NCBI GenBank assembly: GCA_947625305.1 | Contig: CANQNW010000001.1 | Location: 124,001 to 188,000 of the forward strand | DNA: 64,000 nucleotides | Direction: 5' to 3' | DNA from: Candidatus Gastranaerophilales bacterium | Lineage (GTDB): Bacteria; Cyanobacteriota; Vampirovibrionia; Gastranaerophilales; Gastranaerophilaceae | Shown: one piece after another, positions 1-64,000 of the stretch | How the letters are laid out: each line of letters starts with the position of its first letter | Numbering within the stretch: the first letter of the stretch is position 1 | Program-made: the position numbers and the translations under genes | Notes under the pieces: model-generated | Told to the model about the DNA's origin: nothing | What the model saw: the letters and a program-made list of their open reading frames with translations, nothing else | Databases searched by the model: none

Positions 1-42
1 CTTAGATTTATTATTCAGAATAACAAAATCAATGAAATAAAC

Positions 43-1452
43 TTATTTTCCGAAAAGTTTCATAATCTTATCGATAAGCCCTTCTTCGCTGTTTACGGGA
101 GCGGAAGAAGAAGTATCCATTTTAGCAAGTTTTTCTTTCAGCTTTTCGGTATCAGGCGACAATGGCGCTTTTGCCAGATACTTTTCATAAGCCTGTTTTG
201 CACTTGATAAATCTTTTATTTTTTCGTAGGCAAACCCTATTTTATTATAAATTTCATAATCCGTTATGCCTGCTTTTACAGCTTTTTCATAGTATTCAAG
301 CGCATTTCTGAATTCATATAAATCCGCATAAACATCGCCTAAACCTTTTAGGGCAAAGGTATTATCGGGTTCTTGGCGGACAAGCTTTTCATAAAACTCC
401 ATTAAACTTGTTTTATCGCCGAGTGTTTCATTTATTTTAATTATTTCTTTAACCGCATCGCTCTTTGAGGGGTCTTGCCTATGGGCATTCAAGTATTCAT
501 TGAGCGCCAGTTCATAATCCTGCCTATATGAATAGCATTTGCCCATATTATAATGATATCCGTATACATCGCCGTTTGCATCGCATACAAGTGCTTTCAT
601 TTGGTATACAAGCGGATTTTGAGGCGATAAATTATTGAATTTTTCAATATATTCACCGCATTTTTCCCAATCTTTAAGATTAAAATAATACTCTGCCATA
701 AGCGCAAAATAATTTGCATTATTTTCATCTTTGTTTTCGTTCAAAAGCTTAAAGGCACTTTCATTATCACCTTTCATAAGATATGCTTTCACCTTCGTAT
801 ACGGTGTTTTTGCACTTTCAAGCGCTTTATCGTATTCGCCTTCCCTTATATATAAACCCGACAGATACTCACCGAGTTCAACAACTTGAGGGAAAGCTTT
901 TACGGCTTTTTCCAATACATTAATAGCTGAAAATCTGTCATTCTGCTCGCAATACAAGTCTGCAAGCTTGTAATATATTGCCATATCATCTTTTTGAGAG
1001 ATTATACTATAATACTCATCAATGGCATTTTGGATTTTTCCCGTATGCTCATAAGCTTTTGCCAGCAAAAATCTTGCATTGATGATGTCAGTTTCTTCCG
1101 TTGTAGAATTTATTGCTTTTTTGTAATCATCAATAGATTGAGATACTTTTTCATTTAAAATTTTATATTTTGCCCTTGTAATGTAATATTTATAATTATC
1201 TTTACCACTATAGATATCCAATAATTCGGAATACCCGATTAAAGAATTAGGATTAACCTTAACCAGTTCTTCCCAAAACTTAGCGGCATCTTCGTTTTTT
1301 TCAAGTGTCTTAGCAAGCAGAGCAGTTTTTTCAAGATATTCGGCATCGTCTTTTAATTTATCATAAGAGTTTATAAGCATTTCATATGCTCTGTCATACT
1401 GTTCTTCATCTATAAGCATTTGTGCTTGAACTAAAACACCGTTATTACTCAT
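43..1452 (-). CDS. TPR-repeat protein
   Basis: A 469-residue protein made almost entirely of tetratricopeptide-like helical pairs. Clear repeats include YELALNEYLNAHRQDPS, FRNALEYYEKAVKAG and LSSAKQAYEKYLAKAP in the C-terminal half, with about ten units overall. No signal peptide or membrane span is visible, so it is probably a cytoplasmic scaffold; the partner cannot be read from sequence. A short lysine-rich tail (IDKIMKLFGK) ends the protein. It is divergent from cas9 with a 125-bp gap and has no evident functional tie to CRISPR. The TPR fold call is secure and the role is unknown. Confidence 0.85.
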   Translation of the reverse strand: MSNNGVLVQAQMLIDEEQYDRAYEMLINSYDKLKDDAEYLEKTALLAKTLEKNEDAAKFWEELVKVNPNSLIGYSELLDIYSGKDNYKYYITRAKYKILNEKVSQSIDDYKKAINSTTEETDIINARFLLAKAYEHTGKIQNAIDEYYSIISQKDDMAIYYKLADLYCEQNDRFSAINVLEKAVKAFPQVVELGEYLSGLYIREGEYDKALESAKTPYTKVKAYLMKGDNESAFKLLNENKDENNANYFALMAEYYFNLKDWEKCGEYIEKFNNLSPQNPLVYQMKALVCDANGDVYGYHYNMGKCYSYRQDYELALNEYLNAHRQDPSKSDAVKEIIKINETLGDKTSLMEFYEKLVRQEPDNTFALKGLGDVYADLYEFRNALEYYEKAVKAGITDYEIYNKIGFAYEKIKDLSSAKQAYEKYLAKAPLSPDTEKLKEKLAKMDTSSSAPVNSEEGLIDKIMKLFGK

Positions 1453-1519
1453 TATTTTTCCCTTTATCCCTTTGTTTTTATATATATCACAAAGTAAGTT
1501 TTTTTTAAATAAACCATTA

Positions 1520-1549
1520 TTTACATGAGTTAATAAAATTTGTTATACT
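1520..1549 (+). promoter_or_regulatory. Promoter of the cas operon
   Basis: TTTACA (1520-1525), an 18-bp spacer and TATACT (1544-1549) resemble a sigma-70 promoter. The predicted start lies about 20 bp before the cas9 ATG, with an AGGGAG ribosome binding site at 1567-1572. Read by eye from consensus similarity. Confidence 0.6.
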
Positions 1550-1577
1550 CTATAAAAAGTAACTTTAGGGAGAATAT

Positions 1578-4500
1578 ATGAAGAAGATTTTTGCATTTGA
1601 TATGGGAAAAGCAAGTATCGGCTACTGTGTTAGAGAAGATAACGAAATAAAAGAATTGGGGTCAATAATAATAGATAAAGACCATTCTTCCGTTGCAGAC
1701 AACAGAGCAAGAAGAAGGGTAATGAGAACTTTAAAATCTCATAGAGCAAGAGAAAAATGGTTTGATGAATTTTGGCAAAACCATGGGCTTTGTGTTTTAG
1801 ATAAAAGCGATGAAAAATTTAAAAGAGAATTTGCTACTAAAAATGATAATACAATTTATAATTCTACTTTGTTAAGAATAGCACTAATACAGGGCAGAAA
1901 ACTTGAAGAATGGCAGATATATAAAGCATTACATAATGCGTTCCAAAGAAGAGGTTATGATATAAATATTGCATGGGCAAACGGAACGGACGATGAAAAA
2001 GAAAATGAAGAAGCCGTTAAAAAATATTGCTGTATAGATGGTGCAGATATTATAAATTCAGATGAATATAAATATCCTTGTTATTATGATGCCCTGCTTT
2101 TAGGGTTATGGGAAGAAAATAATCCTTATGAATTAAAAAGGGCAATCGGGTTGAACCCTATAAAAGTCAGAACAACAGGCAGAGTCGCTCCAAGAGAACT
2201 TGTTGTAAAAGAATTATCAAAATTGTGGGAAGAAGCGAAAAAACAGCTTCCTCAGTTAGAAAAAATATCCGTTGAAGAATTCTTATACGGGGAATATAGA
2301 GAGGCGTATGGTTCATATAAAAATTCTGACTGGATTCAATACAGAGGTACAGAAAGGGACTGGCAGGGAGTTTTAGGTCAAAAAATTCCGAGATTTGACA
2401 ATAGAGTAATTGCAAAATGCAGACTTTTACCAAAAAGAAATGTTTGCTCCGCCGATACTATTGAAAATATATCATTTACCTTATTAATGCAGTTAAAAAA
2501 TTTAAGATTTATTGATAATGAAACAAATGAACAAAGAAGATTAGCACCTTATGAAATAAAAGAAGTATACGAAAATAAACTGCCAACTTGGATTGAAAAT
2601 TTAAAAAAATATAGAAAAGGAGAAACAAAAAATCCTTCGTTTACCCTTACTAAAACAGATATTGAAAATGTAATTGGTAAGAAGAGAATAAAAGATAAAA
2701 TCGAACCTTTTAAAGCAAATATATCGGGGCGCAGTTCATTTTGCAGACGAGCTATGAAGATTATGATTGATATAATTTTGTCGGGTGATAATCCAAATGA
2801 AATTGATATTTCAAAGTATATTGATAAAGAAGGAACACCGAACGGGATAAGCGAAGAAGAAATAAAAACAATGCTTTCAAAAATCGGTGATTGGAACAAT
2901 TTATTTATATCCGATAATCGTGATGAAATGGCACAAAAATCTCAAAACGCAGATATAAAGAGTGATATTTTAATCGGTAATATAACAAATCCCGTTGTAA
3001 GAAACAGACTGCAAATATTTAAAAATCTTTTTAATGAACTCATTTCAGACAACGGTAAACCTGATGAGATTATCTTTGAATTTGTTCGTGACGGTGCAGA
3101 TAATTCATTATTCGGGAAAATTAAAGCAGAAGCGAATAAAAAATATCAAGATTCTCAATATAAAGAAAACGAACAAATTGTAAAAGAACTTCAAGACGTT
3201 GGAAGATATAGCGAAACAAATTTTGAAAAATGGAAATTAGCTAAAGCTCAAGATTTTAAGTGCATATATAGCGGTCAAAGAATAGGAATTGACGATATTG
3301 ATAACTGTCAAATAGACCATATATATCCTCGCACTTTAGGCGGAAATGACGCTTTTTATAATAAAGTAATTTGTTATAACAAAGAAAATCAAGATAAAGG
3401 AGGCAGAACTCCTTATGAATGGCTATTCTCGGATAAAGAAAGATGGGAAGAATATACCGTAAGAGTTACAAATTTAAAAGGAAAATTAGGGAAAAAGAAA
3501 GCAAGCCTGCTTGTGCTTCCTCCTGATAAATGCGAAAAATTAATAGACAGCTATAACGGTTTAGCGGAAACCGCTCAAGTAGCAAAAGTCGCAAGTGCAA
3601 TAACTCATTATATTTGCGGTTGGGGAATGCAGACAAAAGGTTCTAAGGGTCATGTATTTGTAGAAAACGGTTCAACTACGGCTAAAATTAGAAATATATA
3701 TAAATTAAATTCCATTTTAGGTGATGATGAAAAGAAAAATAGGGATAACCCGAAACACCACGCACTTGACGCAATATGTATAAGCTATGCAAGAAATTTA
3801 AAGCTTGATGAACAAAAACGAAGATATTATGTTGAAGGTTTAGATAGACCTTATATCGAACAAAAAATAAATGAACTTATGCCATTTCCATATACACATA
3901 AAAAGCCTTTAAAAGCAAATATAAATCCTCTGGAAACCATATACGGAAAAAGAATAATTGATAACAAGGCTTATATAACTTCAAGAGTCAGCATTGAAAG
4001 CATAAAACAAGATTTGAAAGCCATAAAAAACATTATAGATAATGTTATAAAGGAAGATTTAACTTTAAAACTTGAACTGAATAATGACGAATGGCAAAAT
4101 ATGCTTAAAAATTATGTTCACCCTAAAAAGAAAACAAGAGTTAAAAAGGTATTAACCATAGTATCGGAAGGAATATTGGAAACCGATTTAAGCGGCAGGG
4201 AAAGAATAGGGGAATATTCGGACTTTGGAACAAAAGGTACAAAAGGACAATTTAAGCATTCAAAAGGTCATAAAGGGCAAATTCTATATTATGATACAAA
4301 CGGAAATGTTAAAGTAATGCCTATTTTCGCTAATAAATCAACAAAAGAAGTTAAAGAAAAACTTATGGATATGGGCTGTAAGCTTTATAACGGAGGAGAA
4401 GTTTTTTATTCAGGCTGTCTGGTTGAAATACCCAATGACTTTAAAGCAGCAGAAATAACATTTAATAAAGGAATATATAAATTAAAAACCATAATTAAGA

Positions 4501-4595
4501 CAGGTGTTGTTAAATTAGAGAATAATATTGGTGAAGAAATAACTTCAAGTATAAAAAATTTGTCAATAGCAGAATTCCATAAATTAAAAATGTAG
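1578..4595 (+). CDS. cas9: CRISPR-associated endonuclease Cas9, type II-C
   Basis: RNA-guided double-strand DNA nuclease, 1005 residues, in the short II-C size class. RuvC-I is at the N-terminus (FDMGKASIGY, catalytic D8), followed by an arginine-rich bridge helix (about residues 42-62, RARRRVMRTLKSHRARE). RuvC-II is IIFEFVRDG with E501. The HNH domain has IDHIYPRTLGG with D580 and H581, then the N-rich YNKVICYNKENQDKGG. RuvC-III is KHHALDA with H728 and D731. All nuclease residues are therefore intact. The C-terminal PAM-interacting region contains a repetitive GTKGTKGQFKHSKGHKGQ stretch. It is first gene of cas9-cas1-cas2 with no csn2 or cas4, which defines II-C. Start is supported by the AGGGAG site 6 bp upstream. 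PAM cannot be deduced from sequence alone. Confidence 0.97.
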   Translation: MKKIFAFDMGKASIGYCVREDNEIKELGSIIIDKDHSSVADNRARRRVMRTLKSHRAREKWFDEFWQNHGLCVLDKSDEKFKREFATKNDNTIYNSTLLRIALIQGRKLEEWQIYKALHNAFQRRGYDINIAWANGTDDEKENEEAVKKYCCIDGADIINSDEYKYPCYYDALLLGLWEENNPYELKRAIGLNPIKVRTTGRVAPRELVVKELSKLWEEAKKQLPQLEKISVEEFLYGEYREAYGSYKNSDWIQYRGTERDWQGVLGQKIPRFDNRVIAKCRLLPKRNVCSADTIENISFTLLMQLKNLRFIDNETNEQRRLAPYEIKEVYENKLPTWIENLKKYRKGETKNPSFTLTKTDIENVIGKKRIKDKIEPFKANISGRSSFCRRAMKIMIDIILSGDNPNEIDISKYIDKEGTPNGISEEEIKTMLSKIGDWNNLFISDNRDEMAQKSQNADIKSDILIGNITNPVVRNRLQIFKNLFNELISDNGKPDEIIFEFVRDGADNSLFGKIKAEANKKYQDSQYKENEQIVKELQDVGRYSETNFEKWKLAKAQDFKCIYSGQRIGIDDIDNCQIDHIYPRTLGGNDAFYNKVICYNKENQDKGGRTPYEWLFSDKERWEEYTVRVTNLKGKLGKKKASLLVLPPDKCEKLIDSYNGLAETAQVAKVASAITHYICGWGMQTKGSKGHVFVENGSTTAKIRNIYKLNSILGDDEKKNRDNPKHHALDAICISYARNLKLDEQKRRYYVEGLDRPYIEQKINELMPFPYTHKKPLKANINPLETIYGKRIIDNKAYITSRVSIESIKQDLKAIKNIIDNVIKEDLTLKLELNNDEWQNMLKNYVHPKKKTRVKKVLTIVSEGILETDLSGRERIGEYSDFGTKGTKGQFKHSKGHKGQILYYDTNGNVKVMPIFANKSTKEVKEKLMDMGCKLYNGGEVFYSGCLVEIPNDFKAAEITFNKGIYKLKTIIKTGVVKLENNIGEEITSSIKNLSIAEFHKLKM

Positions 4596-4621
4596 CTTGA
4601 CAAAATACAAAACAACATTAA

Positions 4622-4651
4622 ATGAAGTATATGAGTTATCATATACTTCAT
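4622..4651. promoter_or_regulatory. Perfect 13-bp inverted repeat over the cas1 start codon
   Basis: ATGAAGTATATGA (4622-4634) is followed by a 4-base loop (GTTA) and its exact reverse complement (4639-4651). Both possible cas1 start codons (4622 and 4631) are inside this stem, and no Shine-Dalgarno precedes either. In the mRNA this would form a strong hairpin that hides the start. It could be a translational brake on cas1-cas2, a DNA-level operator, or chance in AT-rich sequence. Confidence 0.6.
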
Positions 4652-5581
4652 ATTACAAAGCAGGGAAGCTATATTTCAATAGATAAGGGGCTTTTGTTCT
4701 GCAAAATAAAAGATACCGATGAAGTCTATAAACTTCCTATTGATGACATAAAAGCTGTGATAGTCTGCACTCCTGCCGTGTCATTTTCTAATAATGCAAT
4801 AGCTTCACTACTTAAAAACAATGTTGTAATTCAGCACTGTGATAGAGCTTTTCAGCCTGTCGGCTGGAGTGTGCCTTTAGATAGAATTGTTAAAACAAAA
4901 GTATTTAATAATCAAATCAGCCAAAATGAAGAGTTTGAAACAAAACTTTGGAAAAAAGTCGTAAAACAAAAAACATTAAATCAGGCTTATGCACTTGATT
5001 TAATGGGGTGCGAAACGCATAACCTATATAATTTAATAAATAAACCACTGATGAATGAAGCAAATATAGCTAAACAATACTGGCAGGATTATTTTTTCTA
5101 TTTAAGCGAGCCGATGAAAAGAGAACATCAAAATGCACAAAGTTTTGAAAATGCGTGCTTAAATTACGGTTATGCAGTAATAAAAACTTTAATTTACCGT
5201 TCAATCTTAATACATGGACTTTTGCCCAATTTAGGTATTCACCATAAAGGGAATTATAAAACCACACCGCTTGTTTACGATTTAACAGAACCCTTTAGAG
5301 CCTTTATAGATATATATTTATTTTATTTCTCTCAAAATTATCCCTTAGAATTTGAAAGCGAAGAAATACAAGAGTGGATAAAATTTATACCGAATTGTTT
5401 GAAAGATTACCGAATTAAATATAAGGATAACAGCTATAAAATAATAGATATTATTGACATTTATATAGAAGAAATTGCAAATGCTTTTGCAAAATTTGAT
5501 TGCAGTGAAATTTTTCTTCCCGATTTAAAAGAGCAATTTTTAGATAAAGATACACAGAAGAATAGAGAATATGAAGAGTAA
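4622..5581 (+). CDS. cas1: CRISPR integrase Cas1, type II
   Basis: Metal-dependent integrase subunit that with Cas2 inserts new spacers at the leader end of the array. It has 319 residues. Family hallmarks are ENACLNYGYAVIKTLIYR (metal-binding E176), LGIHHKG (H207) and DLTEPFRAFID, in the usual order and spacing. The gene lies 26 bp after cas9 and overlaps cas2 by 11 bp, so the three are co-transcribed. The start is uncertain: ATG at 4622 and 4631 (MSYHILHITK) are both in frame and both lie in a perfect hairpin without a clear ribosome binding site. The shorter start resembles other type II Cas1 N-termini better. Function is certain, start moderate. Confidence 0.96.
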   Translation: MKYMSYHILHITKQGSYISIDKGLLFCKIKDTDEVYKLPIDDIKAVIVCTPAVSFSNNAIASLLKNNVVIQHCDRAFQPVGWSVPLDRIVKTKVFNNQISQNEEFETKLWKKVVKQKTLNQAYALDLMGCETHNLYNLINKPLMNEANIAKQYWQDYFFYLSEPMKREHQNAQSFENACLNYGYAVIKTLIYRSILIHGLLPNLGIHHKGNYKTTPLVYDLTEPFRAFIDIYLFYFSQNYPLEFESEEIQEWIKFIPNCLKDYRIKYKDNSYKIIDIIDIYIEEIANAFAKFDCSEIFLPDLKEQFLDKDTQKNREYEE

Positions 5582-5918
5582 ATATCGTATGGGCTGGCTT
5601 TTTGTATGTTTTGATTTACCCGTAGTGGATAAAGAAGACTTGAGATATGCAAATAATTTCAGAAAAGACCTGCTGAAACTCGGGTATTTTATGCTTCAAA
5701 ATTCAATATACGTAAGGTCATGTGTAACTTATGATAAAACAGTGCAATATATAAAAATGGTTAAAAAGCTTGCCCCGCCAACAGGACAAATAAATATTTT
5801 TTATTTAACGGATAAACAATGGAGTAACTCCATCTGTATAGAAAAAGCCGATTATAACCCTTCAAAATATAAAAAGAAAATGGGCGAAAACACAGAAAAA
5901 CAGATGACATTTTGGTAG
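5571..5918 (+). CDS. cas2: CRISPR-associated protein Cas2
   Basis: Small dimeric ferredoxin-fold protein that bridges two Cas1 dimers during spacer integration. It has 115 residues with the type II Cas2 pattern: strand WLFVCFDLPV carrying conserved D15, then FRKDLLKLGYFMLQNSIYVRSC, then the C-terminal INIFYLTDKQW strand. A second in-frame ATG (MGWLFVCFDLP, 5589) is a possible start. It overlaps cas1 by 11 bp, indicating translational coupling. Its stop codon sits inside a stem-loop (5906-5942) that separates the cas operon from the oppositely transcribed tracrRNA. Confidence 0.95.
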   Translation: MKSKYRMGWLFVCFDLPVVDKEDLRYANNFRKDLLKLGYFMLQNSIYVRSCVTYDKTVQYIKMVKKLAPPTGQINIFYLTDKQWSNSICIEKADYNPSKYKKKMGENTEKQMTFW

Positions 5919-6085
5919 CTTTTATGCTACAATTATAATGTCATGTAACTTAGAAAGGTTTGGAGAATGAGTTATATCGTGTATTTACCATACAGAGGAG
6001 TTAACTATTCTCCCGTCAATTATGATTGGTCTCTTAATTTAAAGTATATTATGTATTTATTATATATTAGTTTGTTTATTTTGTA
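5905..6085 (-). ncRNA. tracrRNA of the type II-C system
   Basis: The minus strand of 6018-6052 is complementary to the crRNA-sense repeat. The upper stem is a perfect 13-bp match (CTCTTAATTTAAA on the plus strand, 6031-6043), extended after one mismatch by eight more pairs including one G-U. A UU/ACC internal bulge follows, then a lower stem pairing GATT (6024-6027) and, with one mismatch, the terminal GTTTT of the repeat. A bulge between two stems is the canonical repeat:anti-repeat duplex recognised by Cas9 and RNase III. Downstream the tail folds into GGAG/CTCC and TGTAT/ATACA stem-loops. The end is probably the stem-loop at 5906-5942. The promoter may be the TGTTATAAT of the first array repeat (6092-6100), giving a start near 6085. 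Ends are estimates. Confidence 0.82.
5906..5942. terminator. Stem-loop between cas2 and the tracrRNA gene
   Basis: Outer stem GACATT/AATGTC and inner stem GTAGC/GCTAC. On the minus strand it is followed four bases later by a T5 run, so it most likely ends the leftward tracrRNA. On the plus strand no T-run follows. The cas2 stop codon lies within it. Confidence 0.5.
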
Positions 6086-6091
6086 TATCCT

Positions 6092-6100
6092 ATTATAACA
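6092..6100 (-). promoter_or_regulatory. Extended -10 promoter inside each repeat (leftmost copy)
   Basis: The minus strand of the first nine bases of every repeat reads TGTTATAAT, a perfect extended -10 element (TGnTATAAT). The leftmost copy points at the tracrRNA gene; the other copies, including the one in the half repeat at 7213-7221, point into a spacer. In Neisseria and Campylobacter II-C systems crRNAs start from such repeat-borne promoters. Inferred by analogy. Confidence 0.65.
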
Positions 6101-7228
6101 TATTTTAAATTAAGAGAAAATCAAAACTGCTCCGAATGACACGTGAAGAAATGGAGAATTATAACATATTTTAAATTAAGAGAAAATCAAAACTTACGCC
6201 CACTGCGCTACGTGCTCCTTTGTATTATAACATATTTTAAATTAAGAGAAAATCAAAACTTGAGTATTAAATTGAGTTTCGAGTTTTTATTATAACATAT
6301 TTTAAATTAAGAGAAAATCAAAACTGTTATTTTTTTTATTCTTTTATCTTTTGTATTATAACATATTTTAAATTAAGAGAAAATCAAAACCATTTAAAAA
6401 TTTTAGTAAATCAGATTTTTATTATAACATATTTTAAATTAAGAGAAAATCAAAACTAGGGGCTTGACGGTTGTGCTATTATATGGATTATAACATATTT
6501 TAAATTAAGAGAAAATCAAAACCATATCTTTAAATAATGAACCACCACCCAAATTATAACATATTTTAAATTAAGAGAAAATCAAAACCTGCTCCCCATA
6601 TTGACATTTATTAATCCTATTATAACATATTTTAAATTAAGAGAAAATCAAAACTATAATGCAACTGATGCTACAAGTGCAACTATTATAACATATTTTA
6701 AATTAAGAGAAAATCAAAACTATACATCTGATTTAATTGAAAAAGTATTTATTATAACATATTTTAAATTAAGAGAAAATCAAAACAACCCGCTTAAAGT
6801 TACTAAATTAGAAATGATTATAACATATTTTAAATTAAGAGAAAATCAAAACTCCTTTCTTTTTCTTATGTATTTACTTTGTATTATAACATATTTTAAA
6901 TTAAGAGAAAATCAAAACTTAGATTTAATTCATTAATCATCCACCCCTATTATAACATATTTTAAATTAAGAGAAAATCAAAACTACCCTAAACTTAAAT
7001 CTATCGTTCATTTTATTATAACATATTTTAAATTAAGAGAAAATCAAAACTTGTTTAATCTTAAAGCAATATCTTTTAATATTATAACATATTTTAAATT
7101 AAGAGAAAATCAAAACTATTCAACCTCAAAGCAATATCTTTTAATTATTATAACATATTTTAAATTAAGAGAAAATCAAAACTTAAAAGCTCTTTTGCCG
7201 GATTGGGTATATATTATAACATATTTTA
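6092..7228 (-). CRISPR. CRISPR array, 17 intact repeats plus a terminal half repeat
   Basis: Repeats of 36 bp begin at 6092, 6158, 6224, 6289, 6355, 6421, 6487, 6553, 6619, 6685, 6751, 6817, 6883, 6949, 7015, 7081 and 7147. All look identical by eye (plus strand starts ATTATAACATATTTTA and ends GAGAAAATCAAAAC). There are 17 spacers: 16 of 30 bp and one of 29 bp (6260-6288). At 7213-7228 only the first 16 bp of the repeat remain. Reverse-complemented, the repeat starts GTTTTG and ends TATAAT, the usual type II polarity. With the anti-repeat orientation this makes the minus strand the crRNA strand, convergent with the cas genes. Uniform repeats suggest a recently active array. Confidence 0.98.
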
Positions 7229-7240
7229 TGCTTTTTCTTT

Positions 7241-7268
7241 TTGTTTTAATCAAATTTTGTATTATAAT
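7241..7268 (+). promoter_or_regulatory. Candidate promoter of the small toxin-like gene
   Basis: Perfect TATAAT at 7263-7268 with a weak TTGTTT (7241-7246) 16 bp upstream. It lies at the outer edge of the array, just past the half repeat, and would give a ~100-nt leader before the ORF at 7376. Confidence 0.45.
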
Positions 7269-7331
7269 TCTTATGATTGCGAAATCTAAGGGCAAAAAAG
7301 TCTGTAATTTCTTAAAACCTCAACACAACAT

Positions 7332-7353
7332 CTACATCAACTTTGGTTGAGAG
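7332..7353 (+). repeat. Direct repeat, 5'-UTR copy of the putative type I TA module
   Basis: CTACATCAACTT (7332-7343) followed by TGGTTGAG lies 8 bp before the Shine-Dalgarno of the small ORF. The same 12 bases recur at 7463-7474, followed by ACTTGG and TTGAG. CTCAAC (7319-7324) pairs with GTTGAG (7346-7351), which would present this repeat in a loop. This is the DRa/DRb-type layout of Fst/par loci. Confidence 0.6.
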
Positions 7354-7375
7354 TTTTTTGAAAGGAGGGCGAATT

Positions 7376-7459
7376 ATGGAACAATTCAATTTGAGTTTAA
7401 TTTTAATTCTGTTGATTTTATTCATAATAAAAAGTAGCCCTTACCGTAATAAACGATAA
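7376..7459 (+). CDS. Putative 27-residue membrane toxin of a type I toxin-antitoxin pair
   Basis: A 27-codon ORF with an unusually strong Shine-Dalgarno (AAAGGAGG, 7361-7368) seven bases before ATG. The peptide has a polar N-terminus (MEQFNLS), one hydrophobic helix of about 11-12 residues (LILILLILFII) and a basic tail ending SSPYRNKR, the usual plan of Fst/Ldr/holin-like type I toxins. Its 3' end overlaps a convergent antisense RNA, and its leader carries a direct repeat matching the antisense RNA. It sits between the outer end of the CRISPR array and a gene-poor stretch. No homology search was possible, so toxin identity is inferred from architecture. Confidence 0.55.
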   Translation: MEQFNLSLILILLILFIIKSSPYRNKR

Positions 7460-7515
7460 GAGCTACATCAACTTCTTAAATCAGACTTGGTAGCTTGAGC
7501 AACTACCGCCCTGAT
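7428..7515 (-). ncRNA. Putative antisense antitoxin RNA
   Basis: About 88 nt, starting downstream of the TTGAAA-17-TATAAT promoter (7522-7550) and ending at an intrinsic terminator: stem GTAGC plus CTTA (7434-7443) with TAAG and GCTAC (7457-7466), then TTTTT (7433-7429) on the minus strand. It overlaps the last part of the 7376-7459 ORF. A 5' stem-loop GGTAG/CTACC would form first. The central unpaired part contains AAGTTGATGTAG, complementary to both direct-repeat copies, so it can pair with the toxin mRNA leader next to its ribosome binding site. Ends are estimates. Confidence 0.55.
7463..7500 (+). repeat. Direct repeat, 3' copy within the antisense gene
   Basis: CTACATCAACTT (7463-7474), then after 10 bases ACTTGGTAGCTTGAG. 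It matches the 5'-UTR copy at 7332-7353 in two blocks, the second interrupted by four extra bases (TAGC). Transcribed from the minus strand, it gives the antisense RNA its discontinuous complementarity to the toxin leader. Confidence 0.6.
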
Positions 7516-7521
7516 ATTTTT

Positions 7522-7550
7522 ATTATAACTCTTGATATACTTTATTTCAA
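7522..7550 (-). promoter_or_regulatory. Promoter of the antisense RNA
   Basis: On the minus strand TTGAAA (7550-7545), a 17-bp spacer and a perfect TATAAT (7527-7522). One of the best sigma-70 matches in the window, yet it faces no gene except the antisense RNA. Confidence 0.7.
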
Positions 7551-7843
7551 TCCTTATGTTTCAAATTTAAAATAAAAGTAAATCTTTTTAATATTATTTA
7601 TAAGATTAAATCAAACACCTTTTTTCAGTATTTTCCTTAGGGCTGTTATAGTAATAGTTATTTATTCCCATTCGTACATACTTCTTTTATACGATTCTTT
7701 CAAATTAGAAAATAAATTTATTCATAATTATGTATGATTTAAAAACCGATTTGTACTGTTAAGATTAACCTATATTCCTTGGAAATAAAAACGATGATAC
7801 ACATATCCCTAATCTACAGCTATGATTAATCATAGCTTTTTTC
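7551..7843 (+). other. Gene-poor stretch ending in an intrinsic terminator
   Basis: No supported ORF is visible. At 7818-7842 AGCTATGAT and ATCATAGCT form a perfect 9-bp stem with a 2-base loop followed by TTTTTT on the plus strand. This is a terminator pointing rightward although no plus-strand gene precedes it within 350 bp. Either it ends the toxin-like transcript, or an unrecognised small RNA lies here. The leftward-reading gene at 7844-9247 would read it in the wrong orientation. Confidence 0.55.
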
Positions 7844-9247
7844 TTATTCATTAGATGTGTATATTTTAAAAACTTCCCGTTGAGTTTTAGAACTTAAATT
7901 TTTTTGTTTAGATTCAAATATCATATTTAAATCTGAATCCACGGGAATTTTTATATCTTCTTGAACTATACTGTATTTTGAATTTTCAGGATATTCGCTT
8001 GGAATATTATTTTGTAAATTGTTGAATGAATAGTAAGTTATATAAGATTTTGAGATAACATTATAAAACTTTTTATCAGGCAGATATGCACTTATAGGAG
8101 AGTATAAATAAGGATTTCCGACTGCAATAAATGTGTTTTCATAATCTAAATTTGTTTTTATATATTTTGCAATTTCTTTTCCGCCGGAAAAATTATATTT
8201 TATTTCCTCATTAATAACTATCAGAGATGTTATTAAGCTGAGCAATAACAATATATAAAATCCTATTTTTCCTGTTTCTACAGGTTTTGAGCACCATAAA
8301 CCCCATATTAATATTAAAATTATCAAGAATATTTTTTGATAAAGTATACCGTTAAAATATACAAGAGTAAAAACTCCTATAATATATGCAAGACTTAAAA
8401 AACATATTATGAATATTTTTTTATCCGTTTTAAAGAAAGAGTATAAAATTAAACACAAAGAAGGATAAAATAAAGCTACACTTAAAATTCTAAAAGAATT
8501 TCTTAAAATAGGTAAGTATGAAATTATATTATATAGATATACTTGAGCAATTACAAATAACGTGTCTTTTAAACTCAAACTGCTTTTTATACCTTCTAAA
8601 AGCGCATAATTATCTCGGATTGAATTTAAAAATAAATATCTTATAAATAAAAAATTTAATAATAATATAATTATCGGAACAATGTTTTTTATATTTAATT
8701 TTTTTCTTATTTCAAAAACATATAAAAGAAAATTAATTATACAAAAACCGAGCATATAAAGATGTGTATGAGATAAAATTAATAAAGAAAATAAATATTG
8801 ATAGGGTTTTTCCTCTCGTTTTGAGTAAAAATAGGCATTTAAAAACAAAAATAACGGAATAAGTGAATAATTTCTTGCAACAACAGGCAGGTAATAAAGC
8901 ATTCCAGAACTAAATACAATAAGTATTTTTTGAAAGTTATTAAAAGATGACTTAAAGAGCAAAAATATAACGGAAATAAAAACGAATAATAAACTTACTA
9001 TTTGCATTGTTTCCACGTTAAGATGAATTTTTGCAAAAGGAAACAAAACCAGATACCATAAAATAGGATGACCTTCAATTTTAACAGCATTAAATAAATC
9101 GATAAATCCCAAATCTCTAACCAAACACCATGCTTGTGCTTCATCTCTCCATATTTCATGAAAACACAATGCCGCTATAGTTATAAGCAAATAAATTATA
9201 ATAATAAAACAATTAAATTTTTTTGAATTTTCCATAAAATTAATCAT
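7844..9247 (-). CDS. GT-C type glycosyltransferase (family 39-like), membrane protein
   Basis: 467 residues with about ten hydrophobic helices. The first extracytoplasmic loop holds WRDEAQAWCLVRDLG, the acidic DE motif of GT39/ArnT/PMT-like enzymes, followed by EGHPILWYLVLFPF as in that family. Such enzymes transfer sugars from lipid-linked donors on the outer face of the membrane. A C-terminal soluble portion of about 100 residues follows the last helix. An alternative start (MENSKKF) lies four codons inside. The acceptor is unknown. The gene stands alone, on the strand opposite its neighbours. Confidence 0.7.
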   Translation of the reverse strand: MINFMENSKKFNCFIIIIYLLITIAALCFHEIWRDEAQAWCLVRDLGFIDLFNAVKIEGHPILWYLVLFPFAKIHLNVETMQIVSLLFVFISVIFLLFKSSFNNFQKILIVFSSGMLYYLPVVARNYSLIPLFLFLNAYFYSKREEKPYQYLFSLLILSHTHLYMLGFCIINFLLYVFEIRKKLNIKNIVPIIILLLNFLFIRYLFLNSIRDNYALLEGIKSSLSLKDTLFVIAQVYLYNIISYLPILRNSFRILSVALFYPSLCLILYSFFKTDKKIFIICFLSLAYIIGVFTLVYFNGILYQKIFLIILILIWGLWCSKPVETGKIGFYILLLLSLITSLIVINEEIKYNFSGGKEIAKYIKTNLDYENTFIAVGNPYLYSPISAYLPDKKFYNVISKSYITYYSFNNLQNNIPSEYPENSKYSIVQEDIKIPVDSDLNMIFESKQKNLSSKTQREVFKIYTSNE

Positions 9248-9371
9248 ACACTAAAGTAATTAAAAGAACTTTAATGTAAAACTTTGTAAGCGGAATTAAT
9301 ACAATACTTGTATCTGATGTATATTTTGATTATTCTTAAATAGATGTAAAAGCCGAAATAAGAGAAATAAT

Positions 9372-10844
9372 ATGGGAATAGGAATAGACCAGTATATAGA
9401 ACAATATTTTGCACCGATATCTGATAAGTTCTCAACATTTATATTTGCAAATATAAAAATTTTCGGGGCGGAAGTGCCTGTTTTAATACTACTGATGATT
9501 GCAACAAGCATATTTTGTACTTTTTATTTAAGACTGGTAGGAATATGGGGTTTTAAACACGCATTAAAACAAATATTCGGGCAAAACGACCACCAAGGGC
9601 ACAAAGGTGAAGTTACATCCTTTGGAGCTTTAGCAACAGCACTATCAGGGACTATCGGAATAGGCAATATAGCAGGTGTAGCTATTGCAATATCAATAGG
9701 CGGGCCGGGAGCAATGTTTTGGATGGCAATGGGTGCTATTTTTGCCATGGCACTTAAATTCTGCGAGGTTACTCTTTCTTTAAAGTACAGAAATATTAAT
9801 TCCGACGGAACAATTTCAGGCGGACCGATGTTCTATATGGAAAAAGGTTTTGCTTTAAAAAATATGCCTAAAACAGGTAAATTATTAGCATATATCTTTA
9901 CTATTGCCTGCATTCCCGCAACTTTCGGCGGAGGCTGTATGCTTCAAACAAATCAGGCTGCACAGCAATTTATAGTTATAACGGGCGGAGAAAACAGTTT
10001 TTTCGCTCAGCACAGCTGGATTTTCGGCTTGTTTATTGCTTTTATGGTAGCGCTTGTTATAGTCGGAGGGATTAAAAGTATAGCTAAAGTTACTTCTAAA
10101 ATAGTTCCCGTTATGTGTATTATCTATATGCTTGCCTGTCTTACAATAATTGTTTTACATTTTAATCAAATTCCGCACGCAATTTATACGATTGTTCATG
10201 AGGCCTTCTTCCCTAAAGCAGTTGAAGGCGGAATGATTGGCGCTATAATTATCGGTTTAAGAAGGTCAATACAATCAAATGAAGCAGGGATAGGCTCATC
10301 TCCTATCGCTTATGCAGCAGTCAAAACAAATGAACCTGTTTCTCAAGGCTTTGTTTCAATGCTTGAGCCGTTTTTTGATACCGTTATTGTCTGCTCCATG
10401 ACAGCTTTCGTTATTATTTTAACGGGCGAATACTTAAACTACACTAACGGAATTACGGGTGTTCAATTAACTTCTTCGGCTTTTGAAAGTGTTATTTCCT
10501 TCTTCCCGTATATTCTTGCCGTTGTTATAATCTTATTTGCTTTTTCAACTATAGTTTCCTGGGCTTATTACGGACAAAAAGCTTGGTGTTTCTTATCGGG
10601 AGAGGGCTGTAAAAGAGTTATAATCTATCAAATTATTTTTTGCCTGTTTATTGTAATAGGCTCTTGTATGAATATTAAAAGTGTTATCGACTTTACCGAC
10701 GCAACATACCTTGTTATGGCAGCACCGAACCTTATTACAATTTTTGTTTTATTAAAAGACATAAAATCAGAATTAATATCCTATTGCAAAAGACATGATT
10801 TAATTTTTAAATTAAATAAAGTATGGTTTAAAAATGAGCAGTGA
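9372..10844 (+). CDS. AgcS-family sodium:alanine/glycine symporter
   Basis: 490 residues, typical length for the alanine or glycine:cation symporter family. Diagnostic stretches are TALSGTIGIGNIAGVAIAISIGGPGAMFWM near residues 90-120 and RRSIQSNEAGIGSSPIAYAA near 300, which carry the substrate and sodium sites in family members. About ten to eleven membrane helices are visible. It overlaps the next gene, another amino-acid permease, by 11 bp, so the pair forms an amino-acid uptake operon. Alanine or glycine is the likely substrate by family. Confidence 0.9.
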   Translation: MGIGIDQYIEQYFAPISDKFSTFIFANIKIFGAEVPVLILLMIATSIFCTFYLRLVGIWGFKHALKQIFGQNDHQGHKGEVTSFGALATALSGTIGIGNIAGVAIAISIGGPGAMFWMAMGAIFAMALKFCEVTLSLKYRNINSDGTISGGPMFYMEKGFALKNMPKTGKLLAYIFTIACIPATFGGGCMLQTNQAAQQFIVITGGENSFFAQHSWIFGLFIAFMVALVIVGGIKSIAKVTSKIVPVMCIIYMLACLTIIVLHFNQIPHAIYTIVHEAFFPKAVEGGMIGAIIIGLRRSIQSNEAGIGSSPIAYAAVKTNEPVSQGFVSMLEPFFDTVIVCSMTAFVIILTGEYLNYTNGITGVQLTSSAFESVISFFPYILAVVIILFAFSTIVSWAYYGQKAWCFLSGEGCKRVIIYQIIFCLFIVIGSCMNIKSVIDFTDATYLVMAAPNLITIFVLLKDIKSELISYCKRHDLIFKLNKVWFKNEQ

Positions 10845-12216
10845 ACTTAAAAGAACATTAAATTTAAAAGATTCAATATCCGTTGTAGTGGGTTCCATGG
10901 TCGGCTGCGGGATATTTATAGTGTCCGCAGATATTGCTCGGCAAGTTGGTAATGCGTGGTTTTTGCTTTTGGTTTGGATAATTGCGGGATTATTTTCCTT
11001 ATCAGGTGCAATAGCATACGCAGAACCCGTCTTGAATATTAAAGAAGACGGCGGACAATATATGTTTTTAAAAAAAATGTTTAACGATTTAACCGCTTTT
11101 TTATACGGCTGGTCGCTTTTACTTGTAATACAAACCGCAACTATTGCAGCAGTGTGTATTGCTGTCGGAAAGTTTTTAGGGGTTATATTCCCTAAAATAA
11201 GTTCTTCAGTATACTTAATTAATCTGCCGTATTTTCATATTTCCACTCAGCAGATTTGCGCTTTATTAATCTGCATTTTACTTACTTTTATAAATTCAAA
11301 AGGTGTTAAATACGGGGTTTTAACTCAAAATATTTTTACGGTAACAAAAGTTTTATCCATAGTCGGAATTATTGTTTTCGGCTTATTTTTAGGCTTTAAT
11401 TGGGATATTATAAGTTCAAACTTTATAAATACCATCCATTTTAGTGACTTAAACTTTTCTAATCTGGAAATAATATCCGCCGCAACAGTCGGTGCTATCT
11501 TTGCAATGGTAACTTGGAATAACATAACTTTTATATCTGCAGAAGTTAAAAACCCTGAAAAGAATATACCTCAAGCTCTTTTCTGGGGTGTAATAATTGT
11601 AATGGCGCTATATTTATTTATTAACATCTTATATGTATTCTCAATTCCCATAGAACAAATAAAGACCGCTCCTGAAGATATTGTTCCCGTTGTTTTAATG
11701 AAAAATATCACCGGAGCAATAGGCGAGATAATAACCGCAATTATCATATTAATTTCAGCCTGCGGAAGCGCAAACGGACTTATTATGACAGGCGCAAGGG
11801 TTTATTATCAAATGGCAAAAGATAATCTGCTTTTTAACAGCTTGGGAAAAATTAACGAAAAAACAAATGTTCCCGTTAACTCATTAATTTTGCAATGCCT
11901 TTGGGCGGGTGTTTTCATACTGTTCTGCGGAAACTACAGTGAATTATTAGATTATGTAATATATGCCGCCCTTATTTTCTATGTTTTAACCGCAATAGGA
12001 ATTTTCGTTTATCGGATAAAAAATAAAGAAACAATTCAAAATAAAGTAAACGATTTATATGGTATTTTCTTTATTTTAACGGGAGGTTTTATAATATATT
12101 CATTAACAATACATAAATTTGCAAATTCAATGAAAACTTTGTTAATAATTGCAACGGGGATTCCTATTTATATAGTCTGGAAAAAGTATAAAATGCAAAA
12201 AACTTGTCTAAAATAA
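10834..12216 (+). CDS. APC-superfamily amino-acid permease
   Basis: 460 residues with twelve predicted membrane helices. The N-terminal SISVVVGSMVGCGIFIVSADIA contains the GSxxGxGIF substrate-binding turn of helix 1, and FISAEVKNPEKNIPQAL is the conserved loop before helix 7. These identify an amino-acid/polyamine/organocation carrier. Its start codon is inside the preceding AgcS gene (11-bp overlap), suggesting translational coupling and a joint nutrient-scavenging role. Substrate cannot be assigned. Confidence 0.88.
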   Translation: MSSELKRTLNLKDSISVVVGSMVGCGIFIVSADIARQVGNAWFLLLVWIIAGLFSLSGAIAYAEPVLNIKEDGGQYMFLKKMFNDLTAFLYGWSLLLVIQTATIAAVCIAVGKFLGVIFPKISSSVYLINLPYFHISTQQICALLICILLTFINSKGVKYGVLTQNIFTVTKVLSIVGIIVFGLFLGFNWDIISSNFINTIHFSDLNFSNLEIISAATVGAIFAMVTWNNITFISAEVKNPEKNIPQALFWGVIIVMALYLFINILYVFSIPIEQIKTAPEDIVPVVLMKNITGAIGEIITAIIILISACGSANGLIMTGARVYYQMAKDNLLFNSLGKINEKTNVPVNSLILQCLWAGVFILFCGNYSELLDYVIYAALIFYVLTAIGIFVYRIKNKETIQNKVNDLYGIFFILTGGFIIYSLTIHKFANSMKTLLIIATGIPIYIVWKKYKMQKTCLK

Positions 12217-12265
12217 GATAAAAATGTTATCATATAATTTATTATTGGAATAAAAGAGGTTAGTT

Positions 12266-13339
12266 ATGATAATAGATGACTTACTAAAAGAAGTTGTAAG
12301 CTACAGAGCAAGTGACTTGCATTTATCAGCAGGGTTACCGCCCGTAATAAGAGTAGATGGAAACTTATTAAGAACGAAACATGAGGTAATGACTCCGCAA
12401 GCAGTTGAAGATTTATTGTTTCCTATGCTTTCAAATGAACAAAGAAGAAATTTAGAGCAGAATTGGGAACTTGATATGTCATACGGTATTGAAGGGTTAA
12501 GCCGTTTCAGGGTAAATATCTATAAAAACAAAGGAACATATGCTGCGGCATTCAGAACAATTACAAGTACGGTACCTTCTTTTGAATCCTTAGGATTATC
12601 AGACGTTGTAAGGAAAATAACCGAAAGACCAAGAGGATTAGTGCTTGTAACAGGGCCAACCGGAAGCGGTAAATCAACAACACTTGCTTCAATGATAGAC
12701 TATATAAATGAAACAAGAAGTGAACATATATTAACAATTGAAGACCCTATCGAATTTGTTCATAAATCTAAAAAAAGTGTAGTACACCAAAGAGAACTGG
12801 GGCAAGATACAAGGTCATTTGCGAATGCACTGAAATCTGCATTAAGAGAAGACCCCGATATTATACTTGTCGGCGAAATGCGTGACGTGGAAACAATAGC
12901 ACTTGCCATAACAGCGGCAGAAACAGGGCACTTAGTATTTGGAACACTTCATACTTCATCTGCCAGCCAGACAATAGACCGTATTATAGATGTATTCCCT
13001 GAAGGACAGCAGCAGCAAATAAGAGTTCAATTAGGCGGATGCTTAGAAGGTGTATTTGCTCAGACACTACTGCCAAGAGTTAACCCTGACGGAAGTCAAA
13101 GAGGCCGTATTATGGCTCAGGAAATTTTAATTAAAAATAATGCCGTTTCAAATATGATTAGAGAAGGAAAATCAGCACAGCTATATTCTGCAATTCAAAC
13201 AGGGGCAGCTCAAGGAATGCAGACATTAGAATCTGCTTTAAGTGAATTATACGGAAAAAAACTAATAACCGCAGAAGCAGCTTTAGCTAAATCTCAAAGA
13301 CCTGATGAATTAAAAAGATTAACCGGTATAACCGATTAA
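12266..13339 (+). CDS. pilT: Type IV pilus retraction ATPase PilT
   Basis: Hexameric cytoplasmic ATPase that depolymerises type IV pili to power twitching, 357 residues as usual. The N-terminal domain begins MIIDDLLKEVVSYRASDLHLSAGLPP, as in PilT. Walker A is GPTGSGKST from G130. The Asp box (EDPIEFVH), Walker B (DPDIILVGEMRD) and His box (GHLVFGTLHTSSA) follow in order, and the C-terminal AIQTGAAQGMQTLE matches the family. The start has an AGAGG site. No other pilus genes are nearby in this window, and the downstream neighbour is convergent with no gap. Confidence 0.95.
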   Translation: MIIDDLLKEVVSYRASDLHLSAGLPPVIRVDGNLLRTKHEVMTPQAVEDLLFPMLSNEQRRNLEQNWELDMSYGIEGLSRFRVNIYKNKGTYAAAFRTITSTVPSFESLGLSDVVRKITERPRGLVLVTGPTGSGKSTTLASMIDYINETRSEHILTIEDPIEFVHKSKKSVVHQRELGQDTRSFANALKSALREDPDIILVGEMRDVETIALAITAAETGHLVFGTLHTSSASQTIDRIIDVFPEGQQQQIRVQLGGCLEGVFAQTLLPRVNPDGSQRGRIMAQEILIKNNAVSNMIREGKSAQLYSAIQTGAAQGMQTLESALSELYGKKLITAEAALAKSQRPDELKRLTGITD

Positions 13340-14074
13340 TTAAACTACATAGAATAAAAAGGTAACAATTAAATCAACAAAAAGTAAAAAAACGGTTGAT
13401 TTAATTGCGGCATTTGTAGTGGAAATCCCTACCCCTTTAGCACCGCCATGAGTTTCATAACCTTGAGTTGCACAAACAAGAGGTATTGTAATTCCGAATA
13501 AAAATCCTTTAAATATACTTATATAAATATCTCTTGTATTAAGCCAAAGCCAAACGGATGACATATAACGGTTCGGATGTAGTCCTATTGTGAAATAAGA
13601 AATTATCATACCGCCTAAAACACCGAATAATTCAGCCAAAATAACAACCATAGGAACGGTAACGGCACCTGCAAGTATTCTTGGGGTAAAATAATATCCG
13701 ACAGGCTCAACTTTTAATGTTTTTAGAGCATCAACCTGAGATGTTACTTTCATATTCGCAATTTCAGCGCTGATTGCAGTACCTGCTCTGGCACTTATAG
13801 CAAGTGCAGCGAACCCCGGGGCAAGTTCACGAACCAAAGCAACAGCTAAAAATCCGCCTACATAACTTTCCGCACCGGACATTAAAAATTGCTTTGATAC
13901 CTGAAGTGCAATGACTACAGCAGCTATGAAAACTATACTTAAAGAAATGGGCAGTGAATCATAACTTATCATGGCTGCTCTGGCTATAACAGAACCATAT
14001 TTAACATTTCCGCCAAATATGTACTTCATAACCTTTATAAAATTTTGTATGCATAATCCTAAAAAATTTATCAT
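13340..14074 (-). CDS. MlaE-type ABC transporter permease (lipid transport)
   Basis: 244 residues of the MlaE/YrbE permease family, which with MlaF-like ATPase and MCE-domain proteins moves phospholipids between membranes. Family signatures are VSKQFLMSGAESYVGGFLAVALVRELAPGFAALAISARAGTAISAEIANMKVTSQVDALKTL and the C-terminal TNAAIKSTVFLLFVDL. Its ATG overlaps the stop of mutL (ATGA, 14071-14074), so it is translated with mutL, an odd partner. The ATPase and MCE subunits are not in this window. Confidence 0.88.
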   Translation of the reverse strand: MINFLGLCIQNFIKVMKYIFGGNVKYGSVIARAAMISYDSLPISLSIVFIAAVVIALQVSKQFLMSGAESYVGGFLAVALVRELAPGFAALAISARAGTAISAEIANMKVTSQVDALKTLKVEPVGYYFTPRILAGAVTVPMVVILAELFGVLGGMIISYFTIGLHPNRYMSSVWLWLNTRDIYISIFKGFLFGITIPLVCATQGYETHGGAKGVGISTTNAAIKSTVFLLFVDLIVTFLFYVV

Positions 14075-15861
14075 TTGTTATCCTTTACGCATCTGTCAAA
14101 AAATGATGCTACTTCTTTTAACGGTATAAAATGCGAGATTGGTCTTCCGTGCGGGCATGTATACGGATTTTTTGCAGTCCTTAACTTTTTAACTATATCT
14201 TCCATCTGCCATAAGGTCAACTTTTCACCTGCTTTTACCGAAGCTTTGCAAGAAGTTGTTATTAATATTCTTTCTTCTATCGTATCTAAATCATTTTCAG
14301 GCGAATCTTTTAAATTTTTTAAAAGTTCCGCTAATACATCCTTGGGTTTAGCCTGTGACAATATTTGAGGGATTTTTTTAAATATTACTTGCGTGTCTGA
14401 TATTTTCTCTATTTGATATCCGAATTTATTCAAATGTTCTTTTGCATTTTCTAATATTTGAACTTCAACAGGTTCTATATCAAGGACATCCGATATAATC
14501 AACAGTTGAGAGGCTATTTCTTTTTCACTTTTTAGTTTTTCATAAATGTATCGTTCCTGTGCGATATGCTGGTCAATTATTTCCAAGTTGTCATCATTTT
14601 CCACAAGTATATATGTATTATTGTACTGTCCTATAACATTTATCTGTTTTAAGCGGGGAGTTGAATCAAAAGTTATTTCCATTTTCTTTTGAACAATTTT
14701 TTCTTCTTCAGGTTCAGGTTTATCCTCAATTTTCCTTTCAATTTTAATCGGGAAAACAGGAGTTTCTTCTTTTTCTTCGGATTTTGAAAAATTTTTAAAT
14801 GTTTCAAACTGAACAATATTGTCAGGTTTTTCTAAAGTTTGAGAAGGGATGGCATTAACTTCAAAATCGGTTTTAATGTTGGAGAGAGCAGAACTTATTG
14901 CACTTTGAACGAAATTAAATATTCTGTTCGGATTTTTGTATCTGACTTCTCTTTTTGTAGGATGTGCATTAACATCCACTTCATCGGGGCTGATATTTAA
15001 ATTAATTACGATAAACGGATATCTGCCGTGCGGGAGCATGTTTTTATATGCTATATCAATGGCTTTGAGCATTACAGGGCATTTCACGGTTCTTGAATTA
15101 ACAAATGTATAAATTGATTTTTTACTTGAACGGGTATAAGAAGGAACGGAGACGTAACCTTCTATTGCGAACCCGCTTAATATGTCTGTTTTTTTAACCT
15201 CTTTAAGGTTGTTAATTATATCAGAAGGATAAATTTGAGTAATTCTTGTTAATAAATCAGAATTTTGAGATGTTGTTAAAACTTGATTACCGTCATTTTT
15301 TAATATAAAAGCTATTTTAGGGTTAGCTAAAGCAAGCGCATTAACTAATTCCTGAATATATGCAAATTCTGTTTTTGGATTTTTTAAAAATTTTAATCTG
15401 GCAGGCTGATTAAAGAATAAATCTTTAACCTCCATAACAGTACCTTGAGCGCAGCCTGTTTGAAAGGCATTTACAATTGAATTTTCGGATTCTACTTTAG
15501 TGCCGTAGTCAAATTCTTTTGTTCTGGTCGTGCAAGATACTCTTGCGATAGAAATAATACTGGCAAGAGCCTCACCTCTAAAACCTAAAGTTTCAATATT
15601 AAAAAGACTATTTTCATCAGTAAGTTTGCTTGTAGCATGCTTAGAGAAAGCAAGCTGAATATCATCAGGATGGATACCGGAGCCGTTATCGGCAATACGA
15701 ATATTTCTGCACTCATTAGAAACAGAAATCTCTATTTTTGTTGCATTGGCATCAATGGAATTTTCAACAAGTTCTTTTACAACACTGGATGGGCGCTCAA
15801 TTACTTCACCGGCGGCTATTTGATTTACTAAATTAACAGGTAATTGTTTTATTCTTGCCAT
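14071..15861 (-). CDS. mutL: DNA mismatch repair protein MutL
   Basis: GHKL-ATPase that couples mismatch recognition to strand incision, 596 residues. N-terminal motifs are IAAGEVIERPSSVVKELVENSIDA (with the ATP-binding E and N), DNGSGI and GFRGEALASI. The C-terminal dimerisation domain has the endonuclease motif DQHIAQERYIYE (from D430; the usual DQHAxxE with A changed to I), SCKASVKAGEKL and CPHGRP. It is therefore a nicking-competent MutL of the non-E. coli type. An acidic/lysine-rich linker (about residues 340-390) joins the halves. mutS is not in the window. The gene precedes the mlaE-type permease with a 4-bp overlap. Confidence 0.96.
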   Translation of the reverse strand: MARIKQLPVNLVNQIAAGEVIERPSSVVKELVENSIDANATKIEISVSNECRNIRIADNGSGIHPDDIQLAFSKHATSKLTDENSLFNIETLGFRGEALASIISIARVSCTTRTKEFDYGTKVESENSIVNAFQTGCAQGTVMEVKDLFFNQPARLKFLKNPKTEFAYIQELVNALALANPKIAFILKNDGNQVLTTSQNSDLLTRITQIYPSDIINNLKEVKKTDILSGFAIEGYVSVPSYTRSSKKSIYTFVNSRTVKCPVMLKAIDIAYKNMLPHGRYPFIVINLNISPDEVDVNAHPTKREVRYKNPNRIFNFVQSAISSALSNIKTDFEVNAIPSQTLEKPDNIVQFETFKNFSKSEEKEETPVFPIKIERKIEDKPEPEEEKIVQKKMEITFDSTPRLKQINVIGQYNNTYILVENDDNLEIIDQHIAQERYIYEKLKSEKEIASQLLIISDVLDIEPVEVQILENAKEHLNKFGYQIEKISDTQVIFKKIPQILSQAKPKDVLAELLKNLKDSPENDLDTIEERILITTSCKASVKAGEKLTLWQMEDIVKKLRTAKNPYTCPHGRPISHFIPLKEVASFFDRCVKDNK

Positions 15862-15911
15862 ATATATATTTTAATACACATAAAAATTAAATATTACTTT
15901 TAAAAAAAATG

Positions 15912-15939
15912 TTACAAATTATTTTTTTTAAAATATAAT
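15912..15939 (+). promoter_or_regulatory. Promoter of tRNA-Gly
   Basis: TTACAA (15912-15917), a 16-bp spacer and perfect TATAAT (15934-15939), ending 9 bp before the tRNA. Confidence 0.55.
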
Positions 15940-15948
15940 AAGATTAAT

Positions 15949-16020
15949 GCGGGCGTAATTCAGTGGTAGAATGCAACCTTCCCAAGGTTGACGCCGAGGG
16001 TTCGAGTCCCTTCGCCCGCT
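15949..16020 (+). tRNA. tRNA-Gly (anticodon CCC)
   Basis: Full cloverleaf: acceptor GCGGGCG/CGCCCGC with discriminator T. The anticodon arm CAACC-TTCCCAA-GGTTG gives anticodon CCC (reads GGG). The T arm is GAGGG-TTCGAGT-CCCTT. CCA is not encoded. A T8 run follows immediately. The final bases of the gene recur twice downstream. Confidence 0.95.
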
Positions 16021-16184
16021 GTTTTTTTTGTATTTTGATAAATATACAAGGACGAGAACCCTTTCAAGGCAAAGCCTTGACTTGGTTCGAGCGCGAGTGA
16101 GCAGAGGCTGTAGTGACGGATGCGTAGAGCATTCGGCACGAAATGCCGTTTATCGCGAACGAGCAAGAAGTCCCTTCGCCCGCT
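16021..16184. repeat. tRNA-end repeat unit A (164 bp)
   Basis: First of two almost identical units directly behind tRNA-Gly. It starts GTTTTTTTTG, contains stem-loops TCAAGGC/GCCTTGA and CGGCA/TGCCG in a GC-richer core, and ends with AGTCCCTTCGCCCGCT, the same 16 bases that end the tRNA. No coding function is supported. Confidence 0.85.
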
Positions 16185-16346
16185 GTTTTTTGTATTTTGA
16201 TAAATATACAAGGACGAGAACCCTTTCAAGGCAAAGCCTTGACTTGGTTCGAGCGCGAGTGAGCAGAGGCTGTAGTGACGGATGCGTAGAGCATTCGGCA
16301 CGAAATGCCGTTTATCGCGAACGAGCAAGAAGTCCCTTCGCCCGCT
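16185..16346. repeat. tRNA-end repeat unit B (162 bp)
   Basis: Second copy of unit A, identical by eye except for a T-run shorter by two. It again ends in the tRNA-Gly 3' end and is followed by GTTTTT, so the tRNA tail plus GTTTTT occurs three times (16005, 16169, 16331). The core is richer in GC than its surroundings. Confidence 0.85.
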
Positions 16347-16365
16347 GTTTTTATAGCATTTATAT

Positions 16366-17400
16366 TTATTCAATATTGAAATTTTTTATTAAATAAGCCT
16401 TGCCTTGTTTATTATTATAAAAATCATAGTTTATAGGCTGGTCATCTATTTTATTTCTTGATAAAGCAATATAATTCATACCTGTATCTTTAGAATTATA
16501 AGAAATACTATTACTAACAGTTCCGTCTGGCATGTATTTTTTTATATGAATACCTTGATGAGTAGGATCAAATGCAACCCAGCCGTATCTGTCAAAATAA
16601 ACCTCGACCCAGGCATGCGGAGTGTATTGTTCTCTTAAAATATCCCCTGAAACAATTCTGGCCGGAATATTTTTTGCCCGGCAAATTGCTATCATAGCTG
16701 CTGCGTATTCACTACATTTACCTTGTTTCCTTTTAAGCGCCTGTTTTGCGCCAATATTACCCTTAACTGAAGTATATTTAATATTTTTTTGAAGGTATTC
16801 ATATATATTTTGCAGGATTTCTTCTCGGGTATTTCCTTGTATCTTATTTGCTATATCAATTATGTAATTATCATTTGATTCAATCAATCTTTCAGGCTTT
16901 AAATATAAACTTAAATCTGTTCCGGGAGCGGTATTTCGATTATATTTTTCAGCTTCTGTTAAATCATATGTTCTTACTTTAGCACTACCTTCAAATGTTA
17001 TTATCTTTTGTCCCGAAGACAAGTCATTAAAAATATATTCTGCAATACGACCATTAGGAGTATCATAATATTTTTGAGGTTGTTCGGAAATTGATGTTAT
17101 ATCAATATATTGTTTTCCTTCTTCATTAACAGGAATAGGCATTTTGAAATTTAAAGATTTTAAAGCCCCTTTTATATTAATAGTATAAGTATATTTAAAC
17201 TTATAATTTTTAAAATCCGCCATATTATCAGCAATATTATTTTCTTTTACAGCTTTAACCTGAGTTGTTTGTTTAATTTCTTCATTGTTACTGACAGAGT
17301 TAGCAGTATTATCTTTTTGACTAAATAATAAATAACAAAAAACAGCTCCAATTAACAAAACAATACAAAATAAGATTTTATTAATTAAATTCAAATTCAT
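16366..17400 (-). CDS. Transglutaminase-like domain protein, membrane anchored
   Basis: 344 residues. One N-terminal hydrophobic helix (about 7-26, FCIVLLIGAVFCYLLF) anchors it, followed by a linker and a beta-rich region. The C-terminal transglutaminase-like domain has the Cys-His-Asp triad in order: C229 in GKCSEYAAAMIAICRAKNIPARIVSG, H262 in PHAWVEVYF and D278 in AFDPTHQ. Such domains act as cysteine proteases or cross-linking enzymes; the substrate is not predictable. Most of the protein should face the periplasm. It lies alone between two tRNA genes. Confidence 0.85.
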   Translation of the reverse strand: MNLNLINKILFCIVLLIGAVFCYLLFSQKDNTANSVSNNEEIKQTTQVKAVKENNIADNMADFKNYKFKYTYTINIKGALKSLNFKMPIPVNEEGKQYIDITSISEQPQKYYDTPNGRIAEYIFNDLSSGQKIITFEGSAKVRTYDLTEAEKYNRNTAPGTDLSLYLKPERLIESNDNYIIDIANKIQGNTREEILQNIYEYLQKNIKYTSVKGNIGAKQALKRKQGKCSEYAAAMIAICRAKNIPARIVSGDILREQYTPHAWVEVYFDRYGWVAFDPTHQGIHIKKYMPDGTVSNSISYNSKDTGMNYIALSRNKIDDQPINYDFYNNKQGKAYLIKNFNIE

Positions 17401-17468
17401 AACTTTCCTTTAAATTATTATACAGATATTTTAAAAAATTTTCCGATAATATTCAATAAATGAAATAA

Positions 17469-17497
17469 TTGAAAAAAAATTATATTTAAGCTAATAT
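17469..17497 (+). promoter_or_regulatory. Promoter of tRNA-Leu
   Basis: TTGAAA (17469-17474), 17-bp spacer, TAATAT (17492-17497), 20 bp before the tRNA. Confidence 0.5.
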
Positions 17498-17517
17498 AAG
17501 CAGGAGCGATGAAAAAA

Positions 17518-17606
17518 GCCGATGTGGCGAAATTGGTAGACGCATCAGACTCAAAATCTGACGCAGCTCACCCTGCGTGCCGGTTCAAGTCCGGCCATCG
17601 GCACCA
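17518..17606 (+). tRNA. tRNA-Leu (anticodon CAA)
   Basis: 89-nt class II tRNA with a long variable arm. Acceptor GCCGATG/CATCGGC, anticodon arm TCAGA-CTCAAAA-TCTGA giving CAA (reads TTG), T arm CCGG-TTCAAGT-CCGG, and encoded ACCA 3' end. Confidence 0.95.
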
Positions 17607-17607
17607 T

Positions 17608-17637
17608 AAAAAGACCTTTTAAATAAAAGGTCTTTTT
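17608..17637 (+). terminator. Terminator after tRNA-Leu
   Basis: AAAAAGACCTTTT pairs with AAAAGGTCTTTTT around a short loop, ending in a T5 run. Palindromic A/T flanks make it usable from both sides. Confidence 0.85.
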
Positions 17638-17738
17638 AATTTTATCAAATATAATCCGGTGCAAAATCATAATAGATATTTCAATATTTTATCGTATCCG
17701 CTAGAAAATTTTATTAATTAGTATGCAAATTGCACTTT

Positions 17739-18680
17739 TTACATTTTCAGTTTTTTTATTAAAATTGGGGTTAATTCTTTCCAGACCTTTTTATTTGGAT
17801 GGGTATCATATTCAGAATTATAATATTCTAATGAAAATAGATTTTTATTGGTCAAATCACTAACAGAAATAACCTTTATACCAAGTTTTTCAAATTGTTT
17901 CTGTTTCGGCAAGGTCCAAACAGAATAATTTAATATTATAAATTTTGAATTTGGATAAAGTTTTTTTAATTCAACATAAGATTGTTTAACTATTTCGTAA
18001 AATAATTTTTCCCTATCGGCACTACAGATATAATAAGGCATATAGGATTCAATAAGTCTGTATACATAAGAATACGTCTGATAAAAATTTGGTTTTTTAA
18101 GTATCAATTCTCCTGTTTTTTTATCAAATACATATTTTACCAATACCTTATGTAAAAAAGGCCAGCATCTGAACATCAAAATTCTGTTGATATGATCATC
18201 TATGTAAATGTATATTATATATTCGGCATCATTAACAATATTTTTACATTTTTTTGTTTGAATATCATAAAGCATCATTTGTGGTCCGCTTCCTCCAATA
18301 GCTCTATTATATATATTGCGTTTCGTTAATTTAGCAAGTACACCTCCTAATGATTCTTCATTAGAAAGTCCATCACCATAGGCAAATGAACCGCCATAGA
18401 TTAAAACAGATTTTTGATTGTTATTATCAAAAATAAATGGTTTTCTAAAATAATATTCGTATTTTTGAGGATTTTGTTCCCTTAATGTTTTTGGAAAATA
18501 TATATTTACTAATTTTAGGTGATTGTTCTTTATCAAACTGTATAATTCTTCTTTATAATTATAAGAAAGAATTAAAATAGACAATAATTCAAGGAATAAG
18601 TAAATTATTATTATGATAACAACATTAATAAATACAATTTTTCTTTTTTTACACATACATTTCCGGAAAAAGTATAACAT
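17739..18680 (-). CDS. SGNH-hydrolase-like membrane-anchored protein
   Basis: 313 residues, not matched to a named family. An N-terminal basic stretch (MCKKRK) and one hydrophobic helix (about 14-35) suggest a type II membrane protein. The outer part has SGNH-like blocks: GGSFAYGDG (block I serine), AIGGSG (block II-like) and DTHPNKKVWKEL near the C-terminus (DxxH, block V). AlgX/SGNH-like proteins acting on surface sugars have this layout. The enzyme class is inferred from these motifs only. Confidence 0.55.
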   Translation of the reverse strand: MLYFFRKCMCKKRKIVFINVVIIIIIYLFLELLSILILSYNYKEELYSLIKNNHLKLVNIYFPKTLREQNPQKYEYYFRKPFIFDNNNQKSVLIYGGSFAYGDGLSNEESLGGVLAKLTKRNIYNRAIGGSGPQMMLYDIQTKKCKNIVNDAEYIIYIYIDDHINRILMFRCWPFLHKVLVKYVFDKKTGELILKKPNFYQTYSYVYRLIESYMPYYICSADREKLFYEIVKQSYVELKKLYPNSKFIILNYSVWTLPKQKQFEKLGIKVISVSDLTNKNLFSLEYYNSEYDTHPNKKVWKELTPILIKKLKM

Positions 18681-18758
18681 AAAATAAATTGCAATACTTA
18701 TTACTCAATATTTCAATTAAATTAAAGATAAAGTTGTCCGAACAAAATTTTATGCAAT

Positions 18759-19817
18759 TTACTGCATTTTCATCTGTTTTTCTTTGTTTAATTTATTAAT
18801 TTTATCTGCGGTAAATACTGATAATACAGGTAAAATTGCATAATAAAGAATGGCAAATATAATTGTCGGTCTTAAAACGTTTATTCCCTGAATATATTTT
18901 GTTAATTTCGGATCATTAATATTGGCATTTTTAAATTTTTCAATAAAATCAGAAGAATTTTTTTGAATAAACTTATCAATTTTATATCCGAGCAGAATAC
19001 TTAAAGCTGTTGAAATTGCTTTGTTATATATAAGCGGATTTTTTCTGTTTTCATCTATTTTTTTAGATTTTTTTGTACGAACTATAAAAGAACCTGCCAG
19101 CAGGACATCTGTTGCAATTGATAGATTTCTGGCTATATTGGCATCATTTGAACTATGTTTTTGAACAAAATTTTGAAATGTATTTGAATTAAAAATAGCA
19201 CTAACACTTTTTGCGGGAATATCTTTTAAGCCTTTAAAGCTGACAGGCTCATCATAAAACTGCTTAAATACAGGATTATATGTTTTAGGATATTTATAAT
19301 TTTCTATTTTCTTCGTATTTTGTTTTGGATTTTTAGAAGGAGAAATCAAATTCATAATAAAAGGCATAAGAGCAACTGCAATTAATGATTTTGGAACAGC
19401 CGTTAAAAATCCCGTTGAAAGCTTAATTAATTGAGAAGCAAATTTATAGTTTTTAGAATCAACTAAAGCTTTACCTTTATCCTTCATTTTTGCAATAATA
19501 TCAGGATTTAAAAATTTGTCAGGATTTTTATCAATATTTTTAATTGCATTTTCAACAGGCAGAGCCACCGCCTCTGTTATTGCAAATTTAACAAGTCCTG
19601 AAGAAAAAGAATCAACAGCAGCATATTTTTTATTTTCTTTATCTGTTTTAGGTGTTAACAATATTGAAGCAGGTCTTATTACAGAGGACATAACAAGAGT
19701 TGTACCCGCAATAAAAGAGGCGGGATGATTTGCAATAGTTTCCAGTCCTTTAAGAAGATACTTATTATTTAAAGCTCTTTTAAATGAAGTTGAAGAATTA
19801 ATCTGACTTAATTTCAT
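18759..19817 (-). CDS. Lineage-specific hypothetical membrane protein
   Basis: 352 residues with no recognised family. It begins MKLSQINSSTSFKRAL, a short N-terminal SFK motif also seen in other unrelated proteins here, and has a second PVSFKGLKD near residue 190. Several moderately hydrophobic helices (about 33-50, 130-155, 235-250, 315-340) suggest membrane association. It shares a 34-bp divergent promoter region with pnuC, where AATTATAATT offers a -10 box on both strands. No function can be assigned. Confidence 0.7.
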   Translation of the reverse strand: MKLSQINSSTSFKRALNNKYLLKGLETIANHPASFIAGTTLVMSSVIRPASILLTPKTDKENKKYAAVDSFSSGLVKFAITEAVALPVENAIKNIDKNPDKFLNPDIIAKMKDKGKALVDSKNYKFASQLIKLSTGFLTAVPKSLIAVALMPFIMNLISPSKNPKQNTKKIENYKYPKTYNPVFKQFYDEPVSFKGLKDIPAKSVSAIFNSNTFQNFVQKHSSNDANIARNLSIATDVLLAGSFIVRTKKSKKIDENRKNPLIYNKAISTALSILLGYKIDKFIQKNSSDFIEKFKNANINDPKLTKYIQGINVLRPTIIFAILYYAILPVLSVFTADKINKLNKEKQMKMQ

Positions 19818-19851
19818 TTTAAAAAATCCCTATTTAAATTATAATTTAAAA

Positions 19852-20550
19852 ATGAAACTTTTAAATTATATACAAACAGAATTAAATTATTTTAATAAAT
19901 ACGAGAAAATTTTATATTTATCCGTAATTTTATCGGTAATTATAATATCAATAGCGATAAAGGACAGTAAAATTGCAATAATTTCGGCAATATGCGGAAT
20001 AACATATACTCTATTAGCGGGGAAAGGTAAAGTATACTGTTATTATACAGGAATAATCGGAACTTTTTGTTATTGTATAATTGCGTATAAAAACGGGTTT
20101 TACGGGAATATGTGTTTATACGGATTATATTTTCTTCCTATGCAGATTATAGGTATCTTTAATTGGCGAAAGCATTTAAATAAAAAGACAAATGAAATAA
20201 TTAAAACAAAATTAAGCAATAAAGAAAGATTTTTATATTTTATAACAGGGATAATATTAACGGGTTTAATATATAAAATAATACTTATGTGCGGAGGAAA
20301 AAGTCCCATTATGGATGCTTTTAGTGTAGGCTTTTCGGTTCTTGGGCAGTATTTAACCCTAAAAAGATGTATAGAACAATGGATTATATGGTTTATTGTA
20401 AATTTAATTACTTTATTTATATGGTTAAATGCATATTTAAATGAATCTCATTGCTTTGCAACCGTCTTAATGTGGTTAATATATCTTATTTTAGCAGTAT
20501 ATTTTTATATTAAATGGAGAAAAGAAATAAAAAACGGGGCTGTTTTATAA
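19852..20550 (+). CDS. pnuC: Nicotinamide riboside transporter PnuC
   Basis: 232 residues with seven hydrophobic helices, the PnuC plan. Family features include AGKGKVYCYYTGIIGTFCYCIIAYKNGFYGNMCLYGLYFLPMQIIGIFNWRKH in the middle and EQWIIWFIVNL in the later helices. PnuC imports the NAD precursor nicotinamide riboside by facilitated diffusion. A -10 box (TATAAT, 19840-19845) ends six bases before the ATG, so the mRNA would be leaderless. The last codons and stop are part of a terminator hairpin that belongs mainly to the opposite gene. Confidence 0.88.
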   Translation: MKLLNYIQTELNYFNKYEKILYLSVILSVIIISIAIKDSKIAIISAICGITYTLLAGKGKVYCYYTGIIGTFCYCIIAYKNGFYGNMCLYGLYFLPMQIIGIFNWRKHLNKKTNEIIKTKLSNKERFLYFITGIILTGLIYKIILMCGGKSPIMDAFSVGFSVLGQYLTLKRCIEQWIIWFIVNLITLFIWLNAYLNESHCFATVLMWLIYLILAVYFYIKWRKEIKNGAVL

Positions 20551-20562
20551 AACAGCCCCGTT
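20533..20562. terminator. Terminator between pnuC and the nucleotidyltransferase gene
   Basis: A 14-bp perfect stem (AACGGGGCTGTTTT with AAAACAGCCCCGTT). On the minus strand it is followed by TTTTTT, so it mainly ends the 20580-22400 transcript. The pnuC stop codon is within the stem. Confidence 0.9.
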
Positions 20563-20579
20563 ATAAATATTATTTGGTT

Positions 20580-22400
20580 TTATGCCGCAGCGACATAAAT
20601 ATTACCTTGAATGTTATCAACAAAGAATTTTTCTTTGAATGAATCAAGAGATTTTCTTGCTTCAGGTGAATCATAAACTATACCCGTTTCAAGATCAACA
20701 TTTTTTCTAAAGTCATTAAGAAGGAATTCAGGGACTCCAAAGAATTTATTTTTAGAAGTAACTCCATTTTTTTGAGTTTGGTTAGCAACATCTCTAATTA
20801 AAGAGAGGAATGCTTCAGCTGTACCTAAATCTTCCCAAACAGCAGGTTTTCCGTCTTTTGCTTCTAAAGGAACGGTATATGCTTTAAGTTTATTTCCGTT
20901 TTCATCAAGAAGTTTACCTTCGTTAATTAATTCAACAATTTTAGGCATAACACTTCCGCCCAAGCCTGTTTTATCAGGCGATAATATTCCCATAGACATA
21001 AGAACTTTTGAAGCTGCAGAAGTCAAGAAATACATACCCGGATTTGCAAGATATACATTTTCATCTTTAGGATCTTTAGCTGTTTGTACTTTCGCCCATT
21101 GAGCCATTGCCTCGTCATATTCGCCCATTGCATTAAATTCATTTGGCATTGGTGCATCCGAAGTATATTTTGGTTTTTCTACAAAACTTTTAAGTAATAA
21201 ATTACCTTTTTCATCATCTTCAACCCCTAATAAACCAAAGGATTTAGCCCTTTCTGGGTTAACAGGATAATAAGGAATAATTAAAGCCGCATCCGGTAAT
21301 GTTTTTAAAGCATGATATACTCTTGAAATATCTGCATTAGTAAATATATCACCGTTAAGTATAATTAAATCTTTATCGTTTGGAATAATATCACGTTTAA
21401 GCCCTTCTGCTATAGCACCGCCGTCGGTCTTATATGCGGAAACTTGTTTTACATTATCACCCGATATTTCATGTTTCTGACTTAAATATGTTAAATTATC
21501 ATTTTCATTACCTGTTATTATTTTAGCAGAAGCCGCTAAATTAAGCGCAGTAGCGATTAAACGATATCTGTCATCCGTCGGCATTTTAGCGGAAGGTTTA
21601 TTTTCTTTTTCTCTTGTAATATTTTTAAATCTTTCACCAAACCCGCCTGCCGGAATTACAACAACGGGATCATTTTTTGCAACTTCGTCCGCAAAATCGC
21701 CGTAAACCGCTTCTTTTTGCAATCCTGAATTAAAATATTTGTTAACTGCAGCAAGGGTTCTGTCTTCTTTATTTAAAGTTGTAATTATAGTACTGCCTTT
21801 AAATGAAATACCTTTTTTTGAACCCGGGTTAGGATAGCAGGTTCCCGGCATTTTAATTTTAAAGTTTTCACCTTCCATTATACTTCCGGCATACATTTTT
21901 ATTGATTTTCCCTTTAATGACGAATCTTTAATGGTAATTTCAGGCATATATTTACCTTGTTTATATGTTATAACAGGCAGGCTAGTACCATTTCTATAAA
22001 ATTCACCCTCAAATATTTTATCACCTTTGTCATTTGTTATAAGATAGTTTTCTCTGTTGCCGTTTGTTGTTTTTTCTACATTTAAACCTGCAGCATTTAA
22101 ATTTTCTGTTCCCTGAGGCATTTTTTTCCTTGGAATATCTATATTTTCATTTAAATCTAATATATTAGGAATACGAATTTCTTCTTTAGTTATAAATGAA
22201 AATTCCAAATCGGATAAATTACTTGTATTTTGCAATCCTGCTTTAAATGAAATATTATTTAATGCTTTAAAGTAGGAATTACTTTCCCTCCCCGGTAATT
22301 GTGTTGATGCAGAATTAACATTTTTAAAAGTTGATACTGATTTTGCATTGTAATTTAATCTGTTAATTCTCGGTGAAACAGAATTTACTTTCTCTATCAT
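20580..22400 (-). CDS. Sugar-1-phosphate nucleotidyltransferase with lineage-specific N-terminal half
   Basis: 606 residues. From about residue 245 it is a nucleotidyltransferase: VVVIPAGGFGERF, ENKPSAKMP, LNGDIFTN, a FGLLGV segment and FVEKPKY are the nucleotide- and sugar-binding motifs of the NDP-sugar pyrophosphorylase family. The first ~240 residues are not recognised: they contain an SFK motif (NNISFKAG, near 50) and a beta-rich segment. The sugar cannot be determined. Standard enzymes of this family are about 250-350 residues, so the N-terminal module is an unusual addition. A strong terminator follows the stop. Confidence 0.78.
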   Translation of the reverse strand: MIEKVNSVSPRINRLNYNAKSVSTFKNVNSASTQLPGRESNSYFKALNNISFKAGLQNTSNLSDLEFSFITKEEIRIPNILDLNENIDIPRKKMPQGTENLNAAGLNVEKTTNGNRENYLITNDKGDKIFEGEFYRNGTSLPVITYKQGKYMPEITIKDSSLKGKSIKMYAGSIMEGENFKIKMPGTCYPNPGSKKGISFKGSTIITTLNKEDRTLAAVNKYFNSGLQKEAVYGDFADEVAKNDPVVVIPAGGFGERFKNITREKENKPSAKMPTDDRYRLIATALNLAASAKIITGNENDNLTYLSQKHEISGDNVKQVSAYKTDGGAIAEGLKRDIIPNDKDLIILNGDIFTNADISRVYHALKTLPDAALIIPYYPVNPERAKSFGLLGVEDDEKGNLLLKSFVEKPKYTSDAPMPNEFNAMGEYDEAMAQWAKVQTAKDPKDENVYLANPGMYFLTSAASKVLMSMGILSPDKTGLGGSVMPKIVELINEGKLLDENGNKLKAYTVPLEAKDGKPAVWEDLGTAEAFLSLIRDVANQTQKNGVTSKNKFFGVPEFLLNDFRKNVDLETGIVYDSPEARKSLDSFKEKFFVDNIQGNIYVAAA

Positions 22401-22501
22401 TTTATATCCCTTTCGTTTATTTGATTCAAATCATGGATGCTGTTAATAATAATAACCGTAAAGATAGAATTTGCTATTTTCTTAATAAAAAGTAACAAGA
22501 A

Positions 22502-23569
22502 TTACTCTGATTTTTCTTCTTTTAAGGGGTTTTTTTTATTTAAATAACGTATTACCGGGTTTTCAATAATATGATAAGTAATAATACCGAATAAAATACA
22601 AATAATAAATATTATAGGATATACATAAAGTGCCGATATATTCCAAAAATATTTCCAGTACAATCTACACAAGAAATTAACAACAATAAAATGAGTTACA
22701 AAAATAGAATACGTATATTTACCTAAATGTACAAATATATTTTTATCCAAAAACCGGGAAACAAATCCTTTTTTATAGAGGAATAAAATAATGAGCGCCA
22801 TATAAACAATTATGAATATAAAATGATTGGTACATTTTACATCATGAAATGTTAAATTACTGATTACAAAATATAAGCATACAAATTCAAGTACGGAAAG
22901 AAATATTTTAGGAATAAGATTAAGTTTTACCGATTCAAATTTACATAAGTTACTTTTGTACCAATTCCCGATTAAATAACCAATACCTATTCCGCCCATA
23001 GCTCTCATTAATCCGAGATTAAAAACATGGTAATAGTTATCTGTCATTCCGTTAATAATACCGTGCCTTGCATCTAAGATAAATGAATAACAAAAGAACA
23101 CTGCCAATGCCGTAAATAAATTTACATGTTTAATGTCAAAATTTTTAACCAAATAAAAGTAAAAAGCAAGCACCCATAGTAAAGAAGAACAAAACCAATA
23201 ATGTCCTAAATAATTGATACTTTCAAGATTATTATGCAATCCGGTGCCTGATAATCCTAAAATCATATAAACAGTATTATATAAATTTAAATTAGTAAAA
23301 CCGAATAAAGAAAGTAATCCAATTAGAAGGATTGCAAAAATTAATACGGGATATAATCTTATAATTTTATGTTTTATAAACTCAAATAATGATATTTTTA
23401 AATTAAGTTTATATACAAAACAAAATCCGGCAATTATAAAAAACAAATCAACTGCTTTATTCCCGTTTTTAGTAACTTCTAAATCCGAATCATAAAGCAA
23501 ATGAAATAATATTATTGCCACACAAGCTATAATCCTTATAAAATCAATATTTTTTAGTTTCGCTTCCAT
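22502..23569 (-). CDS. Acyltransferase family 3 membrane protein (OafA-like)
   Basis: 355 residues with about ten membrane helices. The N-terminus KNIDFIRIIACVAIILFHLLYD carries the family-defining RxxA...H arrangement, with the catalytic-type histidine in FHLLYD. Such enzymes O-acylate surface polysaccharides or lipids using cytoplasmic acyl-CoA. The last cytoplasmic segment is basic and acidic mixed (YLNKKNPLKEEKSE). It lies near other surface-sugar genes (nucleotidyltransferase, GT8), which fits an envelope-modification role. Confidence 0.85.
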   Translation of the reverse strand: MEAKLKNIDFIRIIACVAIILFHLLYDSDLEVTKNGNKAVDLFFIIAGFCFVYKLNLKISLFEFIKHKIIRLYPVLIFAILLIGLLSLFGFTNLNLYNTVYMILGLSGTGLHNNLESINYLGHYWFCSSLLWVLAFYFYLVKNFDIKHVNLFTALAVFFCYSFILDARHGIINGMTDNYYHVFNLGLMRAMGGIGIGYLIGNWYKSNLCKFESVKLNLIPKIFLSVLEFVCLYFVISNLTFHDVKCTNHFIFIIVYMALIILFLYKKGFVSRFLDKNIFVHLGKYTYSIFVTHFIVVNFLCRLYWKYFWNISALYVYPIIFIICILFGIITYHIIENPVIRYLNKKNPLKEEKSE

Positions 23570-23581
23570 TATAACTCCGTT

Positions 23582-23890
23582 TTATTTAGCATAAATTAAA
23601 TATAAATTTTCATTTTTATGTATATCATAATTTAAATTATTTTCTTTAAGAATATTTTCAAGAATATCGAAATTAGTACATCTTAAGTAATATTCATTAT
23701 TTCTGCAAAAGAACCGCATTTTATTTTTTTAATAAAATTTTTTGTATAATTATCAACCATATTATAATAAATATTATCTATAGTATGAATATTAAAAGGT
23801 TTATTATAATTATAATAAGCATTATACCAATTAATATTATATAAAAATTCTTTAGTTGGCAAAAAATTAATAATATTTTTGCATAAATAT
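23582..23890 (-). pseudogene. Frameshifted gene remnant
   Basis: Reading the minus strand, one frame gives about 65 stop-free codons without a start (including FLPTKEFLYNINWYNAYYN) up to KKIKCGSFAE. The sense then continues in another frame (FCRNNEYYLRCTNFDILENI) to a stop at 23582. The switch lies near a T7 run at about 23725. The two parts look like one former protein, truncated at its 5' end by the divergent GT8 gene region. The family is not recognised. AT-rich DNA can give open frames by chance, so this is moderate. Confidence 0.5.
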
Positions 23891-23913
23891 AAAATTTAAT
23901 ATACTATAAGCAT

Positions 23914-24852
23914 ATGAAAAAATTTTTATATGTAATAACAATTTTATTAATAAGTACAATTTGCATATTAACGGCTATTAAATATAAAGATATAAATAAT
24001 TATATATTTTTTAAAAATCCCGTAAGGATAGTTTTAATAACCGATAATAAATATGTAAGACAAACAAGAACAGTAATAAGATCAATAAATGCAAATAAAT
24101 CAAAAAAAACGAATATTGAAGTTAATGTAATTGGTGTTGGATTAAGCAAACAAGATATAAAAAAAATAAAAAGTGAAAGTAAATTAAAAACAAAAATAAA
24201 AGTTATTCCTTATAAAATTGAAATTACTGATTTGCCCGGCGGGTCAAATCAAAATCCTGATGTAACTAGGGCTGATTATGCAAAATTCAAATTATGTTCA
24301 ATATTTCCCAATACAGAAAAAATATTATATCTTGACGGCGATATAATTGTTTTAAAGGATTTAAGTCAATTATACAATACAGATATAGAAAACTACTATA
24401 TTGCAAGTGTTGATGATTTAGAATGCGGCTGGGTTGATTACAGAGAAGAACGTTATTTTAACAATGGTGTAATGTTGTTAAACTTAAAAAAGATGAGAGA
24501 AGATAACATAGAAGAAAAATTAATTGACTATAAAAAAAATGATAAAATAAATCGTTTAATGACACAAGATGCGTTCAATGCGGTACTATATAAAAAAGTA
24601 AAATTTCTCCCAATAATATATGATACATTTGCTCAAGAGTATAATGACAAATATATATTAGAAATATTAAAAATTGTATTGAAAAACAATTTTGATGAAA
24701 AATTATATCCGTATAAAACCGCAGAAGAATATAAAAATGCGGTGGTCATATTACATTATACAGGTACGTATAATGTAAAACCATGGTTCGATTGGGCAGA
24801 TAAAAACAGTGAGTCTTCAAAAATATGGTATAAATATGCTCCAAAAGAATGA
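23914..24852 (+). CDS. Family 8 glycosyltransferase
   Basis: 312 residues. A short N-terminal hydrophobic helix (about 4-22) is followed by a GT-A fold: IVLITDNKYVRQTRTVIRSI at the start, RADYAKFKLCSIFPNTEKILYLDGDIIVLKDL in the middle with the metal-binding DGD (D141-D143), and the C-terminal VILHYTG with the family histidine. GT8 enzymes add galactose or glucose to lipopolysaccharide cores or related glycans with retention of configuration. The membrane anchor is atypical. It overlaps the following MFS gene by 17-44 bp. Confidence 0.88.
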   Translation: MKKFLYVITILLISTICILTAIKYKDINNYIFFKNPVRIVLITDNKYVRQTRTVIRSINANKSKKTNIEVNVIGVGLSKQDIKKIKSESKLKTKIKVIPYKIEITDLPGGSNQNPDVTRADYAKFKLCSIFPNTEKILYLDGDIIVLKDLSQLYNTDIENYYIASVDDLECGWVDYREERYFNNGVMLLNLKKMREDNIEEKLIDYKKNDKINRLMTQDAFNAVLYKKVKFLPIIYDTFAQEYNDKYILEILKIVLKNNFDEKLYPYKTAEEYKNAVVILHYTGTYNVKPWFDWADKNSESSKIWYKYAPKE

Positions 24853-26026
24853 TAAACCGTTAAATATATTAAATATAACAGTATTATTTCAACAGCAAAG
24901 GTATGTAATACCGGTATTATTTTTCTTTTATATTCAAAACGGATTAACTTTATCGGATTTTTTACTATTTCAGAGCATTTTTTATTTTACGGGATTAATA
25001 GCCGAAATACCGGCAGGATATATAGGTGATATATTTCCAAGGAAAAATGTATTAATTTTTTCATATTGTTTATTTATAGTAAGAATAATATTGTGGATTT
25101 TTTGTCCTAATTATTTAACAATAATGCTGGGCGAAATATTATACGGATTATCAAAAGCCTTCTATAGAGGGGTTTCTGACGGATATATTTATGATTATTT
25201 AAAAGAAAATAAAATAACAAAAGAGATGCTTCCAAAATATGGAAGATTTAATTTTTATATGTCAACGGGTTCAGCCGTAAGTTGTTTAATCGGAGCATAT
25301 TTGTACAGATATTTCGGGTTTACGGTATTATTAACACTTGAATTATGTTTTAATACTCTTGCGGTTTTAATGTTGTTTAATCTTCCAAAATTACCGCAAT
25401 ATAAAAAGAAAATTAAATTTAAACTTCATATATTGCGAATTTTTCACATTTGTAAAAGAGCTTTAAAAAATTCAAAAATAAATGTATATATGTTTTATAG
25501 TGCAATTTTAACAGGCATAACGAGCATATTTGTATGGATATTCCAGCCGTTTATGAAATCTGCCGGAGTACCGGTATTACTTTTCGGATATGTATATTTT
25601 ATAAATCATATATTAAGGGCAGTGGGTTCACTTAATGCAAATAAATATATAGAAAAATATTCTCTTGAAAAAGCGGGAGTACTTGTTTATATACTGTATT
25701 TTATTAGTTTTATATTACTTGTAAATGCAATAGAGATTAGCAATAAATATATTTGTATAACAACTGTTCTGTTTATTTGCATAGCCATAGGAATTCAAAT
25801 GGTATTTAATGTAGGAAGTTTATCAAGAATTCATAATCTAATACCATCAATATCAAGGGCAACAATGTCATCGGTAAACAGCATGCTGGCAGGATTATTT
25901 TCTGGTTTATTTTTAATGATATTTAAATTTTTGGTTGATTATCATTCTCAAAAAGCTGCAATAATATTTTTTATAATTATATTTATCGGAGCAATTATAC
26001 CTTTAAGAAAAATAATTCAAAATTGA
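24836..26026 (+). CDS. Major facilitator superfamily transporter
   Basis: About 396 residues from the chosen start (MLQKNDKPLN, 24836); an upstream ATG at 24809 would extend it by nine residues into the GT8 gene. Around eleven to twelve hydrophobic helices are visible. The loop between helices 2 and 3 reads GYIGDIFPRKN, a form of the MFS GxxxDxxGRR/K signature. The substrate is unknown. Its overlap with the GT8 gene suggests co-expression, perhaps export in the same surface pathway, which is inference. Confidence 0.8.
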   Translation: MLQKNDKPLNILNITVLFQQQRYVIPVLFFFYIQNGLTLSDFLLFQSIFYFTGLIAEIPAGYIGDIFPRKNVLIFSYCLFIVRIILWIFCPNYLTIMLGEILYGLSKAFYRGVSDGYIYDYLKENKITKEMLPKYGRFNFYMSTGSAVSCLIGAYLYRYFGFTVLLTLELCFNTLAVLMLFNLPKLPQYKKKIKFKLHILRIFHICKRALKNSKINVYMFYSAILTGITSIFVWIFQPFMKSAGVPVLLFGYVYFINHILRAVGSLNANKYIEKYSLEKAGVLVYILYFISFILLVNAIEISNKYICITTVLFICIAIGIQMVFNVGSLSRIHNLIPSISRATMSSVNSMLAGLFSGLFLMIFKFLVDYHSQKAAIIFFIIIFIGAIIPLRKIIQN

Positions 26027-26032
26027 TAATTT

Positions 26033-27088
26033 TTAAATTTTTTGAACTGAAGAAATTTGATTATCTTTATTAAAACGATAAACTACGGCAGATACAACAA
26101 ATTCATCCCCATCGTTAAAACCTGTATAATCATATTGTTTTTCCAATCTTAAAAGATTACCGTTTTTATCAAGTACAAATTCATTATTAACAGTTTCCGT
26201 TTCATCAGCGATATTATAAGTGCTATCTGATTTCACTCTTATAAAGTCTTCTAAAAATTGGAATATTTTTTTATCCCAATAATTATACCCGTCAGTTTTT
26301 TCACCAATAGTTGCTTCAATTAAATTTGTTTTATTTCCGAAGTTTTTATAAACAAATATTTTATCTCTTTTTGCTTTATAAAATTGCCATTCAAAACCGA
26401 GTGAAATTTCGGAAATATCATCCGTATTATAGTTATATGAATATTCTCTTTTATAAGTTTCATAATTATCAGATGAAAATTTAGACAATTGAATTTTGTC
26501 AATTCTGTTTTTTAATACTGCTTTAATAAATATTTCATCATCATAGACTATTTCATTGTCATATATGAAATTGGGATTATGTTTTTTACTATTATATCTG
26601 AACATAAGCCCGTCGGGCATATCATCGGCAGGGAAAAAAGATATAACATCTTTAGTGCCGTTTTGATTATCAATATTTATTTTTAAGATTGCAATACCTT
26701 CTTCAAAGCTGGCATAATCAACAGCCGTTCTTTTCCCGTCCTTTGACTTAAATATAACTGTTCCCGTGCCGTATTCATCTATATTTTTTATCGAAGATTT
26801 AATATGAGAAATACTTTCCCTTATAAGTTTTTCTGCATCTTTATGCTGAAGTCTTGCATCTGATAATAATTTGTTGCCTTCTTCTTGTATATTAATACTT
26901 TCAGAATAATATTTTTTAGATGTTTCATTTAATTCGGCTGATTTTCTGATTTTTTCGCTGTTTAAATCGAGAAAGTCTGTATTTATTTCAACTAACGGAG
27001 ACTTAAACCAATTATTATTTCTTTTTTTACCGTTAAAAGAAATTTGATTATTATATAAATTGATACTGCTAATGTTATTAATTTTCAA
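26033..27088 (-). CDS. Lineage-specific hypothetical protein
   Basis: 351 residues, no recognised family. The N-terminus has NNQISFNGKK, the recurring SFK/SFN-type motif of this genome, then a predicted coiled-coil helix of about 60 residues (SEKIRKSAELNETSKKYY and onward). A beta-strand-rich remainder has evenly spaced aromatic residues. There is no signal peptide or membrane helix. It is convergent with the MFS gene, six bases apart. The role is unknown. Confidence 0.65.
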   Translation of the reverse strand: MKINNISSINLYNNQISFNGKKRNNNWFKSPLVEINTDFLDLNSEKIRKSAELNETSKKYYSESINIQEEGNKLLSDARLQHKDAEKLIRESISHIKSSIKNIDEYGTGTVIFKSKDGKRTAVDYASFEEGIAILKINIDNQNGTKDVISFFPADDMPDGLMFRYNSKKHNPNFIYDNEIVYDDEIFIKAVLKNRIDKIQLSKFSSDNYETYKREYSYNYNTDDISEISLGFEWQFYKAKRDKIFVYKNFGNKTNLIEATIGEKTDGYNYWDKKIFQFLEDFIRVKSDSTYNIADETETVNNEFVLDKNGNLLRLEKQYDYTGFNDGDEFVVSAVVYRFNKDNQISSVQKI

Positions 27089-27211
27089 AATTATTATCCT
27101 CTGTTTGACAATAATTTTAAGTTTACAAATAAAATTTTTTGTTAAAAAATTTTCCCCTTTTTACATTACTTAAAGTAATATATAATAATAAATAGAATAT
27201 TACGGGATAAA

Positions 27212-28537
27212 ATGGAACAAAAAACATTATTTGAAAATACGCAAAATCAACCGTTAGCCTCAAGGCTCAGACCTAAATCTCTTGATGAATTTGCGGGGCA
27301 AACTCATCTGTTAGGAGAAGGCAAAGTCCTAAGGCGGTTAATTGAAAGTGATAATATAACTTCATTAATATTCTGGGGACCCCCTGGGGTTGGTAAAACT
27401 ACACTTGCAAGAATAATTGCAAATAAAACGCACTCCGAGTTCATTGATTTTTCGGCAGTCACAAGCGGAATAAAAGAAATAAGAACCGTCATGCAGCAGG
27501 CTGAAGATAACAGGACACTCGGTAAAAAAACAATAATTTTTGTGGACGAAATACACAGATTTAATAAAGCTCAGCAGGATGCATTTTTGCCGTTTGTTGA
27601 GAAGGGAAGTATAATTTTAATAGGAGCAACAACCGAAAATCCCTCTTTTGAAGTTAATTCTGCTTTATTATCCCGCTCAAAAGTATTTGTACTCCAGCCA
27701 TTAAAGACTGAAGAACTTATAATATTATTAAAAAGAGCAATAAATGATGAGCGGGGATTTGGAAATCAAACAATTAACATAACTGATGACATGCTGAAAT
27801 TAATAGCTGAATTTTCAAACGGTGATGCAAGAACAGCACTTTCAACATTAGAAATGGTAATTTTAAACGGCGATATTAATGAAAAAGAAGAAATAACCGT
27901 AACTACAGAAATTATAGAGCAGTGCATATCTAAAAAATCTTTAATTTATGATAAGAATGGCGAGGAACACTATAATATAATTTCGGCATTACATAAATCA
28001 ATGCGTAATTCCGACCCCGATGCAGCGGTATATTGGCTTGCAAGAATGCTGGAGGCAGGAGAAGACCCATTATATATAGCAAGAAGAGTAACAAGATTTG
28101 CAAGTGAAGACGTAGGTTTAGCAGACCCTCATGCGCTTGAAATAGCAGTAGCGGCTTATCAGGCATGCCACTTTATAGGAATGCCGGAATGCAGTGTACA
28201 TCTTACTGAAGCTGTAATTTATATGGCGATGGCGCCAAAATCAAACTCAATGGATGTGGCATATATGTATGCTAAATCAGACGCATTAAAACATTTGGCT
28301 GAACCTGTTCCCTTAGTAATAAGAAATGCTCCGACAAAATTAATGAAAGAACTTGATTACGGCAAAGGATATCAGTATGCACATGACAGTGAAGATAAAT
28401 TAACAAATATGCAGTGTCTGCCCGATTCTTTAGCAGATAGAGAATATTATAAGCCTACAGAACAAGGTTTTGAATTAAAATATAAAACAAGACTTGCTCA
28501 AATTAAAGCTTGGAAAAAAGCTCATAAATCAGACTGA
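27212..28537 (+). CDS. rarA: Replication-associated recombination protein RarA
   Basis: AAA+ clamp-loader-like ATPase (MgsA/WRNIP1 family) acting at stalled forks, 441 residues as usual. The N-terminus PLASRLRPKSLDEFAGQTHLLG is diagnostic. Walker A is GPPGVGKTT from G56; Walker B is IIFVDEIHRFNKAQQDAFLP; sensor 1 is GATTENPSFEVNSALLSR. The C-terminal tetramerisation part has SLIYDKNGEEHYNIISALHKSMRGSD-like sequence and YARRVTRFASEDVGLADP-type motifs. It ends overlapping the convergent alaS by nine bases. Confidence 0.95.
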   Translation: MEQKTLFENTQNQPLASRLRPKSLDEFAGQTHLLGEGKVLRRLIESDNITSLIFWGPPGVGKTTLARIIANKTHSEFIDFSAVTSGIKEIRTVMQQAEDNRTLGKKTIIFVDEIHRFNKAQQDAFLPFVEKGSIILIGATTENPSFEVNSALLSRSKVFVLQPLKTEELIILLKRAINDERGFGNQTINITDDMLKLIAEFSNGDARTALSTLEMVILNGDINEKEEITVTTEIIEQCISKKSLIYDKNGEEHYNIISALHKSMRNSDPDAAVYWLARMLEAGEDPLYIARRVTRFASEDVGLADPHALEIAVAAYQACHFIGMPECSVHLTEAVIYMAMAPKSNSMDVAYMYAKSDALKHLAEPVPLVIRNAPTKLMKELDYGKGYQYAHDSEDKLTNMQCLPDSLADREYYKPTEQGFELKYKTRLAQIKAWKKAHKSD

Positions 28538-31144
28538 TTGTTTTATGTGTTTTTCAAGTTCAGCTAAAGCTGTTCTAAGATTTGTCTTGTCTTTGCCTGC
28601 ACCTTGAGCAAAGTTAGGACGGCCACCGCCTTTTCCGCCCGTTGCTTGGGCTAAAGTATTTACAATTTGACCTGCATTTATGTCTTTTTTAATAAAGCTG
28701 TCTGATACTTTAACAATGAATGTTATTTTATCTTCATCAACGGAAGCAAGCACTACAATACTTTCCCCGAGTTTAGCGGATAACATCTCACATCCGAGTT
28801 TAACAAGGTTCGGCGGAAATGCTTCAATTTCTGATATAAACAGCTTTCCGCCATTGATATCCTGCGCTTTTGATATAAACGATTGAAATTTTGTCTTTGC
28901 CTGCTCTGCCTTTAAGTGTTCTATTTCCGTCTGCAGATTTTTATTATCAACGGCAAGTTTCATAATTTTTTCACCAAGTTCATCATAATGAACTTTAAAA
29001 GACTGCGACATTTTATCAACTATTTCGGATTTTCTTGAAAGAATTTTTAAAGCAGTATCACCGCAAACGGCTTCTATTCTTCTTGTCCCCGCAGCTACTG
29101 CTGATTCAGATAATATTTTTGTTAAACGAATTTGCCCCGTTGATTTTACGTGTGTACCTCCGCAGAGTTCCGATGAAATTTCGCCCATTTTAACAACTCT
29201 TACATCTTCCTCGTATTTTTCGCCAAATAATGCCATAGCGCCCGATTTTTTTGCCATTTCAATATTCATTATGGTGGTTGTTTGCGCTAAATCTTCTTCA
29301 ATCCATTTATTAACAATATCTTCAACCTCTTGTACTTCCTCTTTTGTCATAGCACGAGGGAAGGTAAAGTCAAAGCGGGTTCTGTTTTCTTCAACAAAAG
29401 ACCCTGCCTGATGAACTTCCTCTCCAAGCACTTTTCTTAAAGCAGCTTGAATTAAGTGAGCATTGGAATGATGTATGGTTATTTCTTTTCTTCTAGCACT
29501 GTCAATTGAAGCAGTTACCGTATCTCCGACTTTAGCTTCACCGTTAATCATTTGTACACGGTGTACAAAGAGTTTATTAACCTTAAATGTATTTAAAACT
29601 TCCGCTTTAAAGCCTTTTCCTTCAATTATACCCGTATCACCGACCTGACCGCCCGATTCAGCATAAAATGGTGTTTTATCAAGCATAATATCAATAAAGT
29701 CGCCCGCCTCAATTATTGCAATAATTTTAGCCTCCGCTGTGTCTTTTTCATATCCTAAAAACTCTGTTGAGCCGAATTTATTCTCCACATCAACATATAC
29801 AAGGTCATCCGTAAGGCTTATTTTATGAGCGGCAGCTTTTGCTTTTTCTTTTTGCTTTTGCATTTCCGCTTTATAGCCTTCCGTATCAACGGTAACACCT
29901 TTTTCAGCCGCTATTTCAACCGTCAGTTCAAGCGGAAAACCGAATGTATCATAAAGTTTAAACGCATTTTCGCCGTCTATAACTTTGTTATTCTGCATCA
30001 AATCTTCTAAAAGCTTATAGCCTCTATCCAGAGTAATCTTAAATCTTTCTTCCTCCTGTTTGATTATTGATTTAATCTTATCCGCATTTTTTTCTAAATC
30101 AGTATATGTTTCTTTATACTGATTAATAACGGTATCTACTATTTCATTTAAGAAAGGAAGTTCCAAGCCTAAAATTTTACCGTGCCTTAGCGCTCTTCTT
30201 AATATCATTCTTAAAACGTAGCTTCGACCTTCATTACCGGGGGTAACTCCGTCATTAATCATAAATGTTACGCATCTTGCATGGTCTGTTATTATTCTTA
30301 AAGAAATATCGGTCTTTTTATCCTGTTTATAAGGGACTTTTGCCATATCAGATACTTTTTGCAAGATTGGATATAATAAATCCGTTTCAAAAGTTGATTC
30401 TTTGCCCTGAACTACCATAGCAATACGTTCTAAGCCCATGCCCGTATCAACATTTTTCTTATCAAGCGGGGAATAATTACCCTCTTCATCTTGGAAAAGT
30501 TCCGTAAATACAAGGTTCCAAATTTCCACCCATCTGTCGCATTCACATGTTGCAATAGAGCAGTTATCGGAGCATTTTAAGTGTTCCCCCAAATCATAAT
30601 GGATTTCGGTGCAAGGCCCGCAAGAACCCGTTGCCCCCGGAGGTCCCCAAAAATTATCTTTTTTGCCTTTTCTTATAACTCTTTCAGGTGCAATTCCGAC
30701 ATCTTTAGTCCAGATATCATAAGCCTCATCATCAGATTCATATATTGTTATCCAAAGCCTATTCGGGTCAAGCTTTAAGTAATTAGTAACAAAATCCCAT
30801 GCCCAGGGAATAACCTCTTTTTTATAGTAATCACCGAAAGCAAAGTTGCCCAGCATTTCAAAGAACGTATGGTGTCTTGGAGTTCTTCCCACATTTTCAA
30901 TATCGGAATCTTTTCCGCCCGCTCTTGCGCATTTCTGGCATGAAACAGCTCTTGCGGGGTTAAACGGAGGTTTTTCCAAGCCTAAATAATACGGCAGAAA
31001 TTGAAGCATACCTGCCGTAGTTAACAATACCGTAGGATTATCGGGCACTAAACTTGAACTTGCCACTTCCGTTGATTGATGTTTATCTCTAAAAAATTCT
31101 ATAAAAGCTTTTCTTATTTCATTTCCCGTTAAAGGCTGTGTCAT
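28529..31144 (-). CDS. alaS: Alanyl-tRNA synthetase
   Basis: Class II synthetase charging tRNA-Ala, 871 residues, full length. N-terminal FIEFFRDKHQSTEVASSSLVPDNPTVLLTTAGMLQF (motif 1 region) and the catalytic core RTPRHHTFFEMLGNFAFGDYYK (motif 2). The editing domain carries the zinc site HHSNAHLIQAAL (H559, H563) and CGGTH from C661. A coiled coil and the C-Ala domain with the glycine-rich ATGGKGGGRPNFAQGAG complete the protein. It is followed by convergent rarA. Confidence 0.97.
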   Translation of the reverse strand: MTQPLTGNEIRKAFIEFFRDKHQSTEVASSSLVPDNPTVLLTTAGMLQFLPYYLGLEKPPFNPARAVSCQKCARAGGKDSDIENVGRTPRHHTFFEMLGNFAFGDYYKKEVIPWAWDFVTNYLKLDPNRLWITIYESDDEAYDIWTKDVGIAPERVIRKGKKDNFWGPPGATGSCGPCTEIHYDLGEHLKCSDNCSIATCECDRWVEIWNLVFTELFQDEEGNYSPLDKKNVDTGMGLERIAMVVQGKESTFETDLLYPILQKVSDMAKVPYKQDKKTDISLRIITDHARCVTFMINDGVTPGNEGRSYVLRMILRRALRHGKILGLELPFLNEIVDTVINQYKETYTDLEKNADKIKSIIKQEEERFKITLDRGYKLLEDLMQNNKVIDGENAFKLYDTFGFPLELTVEIAAEKGVTVDTEGYKAEMQKQKEKAKAAAHKISLTDDLVYVDVENKFGSTEFLGYEKDTAEAKIIAIIEAGDFIDIMLDKTPFYAESGGQVGDTGIIEGKGFKAEVLNTFKVNKLFVHRVQMINGEAKVGDTVTASIDSARRKEITIHHSNAHLIQAALRKVLGEEVHQAGSFVEENRTRFDFTFPRAMTKEEVQEVEDIVNKWIEEDLAQTTTIMNIEMAKKSGAMALFGEKYEEDVRVVKMGEISSELCGGTHVKSTGQIRLTKILSESAVAAGTRRIEAVCGDTALKILSRKSEIVDKMSQSFKVHYDELGEKIMKLAVDNKNLQTEIEHLKAEQAKTKFQSFISKAQDINGGKLFISEIEAFPPNLVKLGCEMLSAKLGESIVVLASVDEDKITFIVKVSDSFIKKDINAGQIVNTLAQATGGKGGGRPNFAQGAGKDKTNLRTALAELEKHIKQSV

Positions 31145-31190
31145 TTTACTTCCCTTTTATTTACTATCTGATAAAATTTTACAACAAAAA

Positions 31191-31222
31191 AATGCTTACA
31201 TATATGTAAGCATTTTTTTTAT
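31191..31222. terminator. Bidirectional terminator upstream of alaS
   Basis: Perfect palindrome AATGCTTACAT/ATGTAAGCATT flanked by A7 and T8 runs. It separates the ribbon-helix-helix gene from alaS on the minus strand. Confidence 0.85.
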
Positions 31223-31270
31223 TTCCCCAAATCTTTTCCCTAGTCTGTAGTGCGCTCTTATAAACTTTTT

Positions 31271-31459
31271 TTAATCAAGTAATGTTTCTAATATACTTGC
31301 ATTCTTAATAGCCAAAGCATTTTCTTTAACTCTTTGCTTATGAATATATGTTCTTAATGCTTCACGAATTAATTCACTTCGTGTACGGTTTTCACCTTCA
31401 GCTACTTCATCTATTCTTGATAAAAATTCTTCGGGCATTGAAATTAAAACTCTTGCCAT
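31271..31459 (-). CDS. Ribbon-helix-helix DNA-binding protein (CopG-like)
   Basis: 62 residues: ARVLISMPEEFLSRIDEVAEGENRTRSELIREALRTYI fits the beta-strand, helix, turn, helix plan of RHH transcription factors, with SRSELIREAL-type spacing. Such proteins are commonly antitoxins or plasmid copy-number regulators. No toxin-like gene lies directly beside it here, so it looks like an orphan regulator. The gene is terminated by the palindrome at 31191-31222. Confidence 0.8.
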   Translation of the reverse strand: MARVLISMPEEFLSRIDEVAEGENRTRSELIREALRTYIHKQRVKENALAIKNASILETLLD

Positions 31460-31553
31460 TTTATATCCTCTCTATATAATCTTTATTTTGCTCTCGTACT
31501 TATATAAAAACAATTAAGAAATAAAAATTGCATAAATAGTATATACAAAATTA

Positions 31554-31578
31554 AAACCCCTTGAATTTCAAGGGGTTT
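31554..31578 (-). terminator. Terminator of the 31601-32314 gene
   Basis: AAACCCCTTGA pairs with TCAAGGGGTTT around a 3-base loop. The minus strand continues TTAATTTT. Confidence 0.8.
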
Positions 31579-31600
31579 AATGCTTTACATTTCTTAATAA

Positions 31601-32314
31601 TTATAAATCTTCATCCTCAAATCCCGGGGAACGGGTAGGAAGGTTTTTATAACCGGGGTTCGTATAAACAGCTTTTTTTATATATTTATTTGTATAATCA
31701 CCTTTTTCAAAAAGTTTTTTCAGCATGTTTTCTCTTGTAACAAGAGAAGAAGGACTATTTAATGCAGATGGATTTTTTTCGGTTAATTTCATCCAAACCG
31801 CAGCCTCCAGTGTCCAAGCATAAGTTTCTTCATTAAGTGAAGCAAATTCATCCTGATGGATTGCCTCATGCGCCAATAAGGCTGCAATTGCTTCAGGCGG
31901 AGCATTTCTGTGTTTTTCATTGATATAAATATATAAAGTATCTTTTTTCTTCCAGCCTAAAGCATCAAAAGACGCGTATTCCTGCCTGATTTCGGCAATA
32001 TTTTTAAATTCAATTTTAAAAGGTTTTTGAGTTAAATTATTGCCCATTAAAGCATTATAAGAATATTTTGCTATATTAACGGTATTCATAAGTTCCATAG
32101 CCTGCATAACAGCACCGTCTTTAGTTACTTTTTTATACTTTTTTGCATATGCATCGGTATCAAACTCGGGCTTATTAACACTTGTTCCGCTTGAATCTTT
32201 AGAAATATTCATTTTAGTTTCATCAAGACCCGGAGTTTGTTTATCTTTGGCAAAGGCTGTCCCCAATGAGAAAATTGTTAAACTTAAAAATAAAATCAGT
32301 ATCTTTTTCTTCAT
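31601..32314 (-). CDS. Secreted HExxH metallopeptidase-like protein
   Basis: 237 residues. The N-terminus is a clear Sec signal peptide (MKKKILILFLSLTIFSLGTAFA, cleavage after AFA). The mature part contains AALLAHEAIHQDEFASLNEETYAW, an HExxH zinc motif (H149, E150, H153) with a following glutamate that could be the third ligand. That suggests a zinc peptidase fold, although no family is recognised and activity is inferred. The C-terminal tail is short and acidic. It is divergent from minC with a 206-bp gap. Confidence 0.6.
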   Translation of the reverse strand: MKKKILILFLSLTIFSLGTAFAKDKQTPGLDETKMNISKDSSGTSVNKPEFDTDAYAKKYKKVTKDGAVMQAMELMNTVNIAKYSYNALMGNNLTQKPFKIEFKNIAEIRQEYASFDALGWKKKDTLYIYINEKHRNAPPEAIAALLAHEAIHQDEFASLNEETYAWTLEAAVWMKLTEKNPSALNSPSSLVTRENMLKKLFEKGDYTNKYIKKAVYTNPGYKNLPTRSPGFEDEDL

Positions 32315-32520
32315 AAAATCCTAACCCGTCTTAACTCATAATAATATTATTACCTATTTAGTAATTAAGGACAAATTTTTTTATTTCAAGTTCCGCATAT
32401 TTTTTTTAATCTATATCGTAAGTAAGAATTTAACGGAAATTGTAAATTTAAATTAAGAAATAAAACTATACAAAAACTTAAATATATTTGAAATCATGCC
32501 CGATTTAATATATCCTTTTC

Positions 32521-33582
32521 ATGTATAAAGACCTTTTATTGAGTGTAGAGGCGGGAAAAATGATTATGGAACAATATACCGAAGAAAATACATATGTTGT
32601 GGATTTAGGAGAAATTAATTCAGCTGCGGATATAATTTTTAATTTAAGTTCACTACTTGATAACAGTGAGGCAAGAAATAAAAAAATATGCTTAAAACTT
32701 GGAAATGTAGATTTAAATCAGGCTCAAATATTAAGCATAAAATCATTAATTAACGGTATAAATTCAATATTATCAAGTATAGATACAAAATCTGCGGAAA
32801 CTGAAAAAGTCGCATTATCCTTGGGAATAATAGTTTCAAATGTATCCCCCGAAAATATAACGGAGGTAAATCCTGAAATTCCTTATAAAACGGCAGAGGA
32901 GTTTAAAAATGAAACTCATACCGAAGTTCAAGAAGAAATAAAAGAAACGGAAGTTCAAGAACATAATGAAAATCAGGAAACATCAGCTGAAGAGTCTGTA
33001 AATACCGAAAGTGTAAAAAGAGAAGAATTACAAAATACAACGGAGGAACAAGTTCCAACCGAAGATAAAGCGCAAGTACAAGATGAACTGGAAGTAATAT
33101 TCGGGTCAGACCCTGCAAAAACAAGCATATTTAATATGGAAATACCTGAAGATTTATATGAAGAAAAAGAAGGTATAACGGATATTATAGTTCCGGAGCA
33201 GGAATACACCAAAGAAGATATAGAACTGGAATCATTCCCGACAAAATATATAAAACAAACAATAAGGTCAGGGCAGGTTATAAATTATGAAGGCAATATA
33301 GTAATAATTGGCGACTGCCACCCCGGATGCGAAATAAGTGCATTCGGAGATATAACTGTATGGGGAGTATTAAGCGGAATAGCGCATGCCGGCTCAGCGG
33401 GCAATCAAAAAGCGAGAGTTCGGGCTTTAAAAATGAATGCAATCCAATTAAGAATAGCAAATTGTTATTCAAGAAGACCTGATTCATTAAACACGGTATA
33501 TATAGAAAAAACGAATTCTTTCACACCGGAAGAAGCGAGAATAATAAACGGTGAAATAGTAGTATTTAAAATAAACGATTAA
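32521..33582 (+). CDS. minC: Septum site-determining protein MinC
   Basis: Inhibitor of FtsZ polymerisation that is carried to the poles by MinD, 353 residues. The C-terminal beta-helix domain is clear: RSGQVINYEGNIVIIGDCHPGCEISAFGDITVWGVLSGIAHAGSAGNQKARVRALKMNAIQLRIA. The N-terminal domain (1-110) is divergent. Between them lies an acidic linker of about 120 residues (many E, repeated EVQEE/EVQEH), longer than usual, which accounts for the extra length. It is the first gene of minC-minD-minE with 12-bp spacing to minD. Confidence 0.9.
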   Translation: MYKDLLLSVEAGKMIMEQYTEENTYVVDLGEINSAADIIFNLSSLLDNSEARNKKICLKLGNVDLNQAQILSIKSLINGINSILSSIDTKSAETEKVALSLGIIVSNVSPENITEVNPEIPYKTAEEFKNETHTEVQEEIKETEVQEHNENQETSAEESVNTESVKREELQNTTEEQVPTEDKAQVQDELEVIFGSDPAKTSIFNMEIPEDLYEEKEGITDIIVPEQEYTKEDIELESFPTKYIKQTIRSGQVINYEGNIVIIGDCHPGCEISAFGDITVWGVLSGIAHAGSAGNQKARVRALKMNAIQLRIANCYSRRPDSLNTVYIEKTNSFTPEEARIINGEIVVFKIND

Positions 33583-33594
33583 GGAGCGGATTAG

Positions 33595-34416
33595 ATGGCA
33601 GGGAGAGTAATAGTAATCACATCCGGAAAAGGCGGGGTAGGAAAAACCACAACCAGCGCCAATATCGGAACAGCACTTGCTAAAAACGGACATAGTGTTG
33701 TTCTCGTTGATACGGATATAGGATTAAGAAATCTTGATTTACTTTTAGGATTAGAAAATAGAATTGTATACACACTTGTAGATGTAGTGGAAGAAAGATG
33801 CAAATTAAAACAGGCACTTGTAAAAGATAAGAAAAATCCTAATTTATGCTTGCTTGCAGCTGCACAGACAAGAGATAAATCTTCTGTAAGTGCAGAGCAG
33901 TTAAAGAAAATTACGGATAAACTAAAGAAAGATTATGATTTTATATTAGTAGATTGCCCCGCAGGAATAGAGCAAGGATTTCAAACAGCAATAGCAGGAG
34001 CTTCAGAAGCTATCGTTGTAACAACTCCCGAAATGTCTGCCGTTCGTGATGCAGATAGAATTATCGGTCTGTTAGAAGCAGCAGAAGGCATTGAAAGCTA
34101 TAAACTGTTAATAAACAGAGTAAGACCAAATATGATTAAATCAAATGATATGATGAGTGTAGAAGATGTAGAAAATATTTTATCTTGTCAAAAAATCGGA
34201 GTTATCCCTGAAGATACAGGTATTATAACTTCAACAAACAGGGGTGAACCTATTGTTAATAATGAAAAATCACTTGCAGGTAAGGCATATATAAATGTAG
34301 CAAGAAGAATTAACGGGGAAGAAGTTCCTTTCTTAGATATTGATGAGCCTAAAGACTTAGTCGGGAAATTAAAAAAATTCCTTTCAGGCTTAGGAAAACA
34401 CGGAAAGGAGCAATAA
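33595..34416 (+). CDS. minD: Septum site-determining ATPase MinD
   Basis: Membrane-binding ParA-family ATPase that recruits MinC and is released by MinE, 273 residues. The deviant Walker A is SGKGGVGKTTT (G11-T18), followed by DTDIGLRNLDLLLGLENRIVYTLVDVV, DFILVDCPAGIEQGF (Walker B) and TTPEMSAVRDADRIIGLL, all typical. The C-terminal amphipathic helix KLKKFLSGLGKHG is the membrane-targeting sequence. A GGAG site precedes the ATG. It abuts minE with no intervening bases. Confidence 0.97.
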   Translation: MAGRVIVITSGKGGVGKTTTSANIGTALAKNGHSVVLVDTDIGLRNLDLLLGLENRIVYTLVDVVEERCKLKQALVKDKKNPNLCLLAAAQTRDKSSVSAEQLKKITDKLKKDYDFILVDCPAGIEQGFQTAIAGASEAIVVTTPEMSAVRDADRIIGLLEAAEGIESYKLLINRVRPNMIKSNDMMSVEDVENILSCQKIGVIPEDTGIITSTNRGEPIVNNEKSLAGKAYINVARRINGEEVPFLDIDEPKDLVGKLKKFLSGLGKHGKEQ

Positions 34417-34947
34417 ATGAAAACACTTTTTGCAGATATATATAATAAAATAAGAGAATTATTTCAGCTTGAAAAATCAGAAAATACAAGCGAAACAGCA
34501 ACGAACAGACTTCAAGTCATTTTAATGCACGACAGAACTAAACTTGACCCGCTTATTATGAATAAAATGAGAGAAGAACTGATTGATGTCTTTTCAAAAT
34601 ATGTAGTTATTGACAAAGAACAGCTTGAAATCGGACTTAAAAATGAAGGCGATGCGGTTGCTCTTATGTTAAACATTCCTGTAGTAAGAGCAAAAACAGA
34701 AGAAGAACTTAACGAAATAAGAAAAAAATTACAGGAAGAAGAAGAAAAAGTTGATGACTCGGAAGATGATGAAGATGAAGATAAATCTGATGATAATGAA
34801 GAAAATAAATCAGATGAAGAATCAGAATCTGAAGAAACTGTAGAAGATGAAATAATAGAAGAAGAAATTATTGAAGAAGAATCTTCTGAAGAATCCGATT
34901 CAACAATTGAAGAAGAAACACCAATCGAAACATTAGAAAATGAATAA
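34417..34947 (+). CDS. minE: Cell division topological factor MinE with acidic tail
   Basis: 176 residues. The first ~90 match MinE: an N-terminal amphipathic helix (FADIYNKIRELF), then ATNRLQVILMHDRTKLDPLIMNKMREELIDVFSKYVVID, the MinD-stimulating and dimerisation parts. The remaining ~80 residues are almost only D, E, S, N and K, an intrinsically disordered polyanion absent from typical 80-100 residue MinE proteins. It is last gene of the min operon and is followed by an intrinsic terminator. Confidence 0.92.
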   Translation: MKTLFADIYNKIRELFQLEKSENTSETATNRLQVILMHDRTKLDPLIMNKMREELIDVFSKYVVIDKEQLEIGLKNEGDAVALMLNIPVVRAKTEEELNEIRKKLQEEEEKVDDSEDDEDEDKSDDNEENKSDEESESEETVEDEIIEEEIIEEESSEESDSTIEEETPIETLENE

Positions 34948-34966
34948 TAAAAATATAATTATAAAG

Positions 34967-34999
34967 AAATAGGATATTAATTTAATGTCCTATTTTTTT
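34967..34999 (+). terminator. Terminator of the min operon
   Basis: AAATAGGA pairs with TCCTATTT (34988-34995), followed by further T residues. It overlaps the 3' end of the small minus-strand ORF at 34998. Confidence 0.8.
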
Positions 35000-35102
35000 A
35001 TAATATTACCGCTCCTGCCATCTGAACATCACCAATTATGGCAATTAAGAGTAATATTAAAACAAATGTATACCAGATAATCTTTTTTAATTTTTTATTC
35101 AT
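34998..35102 (-). CDS. Putative 34-residue single-pass membrane peptide
   Basis: A short ORF with lysine-rich N-terminus (MNKKLKKIIWYT) and one hydrophobic helix (FVLILLLIAIIG), ending QMAGAVIL. AGTATA at 35111-35116 gives a TATACT -10 box on the minus strand eight bases before the ATG, and AGGA touches the start, so translation would be leaderless or nearly so. It is divergent from an XRE regulator 95 bp away. The positive-inside, one-helix plan is that of small regulatory or toxin peptides. Coding status is not proven. Confidence 0.4.
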   Translation of the reverse strand: MNKKLKKIIWYTFVLILLLIAIIGDVQMAGAVIL

Positions 35103-35197
35103 TCCTATATAGTATATCGTTTTTTTTATTTAGTAAATATACTTTTGTAATCTATACGACTACATACAAACATTTATTAGTATTTAAAAATAATACT

Positions 35198-35419
35198 ATG
35201 GAAAATGAAAATAAAAAATTACAAAATTTCGGAAGAAATATAGCAAAATACAGAAAACAAAAGAAGTTAACACAAAATCAACTGGCAGAACTTCTTGATA
35301 TAACAAGAGAGCACCTTGCAAAAATAGAAACCGCTAAAAGGGGTATAAGTATAAACTTGTTGTTTAGATTAAGTGATACTCTTGAAGTAGCAGAAAAAGA
35401 ATTTTTTAATTTTGATTAG
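35198..35419 (+). CDS. XRE-family helix-turn-helix regulator
   Basis: 73 residues, essentially one cro/C1-type HTH: FGRNIAKYRKQKKLTQNQLAELLDITREHLAKIETAKRGISINLLFRLSDTLEV. The recognition helix is about residues 35-45. No other domain is present. No Shine-Dalgarno precedes the ATG. Its divergent neighbour is a tiny membrane peptide ORF, and such regulators often control the adjacent promoter; this is inference. Confidence 0.88.
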   Translation: MENENKKLQNFGRNIAKYRKQKKLTQNQLAELLDITREHLAKIETAKRGISINLLFRLSDTLEVAEKEFFNFD

Positions 35420-35500
35420 TAAACAAAATATAGGGTTGATTTTTTAATTTCAGCATTTAATAATTTAAGTGTGAAGCGAGTTTGCTTTATCAAGAAAATT

Positions 35501-35598
35501 TAATATCGCGGGATACTCTGCCGAGAAAAATGATTGAGTATCATTTTTCGAGAGGTAAGCCTGGTACAGGCTGCGGGAGTATACTCAAAAAAATTGAA
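35501..35598 (+). ncRNA. Structured element upstream of initiator tRNA, with a copy of the tRNA 5' end
   Basis: TAATATCGCGGGAT (35501-35514) is an exact copy of the six bases before plus the first eight bases of the tRNA at 35605. The rest can fold as a three-way junction: closing stem ATACTC/GAGTAT, a 10-bp arm GAAAAATGAT/ATCATTTTTC flanked by GA/AG, and an arm AGCCTG/CAGGCT. It could be a co-transcribed leader, a small RNA, or a disrupted tRNA copy. No known RNA family was recognised. Confidence 0.45.
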
Positions 35599-35604
35599 TA
35601 ATAT

Positions 35605-35681
<77 letters not shown>

Positions 35682-35685
35682 TTTT

Positions 35686-35709
35686 CCTTCCATTTCGGAA
35701 GGATTTTTT
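35686..35709 (+). terminator. Terminator after tRNA-fMet
   Basis: CCTTCC and GGAAGG around ATTTC, followed by ATTTTTTATTT. Confidence 0.85.
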
Positions 35710-35768
35710 ATTTAGAAGTTACTTATACAGGCTCAATCGCATCACATCAGTTCTGCGTTTCGCTTTGT

Positions 35769-35793
35769 AAAATCCAACTCCCGCAACCATTTT
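35769..35793 (+). repeat. Partial copy of the tRNA-fMet 3' end
   Basis: AAATCCAACTCCCGCAACCA plus TTTT matches the last 20 bases of tRNA-fMet and its flank with two mismatches. It lies about 110 bp downstream, mirroring the tRNA-end repeats behind tRNA-Gly. The stretch between (35710-35768) has no ORF or other recognised feature. Confidence 0.7.
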
Positions 35794-35842
35794 AATAAAT
35801 TGACTGCCGAAATACATCATGAAACCAATTTTATAATATATA

Positions 35843-37261
35843 TTAAAATCTAAAATATATAAAAGGGTTAAAACTTGATGATGCCAATGCAGAAACTGAC
35901 AATATAAATATGAATAACAACCATAGATTAACGGTAATTTTTCCGAATTTGCTTTTTACCTCCAAAATTTCTTTAAATATAGGAACAGAACATAATATAG
36001 CAGTTACAAATACTATTATTTGCGGAGTATCAATATAATAAGAAGGCATATATATAACATCCGAAGTATAAGTTTGGAGTTTACCAAATAAACCCAATAT
36101 ATAATTATGTGCATAATTTATATCAGGAGATCTGAATATAACAAATCCTATTATTACAACAAATATTAAATATATATGTTGAAAAGTTTTAAAAAATATA
36201 TTTTTATATTTCAACTCAATGTCTTTTATGTTTATTAATTTTTCAATTATAATAAAAAATCCGTTATATAATCCCCAAATAATATATGTCCAATTAGCCC
36301 CATGCCAGATACCTGTTATGAGAAAAACCAAAAATAAATTCAGACATGTTCTTCTTATTCCTTTTTTATTACCGCCTAAAGGAATATATAAATATTCTTT
36401 AAAAAAGGTTGATAAAGAGATATGCCATCTCCTCCAAAAATCCGTTATTGAACGAGATATATAAGGATAGTTAAAGTTTTCCATAAACTTAAATCCAAAA
36501 ATTAACCCCAAACCTATAGCCATATCGGAATATCCGCTAAAATCGAAATATATTTGAAATGTAAATGCAATTCCTCCCAGCCAGGAAATAAAAGGATTTA
36601 ATAATTCAGGCGGCTGAATAAATATTTTATCGGCAATTTCACCTAAAATATTTGCTATAAGCATTTTTTTAGCTAATCCGATAATAAATCTTTTTATTCC
36701 AAGGTTTACATTTTCAAAATTTATTTCTCTTGAATTTATTTGTTCGGAAATATCATGGTATTTTATTATAGGGCCTGCAACCAACTGTGGAAACAAACAT
36801 ATATATAATGCCAAATTATATAAATTCTTTTCCGATTTTGATACACCTTTATAGACATCTAATAAATATGATATTGCTTGAAAAGTATAAAAAGATATTC
36901 CAAGAGGTAAAACTATATTTGATATATGTATATCCGCATGAAAAATATTATTTATATTATTAATTATGAAATTGAAATATTTATAATAAATTAAAATCCC
37001 CAAATCTAAAAATAATGTTAATATTAAAAACAACTTTTTATACTTACCAAATCTATTTTCCACTCCTATTAAAATTGCCCCGATATAGTTAATTAACACT
37101 ATTAAAAATAAAAGAGGAAGGTATTCGGGCGCTCCGATTGCATAAAACACAATGCTTGCAAATAAAAGTATATGATTATGAAATCTGTTGTTAGATAACA
37201 GTATTAATATTAATACAATTGGTAAAAATATAAATAAAAAACTTGTTGAACTAAATAGCAT
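35843..37261 (-). CDS. MBOAT O-acyltransferase (AlgI-like)
   Basis: 472 residues, polytopic. Typical AlgI/DltB features: FFYAIGAPEYLPLL-like start, LPLGISFYTFQAISYLLDVYKG, QLVAGPIIKYHDI, DFWRRWHISLSTFFKEYLYIPLGGNKKG and GIWHGANWTYIIWGLYNG with the catalytic H320. These enzymes move acetyl groups across the membrane for O-acetylation of exported polysaccharides. Its start overlaps the end of the AlgJ/AlgX-like gene by 11 bp, the usual pairing. The target glycan is unknown. Confidence 0.93.
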   Translation of the reverse strand: MLFSSTSFLFIFLPIVLILILLSNNRFHNHILLFASIVFYAIGAPEYLPLLFLIVLINYIGAILIGVENRFGKYKKLFLILTLFLDLGILIYYKYFNFIINNINNIFHADIHISNIVLPLGISFYTFQAISYLLDVYKGVSKSEKNLYNLALYICLFPQLVAGPIIKYHDISEQINSREINFENVNLGIKRFIIGLAKKMLIANILGEIADKIFIQPPELLNPFISWLGGIAFTFQIYFDFSGYSDMAIGLGLIFGFKFMENFNYPYISRSITDFWRRWHISLSTFFKEYLYIPLGGNKKGIRRTCLNLFLVFLITGIWHGANWTYIIWGLYNGFFIIIEKLINIKDIELKYKNIFFKTFQHIYLIFVVIIGFVIFRSPDINYAHNYILGLFGKLQTYTSDVIYMPSYYIDTPQIIVFVTAILCSVPIFKEILEVKSKFGKITVNLWLLFIFILSVSALASSSFNPFIYFRF

Positions 37262-38459
37262 TTACTCGTCCTTCGTTAATACTTTTTTCATATTCACTGA
37301 TAAACTCCAGCCAAGGAACATCAAAAAGAATAACTACAATATCAGGATTATATTTATTTACGAATTCATCAATTCTGGCCAAATCAAAATATAAATCGGA
37401 TCTTCTAACCTCAATTTCAGGATAATTTAACCTCATCTTAATAACATCTTGAAATGTTTGAGCAAAGAAATCTTTTATATTTTCCGAAAACGAACTTCCG
37501 CATATTAAAACTGTTTTTTTATATCCGTTTGGATTATGAAAAACATCAGTTTTATTTACTTTATCTCTTTTAATAATTATATTCGGGTTGTTTAATTCAT
37601 AATATTTATAGCTGATATCTAATAATTTTTCAAAATTAACATTTAATACTCCTAAATTTTCACCCTTAAAAAAGTTCAGCATTTCAAGGTTTATCCCGGG
37701 ATAAGAACCTTCTTCTATAAATTCTGCATAATTACTGTATGAAATTTTAAAATCATTTTCTTTTGCGACCTCAAGCCCTTTATAATCTTTTTTAATATAA
37801 TTTATAAAATATTTATATGTTAAATAAGCACCATAATCAGTCCAATGCATATCAGTTTTGTAAAAAACAAACTTATCTTTATTTTTTAATAAAATATCTT
37901 TACTGTATAAAATATCATAATTATTTTTCTCTTTAATATAATCAATTAGTTTATCAAATTTATCCTCCGATACTTTATATAAATGCATTTTATCTGCATA
38001 AATAATGTTTTGTGAAGGGCTTACTAACATATATATTTTAATATTTTTTTTATGAGAATATTGTGTCAATCTTTTTATATAACGGGAATACAGTTCATAA
38101 TCTTCTTTATTAAACAGTTTAAAAGCATTATCACTTCTGCGTTTTATAAAAGCAAAATTATCATCTCCTATATAAGCAGAATCATTTCTATAATGAACAG
38201 ATATATAATAATTAATATTTGAATAAAATCTGATTAAAGCATTCCTAAAATTCAGTCTGTCACTAAACCATAACTCAAAATCACGGTAAAAATCAGCATT
38301 TATTCTGCCGTCTGTCATAATTGGTATAAATTTATTAAGGGGTCTTTTTTCATATTTTGGTATTTCATTATTATTTATTTTAATAAAAAACCCGGAAGGG
38401 ATTAACAATAAAACAAAAAAAATAAAAACAAAAACAATATCACAAACAGATTTTTTCAT
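37251..38459 (-). CDS. AlgJ/AlgX-like SGNH O-acetyltransferase partner
   Basis: 402 residues. One N-terminal signal-anchor helix (about 5-24), then an SGNH-type periplasmic domain: FDRLNFRNALIRFYSNINY-like entry region, YKTDMHWTDYGAYLTYKYF (the DxxH motif of AlgJ/AlgX) and VLICGSSFSENIKDFFAQTF (GxS serine block). In this family it receives the acetyl group delivered by the MBOAT protein and places it on the polysaccharide. It precedes the MBOAT gene with an 11-bp overlap, supporting a two-gene O-acetylation unit. Confidence 0.88.
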   Translation of the reverse strand: MKKSVCDIVFVFIFFVLLLIPSGFFIKINNNEIPKYEKRPLNKFIPIMTDGRINADFYRDFELWFSDRLNFRNALIRFYSNINYYISVHYRNDSAYIGDDNFAFIKRRSDNAFKLFNKEDYELYSRYIKRLTQYSHKKNIKIYMLVSPSQNIIYADKMHLYKVSEDKFDKLIDYIKEKNNYDILYSKDILLKNKDKFVFYKTDMHWTDYGAYLTYKYFINYIKKDYKGLEVAKENDFKISYSNYAEFIEEGSYPGINLEMLNFFKGENLGVLNVNFEKLLDISYKYYELNNPNIIIKRDKVNKTDVFHNPNGYKKTVLICGSSFSENIKDFFAQTFQDVIKMRLNYPEIEVRRSDLYFDLARIDEFVNKYNPDIVVILFDVPWLEFISEYEKSINEGRVNAI

Positions 38460-38615
38460 AATTACTTTAATTACTTATTAAATTACTATAAAATTATATC
38501 ATTAAATACTTTACTTTGTATCACAGGTAAAAACTTAAAAATTTCCCATTACAATATTTTTAAAATATAATTAGTTATAAAAAGTAATACAAAAAACGAA
38601 AGATAAGGAATTTAC

Positions 38616-39287
38616 ATGAAAAAAAGTTTTATCAATATTCTAATTTTTATATTTACTTTTATGCTTGGTGCTGTTTTTGTAACAAATATGGCAAAAGAAT
38701 ATAAAAAAGAACTGATAAAAATAGCATTTTTTGGTGATTCCATAACCGAATTCGGCTGGAGTGAAAAAAACGGTTATGTAAGATTAACAGTTCAAGGATT
38801 ACAAAAAAAAGGAATAAATGTAATACCGATACCTGCAGGTATACACGGTAATACAACTCAAGATTTACTTCAAAGAATGGATAAAGATATAATAGAAAAA
38901 CACCCTGACATTATTATAATTTTATGCGGAATTAATGATATTTTTAAATCAGAATGGGGGTTAGATACTTATAAAGCAAATATGACAAATATAATTGAAA
39001 AAGCCTTAAAAAATAATATAAAAGTAAATTTATTGACAATAATAAATACAGAAGGTTCATCATACAATTTTAATCAAAAAGCAAATGAATATAATAAAGT
39101 TTTATATGAAATAGCACAAAAAGAACAAATAAATTTAATTGATATAAATTCTGTTTATACTAAAGAAACAAAGAAAACATGGAAAAATCCCAAAAAAGAT
39201 TTTATATATACATATGATGGAGTTCATTTAAACGATATCGGCAACCGTATACTTGCAGATGTTTTAATAAATAAAATTAAATTCTAA
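38616..39287 (+). CDS. GDSL/SGNH-family hydrolase, membrane anchored
   Basis: 223 residues. An N-terminal hydrophobic helix (about 5-24) is followed by a full SGNH set: block I FFGDSITEFGW (S42), block II AGIHGNTTQDLL, block III LCGINDIF and block V DGVHLNDIGNRILADVL. It should be a periplasmic or outer-face esterase, possibly deacetylating glycans, given the neighbouring acetylation genes on the other strand. A TAAGGA ribosome site precedes the ATG. Substrate unknown. Confidence 0.9.
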   Translation: MKKSFINILIFIFTFMLGAVFVTNMAKEYKKELIKIAFFGDSITEFGWSEKNGYVRLTVQGLQKKGINVIPIPAGIHGNTTQDLLQRMDKDIIEKHPDIIIILCGINDIFKSEWGLDTYKANMTNIIEKALKNNIKVNLLTIINTEGSSYNFNQKANEYNKVLYEIAQKEQINLIDINSVYTKETKKTWKNPKKDFIYTYDGVHLNDIGNRILADVLINKIKF

Positions 39288-39320
39288 TTAAAATATGTTA
39301 TTATAGATAAGTTTGGAAAT

Positions 39321-40466
39321 ATGAAAAAATATTTTATAATAATAATTATTTTTGTTATATCCTGTATTTCTTGTGTAAAAGCAGAAATAAAAAATGAGAT
39401 TTCTGCAAACAAAATATATGAGGATAATGTTTCTTCAGTCTTATATGTAGAAACCCAAGATACTACTGGCGGCGGGATAATACTTGATGAAAAAGGAACA
39501 TTTGCAACCTGTTTTCATATAATAGCGAATGCTGATTATATTAAAGTAAAAACACATGAAGGCAGAGAATATAAAGTAACGGGATATAAATATATAAATC
39601 CTAATGATGATATAGCCATACTGACAATACGAAGCAATAAAAAATTTATTCCGATAAAATACAAAAAAGAAAATAATTTAAAAGTCGGAGATAATGTATA
39701 CACAATTTCAAATCCGCAAGGATTGCAATTTGTATTTTCATCGGGAATGATAAATCAAATAACAAAAGAATTAATTCAATTTTCCGCCCCATCGTCATCC
39801 GGTTCAAGCGGAGGCGCATTATTAGATAATGAAGGATATTTAATCGGAATGATAACAGCCCAATACAATCCTTCAAATACGCAAAACATAAACTTTGCAA
39901 GCAAAACTTCATATTTTTTACCTTATATTAATAAGAAGAAAAAAGTTAATTCCAAAAATTTAATCTGGACTGATTTTATTGCAGAAAATTCAACGGAAAA
40001 AGAACTTAAAACATTCATAGCTTATGCCATTGCTGAAGATAATACAAATATGTTGTTTAAATATTTAAAACACTATATTAACCCTATAGATGTTCCTTCT
40101 GATGATTATGCACTATACGGGACAATGGCTCTTAGCTGTTATATGGAAAATTACGGAGAAAATATCAATCTTATTGATGAAGCAATAAAATGGTATGCAC
40201 TGGCAATAAATTCAAATAAAAATCCCGAAATTGCTTTATACGGGATTATAAATGCATCTATGATAAAGCGAGATTTAGAACTTACAGATGAATATATGAA
40301 ACATTTAAAAAAATATCCCAAAAGTTATAAACATCTTAATAAAAGTTTTAAGCAAGTCGACATGTGTAAACATGATGATTTAAAATGCAGTGAAAAAGTA
40401 AGAAATAATATATTTAACTATTTAACAGAACTTACCCAAAATACTTATTTAAAGGACGGGAAATAA
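39321..40466 (+). CDS. Secreted trypsin-like serine protease with C-terminal helical repeats
   Basis: 381 residues. Signal peptide MKKYFIIIIIFVISCISCVKA (cleavage near residue 21; C15 and C18 could also be lipobox-like but spacing is poor). The protease domain has H66 in CFHIIA, D97 in NDDIAIL and S163 in SSGSSGGAL, the HtrA/DegP-type triad, with no PDZ domain. Residues ~215-370 are TPR-like helices. Followed after two bases by another TPR secreted protein, so the pair is likely one operon. Substrates unknown. Confidence 0.85.
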   Translation: MKKYFIIIIIFVISCISCVKAEIKNEISANKIYEDNVSSVLYVETQDTTGGGIILDEKGTFATCFHIIANADYIKVKTHEGREYKVTGYKYINPNDDIAILTIRSNKKFIPIKYKKENNLKVGDNVYTISNPQGLQFVFSSGMINQITKELIQFSAPSSSGSSGGALLDNEGYLIGMITAQYNPSNTQNINFASKTSYFLPYINKKKKVNSKNLIWTDFIAENSTEKELKTFIAYAIAEDNTNMLFKYLKHYINPIDVPSDDYALYGTMALSCYMENYGENINLIDEAIKWYALAINSNKNPEIALYGIINASMIKRDLELTDEYMKHLKKYPKSYKHLNKSFKQVDMCKHDDLKCSEKVRNNIFNYLTELTQNTYLKDGK

Positions 40467-40468
40467 AT

Positions 40469-41047
40469 ATGAAAAAATTTTTTATTATATCAGTTTTAAT
40501 AATAATATTTATTTGCACTCAATTAACCTCCTCGGCAAAAGACTCTTACGGCACTTACTTTAAAAAAGGAGAAAAAGCCTTAGCTGAACAAGAATACACA
40601 AAAGCGATAAATGAATTAACAAAAGCTTTAAATTTAGCAAGTAAAAATTCCGATGTAAAAGAAGATTTAATAAATGCCTATATTTTAAGAGGAGATAAAA
40701 ATAAAGATAAGGAATACGGAAAATCCGCCAATGATTATAGAAGTGCATTATTTTATATTGAATTTTTTATTCCCGAAAATACAAAAGATATAACGAAAAC
40801 AATACTTGAATATGTTAAAAATCAACTGGAAAATAGTTTAAAACACTTATCATATAAAAAATCTCCTCAAGAAAGTTATTATTACGGATATCTTTTAGAA
40901 TCCGCAGGTGAATATGCCGCTGCCGGCTATGAATACATACAAGCATCAAAAGATAAAAAATTAAATGAAAAAAGCAATAAAGGCATTGAAAGAATAATTA
41001 AAAAACTTGGGTTTAAGAATATCAATATAATAAAAAAGACCTCATAA
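40469..41047 (+). CDS. Secreted TPR protein
   Basis: 192 residues. An N-terminal signal peptide (MKKFFIISVLIIIFICTQLTSSA) precedes TPR units such as YFKKGEKALAEQEYTKAINELTKALNLA and YGYLLESAGEYAAAGYEYIQAS. It begins two bases after the serine protease stop, so the two are translated together; it may be a periplasmic adaptor for that protease. A strong terminator overlaps its last codons. Confidence 0.8.
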   Translation: MKKFFIISVLIIIFICTQLTSSAKDSYGTYFKKGEKALAEQEYTKAINELTKALNLASKNSDVKEDLINAYILRGDKNKDKEYGKSANDYRSALFYIEFFIPENTKDITKTILEYVKNQLENSLKHLSYKKSPQESYYYGYLLESAGEYAAAGYEYIQASKDKKLNEKSNKGIERIIKKLGFKNINIIKKTS

Positions 41048-41062
41048 TTGAGGTCTTTTTTT
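41033..41062. terminator. Terminator between the TPR gene and pckA
   Basis: AAAAAAGACCTCA and TGAGGTCTTTTTTT around TAAT. A-run and T-run on both sides make it bidirectional, serving both convergent genes. Confidence 0.92.
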
Positions 41063-41077
41063 ATTGTGTTTAAAGTT

Positions 41078-42676
41078 CTAAACTCTGCATTTAGGTTTAG
41101 GACCTGCGTTAACGATTTCAGCAGGCATATTAGGATATTTAGCCTTAAAGTTATCTTCAAACATTTGAGCAAGTTTATTTGCTGATTCGTCATAAGCATT
41201 TTTATCAGCCCACATACCTCTGGCATCAAGCATTTCATCAGGAACATTGGGGCAAGATGCGGGGTAGTCAACATTAAATACATCGTGATGTTTAAATTCT
41301 ATGTTATCAAATGAACCGTTTAATGCTGCAGTTACCATAGCTCTTGTGTAGCTTAATTTCATACGTTTAGCGCCTGATGCAGCACTTCCGCCTGCCCAGC
41401 CTGTATTAACAAGGTAAACTTTAGTTCCGTATTTATCAAGTTTGTCGCCTAACATTTTAGCGTAAACTGAAGCATCCATCGGCATAAAGGGTTCGCCGAA
41501 TAAGGTTGAGAATGTCGGCTGAGGTTCCGTTACACCACGTTCCGTTCCTGCCAATTTAGATGTAAAGCCTGTTACAAAGTGATACATTGCTGCATTTTTG
41601 TTTAATCTTGAAATAGGAGGCAATACACCGAACGCATCAGCGGTTAAAAATACAACAACTTTAGGTATTCCGCCTTTTGAAGGCACCTGAGCATTGTTAA
41701 TGTAATCAATAGGATAACCGACACGGGTATTTTCGGTTAAGCTTCCGTCATTAAAGTCAAATTCTCTTGTTTTATCATCCATAATTACATTTTCAACAAG
41801 TGAACCGAATTTAATTGCATTGTAAATATCAGGTTCATGTTCAGCTGAAAGGTTAATACATTTTGCGTAGCATCCGCCTTCAAAGTTAAATACACCGTCA
41901 GGAGACCATCCGTGTTCATCGTCACCGATTAACTTACGAGCAGGGTCAGCTGATAATGTTGTTTTACCTGTTCCTGATAAACCAAAAAATACTGCCGTTT
42001 CACCTGTTACAGGATCCATATTGGCACTGCAGTGCATCGGAAGTACATTTTCTTTTGTCATTACATAGTTCATAGTAGCGAATACAGATTTTTTAATTTC
42101 GCCTGAATATTGAGAACCGCAAATAATAATTGTATGAGCTTCATAATCAATAGCTATACAAGCTTCAGAATTAACTCCGTCAACTTCGGGATCGCATTTG
42201 AAACCCGGAGCGCAAAGTATTGTATAATCAGCTTCACCGTAGTTTGCAAGTTCTTCTTGAGAAGGTCTGATTAATAATTGATGAATAAATAAGTTTTGGC
42301 TTGCAAGTTCATTAATAACTCTGAATTTTTTAGTATATTTTTTATCAGCACCTGCAAAACCATCAAATATAAATACATCTCTGTTTTCTAAGTATGCAGC
42401 GATTTTGCCTTTTATTGAGTTAAATTTTTCTCTTGAAATAGGACGGTTAACTTTTCCCCAAGCTATTTCATTGTGGATTGTATCGGTATCAACAATAAAT
42501 TTATCTTTAGGTGAACGACCGGTATATTTACCTGTTGTAACAACTAAAGCGCCGGTATTACTTAACTTCCCTTCGCCTCTTGCTAATGCTTTTTCAGTCA
42601 ATTCAGCGGGAGTAAGGTTTCTGTAAACGGCTTTAGGGTTAATAATTCCCCATTTTTCAATTCCGAATGTTTCCAT
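41078..42676 (-). CDS. pckA: ATP-dependent phosphoenolpyruvate carboxykinase
   Basis: Interconverts oxaloacetate and PEP with ATP/ADP, 532 residues. Signatures: TGKYTGRSPKDKFIVD near the N-terminus, the P-loop FFGLSGTGKTTLSADPARKLIGDDEHGW, EGGCYAKCINLSAEHEPDIYNAIKFG and GFTSKLAGTERGVTEPQPTFSTLFGEPF. ATP-type enzyme by these motifs. Start has a strong AAAGGAGG site. In fermentative gut bacteria it commonly runs toward oxaloacetate and conserves ATP; direction here is inference. Confidence 0.97.
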   Translation of the reverse strand: METFGIEKWGIINPKAVYRNLTPAELTEKALARGEGKLSNTGALVVTTGKYTGRSPKDKFIVDTDTIHNEIAWGKVNRPISREKFNSIKGKIAAYLENRDVFIFDGFAGADKKYTKKFRVINELASQNLFIHQLLIRPSQEELANYGEADYTILCAPGFKCDPEVDGVNSEACIAIDYEAHTIIICGSQYSGEIKKSVFATMNYVMTKENVLPMHCSANMDPVTGETAVFFGLSGTGKTTLSADPARKLIGDDEHGWSPDGVFNFEGGCYAKCINLSAEHEPDIYNAIKFGSLVENVIMDDKTREFDFNDGSLTENTRVGYPIDYINNAQVPSKGGIPKVVVFLTADAFGVLPPISRLNKNAAMYHFVTGFTSKLAGTERGVTEPQPTFSTLFGEPFMPMDASVYAKMLGDKLDKYGTKVYLVNTGWAGGSAASGAKRMKLSYTRAMVTAALNGSFDNIEFKHHDVFNVDYPASCPNVPDEMLDARGMWADKNAYDESANKLAQMFEDNFKAKYPNMPAEIVNAGPKPKCRV

Positions 42677-42768
42677 GCTAATGTTCCTCCTTTTAAATTT
42701 TTATAATATTAAGATAGCACAAACAAATATTTTAAGGTAGAATTAATTAAAAAAGTTTTATAAGGAAT

Positions 42769-43884
42769 ATGAATATTATGAAAACATACGGGTATGGAAA
42801 ACAGCATATTGATTTAGATGATGTTATTGCGGTAATAAAAACGTTAAAATCTCCGTTTTTAACATGCGGACCGAAGGTAAAAGAGTTTGAAAAAGCAATA
42901 TGCGATTATACGGGTGCTAAATATTGCGTAGCCGTAAACAGTGCAACTTCAGGGCTTCATATAGCAATGCTTGCATCTGGAATACAACCTGAAGATGAAG
43001 TAATAACAACACCAATAACATTTTTAGCAAGTGCAAATTGCGCAAGGTATTGCGGTGCTAAAGTTGTTTTTGCGGATATTGAAAAAGAAACCGCTAATAT
43101 TAATCCGGAAGAAATAAAAAAACACATAACTGAAAGAACAAAAGCCGTAATCCCCGTTCATTTTGCAGGTCAAAGCTGTGATATGGAAGAAATTCAAAAG
43201 ATTGCAAAAGAACATAATATGTATGTTATTGAAGATGCGGCACACGCAATAGGCTCTGAATATAAAGGAACAAAAGTCGGTGCTTGCAAATATTCCGATA
43301 TGACGGTATTTTCATTCCATCCCGTTAAAACAATAACAACCTGTGAAGGCGGTGCTGTTACTACAAATAACGAAGAATTATATAAAAAGCTTCTTGCATA
43401 CCGTTCACATGGAGTTCATAAAGAAGGTGAAATGTTTCATACTTGGGAATATGAAATGAGAGAACTCGGATATAATTACAGAATGACGGATATACAAGCC
43501 GCACTTGGAATTTCTCAATTAAAGAAACTTGATAAATTCAAAGCCAGAAGGCGGGAAATTGTGGATTACTACAATAAAAACCTAAATATTGAGCATTTAA
43601 TCGAAAAAGATTTTTCAAATGCTTGTTTTCACCTTTATCCCATTCTTGTTAAGGACAGATTAAATTTTTATAATAAAGCAAGGGAATGCGGGTTGAATTT
43701 GCAAGTTCACTATATTCCCGTTCATCTTCAGCCTTATTATCAAAATTTAGGGTATAAAAAAGGTGATTATCCGATTGCGGAAGAATATTACGAACACTGC
43801 ATTTCGCTCCCTCTTTATTATGATTTAAAAGAAGGCGATTTAGAAACAATAGTTAAAAGAATAAAAAATCTTTTAAATAAATGA
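42769..43884 (+). CDS. DegT/DnrJ-family aminotransferase, PseC-like
   Basis: PLP-dependent sugar aminotransferase, 371 residues. YGYGKQHIDLDDVIAVIKTLKSPFLTCGPKVKEFEKAI and the LNSATSGLHIAMLASGI-type segment (here AVNSATSGLHIAML) resemble PseC, the UDP-4-keto-6-deoxy sugar transaminase of pseudaminic acid synthesis. The PLP lysine is K187 in FSFHPVKTITTCEGGA, and EDAAHAIG holds the ring-stacking aspartate. Other pse genes are not nearby, so the exact sugar is uncertain. The gene overlaps the next by four bases. A second ATG three codons inside is possible. Confidence 0.85.
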   Translation: MNIMKTYGYGKQHIDLDDVIAVIKTLKSPFLTCGPKVKEFEKAICDYTGAKYCVAVNSATSGLHIAMLASGIQPEDEVITTPITFLASANCARYCGAKVVFADIEKETANINPEEIKKHITERTKAVIPVHFAGQSCDMEEIQKIAKEHNMYVIEDAAHAIGSEYKGTKVGACKYSDMTVFSFHPVKTITTCEGGAVTTNNEELYKKLLAYRSHGVHKEGEMFHTWEYEMRELGYNYRMTDIQAALGISQLKKLDKFKARRREIVDYYNKNLNIEHLIEKDFSNACFHLYPILVKDRLNFYNKARECGLNLQVHYIPVHLQPYYQNLGYKKGDYPIAEEYYEHCISLPLYYDLKEGDLETIVKRIKNLLNK

Positions 43885-44549
43885 TAAAAATAATTGAATA
43901 TAAAGAATATAACGGCGCAGAAAATATGCGCATTGACTATGAATTATTGGAAAGCAGTATAAAAACAGGAGAAAAAACTCCGATATTAAGATTATACGGC
44001 TGGAGCCCAAAATGCGTTTCCCTAGGCAGAAACCAAAATATAAAAACGGTAAATGAGGCATTCTGCAGCGAAAATAAAATAGATATAGTCAGAAGAATAA
44101 CGGGCGGAAGAGGTTTATTGCATGACGATGAACTCACATATTCTTTTATATGTCCTATGGATTTTTTACAAAACGGGAATTTTATAACCGTTTCATATAA
44201 AGAAATTTCCTCGGCAATAATTCTCGGGTTCAAAAGTATAGGAATAAACCTTGATTTCGGTTCTGAGAACAAAGTAAACACAAAATATAATTACTGTATG
44301 TCACTTTCAACGGGAGCAGATATAAATTATCAAAACAAAAAAATTATAGGCTCGGCGCAATTTCGCTCTCAAGGGTACATTCTTCAACACGGTTCAATAC
44401 TTTTTACTTATAATCCGAAATTATTAAAAAATATTTTTAATGAAGAAATAAATACGGAACAAATCACCTGTATACAAGAAATCAACGGTTCAATAACAAG
44501 AAAAGATATCGAACAAGCTTTAAAAACAGGCTTTATAAACTATTATTAG
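43881..44549 (+). CDS. Lipoate-protein ligase / octanoyltransferase family protein
   Basis: 222 residues of the biotin/lipoate A/B ligase fold. Motifs: LYGWSPKCVSLGRNQN, RRITGGRGLLHDDELTYSFI (the RRxTGGG...HD ligand loop) and NKKIIGSAQFRSQGYILQHGSIL with the lysine that contacts the acyl chain. It would attach lipoate or octanoate to E2 or GcvH proteins; LplA or LipM function cannot be separated here. Overlaps the aminotransferase gene by four bases. Confidence 0.82.
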   Translation: MIKIIEYKEYNGAENMRIDYELLESSIKTGEKTPILRLYGWSPKCVSLGRNQNIKTVNEAFCSENKIDIVRRITGGRGLLHDDELTYSFICPMDFLQNGNFITVSYKEISSAIILGFKSIGINLDFGSENKVNTKYNYCMSLSTGADINYQNKKIIGSAQFRSQGYILQHGSILFTYNPKLLKNIFNEEINTEQITCIQEINGSITRKDIEQALKTGFINYY

Positions 44550-44964
44550 ACGGTTTTCCGCCGTTAAGCTTAACGGTATAAAAATTATTATTTTTACTTA
44601 ATGTTTTAAGGATTTTTTCTTCATCATCGTAGGTAGCTGCCGTAATAAAATATCTTTGTTCAATTTCTCTCGGGCTGACAAAAAAAGGAGCCTCCGTTAA
44701 AATAACTCTGTTTGAGCCTTTCGGTAATTGATTTTTGTATAGTTTATCAAGTTTTTTACAAAAGTCGCCAAAGGCATTAAATACAGTGCCGTCTTCTGCT
44801 TCACCCGTATATTTTGTTATTTGTTTATCCAATCTGTACCTTGATGAAAGATACTTATTATTATTAAAAGCCAGTTTAACTAAATCAGGAACAGGGGCTT
44901 TTGCCTTTCCGTCTTTTATTGTAAAACACATTAAAGATTTAAAAGATACGGGTGATATATTCAT
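44533..44964 (-). CDS. Lineage-specific small hypothetical protein
   Basis: 143 residues. Starts MNISPVSFKSLMCF, another example of the N-terminal SFK motif, followed by a mixed alpha/beta sequence (YLSSRYRLDKQITKYTGEA, NRVILTEAPFFVSPREI). No domain recognised, no membrane segment. Its last 17 bases overlap the convergent ligase-family gene, which is why the C-terminal codons (GGKPSNNSL) may be loosely constrained. Confidence 0.65.
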   Translation of the reverse strand: MNISPVSFKSLMCFTIKDGKAKAPVPDLVKLAFNNNKYLSSRYRLDKQITKYTGEAEDGTVFNAFGDFCKKLDKLYKNQLPKGSNRVILTEAPFFVSPREIEQRYFITAATYDDEEKILKTLSKNNNFYTVKLNGGKPSNNSL

Positions 44965-45089
44965 AATTTTTCCTCTTGTGCATGTACTATGTTATTTTTA
45001 AAAACCCTAAAAAAAAAACTTGCCAATCAATTATGAAATTAATTTAAAATCTGATACAATAGATAAAGAATACACATAAGAGGTTATTT

Positions 45090-46433
45090 ATGGAAAGTTT
45101 AAAAAAATCAGAAGTTATATATCCGTTTTTAGAAAAACCTATAGAAATATATGAACGTGAAAACGGACATAAAATAGTTTTTGCATATAAAAAAGGCGGA
45201 TTAATTAATATAAGCAGCTGGGTAAAAACAGGTTCAATAAATGAAAATGATATAAATAACGGAATTTCGCATTTTCTTGAACATCTTATGTTTAAAGGAA
45301 CACATAAACATAAGGCGGGCGAATTTGACAGAACTCTTGAATCAAGAGGTGCAATCGTAAATGCTGCGACTTGGAAAGACTATACATTTTATTATGTAAC
45401 TATCCCAAAAGGGAGCGGGGATAAGAATTTTAAAGATACACTTTCTCTTCATGCAGATATGATGCTTGATCCTATTATACCACCCGAGGAAATCGGCGAC
45501 CCCTTTGACATGGAAAATCCTCAAATAAAAACAAAAAGGGAACGGCACGTTGTAATAGAAGAAATCAGAATGCGCAAAGATCAGCCTTGGACAAAGGTTT
45601 ATAACTTATTAAATAAAAATATGTACACCTCTCACCCTTACAAAAGAGATGTTATAGGAAATGAACAAATAATTTCCACAATAGAGCGGGAAACTGTTTT
45701 AGATTATTATAAAACACACTACACCCCGAATAACATAACAACAATAATAGTAGGGGATTTAAACCCGAATGATGTTCTGCCTCAAATATGCGAGGAATTT
45801 GATTTTAAGGATAGACAAAATGCTCCGATAACGGAATATCAAATTGACAGACCCGTTAATGAAACAAAAACAGTCGAAGAATATTCAAAAATCAATACGG
45901 GATTTTTAATGTTCGGATATTTAGGCCCGAAAGCCTGCGATGTAAAGACTTCAACAATAATGGAAATGATAAGCCTTGTACTTGGGCAGGGACAAAGTTC
46001 AAGACTTTATCAGGAATTAATAGAAAAATCAAAATCTCCGATATTTAATGTCGTATCAAGCGATTATTATCACTTTAGAGACGGCGGAAATATATTTATT
46101 GATGCAAACTTTAAACCTGAATTTAAAGATGAAGCAATAAAAGCAATAGAACAAGAAATAAATAAATTATGCAATGAAGGAATAACCGAGCAGGAGCTAA
46201 AAAAAGCTAAGAAAAAACTAAAAGCGGGTTTTGCCGAAAATTCAGAAACAGTATCCGATATAGGAGAAAATATAGGTTTTTATACAACCGTCTGCAACAA
46301 TTTAAAATGTATAGAAGAATATATAAAATCTATAGAATCAATAACCGTAGAAGATGTAAAAAATACGGCACGGCAATATTTAGACTTAAAGCATGCGGTA
46401 ATTGCAGTATTAATGCCCGAAAATAAAGGATAA
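45090..46433 (+). CDS. M16-family zinc peptidase, active subunit
   Basis: 447 residues. The inverted zinc motif HFLEH is H61-E64-H65 in NGISHFLEHLMFKGTHKH, and the downstream zinc glutamate is in ERHVVIEEIRM, preceded by an inserted ~20-residue acidic/proline loop (PPEEIGDPFDMENPQ). The C-terminal half is the inactive M16C-like domain. Paired with the following gene it resembles bacterial counterparts of mitochondrial processing peptidase. Has an AAGAGG site; four bases separate it from its partner. Confidence 0.92.
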   Translation: MESLKKSEVIYPFLEKPIEIYERENGHKIVFAYKKGGLINISSWVKTGSINENDINNGISHFLEHLMFKGTHKHKAGEFDRTLESRGAIVNAATWKDYTFYYVTIPKGSGDKNFKDTLSLHADMMLDPIIPPEEIGDPFDMENPQIKTKRERHVVIEEIRMRKDQPWTKVYNLLNKNMYTSHPYKRDVIGNEQIISTIERETVLDYYKTHYTPNNITTIIVGDLNPNDVLPQICEEFDFKDRQNAPITEYQIDRPVNETKTVEEYSKINTGFLMFGYLGPKACDVKTSTIMEMISLVLGQGQSSRLYQELIEKSKSPIFNVVSSDYYHFRDGGNIFIDANFKPEFKDEAIKAIEQEINKLCNEGITEQELKKAKKKLKAGFAENSETVSDIGENIGFYTTVCNNLKCIEEYIKSIESITVEDVKNTARQYLDLKHAVIAVLMPENKG

Positions 46434-46437
46434 ACAT

Positions 46438-47679
46438 ATGGAAAAATATACTCTTGATAACGGAATAAAAACAATAGTAAAAATAAATAAAAACACCCCG
46501 AGAACAGCAGTTGTAATGTATGCAAAATTAAATAAAGATGAACCTAAAGCGGGATTATATTATTTAATGACTCAGCTCTTTTTTCAAGGCACTAAAACAA
46601 AAACGGCAGAAGAACTCGCAACCTTGCTTGATGAAAATGCAATCGATATAAGCATCGAAAAGAAAGCAGATTATATAAGATTTAAAATTCAATGTTTGAA
46701 TGAAGATATAAATACAGCTTTGAACATTTTTGAAGATATGATTGAAAATTCAACCTTTGACGACTATAAAAAGGAAATTACAAAAATAAAAGGCGAATTT
46801 ATATCGGATTTGGATTCCGCTAAAATCCAAGCACAAGATGATTACTACAGAACAATATTTCAAAATCATCCGTACGGAATCGGCAGAAAGGAAATAATAG
46901 AGGCCTTAGACAATATAAATAAAGAAGATTTAATACAATATCATAATGAAATAATATACAAATCTCAAAAAAATATTGCCGTTGCAGGCGATATTGAAGG
47001 CAAAAAAATAATTGAATTATTAAATATACATCTTAAAAACTTAAAATGCGAAAACTTAAAGGATGAAAGAGAAAAAATAATTCCTATTGAAAAAAACAGA
47101 ATTTCAACAACAGCTAAGGAAGATGCAAATCAAGCACAAATATTTCAAGGCTGGCAGGTAGGAAATATATTTTCTGAAGAATATCCTGCAATAATACTGT
47201 TAAATACTATTTTAGGCTCATCAGGATTATCCTCAAGATTATTTTTGGAACTGAGAGAAAAACAAGGACTTGCATACACCGTAAGGAGCGCCTATGAACC
47301 GCTTAATTTATGCGGGAACTTTTTTGTATACATAGGTACTGAGCCTAAAAATATAAGAACCTCACTTGACGGATTTAAAAAAGAAATTAAAAAAATTATG
47401 ACGGAAATAATAACGGATGAAGAATTAGAGAATGCTAAAAATAATGCAATCGGCAAAAGACAATTTTATCAGGAAACAAATTTACTTGAAGCTTCATTAA
47501 AAGGATATTATGAATTTTTAGGTTTAGGATTTGAATTTGAAGATAAATTGATTGAAAATATTAAATCCGTAACAAAAGAAATGATAATAAATACAGCAAA
47601 AAAATGTTTTGACACTCCATATTCATTATCAATTCTTGCGCCTGAAAAATTTATAAAGCAGGCAGAATTAGACTGTTAA
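46438..47679 (+). CDS. M16-family peptidase-like protein, inactive partner
   Basis: 413 residues with the same fold as the preceding gene (LDNGIKTIVKINKNTPRTAVVMYAKL, FLELREKQGLAYTVRSAYEPL). The zinc motif is lost: the HxxEH position reads YYLMTQLFFQGT. It therefore cannot bind catalytic zinc and is likely the structural/substrate-gating half of a heterodimer with the upstream active subunit, as in mitochondrial processing peptidase alpha/beta pairs. Confidence 0.9.
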   Translation: MEKYTLDNGIKTIVKINKNTPRTAVVMYAKLNKDEPKAGLYYLMTQLFFQGTKTKTAEELATLLDENAIDISIEKKADYIRFKIQCLNEDINTALNIFEDMIENSTFDDYKKEITKIKGEFISDLDSAKIQAQDDYYRTIFQNHPYGIGRKEIIEALDNINKEDLIQYHNEIIYKSQKNIAVAGDIEGKKIIELLNIHLKNLKCENLKDEREKIIPIEKNRISTTAKEDANQAQIFQGWQVGNIFSEEYPAIILLNTILGSSGLSSRLFLELREKQGLAYTVRSAYEPLNLCGNFFVYIGTEPKNIRTSLDGFKKEIKKIMTEIITDEELENAKNNAIGKRQFYQETNLLEASLKGYYEFLGLGFEFEDKLIENIKSVTKEMIINTAKKCFDTPYSLSILAPEKFIKQAELDC

Positions 47680-47715
47680 AAGACATAATATTATGGTAAA
47701 ATCGACATAGAAATT

Positions 47716-49302
47716 ATGAATAAAACGGATAAAATAAATAAAGATATAGATAAATTACAAAAAAAAGGTAATTTTAAACAAGCAATAGAAACATGCCGGA
47801 AGGCTATTGCTCAAGATGAAAATAATACAAATCTCCACATTAAACTCGGAGATTTATATATGGAACAGCATCTTGATATATATCAGGCACAGCAATTTGT
47901 TGATGAAGCAATAACGGAATACCAAAGGGCATTAGAAAGCTGTGTTAATTCATCGGAAATTTATTTTAAAATAGCGACTGCATTTTATTATAAAAGAGAA
48001 CTTGATAAAGCAATAAACTATTTTAAACTATCGCTCGAAAACAACCCAAAATTTTCGGAAGCATATTTTATGATAGCTGAAATATTTATGAGAAAAGGTG
48101 ATTTTTTAGAGGCTATGGAATATGCGCAAAAATCCGTAGCGGTTGCTCCGTTTAAAGCATCAAGGGCATATTATTTAATATATAATTTAATGTCTTTATC
48201 AAATAAATATAAAAGATATCAAAAGTTTATAAAATGCTTGCAGTCCTTTATAACACTTCCTTTTGATAAATATGCAATAAAATCGGTATACAGACAACTT
48301 ACATATTTTAAATTTCTTCCGACATTATTAAAAACCTCTTTTATGATATTTACACAAGGATTTACGGAAGAAGTTCTTCAATCATACAGAGATACCATAG
48401 ATAAGGCACCGGGGTTTGTAGAATTATATATTAATCTTGGCAGGGTATATCAGGAACTCGGCAGATATGAAGATGCAATATGCGAGTATAAAATGGCAAT
48501 ATGGCTGGATTGCTTAAACATACGGGCATATTTTTATCTTTGCCAATTATATGAAGAATTAAAAGATTTTGATAATGCAATAGAAACCTGCACAAAATTA
48601 ATAGAATTACAGCCTCATGTTGCGGATTTTCATTGCAGAATAGCACAATACTTATATTTAACAGGGAAAATTGATGAGGCGGTAGAACATTATCAAACAG
48701 CGGTAACACTTAATCCTAATTCTCAATGGACAAGTGTTGTAGCACAAACTTTAGGATTTATTTTTCAGGAAAATATAAAAAATCTGGATGCTGCCATATC
48801 ATCATATCAAAACGCATTCAGCTTAAATCCAAACGATTTGGATATATATTTAAACTTAGGGAATGTATTTTTTGAAAAAGGTTCGTTTGATAATGCATTA
48901 GTAATATATAAAAAAGCATTGGAATCATCACCTTACAGTGCAAGACTTCATTGTAACTTAGGATACCTTTACTGGGGTAAAGGCAATATAGAAGAGGCAA
49001 TTAAAGAATATGAGAAAGCTATAAAGTATGATAATACTTATGATATAGCATACAATAACCTCGGAGTAATTTATCTCGATGATTTGGGAATGGTTCAAAA
49101 AGCAATAGGATTATTTGAAGCAGCAAGGAAATATAACCCCAATTACGCACTTGCAAATTATAACCTTGCCCGCTCTATTGCAATAACCGGAGATAAAATA
49201 GAAGCTGCTAAATTATATCAAGTTGCATTAGATATTAATAAATATACAATGGAACTTGATCCTGCGGATATTCAGGAAAAAATTCAAGATTTATTTACAT
49301 AG
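47716..49302 (+). CDS. TPR-repeat protein
   Basis: 528 residues of tetratricopeptide repeats from end to end: LGRYEDAICEYKMAIWLD, TGKIDEAVEHYQTAVTLNP, KGSFDNALVIYKKALESSP, KGNIEEAIKEYEKAIKYD and others, about twelve units. No signal peptide or membrane span. A scaffold role is likely; partners unknown. The thioesterase gene follows after 13 bases, so they share a transcript. Confidence 0.88.
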   Translation: MNKTDKINKDIDKLQKKGNFKQAIETCRKAIAQDENNTNLHIKLGDLYMEQHLDIYQAQQFVDEAITEYQRALESCVNSSEIYFKIATAFYYKRELDKAINYFKLSLENNPKFSEAYFMIAEIFMRKGDFLEAMEYAQKSVAVAPFKASRAYYLIYNLMSLSNKYKRYQKFIKCLQSFITLPFDKYAIKSVYRQLTYFKFLPTLLKTSFMIFTQGFTEEVLQSYRDTIDKAPGFVELYINLGRVYQELGRYEDAICEYKMAIWLDCLNIRAYFYLCQLYEELKDFDNAIETCTKLIELQPHVADFHCRIAQYLYLTGKIDEAVEHYQTAVTLNPNSQWTSVVAQTLGFIFQENIKNLDAAISSYQNAFSLNPNDLDIYLNLGNVFFEKGSFDNALVIYKKALESSPYSARLHCNLGYLYWGKGNIEEAIKEYEKAIKYDNTYDIAYNNLGVIYLDDLGMVQKAIGLFEAARKYNPNYALANYNLARSIAITGDKIEAAKLYQVALDINKYTMELDPADIQEKIQDLFT

Positions 49303-49315
49303 AAAGAGGCATTAA

Positions 49316-49726
49316 TTGGAATATATACAAGAAATCCGAGTTTTATATTCAGATACGGACTCATATGGAGTAGTCTGGCACGGGGCATATACAAAATGGT
49401 TTGAAGCTGCCCGTGTAGAACTTGTTGAAATGCTTGGGTTAGATTTAGAAAATCTTGAAAAAAATAAAATATTATTCCCCGTAGTTGAAATGAATATAAG
49501 ATATAAATCCTCTGCAAAAATGAATGAACGGATAATAATAAAAACACATATTTCGGAAGTAAAACCCGTAAGTGTTACATTTGAGCATAAAGTTTTTGAA
49601 AAAAATACAAATCAATTAAGAGTAATCGCTCATACAACAATAGTTGCGACAGATATTAATACCGGAAAAATATATAGAAAAATGCCCGAGGATATTTTAA
49701 CAAAATTCCTTAGTGCAAATAAATAA
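49316..49726 (+). CDS. Acyl-CoA thioesterase, 4HBT hotdog fold (TTG start)
   Basis: 136 residues. VLYSDTDSYGVVWHGAYTKWFEAARVELVE is the 4-hydroxybenzoyl-CoA thioesterase family signature with the catalytic aspartate (DTDSYGVVWHG). Length and strand pattern fit the single-hotdog YbgC/4HBT group. The start is TTG at 49316, chosen because AGAGG lies six bases upstream and the family N-terminus aligns. It follows the TPR gene closely. Acyl substrate unknown. Confidence 0.88.
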   Translation: MEYIQEIRVLYSDTDSYGVVWHGAYTKWFEAARVELVEMLGLDLENLEKNKILFPVVEMNIRYKSSAKMNERIIIKTHISEVKPVSVTFEHKVFEKNTNQLRVIAHTTIVATDINTGKIYRKMPEDILTKFLSANK

Positions 49727-49738
49727 GAAATAAGTATA

Positions 49739-49771
49739 TTAATCTTAAGGTCAATAAAGTTTAATCTTAAG
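49739..49771 (+). promoter_or_regulatory. Tandem 11-bp repeat, possible operator
   Basis: TTAATCTTAAG occurs at 49739-49749 and 49761-49771, 22 bp apart (two helical turns), upstream of a TATAAT at about 49811 and the TPR gene at 49834. Each copy has a CTTAAG palindrome. Regulatory role is a guess. Confidence 0.35.
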
Positions 49772-49833
49772 ACTATATCCCCTTTTTATATTGTTCCCTA
49801 AAATTAAAAATATAATATAAGGGGTATATAAAT

Positions 49834-50577
49834 TTGGGGAAAAGTTCAACTAAAAAAAGTAATAAATATGAAAAATTTTCTGCCGAGAATTATTACAATC
49901 AGGCAGAAAAATTAAGAATTGAAAACAAGAATAAAGAATCAATAGAAAATTACTTAAAATCAATTTTTATAAACCGAAATAACCCTTCATCATATTTGGG
50001 GCTGGCAATAGCATATAAAAACCTTAAAATATATACAAAAGCAATAGAAAATCTAAAAAAAGCAGAAAAGCTTAACCCTTGGGATGTAAAAGTTCAAAAA
50101 GAACTTGCAATGTGCAACATAATAAAAGGTGATTTTGAAACGGGAATAAAACATTTAAGAAGTTCAATAAAATTAGAGCCAAATAATCCCGATATACAAA
50201 TGCAATTAGCTTTAGTTCACGAAATGATTGAAGAAGAAGAAATGGCTTTAATGATTTATCAAAGGATAATAGAATATAATCCCGATTATATAAGAGCCTA
50301 CATACAAAAAGCAACGTTATATATGCATATAGAAGATTATCTTAATTGCGCAAAAGCATTTAAAGAAGTTTTAAAACGAGATAAATCATACTATAGAGCA
50401 TATTTAGCAATCGGAATTTGTTATGAGAAAATAGGCAATATTTCAGGTGCAAAAAGATATTATAAGAAATACTTAACTCAAAACAGATTATCCGAAAATT
50501 ATAAAGAAATAGAATCCAGAGTAAAAGAATTCGGACGAATACAAAATAAAAATAAAGTAAAATTAAAATTAGTATAG
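49834..50577 (+). CDS. TPR-repeat protein (TTG start)
   Basis: 247 residues with about six TPR units: YYNQAEKLRIENKNKESIENYLKSIFINR, YKNLKIYTKAIENLKKAEKLNP, MIEEEEMALMIYQRIIEYNP and YEKIGNISGAKRYYKKYLTQN. The start is TTG at 49834 after an AAGGGG site. A lysine-rich tail ends the protein. No signal sequence. Third TPR protein in this window's plus-strand cluster; function unknown. Confidence 0.82.
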   Translation: MGKSSTKKSNKYEKFSAENYYNQAEKLRIENKNKESIENYLKSIFINRNNPSSYLGLAIAYKNLKIYTKAIENLKKAEKLNPWDVKVQKELAMCNIIKGDFETGIKHLRSSIKLEPNNPDIQMQLALVHEMIEEEEMALMIYQRIIEYNPDYIRAYIQKATLYMHIEDYLNCAKAFKEVLKRDKSYYRAYLAIGICYEKIGNISGAKRYYKKYLTQNRLSENYKEIESRVKEFGRIQNKNKVKLKLV

Positions 50578-50632
50578 TAATTTGATTATTAAAAATCTTT
50601 TTGATAAAGTACAAAAAGAATAAGTTAGAATT

Positions 50633-51580
50633 ATGAATAAAAATTTAGATATAATAACAATAGGCGAAAGTTTAATTGAATTATCGACACCTCAAAGTCT
50701 AATTGAAACAACAACATTAGATAAATACTACGGGGGCGATACATTAGCTTCGGCAATAACGGCATTAAGATTAGGTTCAAAAGTAGGATATATATCAAGA
50801 ATAGGTATGGACTGCTTTAAGAACTACTTACTTGAAAGCTGGCAGGAGGCAGGGCTTGATATATCACACGTTAAACCCGTCCAGGGAATAAACGGACTAT
50901 ACATGCTTGCTATGGGGCAGAAATGTGAAAATAGAGAACTGTATTTATACAGAAGAAAATCAGCAGCTACAAATCTTTCGATTGATGATATTTCTGATGA
51001 TTATATTCAAAGTGCCTCTGTTTTATATTCCACGGGGATAACTCAGTCTTTATCAATATCAGCGAGAGAAGCGGTTAAAAAAGCATTTACAATAGCAAAA
51101 GAAAATAATGTAATAACTGCATACGACCCTAATTATAAATCGCAAGTTTGGTCGGAGGATGAAGCAAAAGAAGCTTTTGAAGAACTATCCGAATACCTTG
51201 ATATATTATTTTTAAATGTAAACCAAGACTCAAAAGTAATAATAGATTCCTCCTCGGTTGATAATATAATGAAACATATTTGGGATAGAGGTATCTCAAC
51301 GGTAATAGTAAAATCCTCCATAGAAAAAGGTTATTACGTAGGAAATAACGGTAAAATAGAATTTATTAAATTTTATAATGAAAATAGTGTAGATACTACA
51401 GGTGCGGGCGATACCTTTAACGGTGCAGTACTGCACGGGATTGCATCAGGCATGTCGCCATTTAGAGCTGCATATCTCGGTTCAATAACGGCAGGCTTGC
51501 AGGTACAAGGAATAGGCGCAATAAAATCAATCCCTAATAAAGAAGAAGTTTATAAAATTTTTAAAGGTACAAATGACTAA
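50633..51580 (+). CDS. PfkB-family carbohydrate kinase
   Basis: 315 residues of the ribokinase-like fold. ITIGESLIELSTPQ at the N-terminus, YGGDTLASAITALRLGSKVGYISRIGMD for the sugar pocket, and the ATP/anion-hole signature DTTGAGDTFNGAVLHGIASG with catalytic D. 2-keto-3-deoxygluconate kinases have similar GGD and YRR features (here YLYRRKSAA), so a sugar acid is a reasonable guess. It overlaps csaB by eight bases. Confidence 0.87.
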   Translation: MNKNLDIITIGESLIELSTPQSLIETTTLDKYYGGDTLASAITALRLGSKVGYISRIGMDCFKNYLLESWQEAGLDISHVKPVQGINGLYMLAMGQKCENRELYLYRRKSAATNLSIDDISDDYIQSASVLYSTGITQSLSISAREAVKKAFTIAKENNVITAYDPNYKSQVWSEDEAKEAFEELSEYLDILFLNVNQDSKVIIDSSSVDNIMKHIWDRGISTVIVKSSIEKGYYVGNNGKIEFIKFYNENSVDTTGAGDTFNGAVLHGIASGMSPFRAAYLGSITAGLQVQGIGAIKSIPNKEEVYKIFKGTND

Positions 51581-52595
51581 GAAAGTATGTATTTCAGGTT
51601 ATTACGGCTTTGATAATTTCGGGGATGAAACTATTTTAAAAATTTTAACGGAAAACCTTAAATTAATAAGCCCTGATATTGAGATAACGGTATTTTCATC
51701 CTCCCCCGAAAAAACAGCAAAAGAACTTAATATAAAAAGCACTTATACATTTAAAATACCCTCAATTATAAAAGAACTTTATAATACGGATACTTTAATA
51801 TCCGGAGGGGGAAGTCTTCTTCAGGATGTTACAAGTATAAAAAGCCTTATTTATTACCTTGGAGTGATTTTAACCGCAAAACTGTTCGGGAAAAAAATTA
51901 TAATATTTTCTCAAGGAATAGGGCCAATAAGCAATAAAATACTAAAAAAAATAACATTTTTTCTTATTAAAAGGGCAAACCTTATAACCGTTCGGGATGA
52001 TGAAAGTTATAAACTTCTGCAAGACAATAAAATAAACGCATTAAAGACATCTGACCCCGTATGGAATCTGCCTGTGCCTCAAAAAAAATCAAAACCAAAC
52101 ACACTTGGTATTCAATTAAGAAATTCCAAAAATTTAACAGAAAATTTTATAACATTATTCGCAGAGGCAATAAATAATCATTTCGGCACTAAAGATATAT
52201 ATATTTATTCACTTCAAAATAAATTGGATTTAGAAATTTCAAATAAATTAAAAGATAAAATACTTAAATTAAATCCGAATATAAATATACAAACAGTAGA
52301 AAATACATCAAACGAAAAAGTAATAAATGATATAACTCAAATGGAAGAACTAATTGCAATGCGCTATCATGCCTGTTTAATCGCAATAAAAAATAACGTA
52401 AAACTGCTTCCTGTAAGTTATGATATAAAAGTAAAAAACATAGCGGAAGAATTTGATTTAGAATATATCGATTTAAATAATTATTCAAACTTAAATAAAC
52501 AAATAGAAAATTTTAAAGATAAAGAAATAAAATATAATCAAGAAAAGATTAAAAATTTATTATTTGATTTTGAATTAATAAAAGAAAATTTATAA
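51573..52595 (+). CDS. csaB: Polysaccharide pyruvyl transferase CsaB
   Basis: 340 residues. The GT-B-like pyruvyl transferase pattern is clear: ISGYYGFDNFGDETILKIL, TLISGGGSLLQDVTSIKSLIYYLG, IIIFSQGIGPISNK and the late ELIAMRYHACLIAIKNN. CsaB adds pyruvate ketals from PEP to secondary cell-wall polymers, creating anchor points for SLH-domain surface proteins in cyanobacteria-related and Firmicutes envelopes. Overlaps the kinase gene by eight bases and the convergent sigma factor gene by six. Confidence 0.92.
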   Translation: MTKKVCISGYYGFDNFGDETILKILTENLKLISPDIEITVFSSSPEKTAKELNIKSTYTFKIPSIIKELYNTDTLISGGGSLLQDVTSIKSLIYYLGVILTAKLFGKKIIIFSQGIGPISNKILKKITFFLIKRANLITVRDDESYKLLQDNKINALKTSDPVWNLPVPQKKSKPNTLGIQLRNSKNLTENFITLFAEAINNHFGTKDIYIYSLQNKLDLEISNKLKDKILKLNPNINIQTVENTSNEKVINDITQMEELIAMRYHACLIAIKNNVKLLPVSYDIKVKNIAEEFDLEYIDLNNYSNLNKQIENFKDKEIKYNQEKIKNLLFDFELIKENL

Positions 52596-53417
52596 GGGCT
52601 TTACACTTTTTTCTTCATTTCTGTTAGCATTAAAAATGTTTCTAAGTTTCATAATAGCCTGTGCATGGATTTGACATACTCTGGATTCAGATACATCAAT
52701 ACTTTCACCGATTTCTTTTAAAGTCATATTTTCATGATAGTAAAGAACCATAACCATTCGTTCTCTTTCAGGCAATTTCATTAAAGCTGCTTGAAGTTCA
52801 TTTTTAACATCTCTTTCTTCAAGTTTTTGCAAAGGGCTGATTGAATTTGTATCCACCAATGTATCAATTAATTCAACCCCTTCATCGCCGGAGTATTTTT
52901 TATCATATAGAGAAGTAACGGAAGTATCTTCAGCAAGTATGGAGGTAATTTTTTCTTTTTCAACACCTAAATAATCAGCAATTTCTTCATTTGTAGGAGT
53001 TCTGCCAAACTGTTGTTTAAGTTCTTCTGCAGCTTGTTTTATATCTTTAATTTTTTTTCTTGTGCTTCTCGGGAGCCAATCTTGAGACCTTATTTTATCA
53101 ATAATAGCCCCTCTAATTCTCATAACTGCATAAGTTTCAAAATGAGCGCCTTTTTCGGGAGAAAACTTTTCTATTGCATCAATTAATCCTTCAACACCAA
53201 AGCTTGTAATATCATCAAGAGCAAAATTTGCAGGCAGATTTAATTTTATACGGCCTATTACATATTTAGTCAGATAAATATATTGCAAAATGAGCATATC
53301 TCTGTATTTTTTATTTGACTTATCAGCAAGATAAAGCTCCCAAAGCTTTATAAGTTCTTCATCAGAAAGTCGTTTTATATTTTTATAAGCATTATTATGT
53401 TCAATATTATCGCTCAT
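52590..53417 (-). CDS. FliA/WhiG-type RNA polymerase sigma factor
   Basis: 275 residues with sigma regions 2-4. Region 2: YVIGRIKLNLPANFALDDITSFGVEGLIDAIEKFSPEKGAHFETYAVMRIRGAIIDKIRSQDWLPRSTRKK (the FliA-like DWLPRS). Region 3: AAEELKQQFGRTPTNEEIADYLGV. Region 4: LPERERMVMVLYYHENMTLKEIGESIDVSESRVCQIHAQAIMKL. No flagellar genes are in the window, so the regulon may be different. An 8-bp inverted repeat sits over its promoter region. Confidence 0.92.
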   Translation of the reverse strand: MSDNIEHNNAYKNIKRLSDEELIKLWELYLADKSNKKYRDMLILQYIYLTKYVIGRIKLNLPANFALDDITSFGVEGLIDAIEKFSPEKGAHFETYAVMRIRGAIIDKIRSQDWLPRSTRKKIKDIKQAAEELKQQFGRTPTNEEIADYLGVEKEKITSILAEDTSVTSLYDKKYSGDEGVELIDTLVDTNSISPLQKLEERDVKNELQAALMKLPERERMVMVLYYHENMTLKEIGESIDVSESRVCQIHAQAIMKLRNIFNANRNEEKSVKPL

Positions 53418-53430
53418 TATACAACCTGAT

Positions 53431-53456
53431 TTAAGATATAATTATACTTATCTTAA
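53431..53456. promoter_or_regulatory. Inverted repeat upstream of the sigma factor gene
   Basis: TTAAGATA (53431-53438) and TATCTTAA (53449-53456) with a 10-bp spacer, 14 bp upstream of the start codon. A dimeric repressor or autoregulator could bind here; not tested. Confidence 0.4.
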
Positions 53457-53510
53457 TTGTATAAATTTAGAGAAAATATCAAATCATATATATATATGAA
53501 GTTTTATAAA

Positions 53511-54074
53511 TTATTTATTAATTAAAATCGGATTTTGTTTAATTAACTTTTGCAAAACAGCTGATTTTTCAACATTTAAAGTTAAAGTTTCACCAAACAT
53601 CTTTTTTTCATATTTACTTTGTTCTTCGCAAACGAAATCCAAGTTTAATAAAATTTGTTTTATTTTATTCATTTTAAATAAAGGAAGAGAAAGATTAATT
53701 TTTACTATTTTATCAGAAGTATTATATAAAGCCTTTTCTGCTGATATTTGAACTAATTTAGAAATAAGATTATCGGTAAAATTTAAAGAATAAGTATCAA
53801 TATTTATAATATAAACACTATCTTTATAAATTTTCAAATCCAAATTAGCGGAAATTTTATTATCTAAAGTTCTAAGTTCGTATTTTTCAAGCATATTCTT
53901 AGAGGAAAATTTCCTGAATAAATTAAATCTTTTAGATTTAAACATAAAGAATTTCTTTTCAGATAAAAGGAAAGAATTAATTTTTTCCCAATTAGGAAGA
54001 AGATAAATATTATCTAAAATATTCTTTAAATCATTATTAACTTTATTATTATGTTTTATTAGTGTATTAATCAT
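53511..54074 (-). CDS. Hypothetical protein
   Basis: 187 residues, no recognised family. Lysine-rich N-terminal third (FMFKSKRFNLFRKFSSKN), then alternating strands and helices (VYIINIDTYSLNFTDNLISKLVQISAEKAL, KIKQILLNLDFVCEEQSKYEKKMFGETL). The last part resembles the end of a GNAT acetyltransferase fold, but no acetyl-CoA motif is evident. It has its own strong promoter at 54150-54178. Confidence 0.6.
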   Translation of the reverse strand: MINTLIKHNNKVNNDLKNILDNIYLLPNWEKINSFLLSEKKFFMFKSKRFNLFRKFSSKNMLEKYELRTLDNKISANLDLKIYKDSVYIINIDTYSLNFTDNLISKLVQISAEKALYNTSDKIVKINLSLPLFKMNKIKQILLNLDFVCEEQSKYEKKMFGETLTLNVEKSAVLQKLIKQNPILINK

Positions 54075-54149
54075 AAATTATCTTTTTTGTACTTCTCTGA
54101 TATATCGGCTAAAAAGCAATCCCCTTTGCTCTCACCATTAATTTTATAC

Positions 54150-54178
54150 ATTTTATATTTTAACTCAAAACTTGTCAA
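54150..54178 (-). promoter_or_regulatory. Promoter of the 53511-54074 gene
   Basis: Minus strand TTGACA (54178-54173), 17-bp spacer, TAAAAT (54155-54150). Near-consensus; leaves a leader of about 70 nt that includes a small AGCAA/TTGCT hairpin. Confidence 0.65.
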
Positions 54179-54209
54179 GCGAATTAATATATTAAAAAGT
54201 ATTAACTAT

Positions 54210-55250
54210 TTATCTAAAATATTCTAAATTTTTACTTTTGTCCTTCTGTTTATTTAAATAGATATTATACAAGAATTTAAAATATATTAAATTAGATTTT
54301 TTAATAGTTCTGTTTCTTAGTACATAAAGCAGAAAAGAATATATTTGAACGTCAATATTCAGTTTAGATGCTTTTAAGTTAAAATAATCCACCAATAAAA
54401 ATATATGCGGAGAAACATCTTTATTATTATATTTCCTTGCATAAACAACATCAATATCTAAAGCAGTATTTTTAACTCCCAAATTATTAATAAGCTTAAA
54501 AAATAAATCAATTTCTTTAATATTATCGTTATAACCGGGGATTAAGATATATTTCACTATGACATTTTTAGATGATGCGGAGACATACTTACCTATATTA
54601 GAGCATACAATATCAAAAGCATCTACTTGTTTAATTTTGAAGAAAGTTGAAGAACAACCGCAATCAAGCGATGTAACAACAAGCCCCATATTTTTTTTAA
54701 GTGCATTTTCAACAGTTTCGCTATATTTAAGGGCATTAGTATGAACTCTTATATTTGTGCCGTTTTTAGTCAATAAATCAACCAAGGCATCAAAATTTTT
54801 CATTAAAGTGGGTTCTCCGCCTTGCAAAGTAGCCTCCCCGCCTGCTTGATAGTATCCTTTTTCAATCAAATCAGAAATTACAGGGTAAACGTCATAATTT
54901 ATCGGCCCGCCTCCTTGAATATCCGAACAGTATATACATTTTACATTACATAATCTGCAATGAGAAAAATGAAAATCCGAGATTTTGCGAACTCCCGTAA
55001 ATTGATAATTTGTTAAACGGTAGCAATTCTCACAATCATAAATAGTTTTTTCTTTTTGTGCGGAAATTCTTTGAGCCTTAATATTAAAAATATTTTCCCA
55101 ATCAATAGGTTCGCCGTTATAGTTTTCTAACAGAACAGGCATTCCACGGCCATCATTATGTGATATACAGCAATCACACACTTTATCTAATTCAAAGTCA
55201 ATACCTTTTTCAAGAAAAATACAACCTTTTTCGTTCATAAAAAAATCCAA
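54210..55250 (-). CDS. Radical SAM protein
   Basis: 346 residues. The iron-sulfur motif CNVKCIYC (C101, C105, C108) gives the CxxxCxxC of radical SAM enzymes, preceded by an extra C98. The glycine-rich SAM-binding region GGEATLQGGEPTLMKNFDALVDLL follows. Additional cysteine pairs before the core (VCDCC near 24, CENC near 74) suggest another metal site. Such proteins modify peptides or act as activators; no substrate peptide gene is adjacent. Function unassigned. Confidence 0.85.
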   Translation of the reverse strand: MDFFMNEKGCIFLEKGIDFELDKVCDCCISHNDGRGMPVLLENYNGEPIDWENIFNIKAQRISAQKEKTIYDCENCYRLTNYQFTGVRKISDFHFSHCRLCNVKCIYCSDIQGGGPINYDVYPVISDLIEKGYYQAGGEATLQGGEPTLMKNFDALVDLLTKNGTNIRVHTNALKYSETVENALKKNMGLVVTSLDCGCSSTFFKIKQVDAFDIVCSNIGKYVSASSKNVIVKYILIPGYNDNIKEIDLFFKLINNLGVKNTALDIDVVYARKYNNKDVSPHIFLLVDYFNLKASKLNIDVQIYSFLLYVLRNRTIKKSNLIYFKFLYNIYLNKQKDKSKNLEYFR

Positions 55251-55298
55251 TTAAAACAAAAGAACAACTATAAGTTGTTCTTTTGTTAAATTAAAAAA

Positions 55299-55553
55299 CT
55301 ATTGAGCATAAACACTAACTTGTTTTTTATCTCTTCTAAACGGTTCAAATTTAACTACTCCGTCAGTCAATGCAAAGAGGGTATAATCTTTACCCATTCC
55401 GACATTGTTACCGGGGTGAAATTTAGTACCTTTTTGGCGGACAATAATGTTACCTGTAGTAACTTGTTCACCGCCGAATTTTTTAACACCTAATCGTTTA
55501 CTTTCACTGTCGCGTCCGTTTTTTGTAGAACCGACACCCTTCTTATGAGCCAT
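55299..55553 (-). CDS. rpmA: 50S ribosomal protein L27
   Basis: 84 residues, standard length. [29 protein letters not shown] and [29 protein letters not shown] are L27 signatures. It has no N-terminal pre-sequence, so the mature N-terminus (AHKKG after Met removal) is direct. Second gene of rplU-rpmA with an 18-bp gap; translation begins behind an AAGGAG site. Confidence 0.97.
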
Positions 55554-55571
55554 TGTTATATTCTCCTTAAA

Positions 55572-55925
55572 TTATTCTTCGGTAGTTTCTTGTGCTGTTT
55601 CTGCTTTTTTAGCGGTAGTTCTGATTTTATTAATCATAACTCTCGTAAAGTTTTGTCTGTGACCTTGTTTTCTTCTGTAGCCTTTTTTAGCTCTTTGTTT
55701 GTAAACTAAAACTTTTTTAGCTTTGTCGTGTTTAACGATAGAGCCTTCAACACTTGCATTTTTAACATAAGGCTGACCGACTTTAGATTTTTTACCGTTA
55801 ACGAGCATAATAACATTTTCAAAAACTATTTTTGAGTCAACGTCATTTTCAAGCAATTCAATATCAACATATCTTCCTTCGGTAACTTGATATTGTTTTC
55901 CGCCTGTTTCAATAATTGCAAACAT
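55572..55925 (-). CDS. rplU: 50S ribosomal protein L21
   Basis: 117 residues. FAIIETGGKQYQVTEGRYVDIELLE at the start and KAKKVLVYKQRAKKGYRRKQGHRQNFTRVMINKI near the end are L21 signatures; a short glutamate-rich tail follows. Co-transcribed with rpmA from the promoter at 56022-56050 through a structured leader that probably regulates the pair. Confidence 0.97.
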   Translation of the reverse strand: MFAIIETGGKQYQVTEGRYVDIELLENDVDSKIVFENVIMLVNGKKSKVGQPYVKNASVEGSIVKHDKAKKVLVYKQRAKKGYRRKQGHRQNFTRVMINKIRTTAKKAETAQETTEE

Positions 55926-56015
55926 TTCAAATTCCTTTCACTTGAGGCAACCGCAGCTGTAAAGCATTTAAGGGCGGTGTACCTATCTATACACATGCAT
56001 AATTATATGCATTAT
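55926..56015 (-). promoter_or_regulatory. Candidate L21 leader structure
   Basis: The ~90-nt rplU leader can form a long-range stem from ACCGC with GCGGT plus outer AGG/CCT, closing over a 17-nt segment that includes TTAAATGCTTTACAGC. GC content is higher than around it. Ribosomal protein L21 leaders are known in Firmicutes; equivalence here is inferred. Confidence 0.5.
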
Positions 56016-56021
56016 AGAAAA

Positions 56022-56050
56022 AGTTTAACTTGCACATAACAGCTTGTCAA
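56022..56050 (-). promoter_or_regulatory. Promoter of rplU-rpmA
   Basis: Minus strand TTGACA (56050-56045), 17-bp spacer, TAAACT (56027-56022). Confidence 0.6.
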
Positions 56051-56080
56051 CAAAAAAGGTATTGCAATTTTAAATATTTG

Positions 56081-56773
56081 TTAATTAATATATCCGTTAA
56101 CGAGTTTTTTAACTTCATTGGCGGGAACGGCAAAGCCTATACCTATATTTGATTTATTATTATCAGGATTGAATATTGATTGACTTATCCCGATAACTTC
56201 TCCGTTAGCATTTAAAATAGGCCCGCCCGATGACCCCGGGTTTATTGCGGCATCCGTTTGAATTTTATTTCTTTCGTAGTCAATTCTTGAAACAATCCCC
56301 GTTGTAAGTGTTCCGTTAAAGCCGAAAGGATTACCTATAGCAAGCACTTTCTGACCCACTTTGACTATGGAAGAATCACCAAGTTTAATCGTCGGCAGGG
56401 GCTTAGTGGGATTAATTTTTAACAAAGCCAAATCTGCATTATGTTTAGTCCCGTCTATTACCTCTGCCTTATATACTTCACCTGATGATGTCGTAACTTC
56501 TATATAAGAAGCACTATCCACAACATGCGAACTGGTTAATATAATTCCGCTCTTATTAATAATACATCCCGTTCCGCTTGATAATCCGTCTGTTAATTGA
56601 GCTTCCACCAATACTATTGCGGGATTTATTTTCTCGTAAACCGTGACATTTATGAATTCTTCACTTTTATAATCATTTTCTTTGGAATAAACTTTTGTAT
56701 TTATTGAAATTCCGCTTATAAAAGAAACAACCAGAAATAAAATCACAGATAAAATTTTCCAATGTTTCAGCAT
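56081..56773 (-). CDS. HtrA-like trypsin-fold serine protease without PDZ domain
   Basis: 230 residues from the chosen start (ATG at 56773, preceded by TAGGAAA). An upstream ATG at 56860 would add 29 residues that lack a ribosome site and signal-like character. An N-terminal signal anchor (MLKHWKILSVILFLVVSFISG) is followed by the DegP-type triad: H83 in TSSHVVD, D114 in NADLALL, S182 in NPGSSGGP. No PDZ domain follows. Likely an envelope quality-control protease. Second such protease in the window besides 39321-40466. Confidence 0.9.
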   Translation of the reverse strand: MLKHWKILSVILFLVVSFISGISINTKVYSKENDYKSEEFINVTVYEKINPAIVLVEAQLTDGLSSGTGCIINKSGIILTSSHVVDSASYIEVTTSSGEVYKAEVIDGTKHNADLALLKINPTKPLPTIKLGDSSIVKVGQKVLAIGNPFGFNGTLTTGIVSRIDYERNKIQTDAAINPGSSGGPILNANGEVIGISQSIFNPDNNKSNIGIGFAVPANEVKKLVNGYIN

Positions 56774-56945
56774 TTTCCTACCCAAAATTTCTCTTTCCTT
56801 AATAATTAAACATTTATTTCGCAAAAACCGCATTAGCAATAAAGTGTGTGTATTTAACAATTAAAACAGTTATTATAACTTCAAATTAAGTATAAAATAT
56901 TGTTTTAACGAATTGTTTTATTTTATAATTCTAATGAGAGGTTTT

Positions 56946-58355
56946 ATGTTTAATACATTATTAAATTTAAAAAGTGCAACAGTTAAAGCAATGGAAAAAA
57001 TTGCAGGTGAGGAAAATGTTCTCAGCGGCAAAGAGGAATTATTTGTATATTCAACCGATTCAACAAACACTACCGAGCAGAAAGAAATGGCTGAAGTTGT
57101 AGTATTTCCGCAAAATACAATGCAGGTATCGGAAATAATGAAATACGCATATAAAAAATCAATAGCGGTAACCCCAAGAAGCGGGGGAACAAATGTATGC
57201 GGTGCATGCCTGCCGAAAAAAGGCGGAATTATCCTTGATTTTTCCAAAATGAATAAAATTCTTGAAATAAATAAAGATAATCTTTTATGTAAAGCGGAAC
57301 CCGGGGTAATAATAGAAGATTTACAAAAAGCCGTTGAAAAATATGATCTTTTTTACCCGCCCGATCCTTCCAATTTAAAAGTATCAATGCTTGGCGGGAG
57401 TATAGGACTATCCTCCGGCGGACCTCATACTTTTAAATACGGTTCAACCAAAGATTTTATAATTGATTTAGAGGTGGTATTATCAGACGGAACAATACTA
57501 AATACAGGATGTGACTGTTCTAAGAATGTTACAGGGTATAATTTAACTCAATTGTTCGTAGGCTCTGAGGGGACTTTAGGAGTTATAACTCAGGCGACCG
57601 TAAGATTAATTCCAAAACCCGAAACCAAAAGAGTTATGCTTGCATACTTTGATACTTTAGAAGATACCTCTAAAACAGTAAATGATATTATTTCAAATTT
57701 AATAACTCCTTCCGTTATTGATTTGATAGATAAAAACACAATAAATACCATAGAAAGTTTTTACCCGACTGGATTATTAACCGATAAAACAGCCGCCCTG
57801 CTCATTGAAATTGACGGGTTTAAATCAGCATTAAACGAGCAATACGAAAAAATTATTGAAATATGTAAGAATAATAATTCTTCTTATATTCAAACTGCCT
57901 CAACAAAAGAAGAGGAAGAAAGAATATGGATATCACGGCGTTCCTCCTTCGGAGCAACCGCAAAACTTGCTCCTAATGTAATGACTGAAGATGTGGTTGT
58001 ACCAAGAGATAAAATAGTTCCTCTTGTTAAAGGAATACAATATATCTGCGATAAATACAGTTTAAAAACCTGTATAATGGGGCATATCGGCGACGGAAAC
58101 ATTCATCCCAATATTGCTCTTGATTTAAGGAACTCTATTGAAAAAGATAACTTTTTAAAAGCTAAAAAAGAACTGTTTGAATTAGCAGTAAGCCTTGGAG
58201 GAACTTTATCGGGCGAACACGGCATAGGATGTGAAAAATCAGAATTTATAAATCTGGCATTAAATCAAAATTCCATAAAAATAATGAAACAAATAAAAAA
58301 ACTTTTAGATCCTAAAAATATTTTAAATCCTAAAAAAATATTTTCGGAGGAATAA
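56946..58355 (+). CDS. glcD: FAD-linked oxidase, glycolate oxidase GlcD-like
   Basis: 469 residues from the ATG at 56946 (GAGAGG site upstream; a 5'-extended frame to 56913 is unlikely). The FAD-binding half has PRSGGTNVCGACLPKKGGIILDFSKMNKI, DPSNLKVSMLGGSIGLSSGGPHTFKYGSTKDFI and VGSEGTLGVIT. The C-terminal half has the metal/substrate region GHIGDGNIHPN and GTLSGEHGIGCEK. It oxidises 2-hydroxy acids such as glycolate or D-lactate. Separate glcE/glcF are not adjacent, so D-lactate oxidation is an alternative. Confidence 0.88.
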   Translation: MFNTLLNLKSATVKAMEKIAGEENVLSGKEELFVYSTDSTNTTEQKEMAEVVVFPQNTMQVSEIMKYAYKKSIAVTPRSGGTNVCGACLPKKGGIILDFSKMNKILEINKDNLLCKAEPGVIIEDLQKAVEKYDLFYPPDPSNLKVSMLGGSIGLSSGGPHTFKYGSTKDFIIDLEVVLSDGTILNTGCDCSKNVTGYNLTQLFVGSEGTLGVITQATVRLIPKPETKRVMLAYFDTLEDTSKTVNDIISNLITPSVIDLIDKNTINTIESFYPTGLLTDKTAALLIEIDGFKSALNEQYEKIIEICKNNNSSYIQTASTKEEEERIWISRRSSFGATAKLAPNVMTEDVVVPRDKIVPLVKGIQYICDKYSLKTCIMGHIGDGNIHPNIALDLRNSIEKDNFLKAKKELFELAVSLGGTLSGEHGIGCEKSEFINLALNQNSIKIMKQIKKLLDPKNILNPKKIFSEE

Positions 58356-58666
58356 TGACATATTGCATAATTCAATCTACAACTGCAAATGAAGAAGAAG
58401 CAAAAAAAATTGCAAGACATCTGGTTGAAAAAAAACTTATTGCCTGCTGCAGTATAATACCAACAGTTACTTCAATATACAGATGGAAAGATGAAATAAC
58501 CGAAGATAATGAAGTATTAATGATTATGAAAACAAAAGCTGAGCTTTATTCAAAAGTTGAAAAAGAAATCAAAAAACTGCATAGTTACGAAGTTCCCGAA
58601 ATTATATGTATACCGATAAATGCAGGCAGTAAAGAATACTTAAATTGGATAGATGAGCAAACATAA
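58355..58666 (+). CDS. cutA: Divalent-cation tolerance protein CutA
   Basis: 103 residues, the normal trimeric CutA1 length. KIARHLVEKKLIACCSIIPTVTSIYRWKDEI, EVLMIMKTKAELYSKVEKEIKKLHSYEVPEIICIPI and the C-terminal YLNWI match the family. Starts within the glcD stop (TAATG), so it is translationally coupled. Role in metal tolerance is by family and remains loosely defined. Confidence 0.95.
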   Translation: MTYCIIQSTTANEEEAKKIARHLVEKKLIACCSIIPTVTSIYRWKDEITEDNEVLMIMKTKAELYSKVEKEIKKLHSYEVPEIICIPINAGSKEYLNWIDEQT

Positions 58667-58759
58667 TATAATTTACAATATTTAATACAGTTTATTAATT
58701 TTATCAATTTTAGTTTTCAAAATTTTTTAATAAAAGTATATGTTAATCAGGGGACTAAA

Positions 58760-59962
58760 ATGGTTTCATCCATAAATGGTAATTATAATATTACAAATAA
58801 CCAACTGCAAAAAACAAATTATACGGCAGTGACTCAAAAAAGTTCATGGTTTAAATATTGGCTTGAAGATAAAGATAAAATCTGTACCGATGGTAAAGAT
58901 GACGGGAAAATATCTTTTAAAGAAGGTGCAGCCTCCTTTGGAAAAGGGCTTATCGGTATAGTTAAATCCGCTATCAAGCATCCTATAGCAACAGGTTTAA
59001 CAATAGCAGCAGGTGCTGTATTAACTGTTGCAACAGGCGGAGCAGCACTTCCCGTGTTAGTTGCGGCAGGAGTTACTTTAGGTACGGCACAAATAGGTGT
59101 CGGGGTTTATAAAGCAGCTACGTCAGAAACAGACGGAGAGGCGAAACAAGCACTTGAAACCATCGGAAACGGTACATTTGCCGTTGCTGTTTCAATGCTT
59201 TCAGCTAAAGGCGCTTTAAATGCCGCATCAAAAGCAGGGGTATCTTCTGCAAGTACAGCTAAAGATGCAAATATAATTCAATCTACAGTTGATTGTTTTA
59301 AAGTTACACCTGGTGCAATATTACAAAGTGCTAAAAACATAAAAGGTAATTTTTTAACTTATGCAACAGGAACAATACATGCAAATTCAAATGCACTAAG
59401 AAAAGGGCAGGTTGAATATATGAGCAAAGCTAATGAAGCTCAAGCATATAGATTTAATCCAAACGGAACAGAAGAAGAAATATTAGCAAATAACCCCGGT
59501 GTATTTAAAGATACAAACGGTAATTATTGCATACCGAATAAATGGAATCCTGATGAACCATATATTATTGATACAACAAAAGAACAAATGATTATGATGT
59601 ATGACGGAACAAGTGATATGGCTGTATGTGACGGAAGTGTATTTAACGGTTCATACGTTGATACGGCAGCATTCAAAACCTCAGGTCAATTAAATTATCA
59701 AAATCCTGCAAATTTAGAATACGGAAAAATTGTTGATGTTACTAAACAAGCTCCGGGAGCTTTCAAAATGGCACCTGCTGGTACTAAAGTACAAACTCTT
59801 GAAGGGGTTAGAACCATCGGAGATGGTGAAGTAATAGCTGTTGACCATACAGGCAGTCCTTATGTAACCACTGCTAAAAATATATTAAAAAGAAATATCC
59901 CTATTGATACGGAAAAATCAATAAACGGATTTGAAACATTAAAACAATTTAGTGAACAATAA
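58760..59962 (+). CDS. Lineage-specific protein with a glycine/alanine-rich hydrophobic segment
   Basis: 400 residues. An EF-hand-like loop (DGKDDGKISFKEGA, residues about 40-53) precedes a long alanine/glycine-rich hydrophobic region (HPIATGLTIAAGAVLTVATGGA and onward to about 145) that could span or insert in a membrane. The C-terminal half is soluble with repeated YIIDTTKEQ / YVTTAKN type strands. No family recognised. Calcium binding is suggested by the loop only. Ends before a strong terminator. Confidence 0.65.
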   Translation: MVSSINGNYNITNNQLQKTNYTAVTQKSSWFKYWLEDKDKICTDGKDDGKISFKEGAASFGKGLIGIVKSAIKHPIATGLTIAAGAVLTVATGGAALPVLVAAGVTLGTAQIGVGVYKAATSETDGEAKQALETIGNGTFAVAVSMLSAKGALNAASKAGVSSASTAKDANIIQSTVDCFKVTPGAILQSAKNIKGNFLTYATGTIHANSNALRKGQVEYMSKANEAQAYRFNPNGTEEEILANNPGVFKDTNGNYCIPNKWNPDEPYIIDTTKEQMIMMYDGTSDMAVCDGSVFNGSYVDTAAFKTSGQLNYQNPANLEYGKIVDVTKQAPGAFKMAPAGTKVQTLEGVRTIGDGEVIAVDHTGSPYVTTAKNILKRNIPIDTEKSINGFETLKQFSEQ

Positions 59963-59990
59963 AAATAAAAAATCTTATTATTATACAAAA

Positions 59991-60021
59991 ATAGTATCCT
60001 AGTTTGGGATACTATTTTTTA
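59991..60021 (+). terminator. Terminator after the 58760-59962 gene
   Basis: ATAGTATCC and GGATACTAT (60007-60015) around TAGTTTG, followed by TTTTTT. Confidence 0.92.
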
Positions 60022-60110
60022 CGTAAAATATCATATATAATATCTAAAAAAGGTAAAAAATTATTTTCGGATTTTTAAAAAAAGAAAAAGAACATCAATA
60101 CTCAATAAAA

Positions 60111-60935
60111 ATGCTTTATGACAAGTCAAAACCTTTGACGAAACGCAATGTCATAGAGTTTATGCGAGATTGCGGAATTGAAGTTAAAACGAACACGAAA
60201 GCAAGAGGCAATCAAGGTTTATACCAAAAAAACAGAATAGATTTATCCCGTAATATTAAAGAAGATAAGGCAATAGAAGTTCTTGTTCATGAATTCGCCC
60301 ATCATATCCATTATAAAATTGACAGGGATTTCATTAAAAACGGCGGAAGTCTTGAAACACTCTTTGATACAAACGATATAAAACAAATAAAATCCGAACT
60401 TATAAATGTGACAAGACTAACCGATAAAAATTCCCGTTTGACAGTATTTACACAAGCAAAAGAAGAAACGGCAAAAACTGTTGCAGGCATGCAAAAGGCA
60501 ATTAAAAGAGATTATCCGAATTTTTTAAGGTCAAAAAAGTTCCCTGAATTTGAAAAGTACATAAAAAACTCAGATGCTAGATACCTTGTTAAATATGATG
60601 CTATAAGAATTATGAAGGGATTTTTCTTTAAAAAGGAGCATATTTTAACGGTTAAAAATTTGGAAAACGATTTCCCCGATATGCCAAAAGCCTTTCAGCT
60701 TTATATCAGATTATGTTCAATGCAAAGAAAACAAGCTAAAATTTCAAGAAGAATAAACAAACTTTCAAAGTATTATGAAAAGCCAACAGAACTTTTTGCC
60801 CGTTTTGTTTCAGGGTATTTTATGACCCCTGAAACAATTAAAACCGTAGCCCCGATTTCAACACAAAAATTTGACCAATTATTGAATAACGGTTATTATA
60901 AAGAATTAAAAGATTTATTTGAAATATTTACCTAA
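60111..60935 (+). CDS. HExxH putative zinc metallopeptidase-like protein
   Basis: 274 residues. LVHEFAHHIHYKIDRDF holds HEFAH (H60, E61, H64), the gluzincin-type zinc motif; the region before it (QGLYQKNRIDLSRNIKEDKAIEV) is typical of IrrE/SprT-like or phage metallopeptidases. The rest is helical and basic, including KKQAKISRRINKLSKYYEKPTELFARFVSGYF. No signal peptide. Substrate and family are uncertain. Confidence 0.6.
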   Translation: MLYDKSKPLTKRNVIEFMRDCGIEVKTNTKARGNQGLYQKNRIDLSRNIKEDKAIEVLVHEFAHHIHYKIDRDFIKNGGSLETLFDTNDIKQIKSELINVTRLTDKNSRLTVFTQAKEETAKTVAGMQKAIKRDYPNFLRSKKFPEFEKYIKNSDARYLVKYDAIRIMKGFFFKKEHILTVKNLENDFPDMPKAFQLYIRLCSMQRKQAKISRRINKLSKYYEKPTELFARFVSGYFMTPETIKTVAPISTQKFDQLLNNGYYKELKDLFEIFT

Positions 60936-60950
60936 CTTTTAGCGGCAATG

Positions 60951-61811
60951 CTATTTAAAAATCCGTTCAAATTGAGAATTTTCAAATTTAACCGGATTCT
61001 CGGGATTTGAATAATCAGTTCCGATTTTACATTCCTTCATAGGTCTGTATTTATTATAATATTTTTCTATAACAAGAATTGAATCATAAAAAGCTAACGA
61101 GGCAATTTCTCTGTTTAATTTTTTCAATCTGTCAATTTCACTCATAGAAACCTTATAATTAAATTTTAAAATATAATCAAAATGCAAAGCATCTATTATA
61201 TTTTTAAAATATTCAATTGATGATTGTTTCTTTTTATAACCGCCCTGATAATTTTTCCAATAACTTGCATGTAAATCTTCAACAATATACAATCCGCCGT
61301 TATTTAATTTCGGGAAAAATAATTCAAATGTCTTTATAACATCGGAACATATATGCGAACCGTCATCAACAATGATATCAAAATTCATATTTTCGAAGTT
61401 TTTTTCTACAAAATTTTCATCTGAAGCACTTCCGATAAATACCTCTATATTTTCGTTGTTATATTTGTATTCAGCACATTTTTTATCAATATCAATCCCT
61501 ATTATCTTTGAGCCTTTAGGCAGATACTCTCCCCAAATTTCAAGAGATCCCCCTTTAGATACACCTATTTCCAAAAGTCTAACGGGTTTATTCTCTTTTA
61601 AAAATACATTTAAATATTTATCATATACATGCAGGTATTGCTCCCACTTGCAAGAATAGAGATCTTTATGATTTTTATAAACCTCATAAAACGAATCCTT
61701 GGAGTAATTTATATATTCCAATTGATTATTTGTATTTTCATCATATTTTTTATCAGGATGTTTACAGCCTCTTAATTTATCAATAATTTTTTGTCCTAAT
61801 TCCCAATTCAT
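60951..61811 (-). CDS. Class I SAM-dependent methyltransferase
   Basis: 286 residues from ATG at 61811 (GGGAG site). The SAM-binding core is RLLEIGVSKGGSLEIWGEYLPKGSKIIGIDIDKKCAEY, then FDIIVDDGSHICSDVIKTFELFFPKLNNGGLYIVEDLH, like macrocin O-methyltransferase/cephalosporin hydroxylase-type sugar methylases. The longer frame beginning at 61916 is rejected because it would run through the promoter and its C10 tract. A surface-sugar methylation role fits, but the acceptor is unknown. Expression is likely switched by the homopolymer in the promoter. Confidence 0.82.
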   Translation of the reverse strand: MNWELGQKIIDKLRGCKHPDKKYDENTNNQLEYINYSKDSFYEVYKNHKDLYSCKWEQYLHVYDKYLNVFLKENKPVRLLEIGVSKGGSLEIWGEYLPKGSKIIGIDIDKKCAEYKYNNENIEVFIGSASDENFVEKNFENMNFDIIVDDGSHICSDVIKTFELFFPKLNNGGLYIVEDLHASYWKNYQGGYKKKQSSIEYFKNIIDALHFDYILKFNYKVSMSEIDRLKKLNREIASLAFYDSILVIEKYYNKYRPMKECKIGTDYSNPENPVKFENSQFERIFK

Positions 61812-61845
61812 AATTATTACTCCCATTATGTCGAAATTAAACAGA

Positions 61846-61876
61846 ATTCTACCACGGGGGGGGGGAATTTTGTAAA
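61846..61876 (-). promoter_or_regulatory. Phase-variable-type promoter with C10 tract in the spacer
   Basis: Minus strand TTTACA (61876-61871) and TAGAAT (61851-61846) are separated by 19 bp containing ten consecutive C (G10 on the plus strand, 61856-61865). Loss of one or two C residues would give 18 or 17 bp, nearer the optimum. Long G/C runs are otherwise absent from this AT-rich window. Confidence 0.65.
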
Positions 61877-61944
61877 GAGAAAACTTTCGAATTTTAAAAA
61901 ATAAATTTCTGTACATTTGATGAAAAAAATTATAATATATGCTT

Positions 61945-64000
61945 ATGAAAAAAGTTAGCGCATATGTTCATACTCACTGGGATAGAGAGTGGTATCGGGA
62001 ATTTGACGAGTTCAGATTAAGGCTGATTGAAGTTTTTGATGATGTTCTTGATATGCTTATATCAGGTGAACTGCCTTGTTTTTACTTTGACGGGCAAACT
62101 GCCGCTTTAGAAGATTATCTTGAAATAAGAGGCGAAAAACTCCCGTTAATAAAAAAATTAATAAAAGAAAAAAAACTGAGAATTGGCCCTTTTTACTGTT
62201 CATCAGATAGTTTTTTGGTTTCAGGCAAATGTCTTATGAAAAATCTTGAACTTGGTATAGACTACGCAAAAAATCTTGGTGAAACGGAATTTATAGGGTA
62301 TATTGCAGACAGCTTTGGTCACAGTAAGGATATTCCGATATTACTTAAGCACTTCAACATTGATAAAGCTTGTCTTTGGCGGGGTTTAGGTGATTTAAAA
62401 GCAGATCTTGACTGGAACGAAATAAAAGTCACAAATCTTATCCAAGGCTATTTTCAGGATTTTTTAAATCTTGATAAACCTATTGAAGAAAAGGCGCAAC
62501 TATTAAAAAAATATCTTGATAAAATCGCCTTAAAGAGCGGGGAAAATGTCCTTTTACCAATCGGAGCAGACCACTTGGCAGCTGCAAAAAACTTAAAAGA
62601 ACAAATAAAAGCATTAAATAAAATTTATTCCGAATATAAAATAGACATAGCGACTCCGTTTGAATATTTTGAAAAAATTAAATCAAGACAAAAAGTAAAA
62701 GGCGAATTTTTAGAAAATTCCCTAAACTTTATTTTGCCCGGGGTTTATTCAACAAGGCTTGATATAAAGCAGAAAAACGCACACTCTCAGCATATTTTAA
62801 CAAATATAGCTGATCCCCTGGAGCAGATAGGGCGGAAATATTATAAAACAAAAGACAGAAGTGCAGAAATAAATTACGCATATAAAATGCTTATTAAAAA
62901 TCATGCACATGACAGTATTTATGCCTGCAGTACCGATAAAGTCTGCGATGAAGTTACAGCAAGGTATGAAAAAGTAAACACCGTTGCAAACGGAATAATA
63001 AAACGTACAATAAGAGATTTATCAAATGACAATGCGCCTTTAGCTGTCTTTAATCTTTCAAAATACAAATACTCAGGGATTGTAAAAGTATTCACCGATA
63101 AAAAGTTTGACGGAGTAAAAATCTCTTCAAAAAAAGGATTTTGTGATGAAAAACTTTATAACATTAATGAAATCCCCATAACAGAGGACTATACGACAAT
63201 TAATGAATATCTGATAGACGTAAAAAATCTTGAACCAATGTCTTTAACACATATTTCTGGTAAAAATTTATGCACCGAACAATATCTTAAAAAAGGTAAA
63301 AACTTTATTGAAAATAAAAATATCAAACTTGAAGTAAAACAAGGTAAAATTACGGTTACGGATAAGATGACGGACACTAAATATAATGATTTTATTACAA
63401 TAACAGACTTAGCCGATATAGGTGACAGCTATAATTTTGGGGCATTAAAAAACGATAAGCCCCTTAAGGCTGAGTTAAAATCAGCTGAAATTACAAAGTC
63501 TAATCCCTTAATGGCTGTAATGAACCTTACTTTTAATATAAATATCCCTTCAAAATCAACAAATAAAGGAAGAAGTACAAAAACCTGCAAGCATAAAATA
63601 ATCGTAAATGCAGTTTTATACAATCAGGCTCAACACCTTGAATTTAAAGCAAATTGGGAAAACAAAAGCAAAGACCATATTTTAAAAATAGGGTTTAATT
63701 TAAAAGAAAAAATATATTCAACTATAAATGAGGATTTATTTTCAACGGTTGAGCGCAAATTTAATCCTGATTTTGATATTTATAAACAAATCCCCGCCCC
63801 AAGAGGCAAAGAAATAAAACCTAATACCTCTCCCATGCAGAGATTTATGCTGGCACAAGGGTTCGGGCTTATTACAAAAGGCTTAAATGAGTATGAAATA
63901 AACAAAAATACGGTAAATTTAACCCTGCTTCGTTCAATTGGTGTAATATCTAACCCATATAACCCGACAAGAGGAACACCCGCAGGCCCGCCTATAGAAA
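61945..64000 (+). CDS. GH38 alpha-mannosidase / mannosylglycerate hydrolase, 3' truncated by window end
   Basis: At least 685 residues; the frame is open to the right edge. The N-terminus MKKVSAYVHTHWDREWYREFDEF carries the HxHWDREW metal site (H9/H11, D13). The nucleophile region is YIADSFGHSKDIP with D122, and KNHAHDSIYACSTDKVCDEV is the second metal-histidine block. These are retaining alpha-mannosidases of GH38, bacterial MngB/glycan-degradation type. A TATAAT at 61931-61936 ends eight bases before the ATG, so the mRNA may be leaderless. Divergent from the methyltransferase, with promoters back to back. Confidence 0.9.
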   Translation, partial: MKKVSAYVHTHWDREWYREFDEFRLRLIEVFDDVLDMLISGELPCFYFDGQTAALEDYLEIRGEKLPLIKKLIKEKKLRIGPFYCSSDSFLVSGKCLMKNLELGIDYAKNLGETEFIGYIADSFGHSKDIPILLKHFNIDKACLWRGLGDLKADLDWNEIKVTNLIQGYFQDFLNLDKPIEEKAQLLKKYLDKIALKSGENVLLPIGADHLAAAKNLKEQIKALNKIYSEYKIDIATPFEYFEKIKSRQKVKGEFLENSLNFILPGVYSTRLDIKQKNAHSQHILTNIADPLEQIGRKYYKTKDRSAEINYAYKMLIKNHAHDSIYACSTDKVCDEVTARYEKVNTVANGIIKRTIRDLSNDNAPLAVFNLSKYKYSGIVKVFTDKKFDGVKISSKKGFCDEKLYNINEIPITEDYTTINEYLIDVKNLEPMSLTHISGKNLCTEQYLKKGKNFIENKNIKLEVKQGKITVTDKMTDTKYNDFITITDLADIGDSYNFGALKNDKPLKAELKSAEITKSNPLMAVMNLTFNINIPSKSTNKGRSTKTCKHKIIVNAVLYNQAQHLEFKANWENKSKDHILKIGFNLKEKIYSTINEDLFSTVERKFNPDFDIYKQIPAPRGKEIKPNTSPMQRFMLAQGFGLITKGLNEYEINKNTVNLTLLRSIGVISNPYNPTRGTPAGPPIE

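Follow-up and report, generated by a model that had tools for sequence, protein, structure and literature searches.

The two tandem units behind the tRNA-Gly(CCC) gene of this Candidatus Gastranaerophilales genome, which belongs to a gut bacterium, are best read as a Gastranaerophilales variant of the RtT kind of tRNA-tail repeat; by sequence, they are not the RtT of Rfam. Our results suggest that such tRNA-tail repeats are a widespread class of tiny repeats on tRNA ends. In the window, i.e., the whole 64-kb stretch of DNA that was analysed, both ARAGORN and Rfam placed the host gene at 15949-16020. The sequence AGTCCCTTCGCCCGCTGTTTTT, composed of the 16-nt tail of the tRNA from A58 and of GTTTTT, starts at 16005, 16169 and 16331, in agreement with a preliminary description of this DNA that had reported the tRNA-Gly 3' end three times. 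The first 16 nt of AGTCCCTTCGCCCGCTGTTTTT had no further occurrence on either strand of the window. The locus is organized as follows.

15949..16020, + strand: tRNA-Gly(CCC), host gene (ARAGORN; Rfam RF00005, 65.8 bits)
15998..16010, + strand: T-arm core GGGTTCGAGTCCC of tRNA-Gly, present in the units as sense and antisense copies
16005..16020, + strand: tail copy 1, from T-loop A58 to the tRNA 3' end
16021..16047, + strand: unit 1 trailer, a T8 run and an AT-rich stretch as far as the antisense T-arm
16048..16063, + strand: unit 1 antisense T-arm AAGGACGAGAACCCTT, 11/14 against the complement of the tRNA-Gly T-arm, with GAG in the middle
16064..16080, + strand: unit 1 mini-hairpin TCAAGGC-AAA-GCCTTGA
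16084..16091, + strand: unit 1 copy of the T-arm 5' half, GGTTCGAG
16092..16168, + strand: unit 1 C-insert, a conserved palindromic hairpin of family R1
16169..16184, + strand: tail copy 2
16210..16225, + strand: unit 2 antisense T-arm
16226..16242, + strand: unit 2 mini-hairpin
16246..16253, + strand: unit 2 copy of the T-arm 5' half
16254..16330, + strand: unit 2 C-insert hairpin
16331..16346, + strand: tail copy 3, then GTTTTT (to 16352)

Unit 1 (16024-16185) and unit 2 (16186-16347) proved identical at 162 of 162 nt, which bears out the two nearly identical units of about 163 bp described before. The T-runs after the successive tails are T8, T6 and T5, so that the T-run is indeed the sole difference between the units, as had been proposed from T8 and T6. 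Given this identity, the local doubling is recent, as previously supposed, and unequal crossing-over suffices to account for it. The units were also rightly called GC-richer (49% GC, compared to 32% in the flanks and 30% in the window). For unit 1, the fold of the sense strand has an energy of -55.1 kcal/mol (z -3.3), and none of 200 shuffles folded as well; a fold of this strength argues for some constraint. ORFs of 137 and 122 aa traverse the units, and we rejected these through-frames as coding because the tail-to-tail spacing in relatives is variable and often not a multiple of three; the earlier statement that the units hold no gene is thus reasonable. With Rfam, only the tRNA attained the gathering score at this locus. 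The RtT model (RF00391) gave no match in the window at the gathering score and none up to E=10 within 15940-16400, so that the covariance model does not place the window units in RtT. The RtT type of architecture was nevertheless found in them: the unit lies directly behind a tRNA and ends with its 3' part from A58, and it contains an antisense T-arm (11/14, GAG loop) followed by the T-arm 5' half.

The same order of parts was seen along the tRNA strand in the related units: the tail from A58, a trailer that often carries a hairpin resembling an intrinsic terminator, the antisense T-arm, a mini-hairpin (often with a three-base loop), the T-arm 5' half, the palindromic insert (about 78 nt), and the tail and trailer again. 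The antisense T-arm is an imperfect complement of the host T-arm in which the complement of the loop is replaced by GAG. The copy of the T-arm 5' half reads GGTTCGAG, or GGTTCAAG behind tRNA-Leu with TTCAAG. We quantified the match to the host tRNA at 69 loci, corresponding to 73 tRNA- or tmRNA-linked groups minus four tmRNAs, against 4,420 comparisons with other isoacceptors. The tail copy matched its own tRNA at 14 or more of 16 nt at 53 of the 69 loci, compared to 26 of the 4,420 comparisons, and the antisense T-arm matched at 11 or more of 14 positions at 49 loci, compared to 507 comparisons; 16 tail copies and 20 antisense T-arms fell below these thresholds. None of 5,000 label shuffles attained the observed sum of host matches. 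GAG was the middle triplet in 46 of the 49 antisense T-arms.

At many loci, the repeat boundary lies close to the start of the antisense T-arm, 0 to 5 nt past a T-run. Of the 36 final tails that no further antisense T-arm follows, 15 had a repeated segment ending no more than 5 nt from the antisense start, a pattern like that of a target-site duplication. In the remaining final tails, the segment ended earlier or extended further, which we read as decay or as remnants of another unit. Six loci have units interrupted, at differing points, by AT-rich sequence of a similar kind, which probably represents one end of an insertion sequence with a preference for such units. One tRNA-Ser unit runs on into the tail region of tRNA-Leu(CAA) and looks chimeric, either through assembly or through recombination between units.

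In a DNA search of 58 genomes, 34 proved to contain relatives of the unit, nearly all of them within the genus of the window; we retrieved 79 such places from relatives plus one from the own genome, with weaker matches omitted. The sequences are mostly MAGs, and many copies lie at contig ends. Among the 80 locus-strand groups in relatives, a tRNA or tmRNA on the same strand was present at most 350 nt upstream in 52; the other 28 were cut by a contig end (16), had no tRNA (11) or had one on the other strand (1), and in none of the 80 was there a tRNA on the downstream side only. An upstream tRNA or tmRNA on the same strand was likewise found for 18 of the 41 groups of the other-genera subset, where 23 had no tRNA nearby, and for all three of the own genome. 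Including the latter two sets, 23 isoacceptor labels are represented among the linked tRNAs (Gly, Ser, His, Leu, Lys, Arg, Gln, Ala, Ile, Val, Met, Asp and Tyr), to which four tmRNAs are added. Thus, when sought behind other tRNAs of the genome and of its relatives, as the preliminary description had advised, the unit recurred at many of them, on the same strand and mostly with their own 3' ends, and is not confined to this locus.

Occupancy is sporadic. Of 26 tRNA-Gly matches, three carried the hairpin of the window, one carried another insert in the same frame and two, from one genome, carried a third insert; no insert was seen at the remaining 20, one of which is cut by a contig end. No clean empty site was found between near-identical genomes, and insertion is thus inferred from the sporadic occupancy. 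Downstream repetition of the tail was seen for 9 of the 40 tRNA genes in the own genome (at least 14 matches over an 18-nt tail; 8 of 39 distinct tRNA sequences, plus a second tRNA-Asn gene that was merged with its twin). As a control, the best upstream value was 12; tRNA-Leu(TAG) reached 13 downstream. The Lys, Arg and Asn loci of this genome keep the antisense T-arm with quite different inserts, and its tRNA-Ser locus holds three frames with three inserts. Further unrelated insert types were observed at the same place behind tRNAs at five loci, three of them in the own genome. Its Phe, Pro, Met and Leu(GAG) genes repeat the tail without a GAG-marked antisense T-arm and possibly belong to another class.

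A scan of 386 genomes of the phylum for the pattern GATGAGAA, 8-38 nt, GGTTCGA matched 107 genomes, of which 79 (of 170) belong to the family of the window and 28 (of 216) lie outside it, as counted from the scan table; among the matches listed from outside the family, we recognized no clear frame by eye. In viral contigs, 73 stretches showed a similar pattern, which by a rough estimate is not above chance.

We then considered the palindromic insert, family R1. The alignment of 45 inserts contained 19 pairs, 13 of which were changed on both sides, so that the hairpin is conserved and shows compensatory changes. In several members, Watson-Crick pairs take the place of two tandem G.A steps. G-T exceeded A-C by 88 to 7, which identifies the tRNA-sense strand as the folding one. 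The inserts were collected by similarity to the window, and the family may therefore be wider. With the R1 model, we detected four copies at three tRNAs of the own genome and copies in 51 genomes of the bacterial family, the own genome among them; among the family genomes listed, G142 had none, and beyond the family a single weak match (E=0.002) was obtained. Among the 80 of 114 stretches listed, the named R1 records are, with few exceptions, Candidatus Gastranaerophilales MAGs. The hairpin was also present on contigs labelled Muribaculaceae, Acinetobacter and Clostridia, which are likely mis-binned or misnamed. Inserts behind different tRNAs of one genome had a mean similarity of 0.848 (n=44), compared to 0.81 for the same tRNA in different genomes (n=114). 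Moreover, R1 copies lie in frame within a UvrD helicase domain and within an epimerase, both confirmed by Pfam, and a third locus holds two tandem in-frame copies without a Pfam match. Copies thus occur away from tRNAs, some of them in the reading frame of a protein gene. This is the behaviour of an interspersed palindromic element, and the tRNA-linked unit represents one of its modes.

We consider it somewhat probable that the unit is a non-autonomous palindromic repeat of the RtT kind at T-loops, mainly neutral or selfish and expanding by recombination between tails. Its frame would be built from the host tRNA, from the tail at A58 through the trailer, the antisense T-arm and the T-arm 5' half, and the exchangeable palindromic insert would sit in the T-loop of the copied T-arm. 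We propose that the T-loop is a safe place for the element to settle, since the tRNA is not damaged when its tail is duplicated. The host T-arm may be either copied or kept, which would let the tail close a three-way hairpin. Units would be gained and lost through recombination between identical tails, and inserts presumably move, or undergo gene conversion, between tRNAs. Such an element would be mobile, would act on or through single strands and would probably have no essential function.

The strong structural conservation could equally mean RNA function. We hold it possible, if rather doubtful, that a read-through transcript of the tRNA releases an RtT-like small RNA or acts as a trailer or attenuator, the antisense T-arm pairing with either the tRNA or the tail copy to control processing or termination. 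The compensatory pairs and the G-T bias towards the tRNA-sense strand fit this idea. With RNA energies, 35 of 39 units had the antisense-tail helix in their best fold, and with DNA energies 20 of 39 did; as these units were chosen for complementarity, the counts are no independent test. Detection by RT-PCR in pleuropneumoniae (PMC4986893) was counted on the same side. However, a terminator-like hairpin with a T-run lies between the tRNA and the antisense T-arm behind many tRNAs, for instance at L037, L044, L079 and L093 and behind Salmonella tRNA-Pro and Klebsiella tRNA-Ser, so that most transcripts should stop before the unit, and this speaks against an obligate RNA role. The sporadic occupancy, the differing inserts within one genome and the hairpin copies inside protein genes also argue against a functional RNA.

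A bolder reading, which we put forward tentatively and think on balance unlikely, is that of a target-copying class of mobile DNA present in at least two phyla, in which the element, at each move, would duplicate the tail and write a GAG-looped antisense version of the target T-arm into itself, its palindromic cargo being exchangeable and the E. coli tyrT repeats being a relic. Such a class would use the universal T-loop site and leave every tRNA intact, and a repeat boundary this close to the antisense T-arm start would be compatible with fold-back copying from a primer at the end of a transcript or strand; a copying step of this sort is our conjecture.

The preliminary description had suggested a minimal mobile cassette using the tRNA end, with an integrase as its agent. 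This was a fair account of place and anatomy; the mechanism is unproven, and the integrase found no support. A Y1/RAYT transposase was rejected as a candidate, since PF01797 had no match in the own genome, was present in only 5 of 21 family genomes and bore no relation to copy number. We consider it improbable that a tyrosine recombinase inserts small circles at T-loops in an integron-like manner, with the antisense T-arm, the mini-hairpin and the T-arm half serving as a folded attachment site. The insertion point at T-loop A58, tandem inserts at one point, arrays of different inserts such as the three at tRNA-Ser, and the tyrosine recombinases found in 24 of 24 genomes by a PF00589 search (four in the own genome, including two of 185 and 210 aa) would be compatible with it. 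Against it, the 162-nt unit contains no integrase gene or any other gene, and recombinase number does not follow copy number: genome G186 combines 23 hairpin copies with just two tyrosine recombinases, both of XerC/D size, which leaves a dedicated tyrosine integrase unsupported. The attachment sequence also varies between tRNAs, and since the tails differ from host to host, recognition of one fixed attachment sequence is excluded. Family genomes were seen to encode many tyrosine recombinases that are short, at about 180-215 aa, and the number of recombinase matches per genome rises to 16 in G105.

Plain tandem duplication of the region 3' of the tRNA, through slippage or unequal crossing-over and without any mobile component, agrees with the identical window units and is likely the cause of their copy number of two, but as a full explanation it is very improbable and was rejected because one hairpin stands behind more than 20 isoacceptors that mostly carry their own tails and antisense T-arms.

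With the preferred reading, that of a non-autonomous repeat of the RtT kind, what looked like the curiosity of one operon, tyrT, becomes a class with a host-matched plan, different inserts and many tRNAs, extending to a distant phylum. This class has testable rules, namely, a fixed breakpoint at A58, a GAG-marked antisense T-arm and the exchange of inserts, and its plan is a marker for copy-number variation of tRNA tails.

Among known systems, tRNA-targeting genomic islands and integron cassettes share the tail duplication, the breakpoint in the T-loop and the arrays of small modules, and the resemblance of the unit to attC may be seen as an analogy; unlike these, the unit measures 162 nt, lacks an integrase gene and has a tail that differs with each host tRNA. 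REP/BIME elements are also short interspersed palindromes, and rtT was reported to be similar to BIMEs (PMC2965389). Unlike REP/BIME, the window units are larger, and a RAYT-type Y1 transposase is absent from their genome. RPEs (Rickettsia palindromic elements) are not known to carry a host-tRNA tail and an antisense T-arm. By description, they are otherwise alike, being palindromic hairpins of about 80-100 bp that occur in frame in protein genes and between genes (PMC2267715); on our side, it is family members elsewhere, and not the window copy, that lie in frame in protein genes.

The closest likeness is to the RtT repeats of enterobacteria. We observed a common plan in E. coli K-12 tyrT/tyrV, behind Salmonella tRNA-Pro and behind Klebsiella tRNA-Tyr, -Ser and -Pro, with a GAG-containing antisense T-arm at 13-14 of 14 positions (E. 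coli, 13/14; Salmonella, 13/14; Klebsiella Ser, 14/14) and a tail at 17-18 of 18. The RtT covariance model matches the E. coli, Salmonella and Klebsiella units; the insert is RtT at Tyr and Pro, and another sequence stands behind tRNA-Ser. Of the pattern matches, 12 of 13 in the Klebsiella record and 3 of 3 in the Salmonella record stood behind tRNAs; a reversed control pattern gave no match in the Klebsiella record. Among 5,426 E. coli genomes, 4,680 contained RtT, at 1-9 places each. CP125156.1, a 5.37-Mb Klebsiella record deposited as a plasmid, holds chromosomal genes. The tyrT repeats have been known for decades, and we know of no agreed origin for them. In the passages of the later RtT literature that we consulted, we found no description of a host-matched antisense T-arm. 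The open-licence papers searched likewise gave no description of such units outside the RtT literature, and we thus leave priority for the wider class unclaimed. Unlike RtT (RF00391, rttR; E. coli tyrT), the window family belongs to a different phylum, has an insert that the RtT model does not match, uses more than 20 isoacceptors as well as tmRNA, and places its hairpin in frame in protein genes. What the two share is the tandem arrangement of units behind a tRNA, the tail from A58, the GAG-centred antisense T-arm, the copy of the T-arm 5' half, the GC-rich palindromic insert and the variable copy number.

Follow-up and report, generated by a model that had tools for sequence, protein, structure and literature searches.

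A run of ten C residues between the -35 and -10 elements of a gene for a likely sugar O-methyltransferase is probably a contingency locus, one of about 70 apparent poly-G/C switches spread over the same genome. The genome is a Candidatus Gastranaerophilales MAG (1.97 Mb in 26 contigs, about 30% GC). Members of the Gastranaerophilales inhabit animal guts; they are related to cyanobacteria but do not photosynthesize, and most are uncultured.

In the mechanism that we propose, slipped-strand mispairing at replication would add or remove one C in the tract, and tract length would set the distance between the -35 and -10 elements: 19 bp at C10, 18 bp at C9 and 17 bp at C8. The altered spacing would change transcription of the methyltransferase gene, presumably with higher expression at C8 or C9, so that cells of one population would come to differ in the methylation of their surface glycans. 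For most of the approximately 70 switches, the mode of action would be a frameshift within a surface-glycan gene; for a minority, including that of the methyltransferase, it would be promoter spacing. If this is correct, such a set would provide many combinations of surface glycans per population, which bears on phage attack, immunity and the coexistence of strains. It would also mean that consensus genomes give a wrong picture of the glycan genes that are intact, and that a large set of poly-G/C switches exists in a lineage that kept MutS.

Promoter and flanking genes

The locus lies in a window of 64,000 nucleotides from this genome. On the minus strand, the layout is TTTACA-AAATT-C10-GTGG-TAGAAT. 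The -35 element TTTACA (61871 to 61876) and the -10 element TAGAAT (61846 to 61851) are separated by a 19-bp spacer (61852 to 61870) that contains the C10 tract (61856 to 61865; G10 on the plus strand). TGG precedes TAGAAT, giving an extended -10 element, TGGTAGAAT. Random window flanks placed around a C10 match the promoter score of this locus with P = 0.00065. On the same strand, a Shine-Dalgarno-like GGGAG (61820 to 61824) is found 8 nt 5' of the ATG at 61811, which begins the methyltransferase gene (60951 to 61811). The tract, the spacer length and both hexamers are exactly as they had been described in a sequence-only reading of this DNA.

That reading had also called the downstream gene a sugar-type methyltransferase and the divergent gene a GH38 mannosidase, and both assignments agree with our searches. 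The methyltransferase matches the Pfam family Methyltransf_24, and matches rhamnosyl O-methyltransferase/CmcI below the cut-off of that family. Among solved sequences, it is closest to 3ssm and demethylmacrocin O-methyltransferase, and its product is therefore likely a sugar O-methyltransferase, as judged from sequence. The GH38 alpha-mannosidase gene occupies 61939 to 63999 on the plus strand and extends beyond the end of the window (737 amino acids in total). A TATAAT at 61931 to 61936 on the plus strand is a possible -10 element of this gene, without a good -35 element; the C10 tract is outside its spacer.

Comparison with a sister species

The only close ortholog of the methyltransferase locus that we found is in a sister species (G027) that is 91% identical. 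Its tract is C9 and its spacer therefore 18 bp, with the same -35 and -10 elements. The sequences TTTACAAAATT and GTGGTAGAAT are identical between the two genomes at this locus, and divergence begins directly after the -10 element. Close to the position of GGGAG before the methyltransferase ATG, the sister species has AGGGG.

Differences of this kind also occur at other loci. When orthologous tracts were paired at a minimum of 83% identity, 6 of 10, the methyltransferase tract included, differed in length by exactly one base between close relatives. A transketolase-like gene is ON in the present genome (C10) and OFF in the sister species (C9), and an MBOAT gene is OFF here (8 bases) and ON there (9 bases). 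A 14-bp duplication (TTATTATACTTACC) was observed beside a tract in a third species of the genus (G030) relative to the present genome (L027 around 1838, orthologous L142).

Genome-wide set of tracts

Poly-C/G tracts were counted by using pattern searches and fetched genome stretches, and expected counts were computed from the base composition of the window (30.3% GC) over 1.97 Mb. C/G runs of 10 or more bases number 25 in the genome (0.02 expected), those of 9 or more number 65 (0.14 expected), and 71 tracts of 8 to 11 bases were read in the fetched stretches (approximately 0.9 expected). The length-matched control DCCCCGCCCC, in which a single G interrupts the C run, matches seven times, versus the 65 runs of at least 9 bases.

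Lengths of 9 (54%) and 10 (32%) predominate over 8 (8%) and 11 (6%) among the 183 tracts of three congeneric species, and the distribution is much alike in each species. It is also close to that published for Campylobacter, in which 53% of tracts have 9 bases and 26% have 10 (PMC6321876); the Campylobacter peak has been ascribed to an insertion bias at G8 and a deletion bias at G11 (PMC8355987). Tens of tracts are common in genomes of this family, compared with 0 to 6 in other families of the order, and a small number of families elsewhere in the class have 20 to 46; the counts across the family pool this type of tract with a second type from other genera. In the sister species, 8 of 55 tracts lie at most 150 bp from a contig end, where 1.3 are expected (P = 7e-5). 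Such placement is expected if reads disagree on tract length, and is suggestive of mixed lengths, but sequencing slippage could break contigs at tracts as well.

Tracts in this genome, the sister species and the third species share their flanks, whether they are coding (in both senses) or intergenic: an A-rich segment at -20 to -17, C/G at -14, the G run, and then T/A and A. Moreover, run length varies with the base that follows: 9 is commoner than 10 before T (73 to 10), and 10 is commoner than 9 before A (48 to 25). The P value for this rule (2e-12) is only a guide, because related tracts were counted separately. Possibly a sequence-specific process that recognizes the flanks creates the tracts of this genus or holds them at 9 to 10 bases, and contingency loci would then be seeded by a system of their own; we regard this idea as unlikely.

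Genes associated with tracts

The tracts reside in or just 5' of surface-glycan genes. According to Pfam, these genes encode glycosyltransferases (GT2, GT8, Gly_transf_sug and RgpF), FkbM and other methyltransferases, LicD, MBOAT, WbqC, TupA, UDP-galactopyranose mutase (GLF), PIG-L deacetylase, AlgX, nucleotidyl/cytidylyl transferases with PEP mutase, DegT aminotransferase, short-chain dehydrogenases, radical SAM enzymes and kelch proteins. By analogy, this repertoire is of the kind seen in known phase-variable sets; the association with surface-glycan genes is read from the Pfam list itself, and not from a formal comparison with background.

Most intragenic tracts in this genome are G-sense. 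In frames of at least 150 amino acids, 24 of 49 tracts are in the state that gives the longest frame and 25 are not; the corresponding numbers are 20 versus 18 in the sister species and 25 versus 23 in the third species, with some of the OFF calls reflecting only small differences in length. About half of these tracts are thus OFF in each of the three species. A one-base change adds more than 50 codons to 18 tract-associated frames of this genome. In three OFF states, a Pfam domain is split at the tract between two frames: GARS_A (profile positions 1 to 91, then 92 to 190), MBOAT (72 to 254, then 244 to 329) and WbqC (1 to 89, then 98 to 217).

Other promoters with tracts

Eight tract-in-spacer promoters in this genome score at least 12.3, versus 0.33 in random flanks. 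That of the methyltransferase ranks fourth among them, and the sister species has a single strong one, its ortholog. Others have the forms TTTACA-18-TATAAT and TTGACA-16-TATAAT. A family of promoters with the form TTGnnn-18/19-TGGTATAAT precedes kelch and other genes, and one member of this family has G8 in the present genome and G9 in the third species.

Only strict scores are informative in this respect. At a loose promoter score of at least 9.5, tracts are not distinguished from random flanks (23 G-sense matches, versus 15 in the null). We also considered a general -10 element right behind every tract and rejected it, since beyond the subset of true promoters only TA is enriched.

The sequence-only reading had proposed a phase-variable promoter of the type known for porA, opc and fetA. 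Given the C9 ortholog with its conserved -35 and -10 elements, the genome-wide set and the other promoter-spacer tracts, this proposal now gains support at the level of sequence, and the promoter switch would be one of many in the genome.

Alternative explanations

One feature of the locus counts against a promoter switch: an upstream reading frame also passes through the tract at C10. Translation of the methyltransferase might instead start at an ATG farther upstream (61916) and run through the tract, which would be ON at C10 and OFF by frameshift at C9. The frame open through the tract at C10 has 321 amino acids here, a frame of 313 amino acids would be open at C10 in the sister species, and frameshifting appears to be how most of the other tracts here work. 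However, the segment from the tract to the ATG at 61811 is not evolving as protein. It differs between the two species by seven nonsynonymous changes and one synonymous change in 15 codons, unlike the body of the gene (37 nonsynonymous and 31 synonymous in 286 codons), which argues that the segment is an untranslated leader and not an N-terminal extension. The Shine-Dalgarno-like sequence before ATG 61811 in both species and the unchanged -35 and -10 elements also speak against a translational switch, and we consider it unlikely. That the tract instead mainly serves the divergent mannosidase gene is very improbable. This gene does lie in the G-sense direction favored by most tracts, with 73 nt from the tract to its start, but its likely -10 element (61931 to 61936) is 65 bp past the tract, which places the tract outside its spacer, and promoter scoring of the tract region in the G-sense direction gives only a low value (8.2). 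Furthermore, the next-closest members of the genus that we examined have the mannosidase gene but lack both the methyltransferase and the C10 tract. In most relatives the methyltransferase gene is missing from this locus, which leaves no basis for an empty-site comparison.

The tract is known from a consensus MAG sequence, and any single tract length is open to homopolymer error in assembly. Some MAGs of the genus (G007 and G008) carry poly-C runs of over 25 bases at contig starts that look like sequencing artefacts. It could therefore be argued that no switching occurs, and that the tract either arose by error during sequencing or assembly or is fixed and without function. This is very improbable: the independently assembled sister species has a tract at the same place with C9, and about 70 tracts with a nonrandom choice of genes and frameshifts that split domains would be hard to obtain from error. 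The shared flanks of coding and noncoding tracts, together with a run length that varies with the next base, are also what would be expected of a recognition motif of fixed geometry for a factor that binds or modifies DNA. Switching accounts better than such a motif for the one-base differences between orthologs and for the out-of-frame state of about half of the intragenic tracts. In the mutase (GLF) gene, the tract takes the place of a native TGGGGA at a conserved Trp-Gly codon pair, which gives the protein one more glycine than most of its orthologs have, and this too runs counter to a recognition motif. We judge that explanation to be decidedly unlikely, and favor length-dependent switching of the methyltransferase promoter.

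Relation to known systems

In Neisseria, the promoters of porA, opc and fetA have a homopolymer between the -35 and -10 elements (PMC2791445). The methyltransferase locus resembles them in its poly-G/C run within the spacer, in a surface-related gene and in one-base changes that alter spacing. It differs in that it belongs to another phylum, involves a predicted glycan-modifying enzyme instead of an outer-membrane protein and is one of a set dominated by apparent frameshift switches, and in that its effect on expression is a predicted one. The divergent fimbrial genes hifA and hifB of Haemophilus influenzae, as cited in PMC2791445, share one repeat in a combined promoter region. Variable repeats thus lie between divergent genes in both cases, but according to that citation the hif repeat is in the promoter of both genes, whereas the tract studied here is in the methyltransferase promoter only.

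As in the Campylobacter phasome, there are tens of poly-G/C tracts per genome, mostly within ORFs and in surface-glycan genes, with a length peak at 9/10 and an intergenic minority (PMC6321876, PMC8355987). This lineage, unrelated to Campylobacter, has MutS1, and its tracts show a shared flank motif and a length that depends on the flank. C. jejuni is without functional mismatch repair (PMC8355987); since MutS is present here, slippage could be rarer. Loss of mismatch repair was considered as a cause of the tracts and rejected, because MutS1 was found in all 117 genomes searched, with a match above the cut-off in the present one. In three genera of the family (g18, g19 and g22), the best match to MutS1 falls short of the family cut-off; most of their genomes have few or no tracts, with exceptions. 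A search of the open-access literature, with subscription papers and preprints outside its range, found no paper that joins Gastranaerophilales or Melainabacteria with phase variation. The principle is known from Neisseria and Campylobacter, and the lineage appears to be new.

A second class of tracts

Other genera of the family, represented by G082 (L220-L249) and G075 (L250-L269), have a second class of tracts, of the form G-C10 to C12-G, with up to about 180 per genome. These tracts reside in the leader sequence of genes that are prepilin-like (...GGGG...FTLAEVLITLGIIGVV). At C10, the leader and FTLAEV are out of frame, and lengths of 8 or 11 bring them back into frame. Along long blocks of contigs, the C strand stays the same regardless of gene orientation, as if it were tied to the direction of replication.
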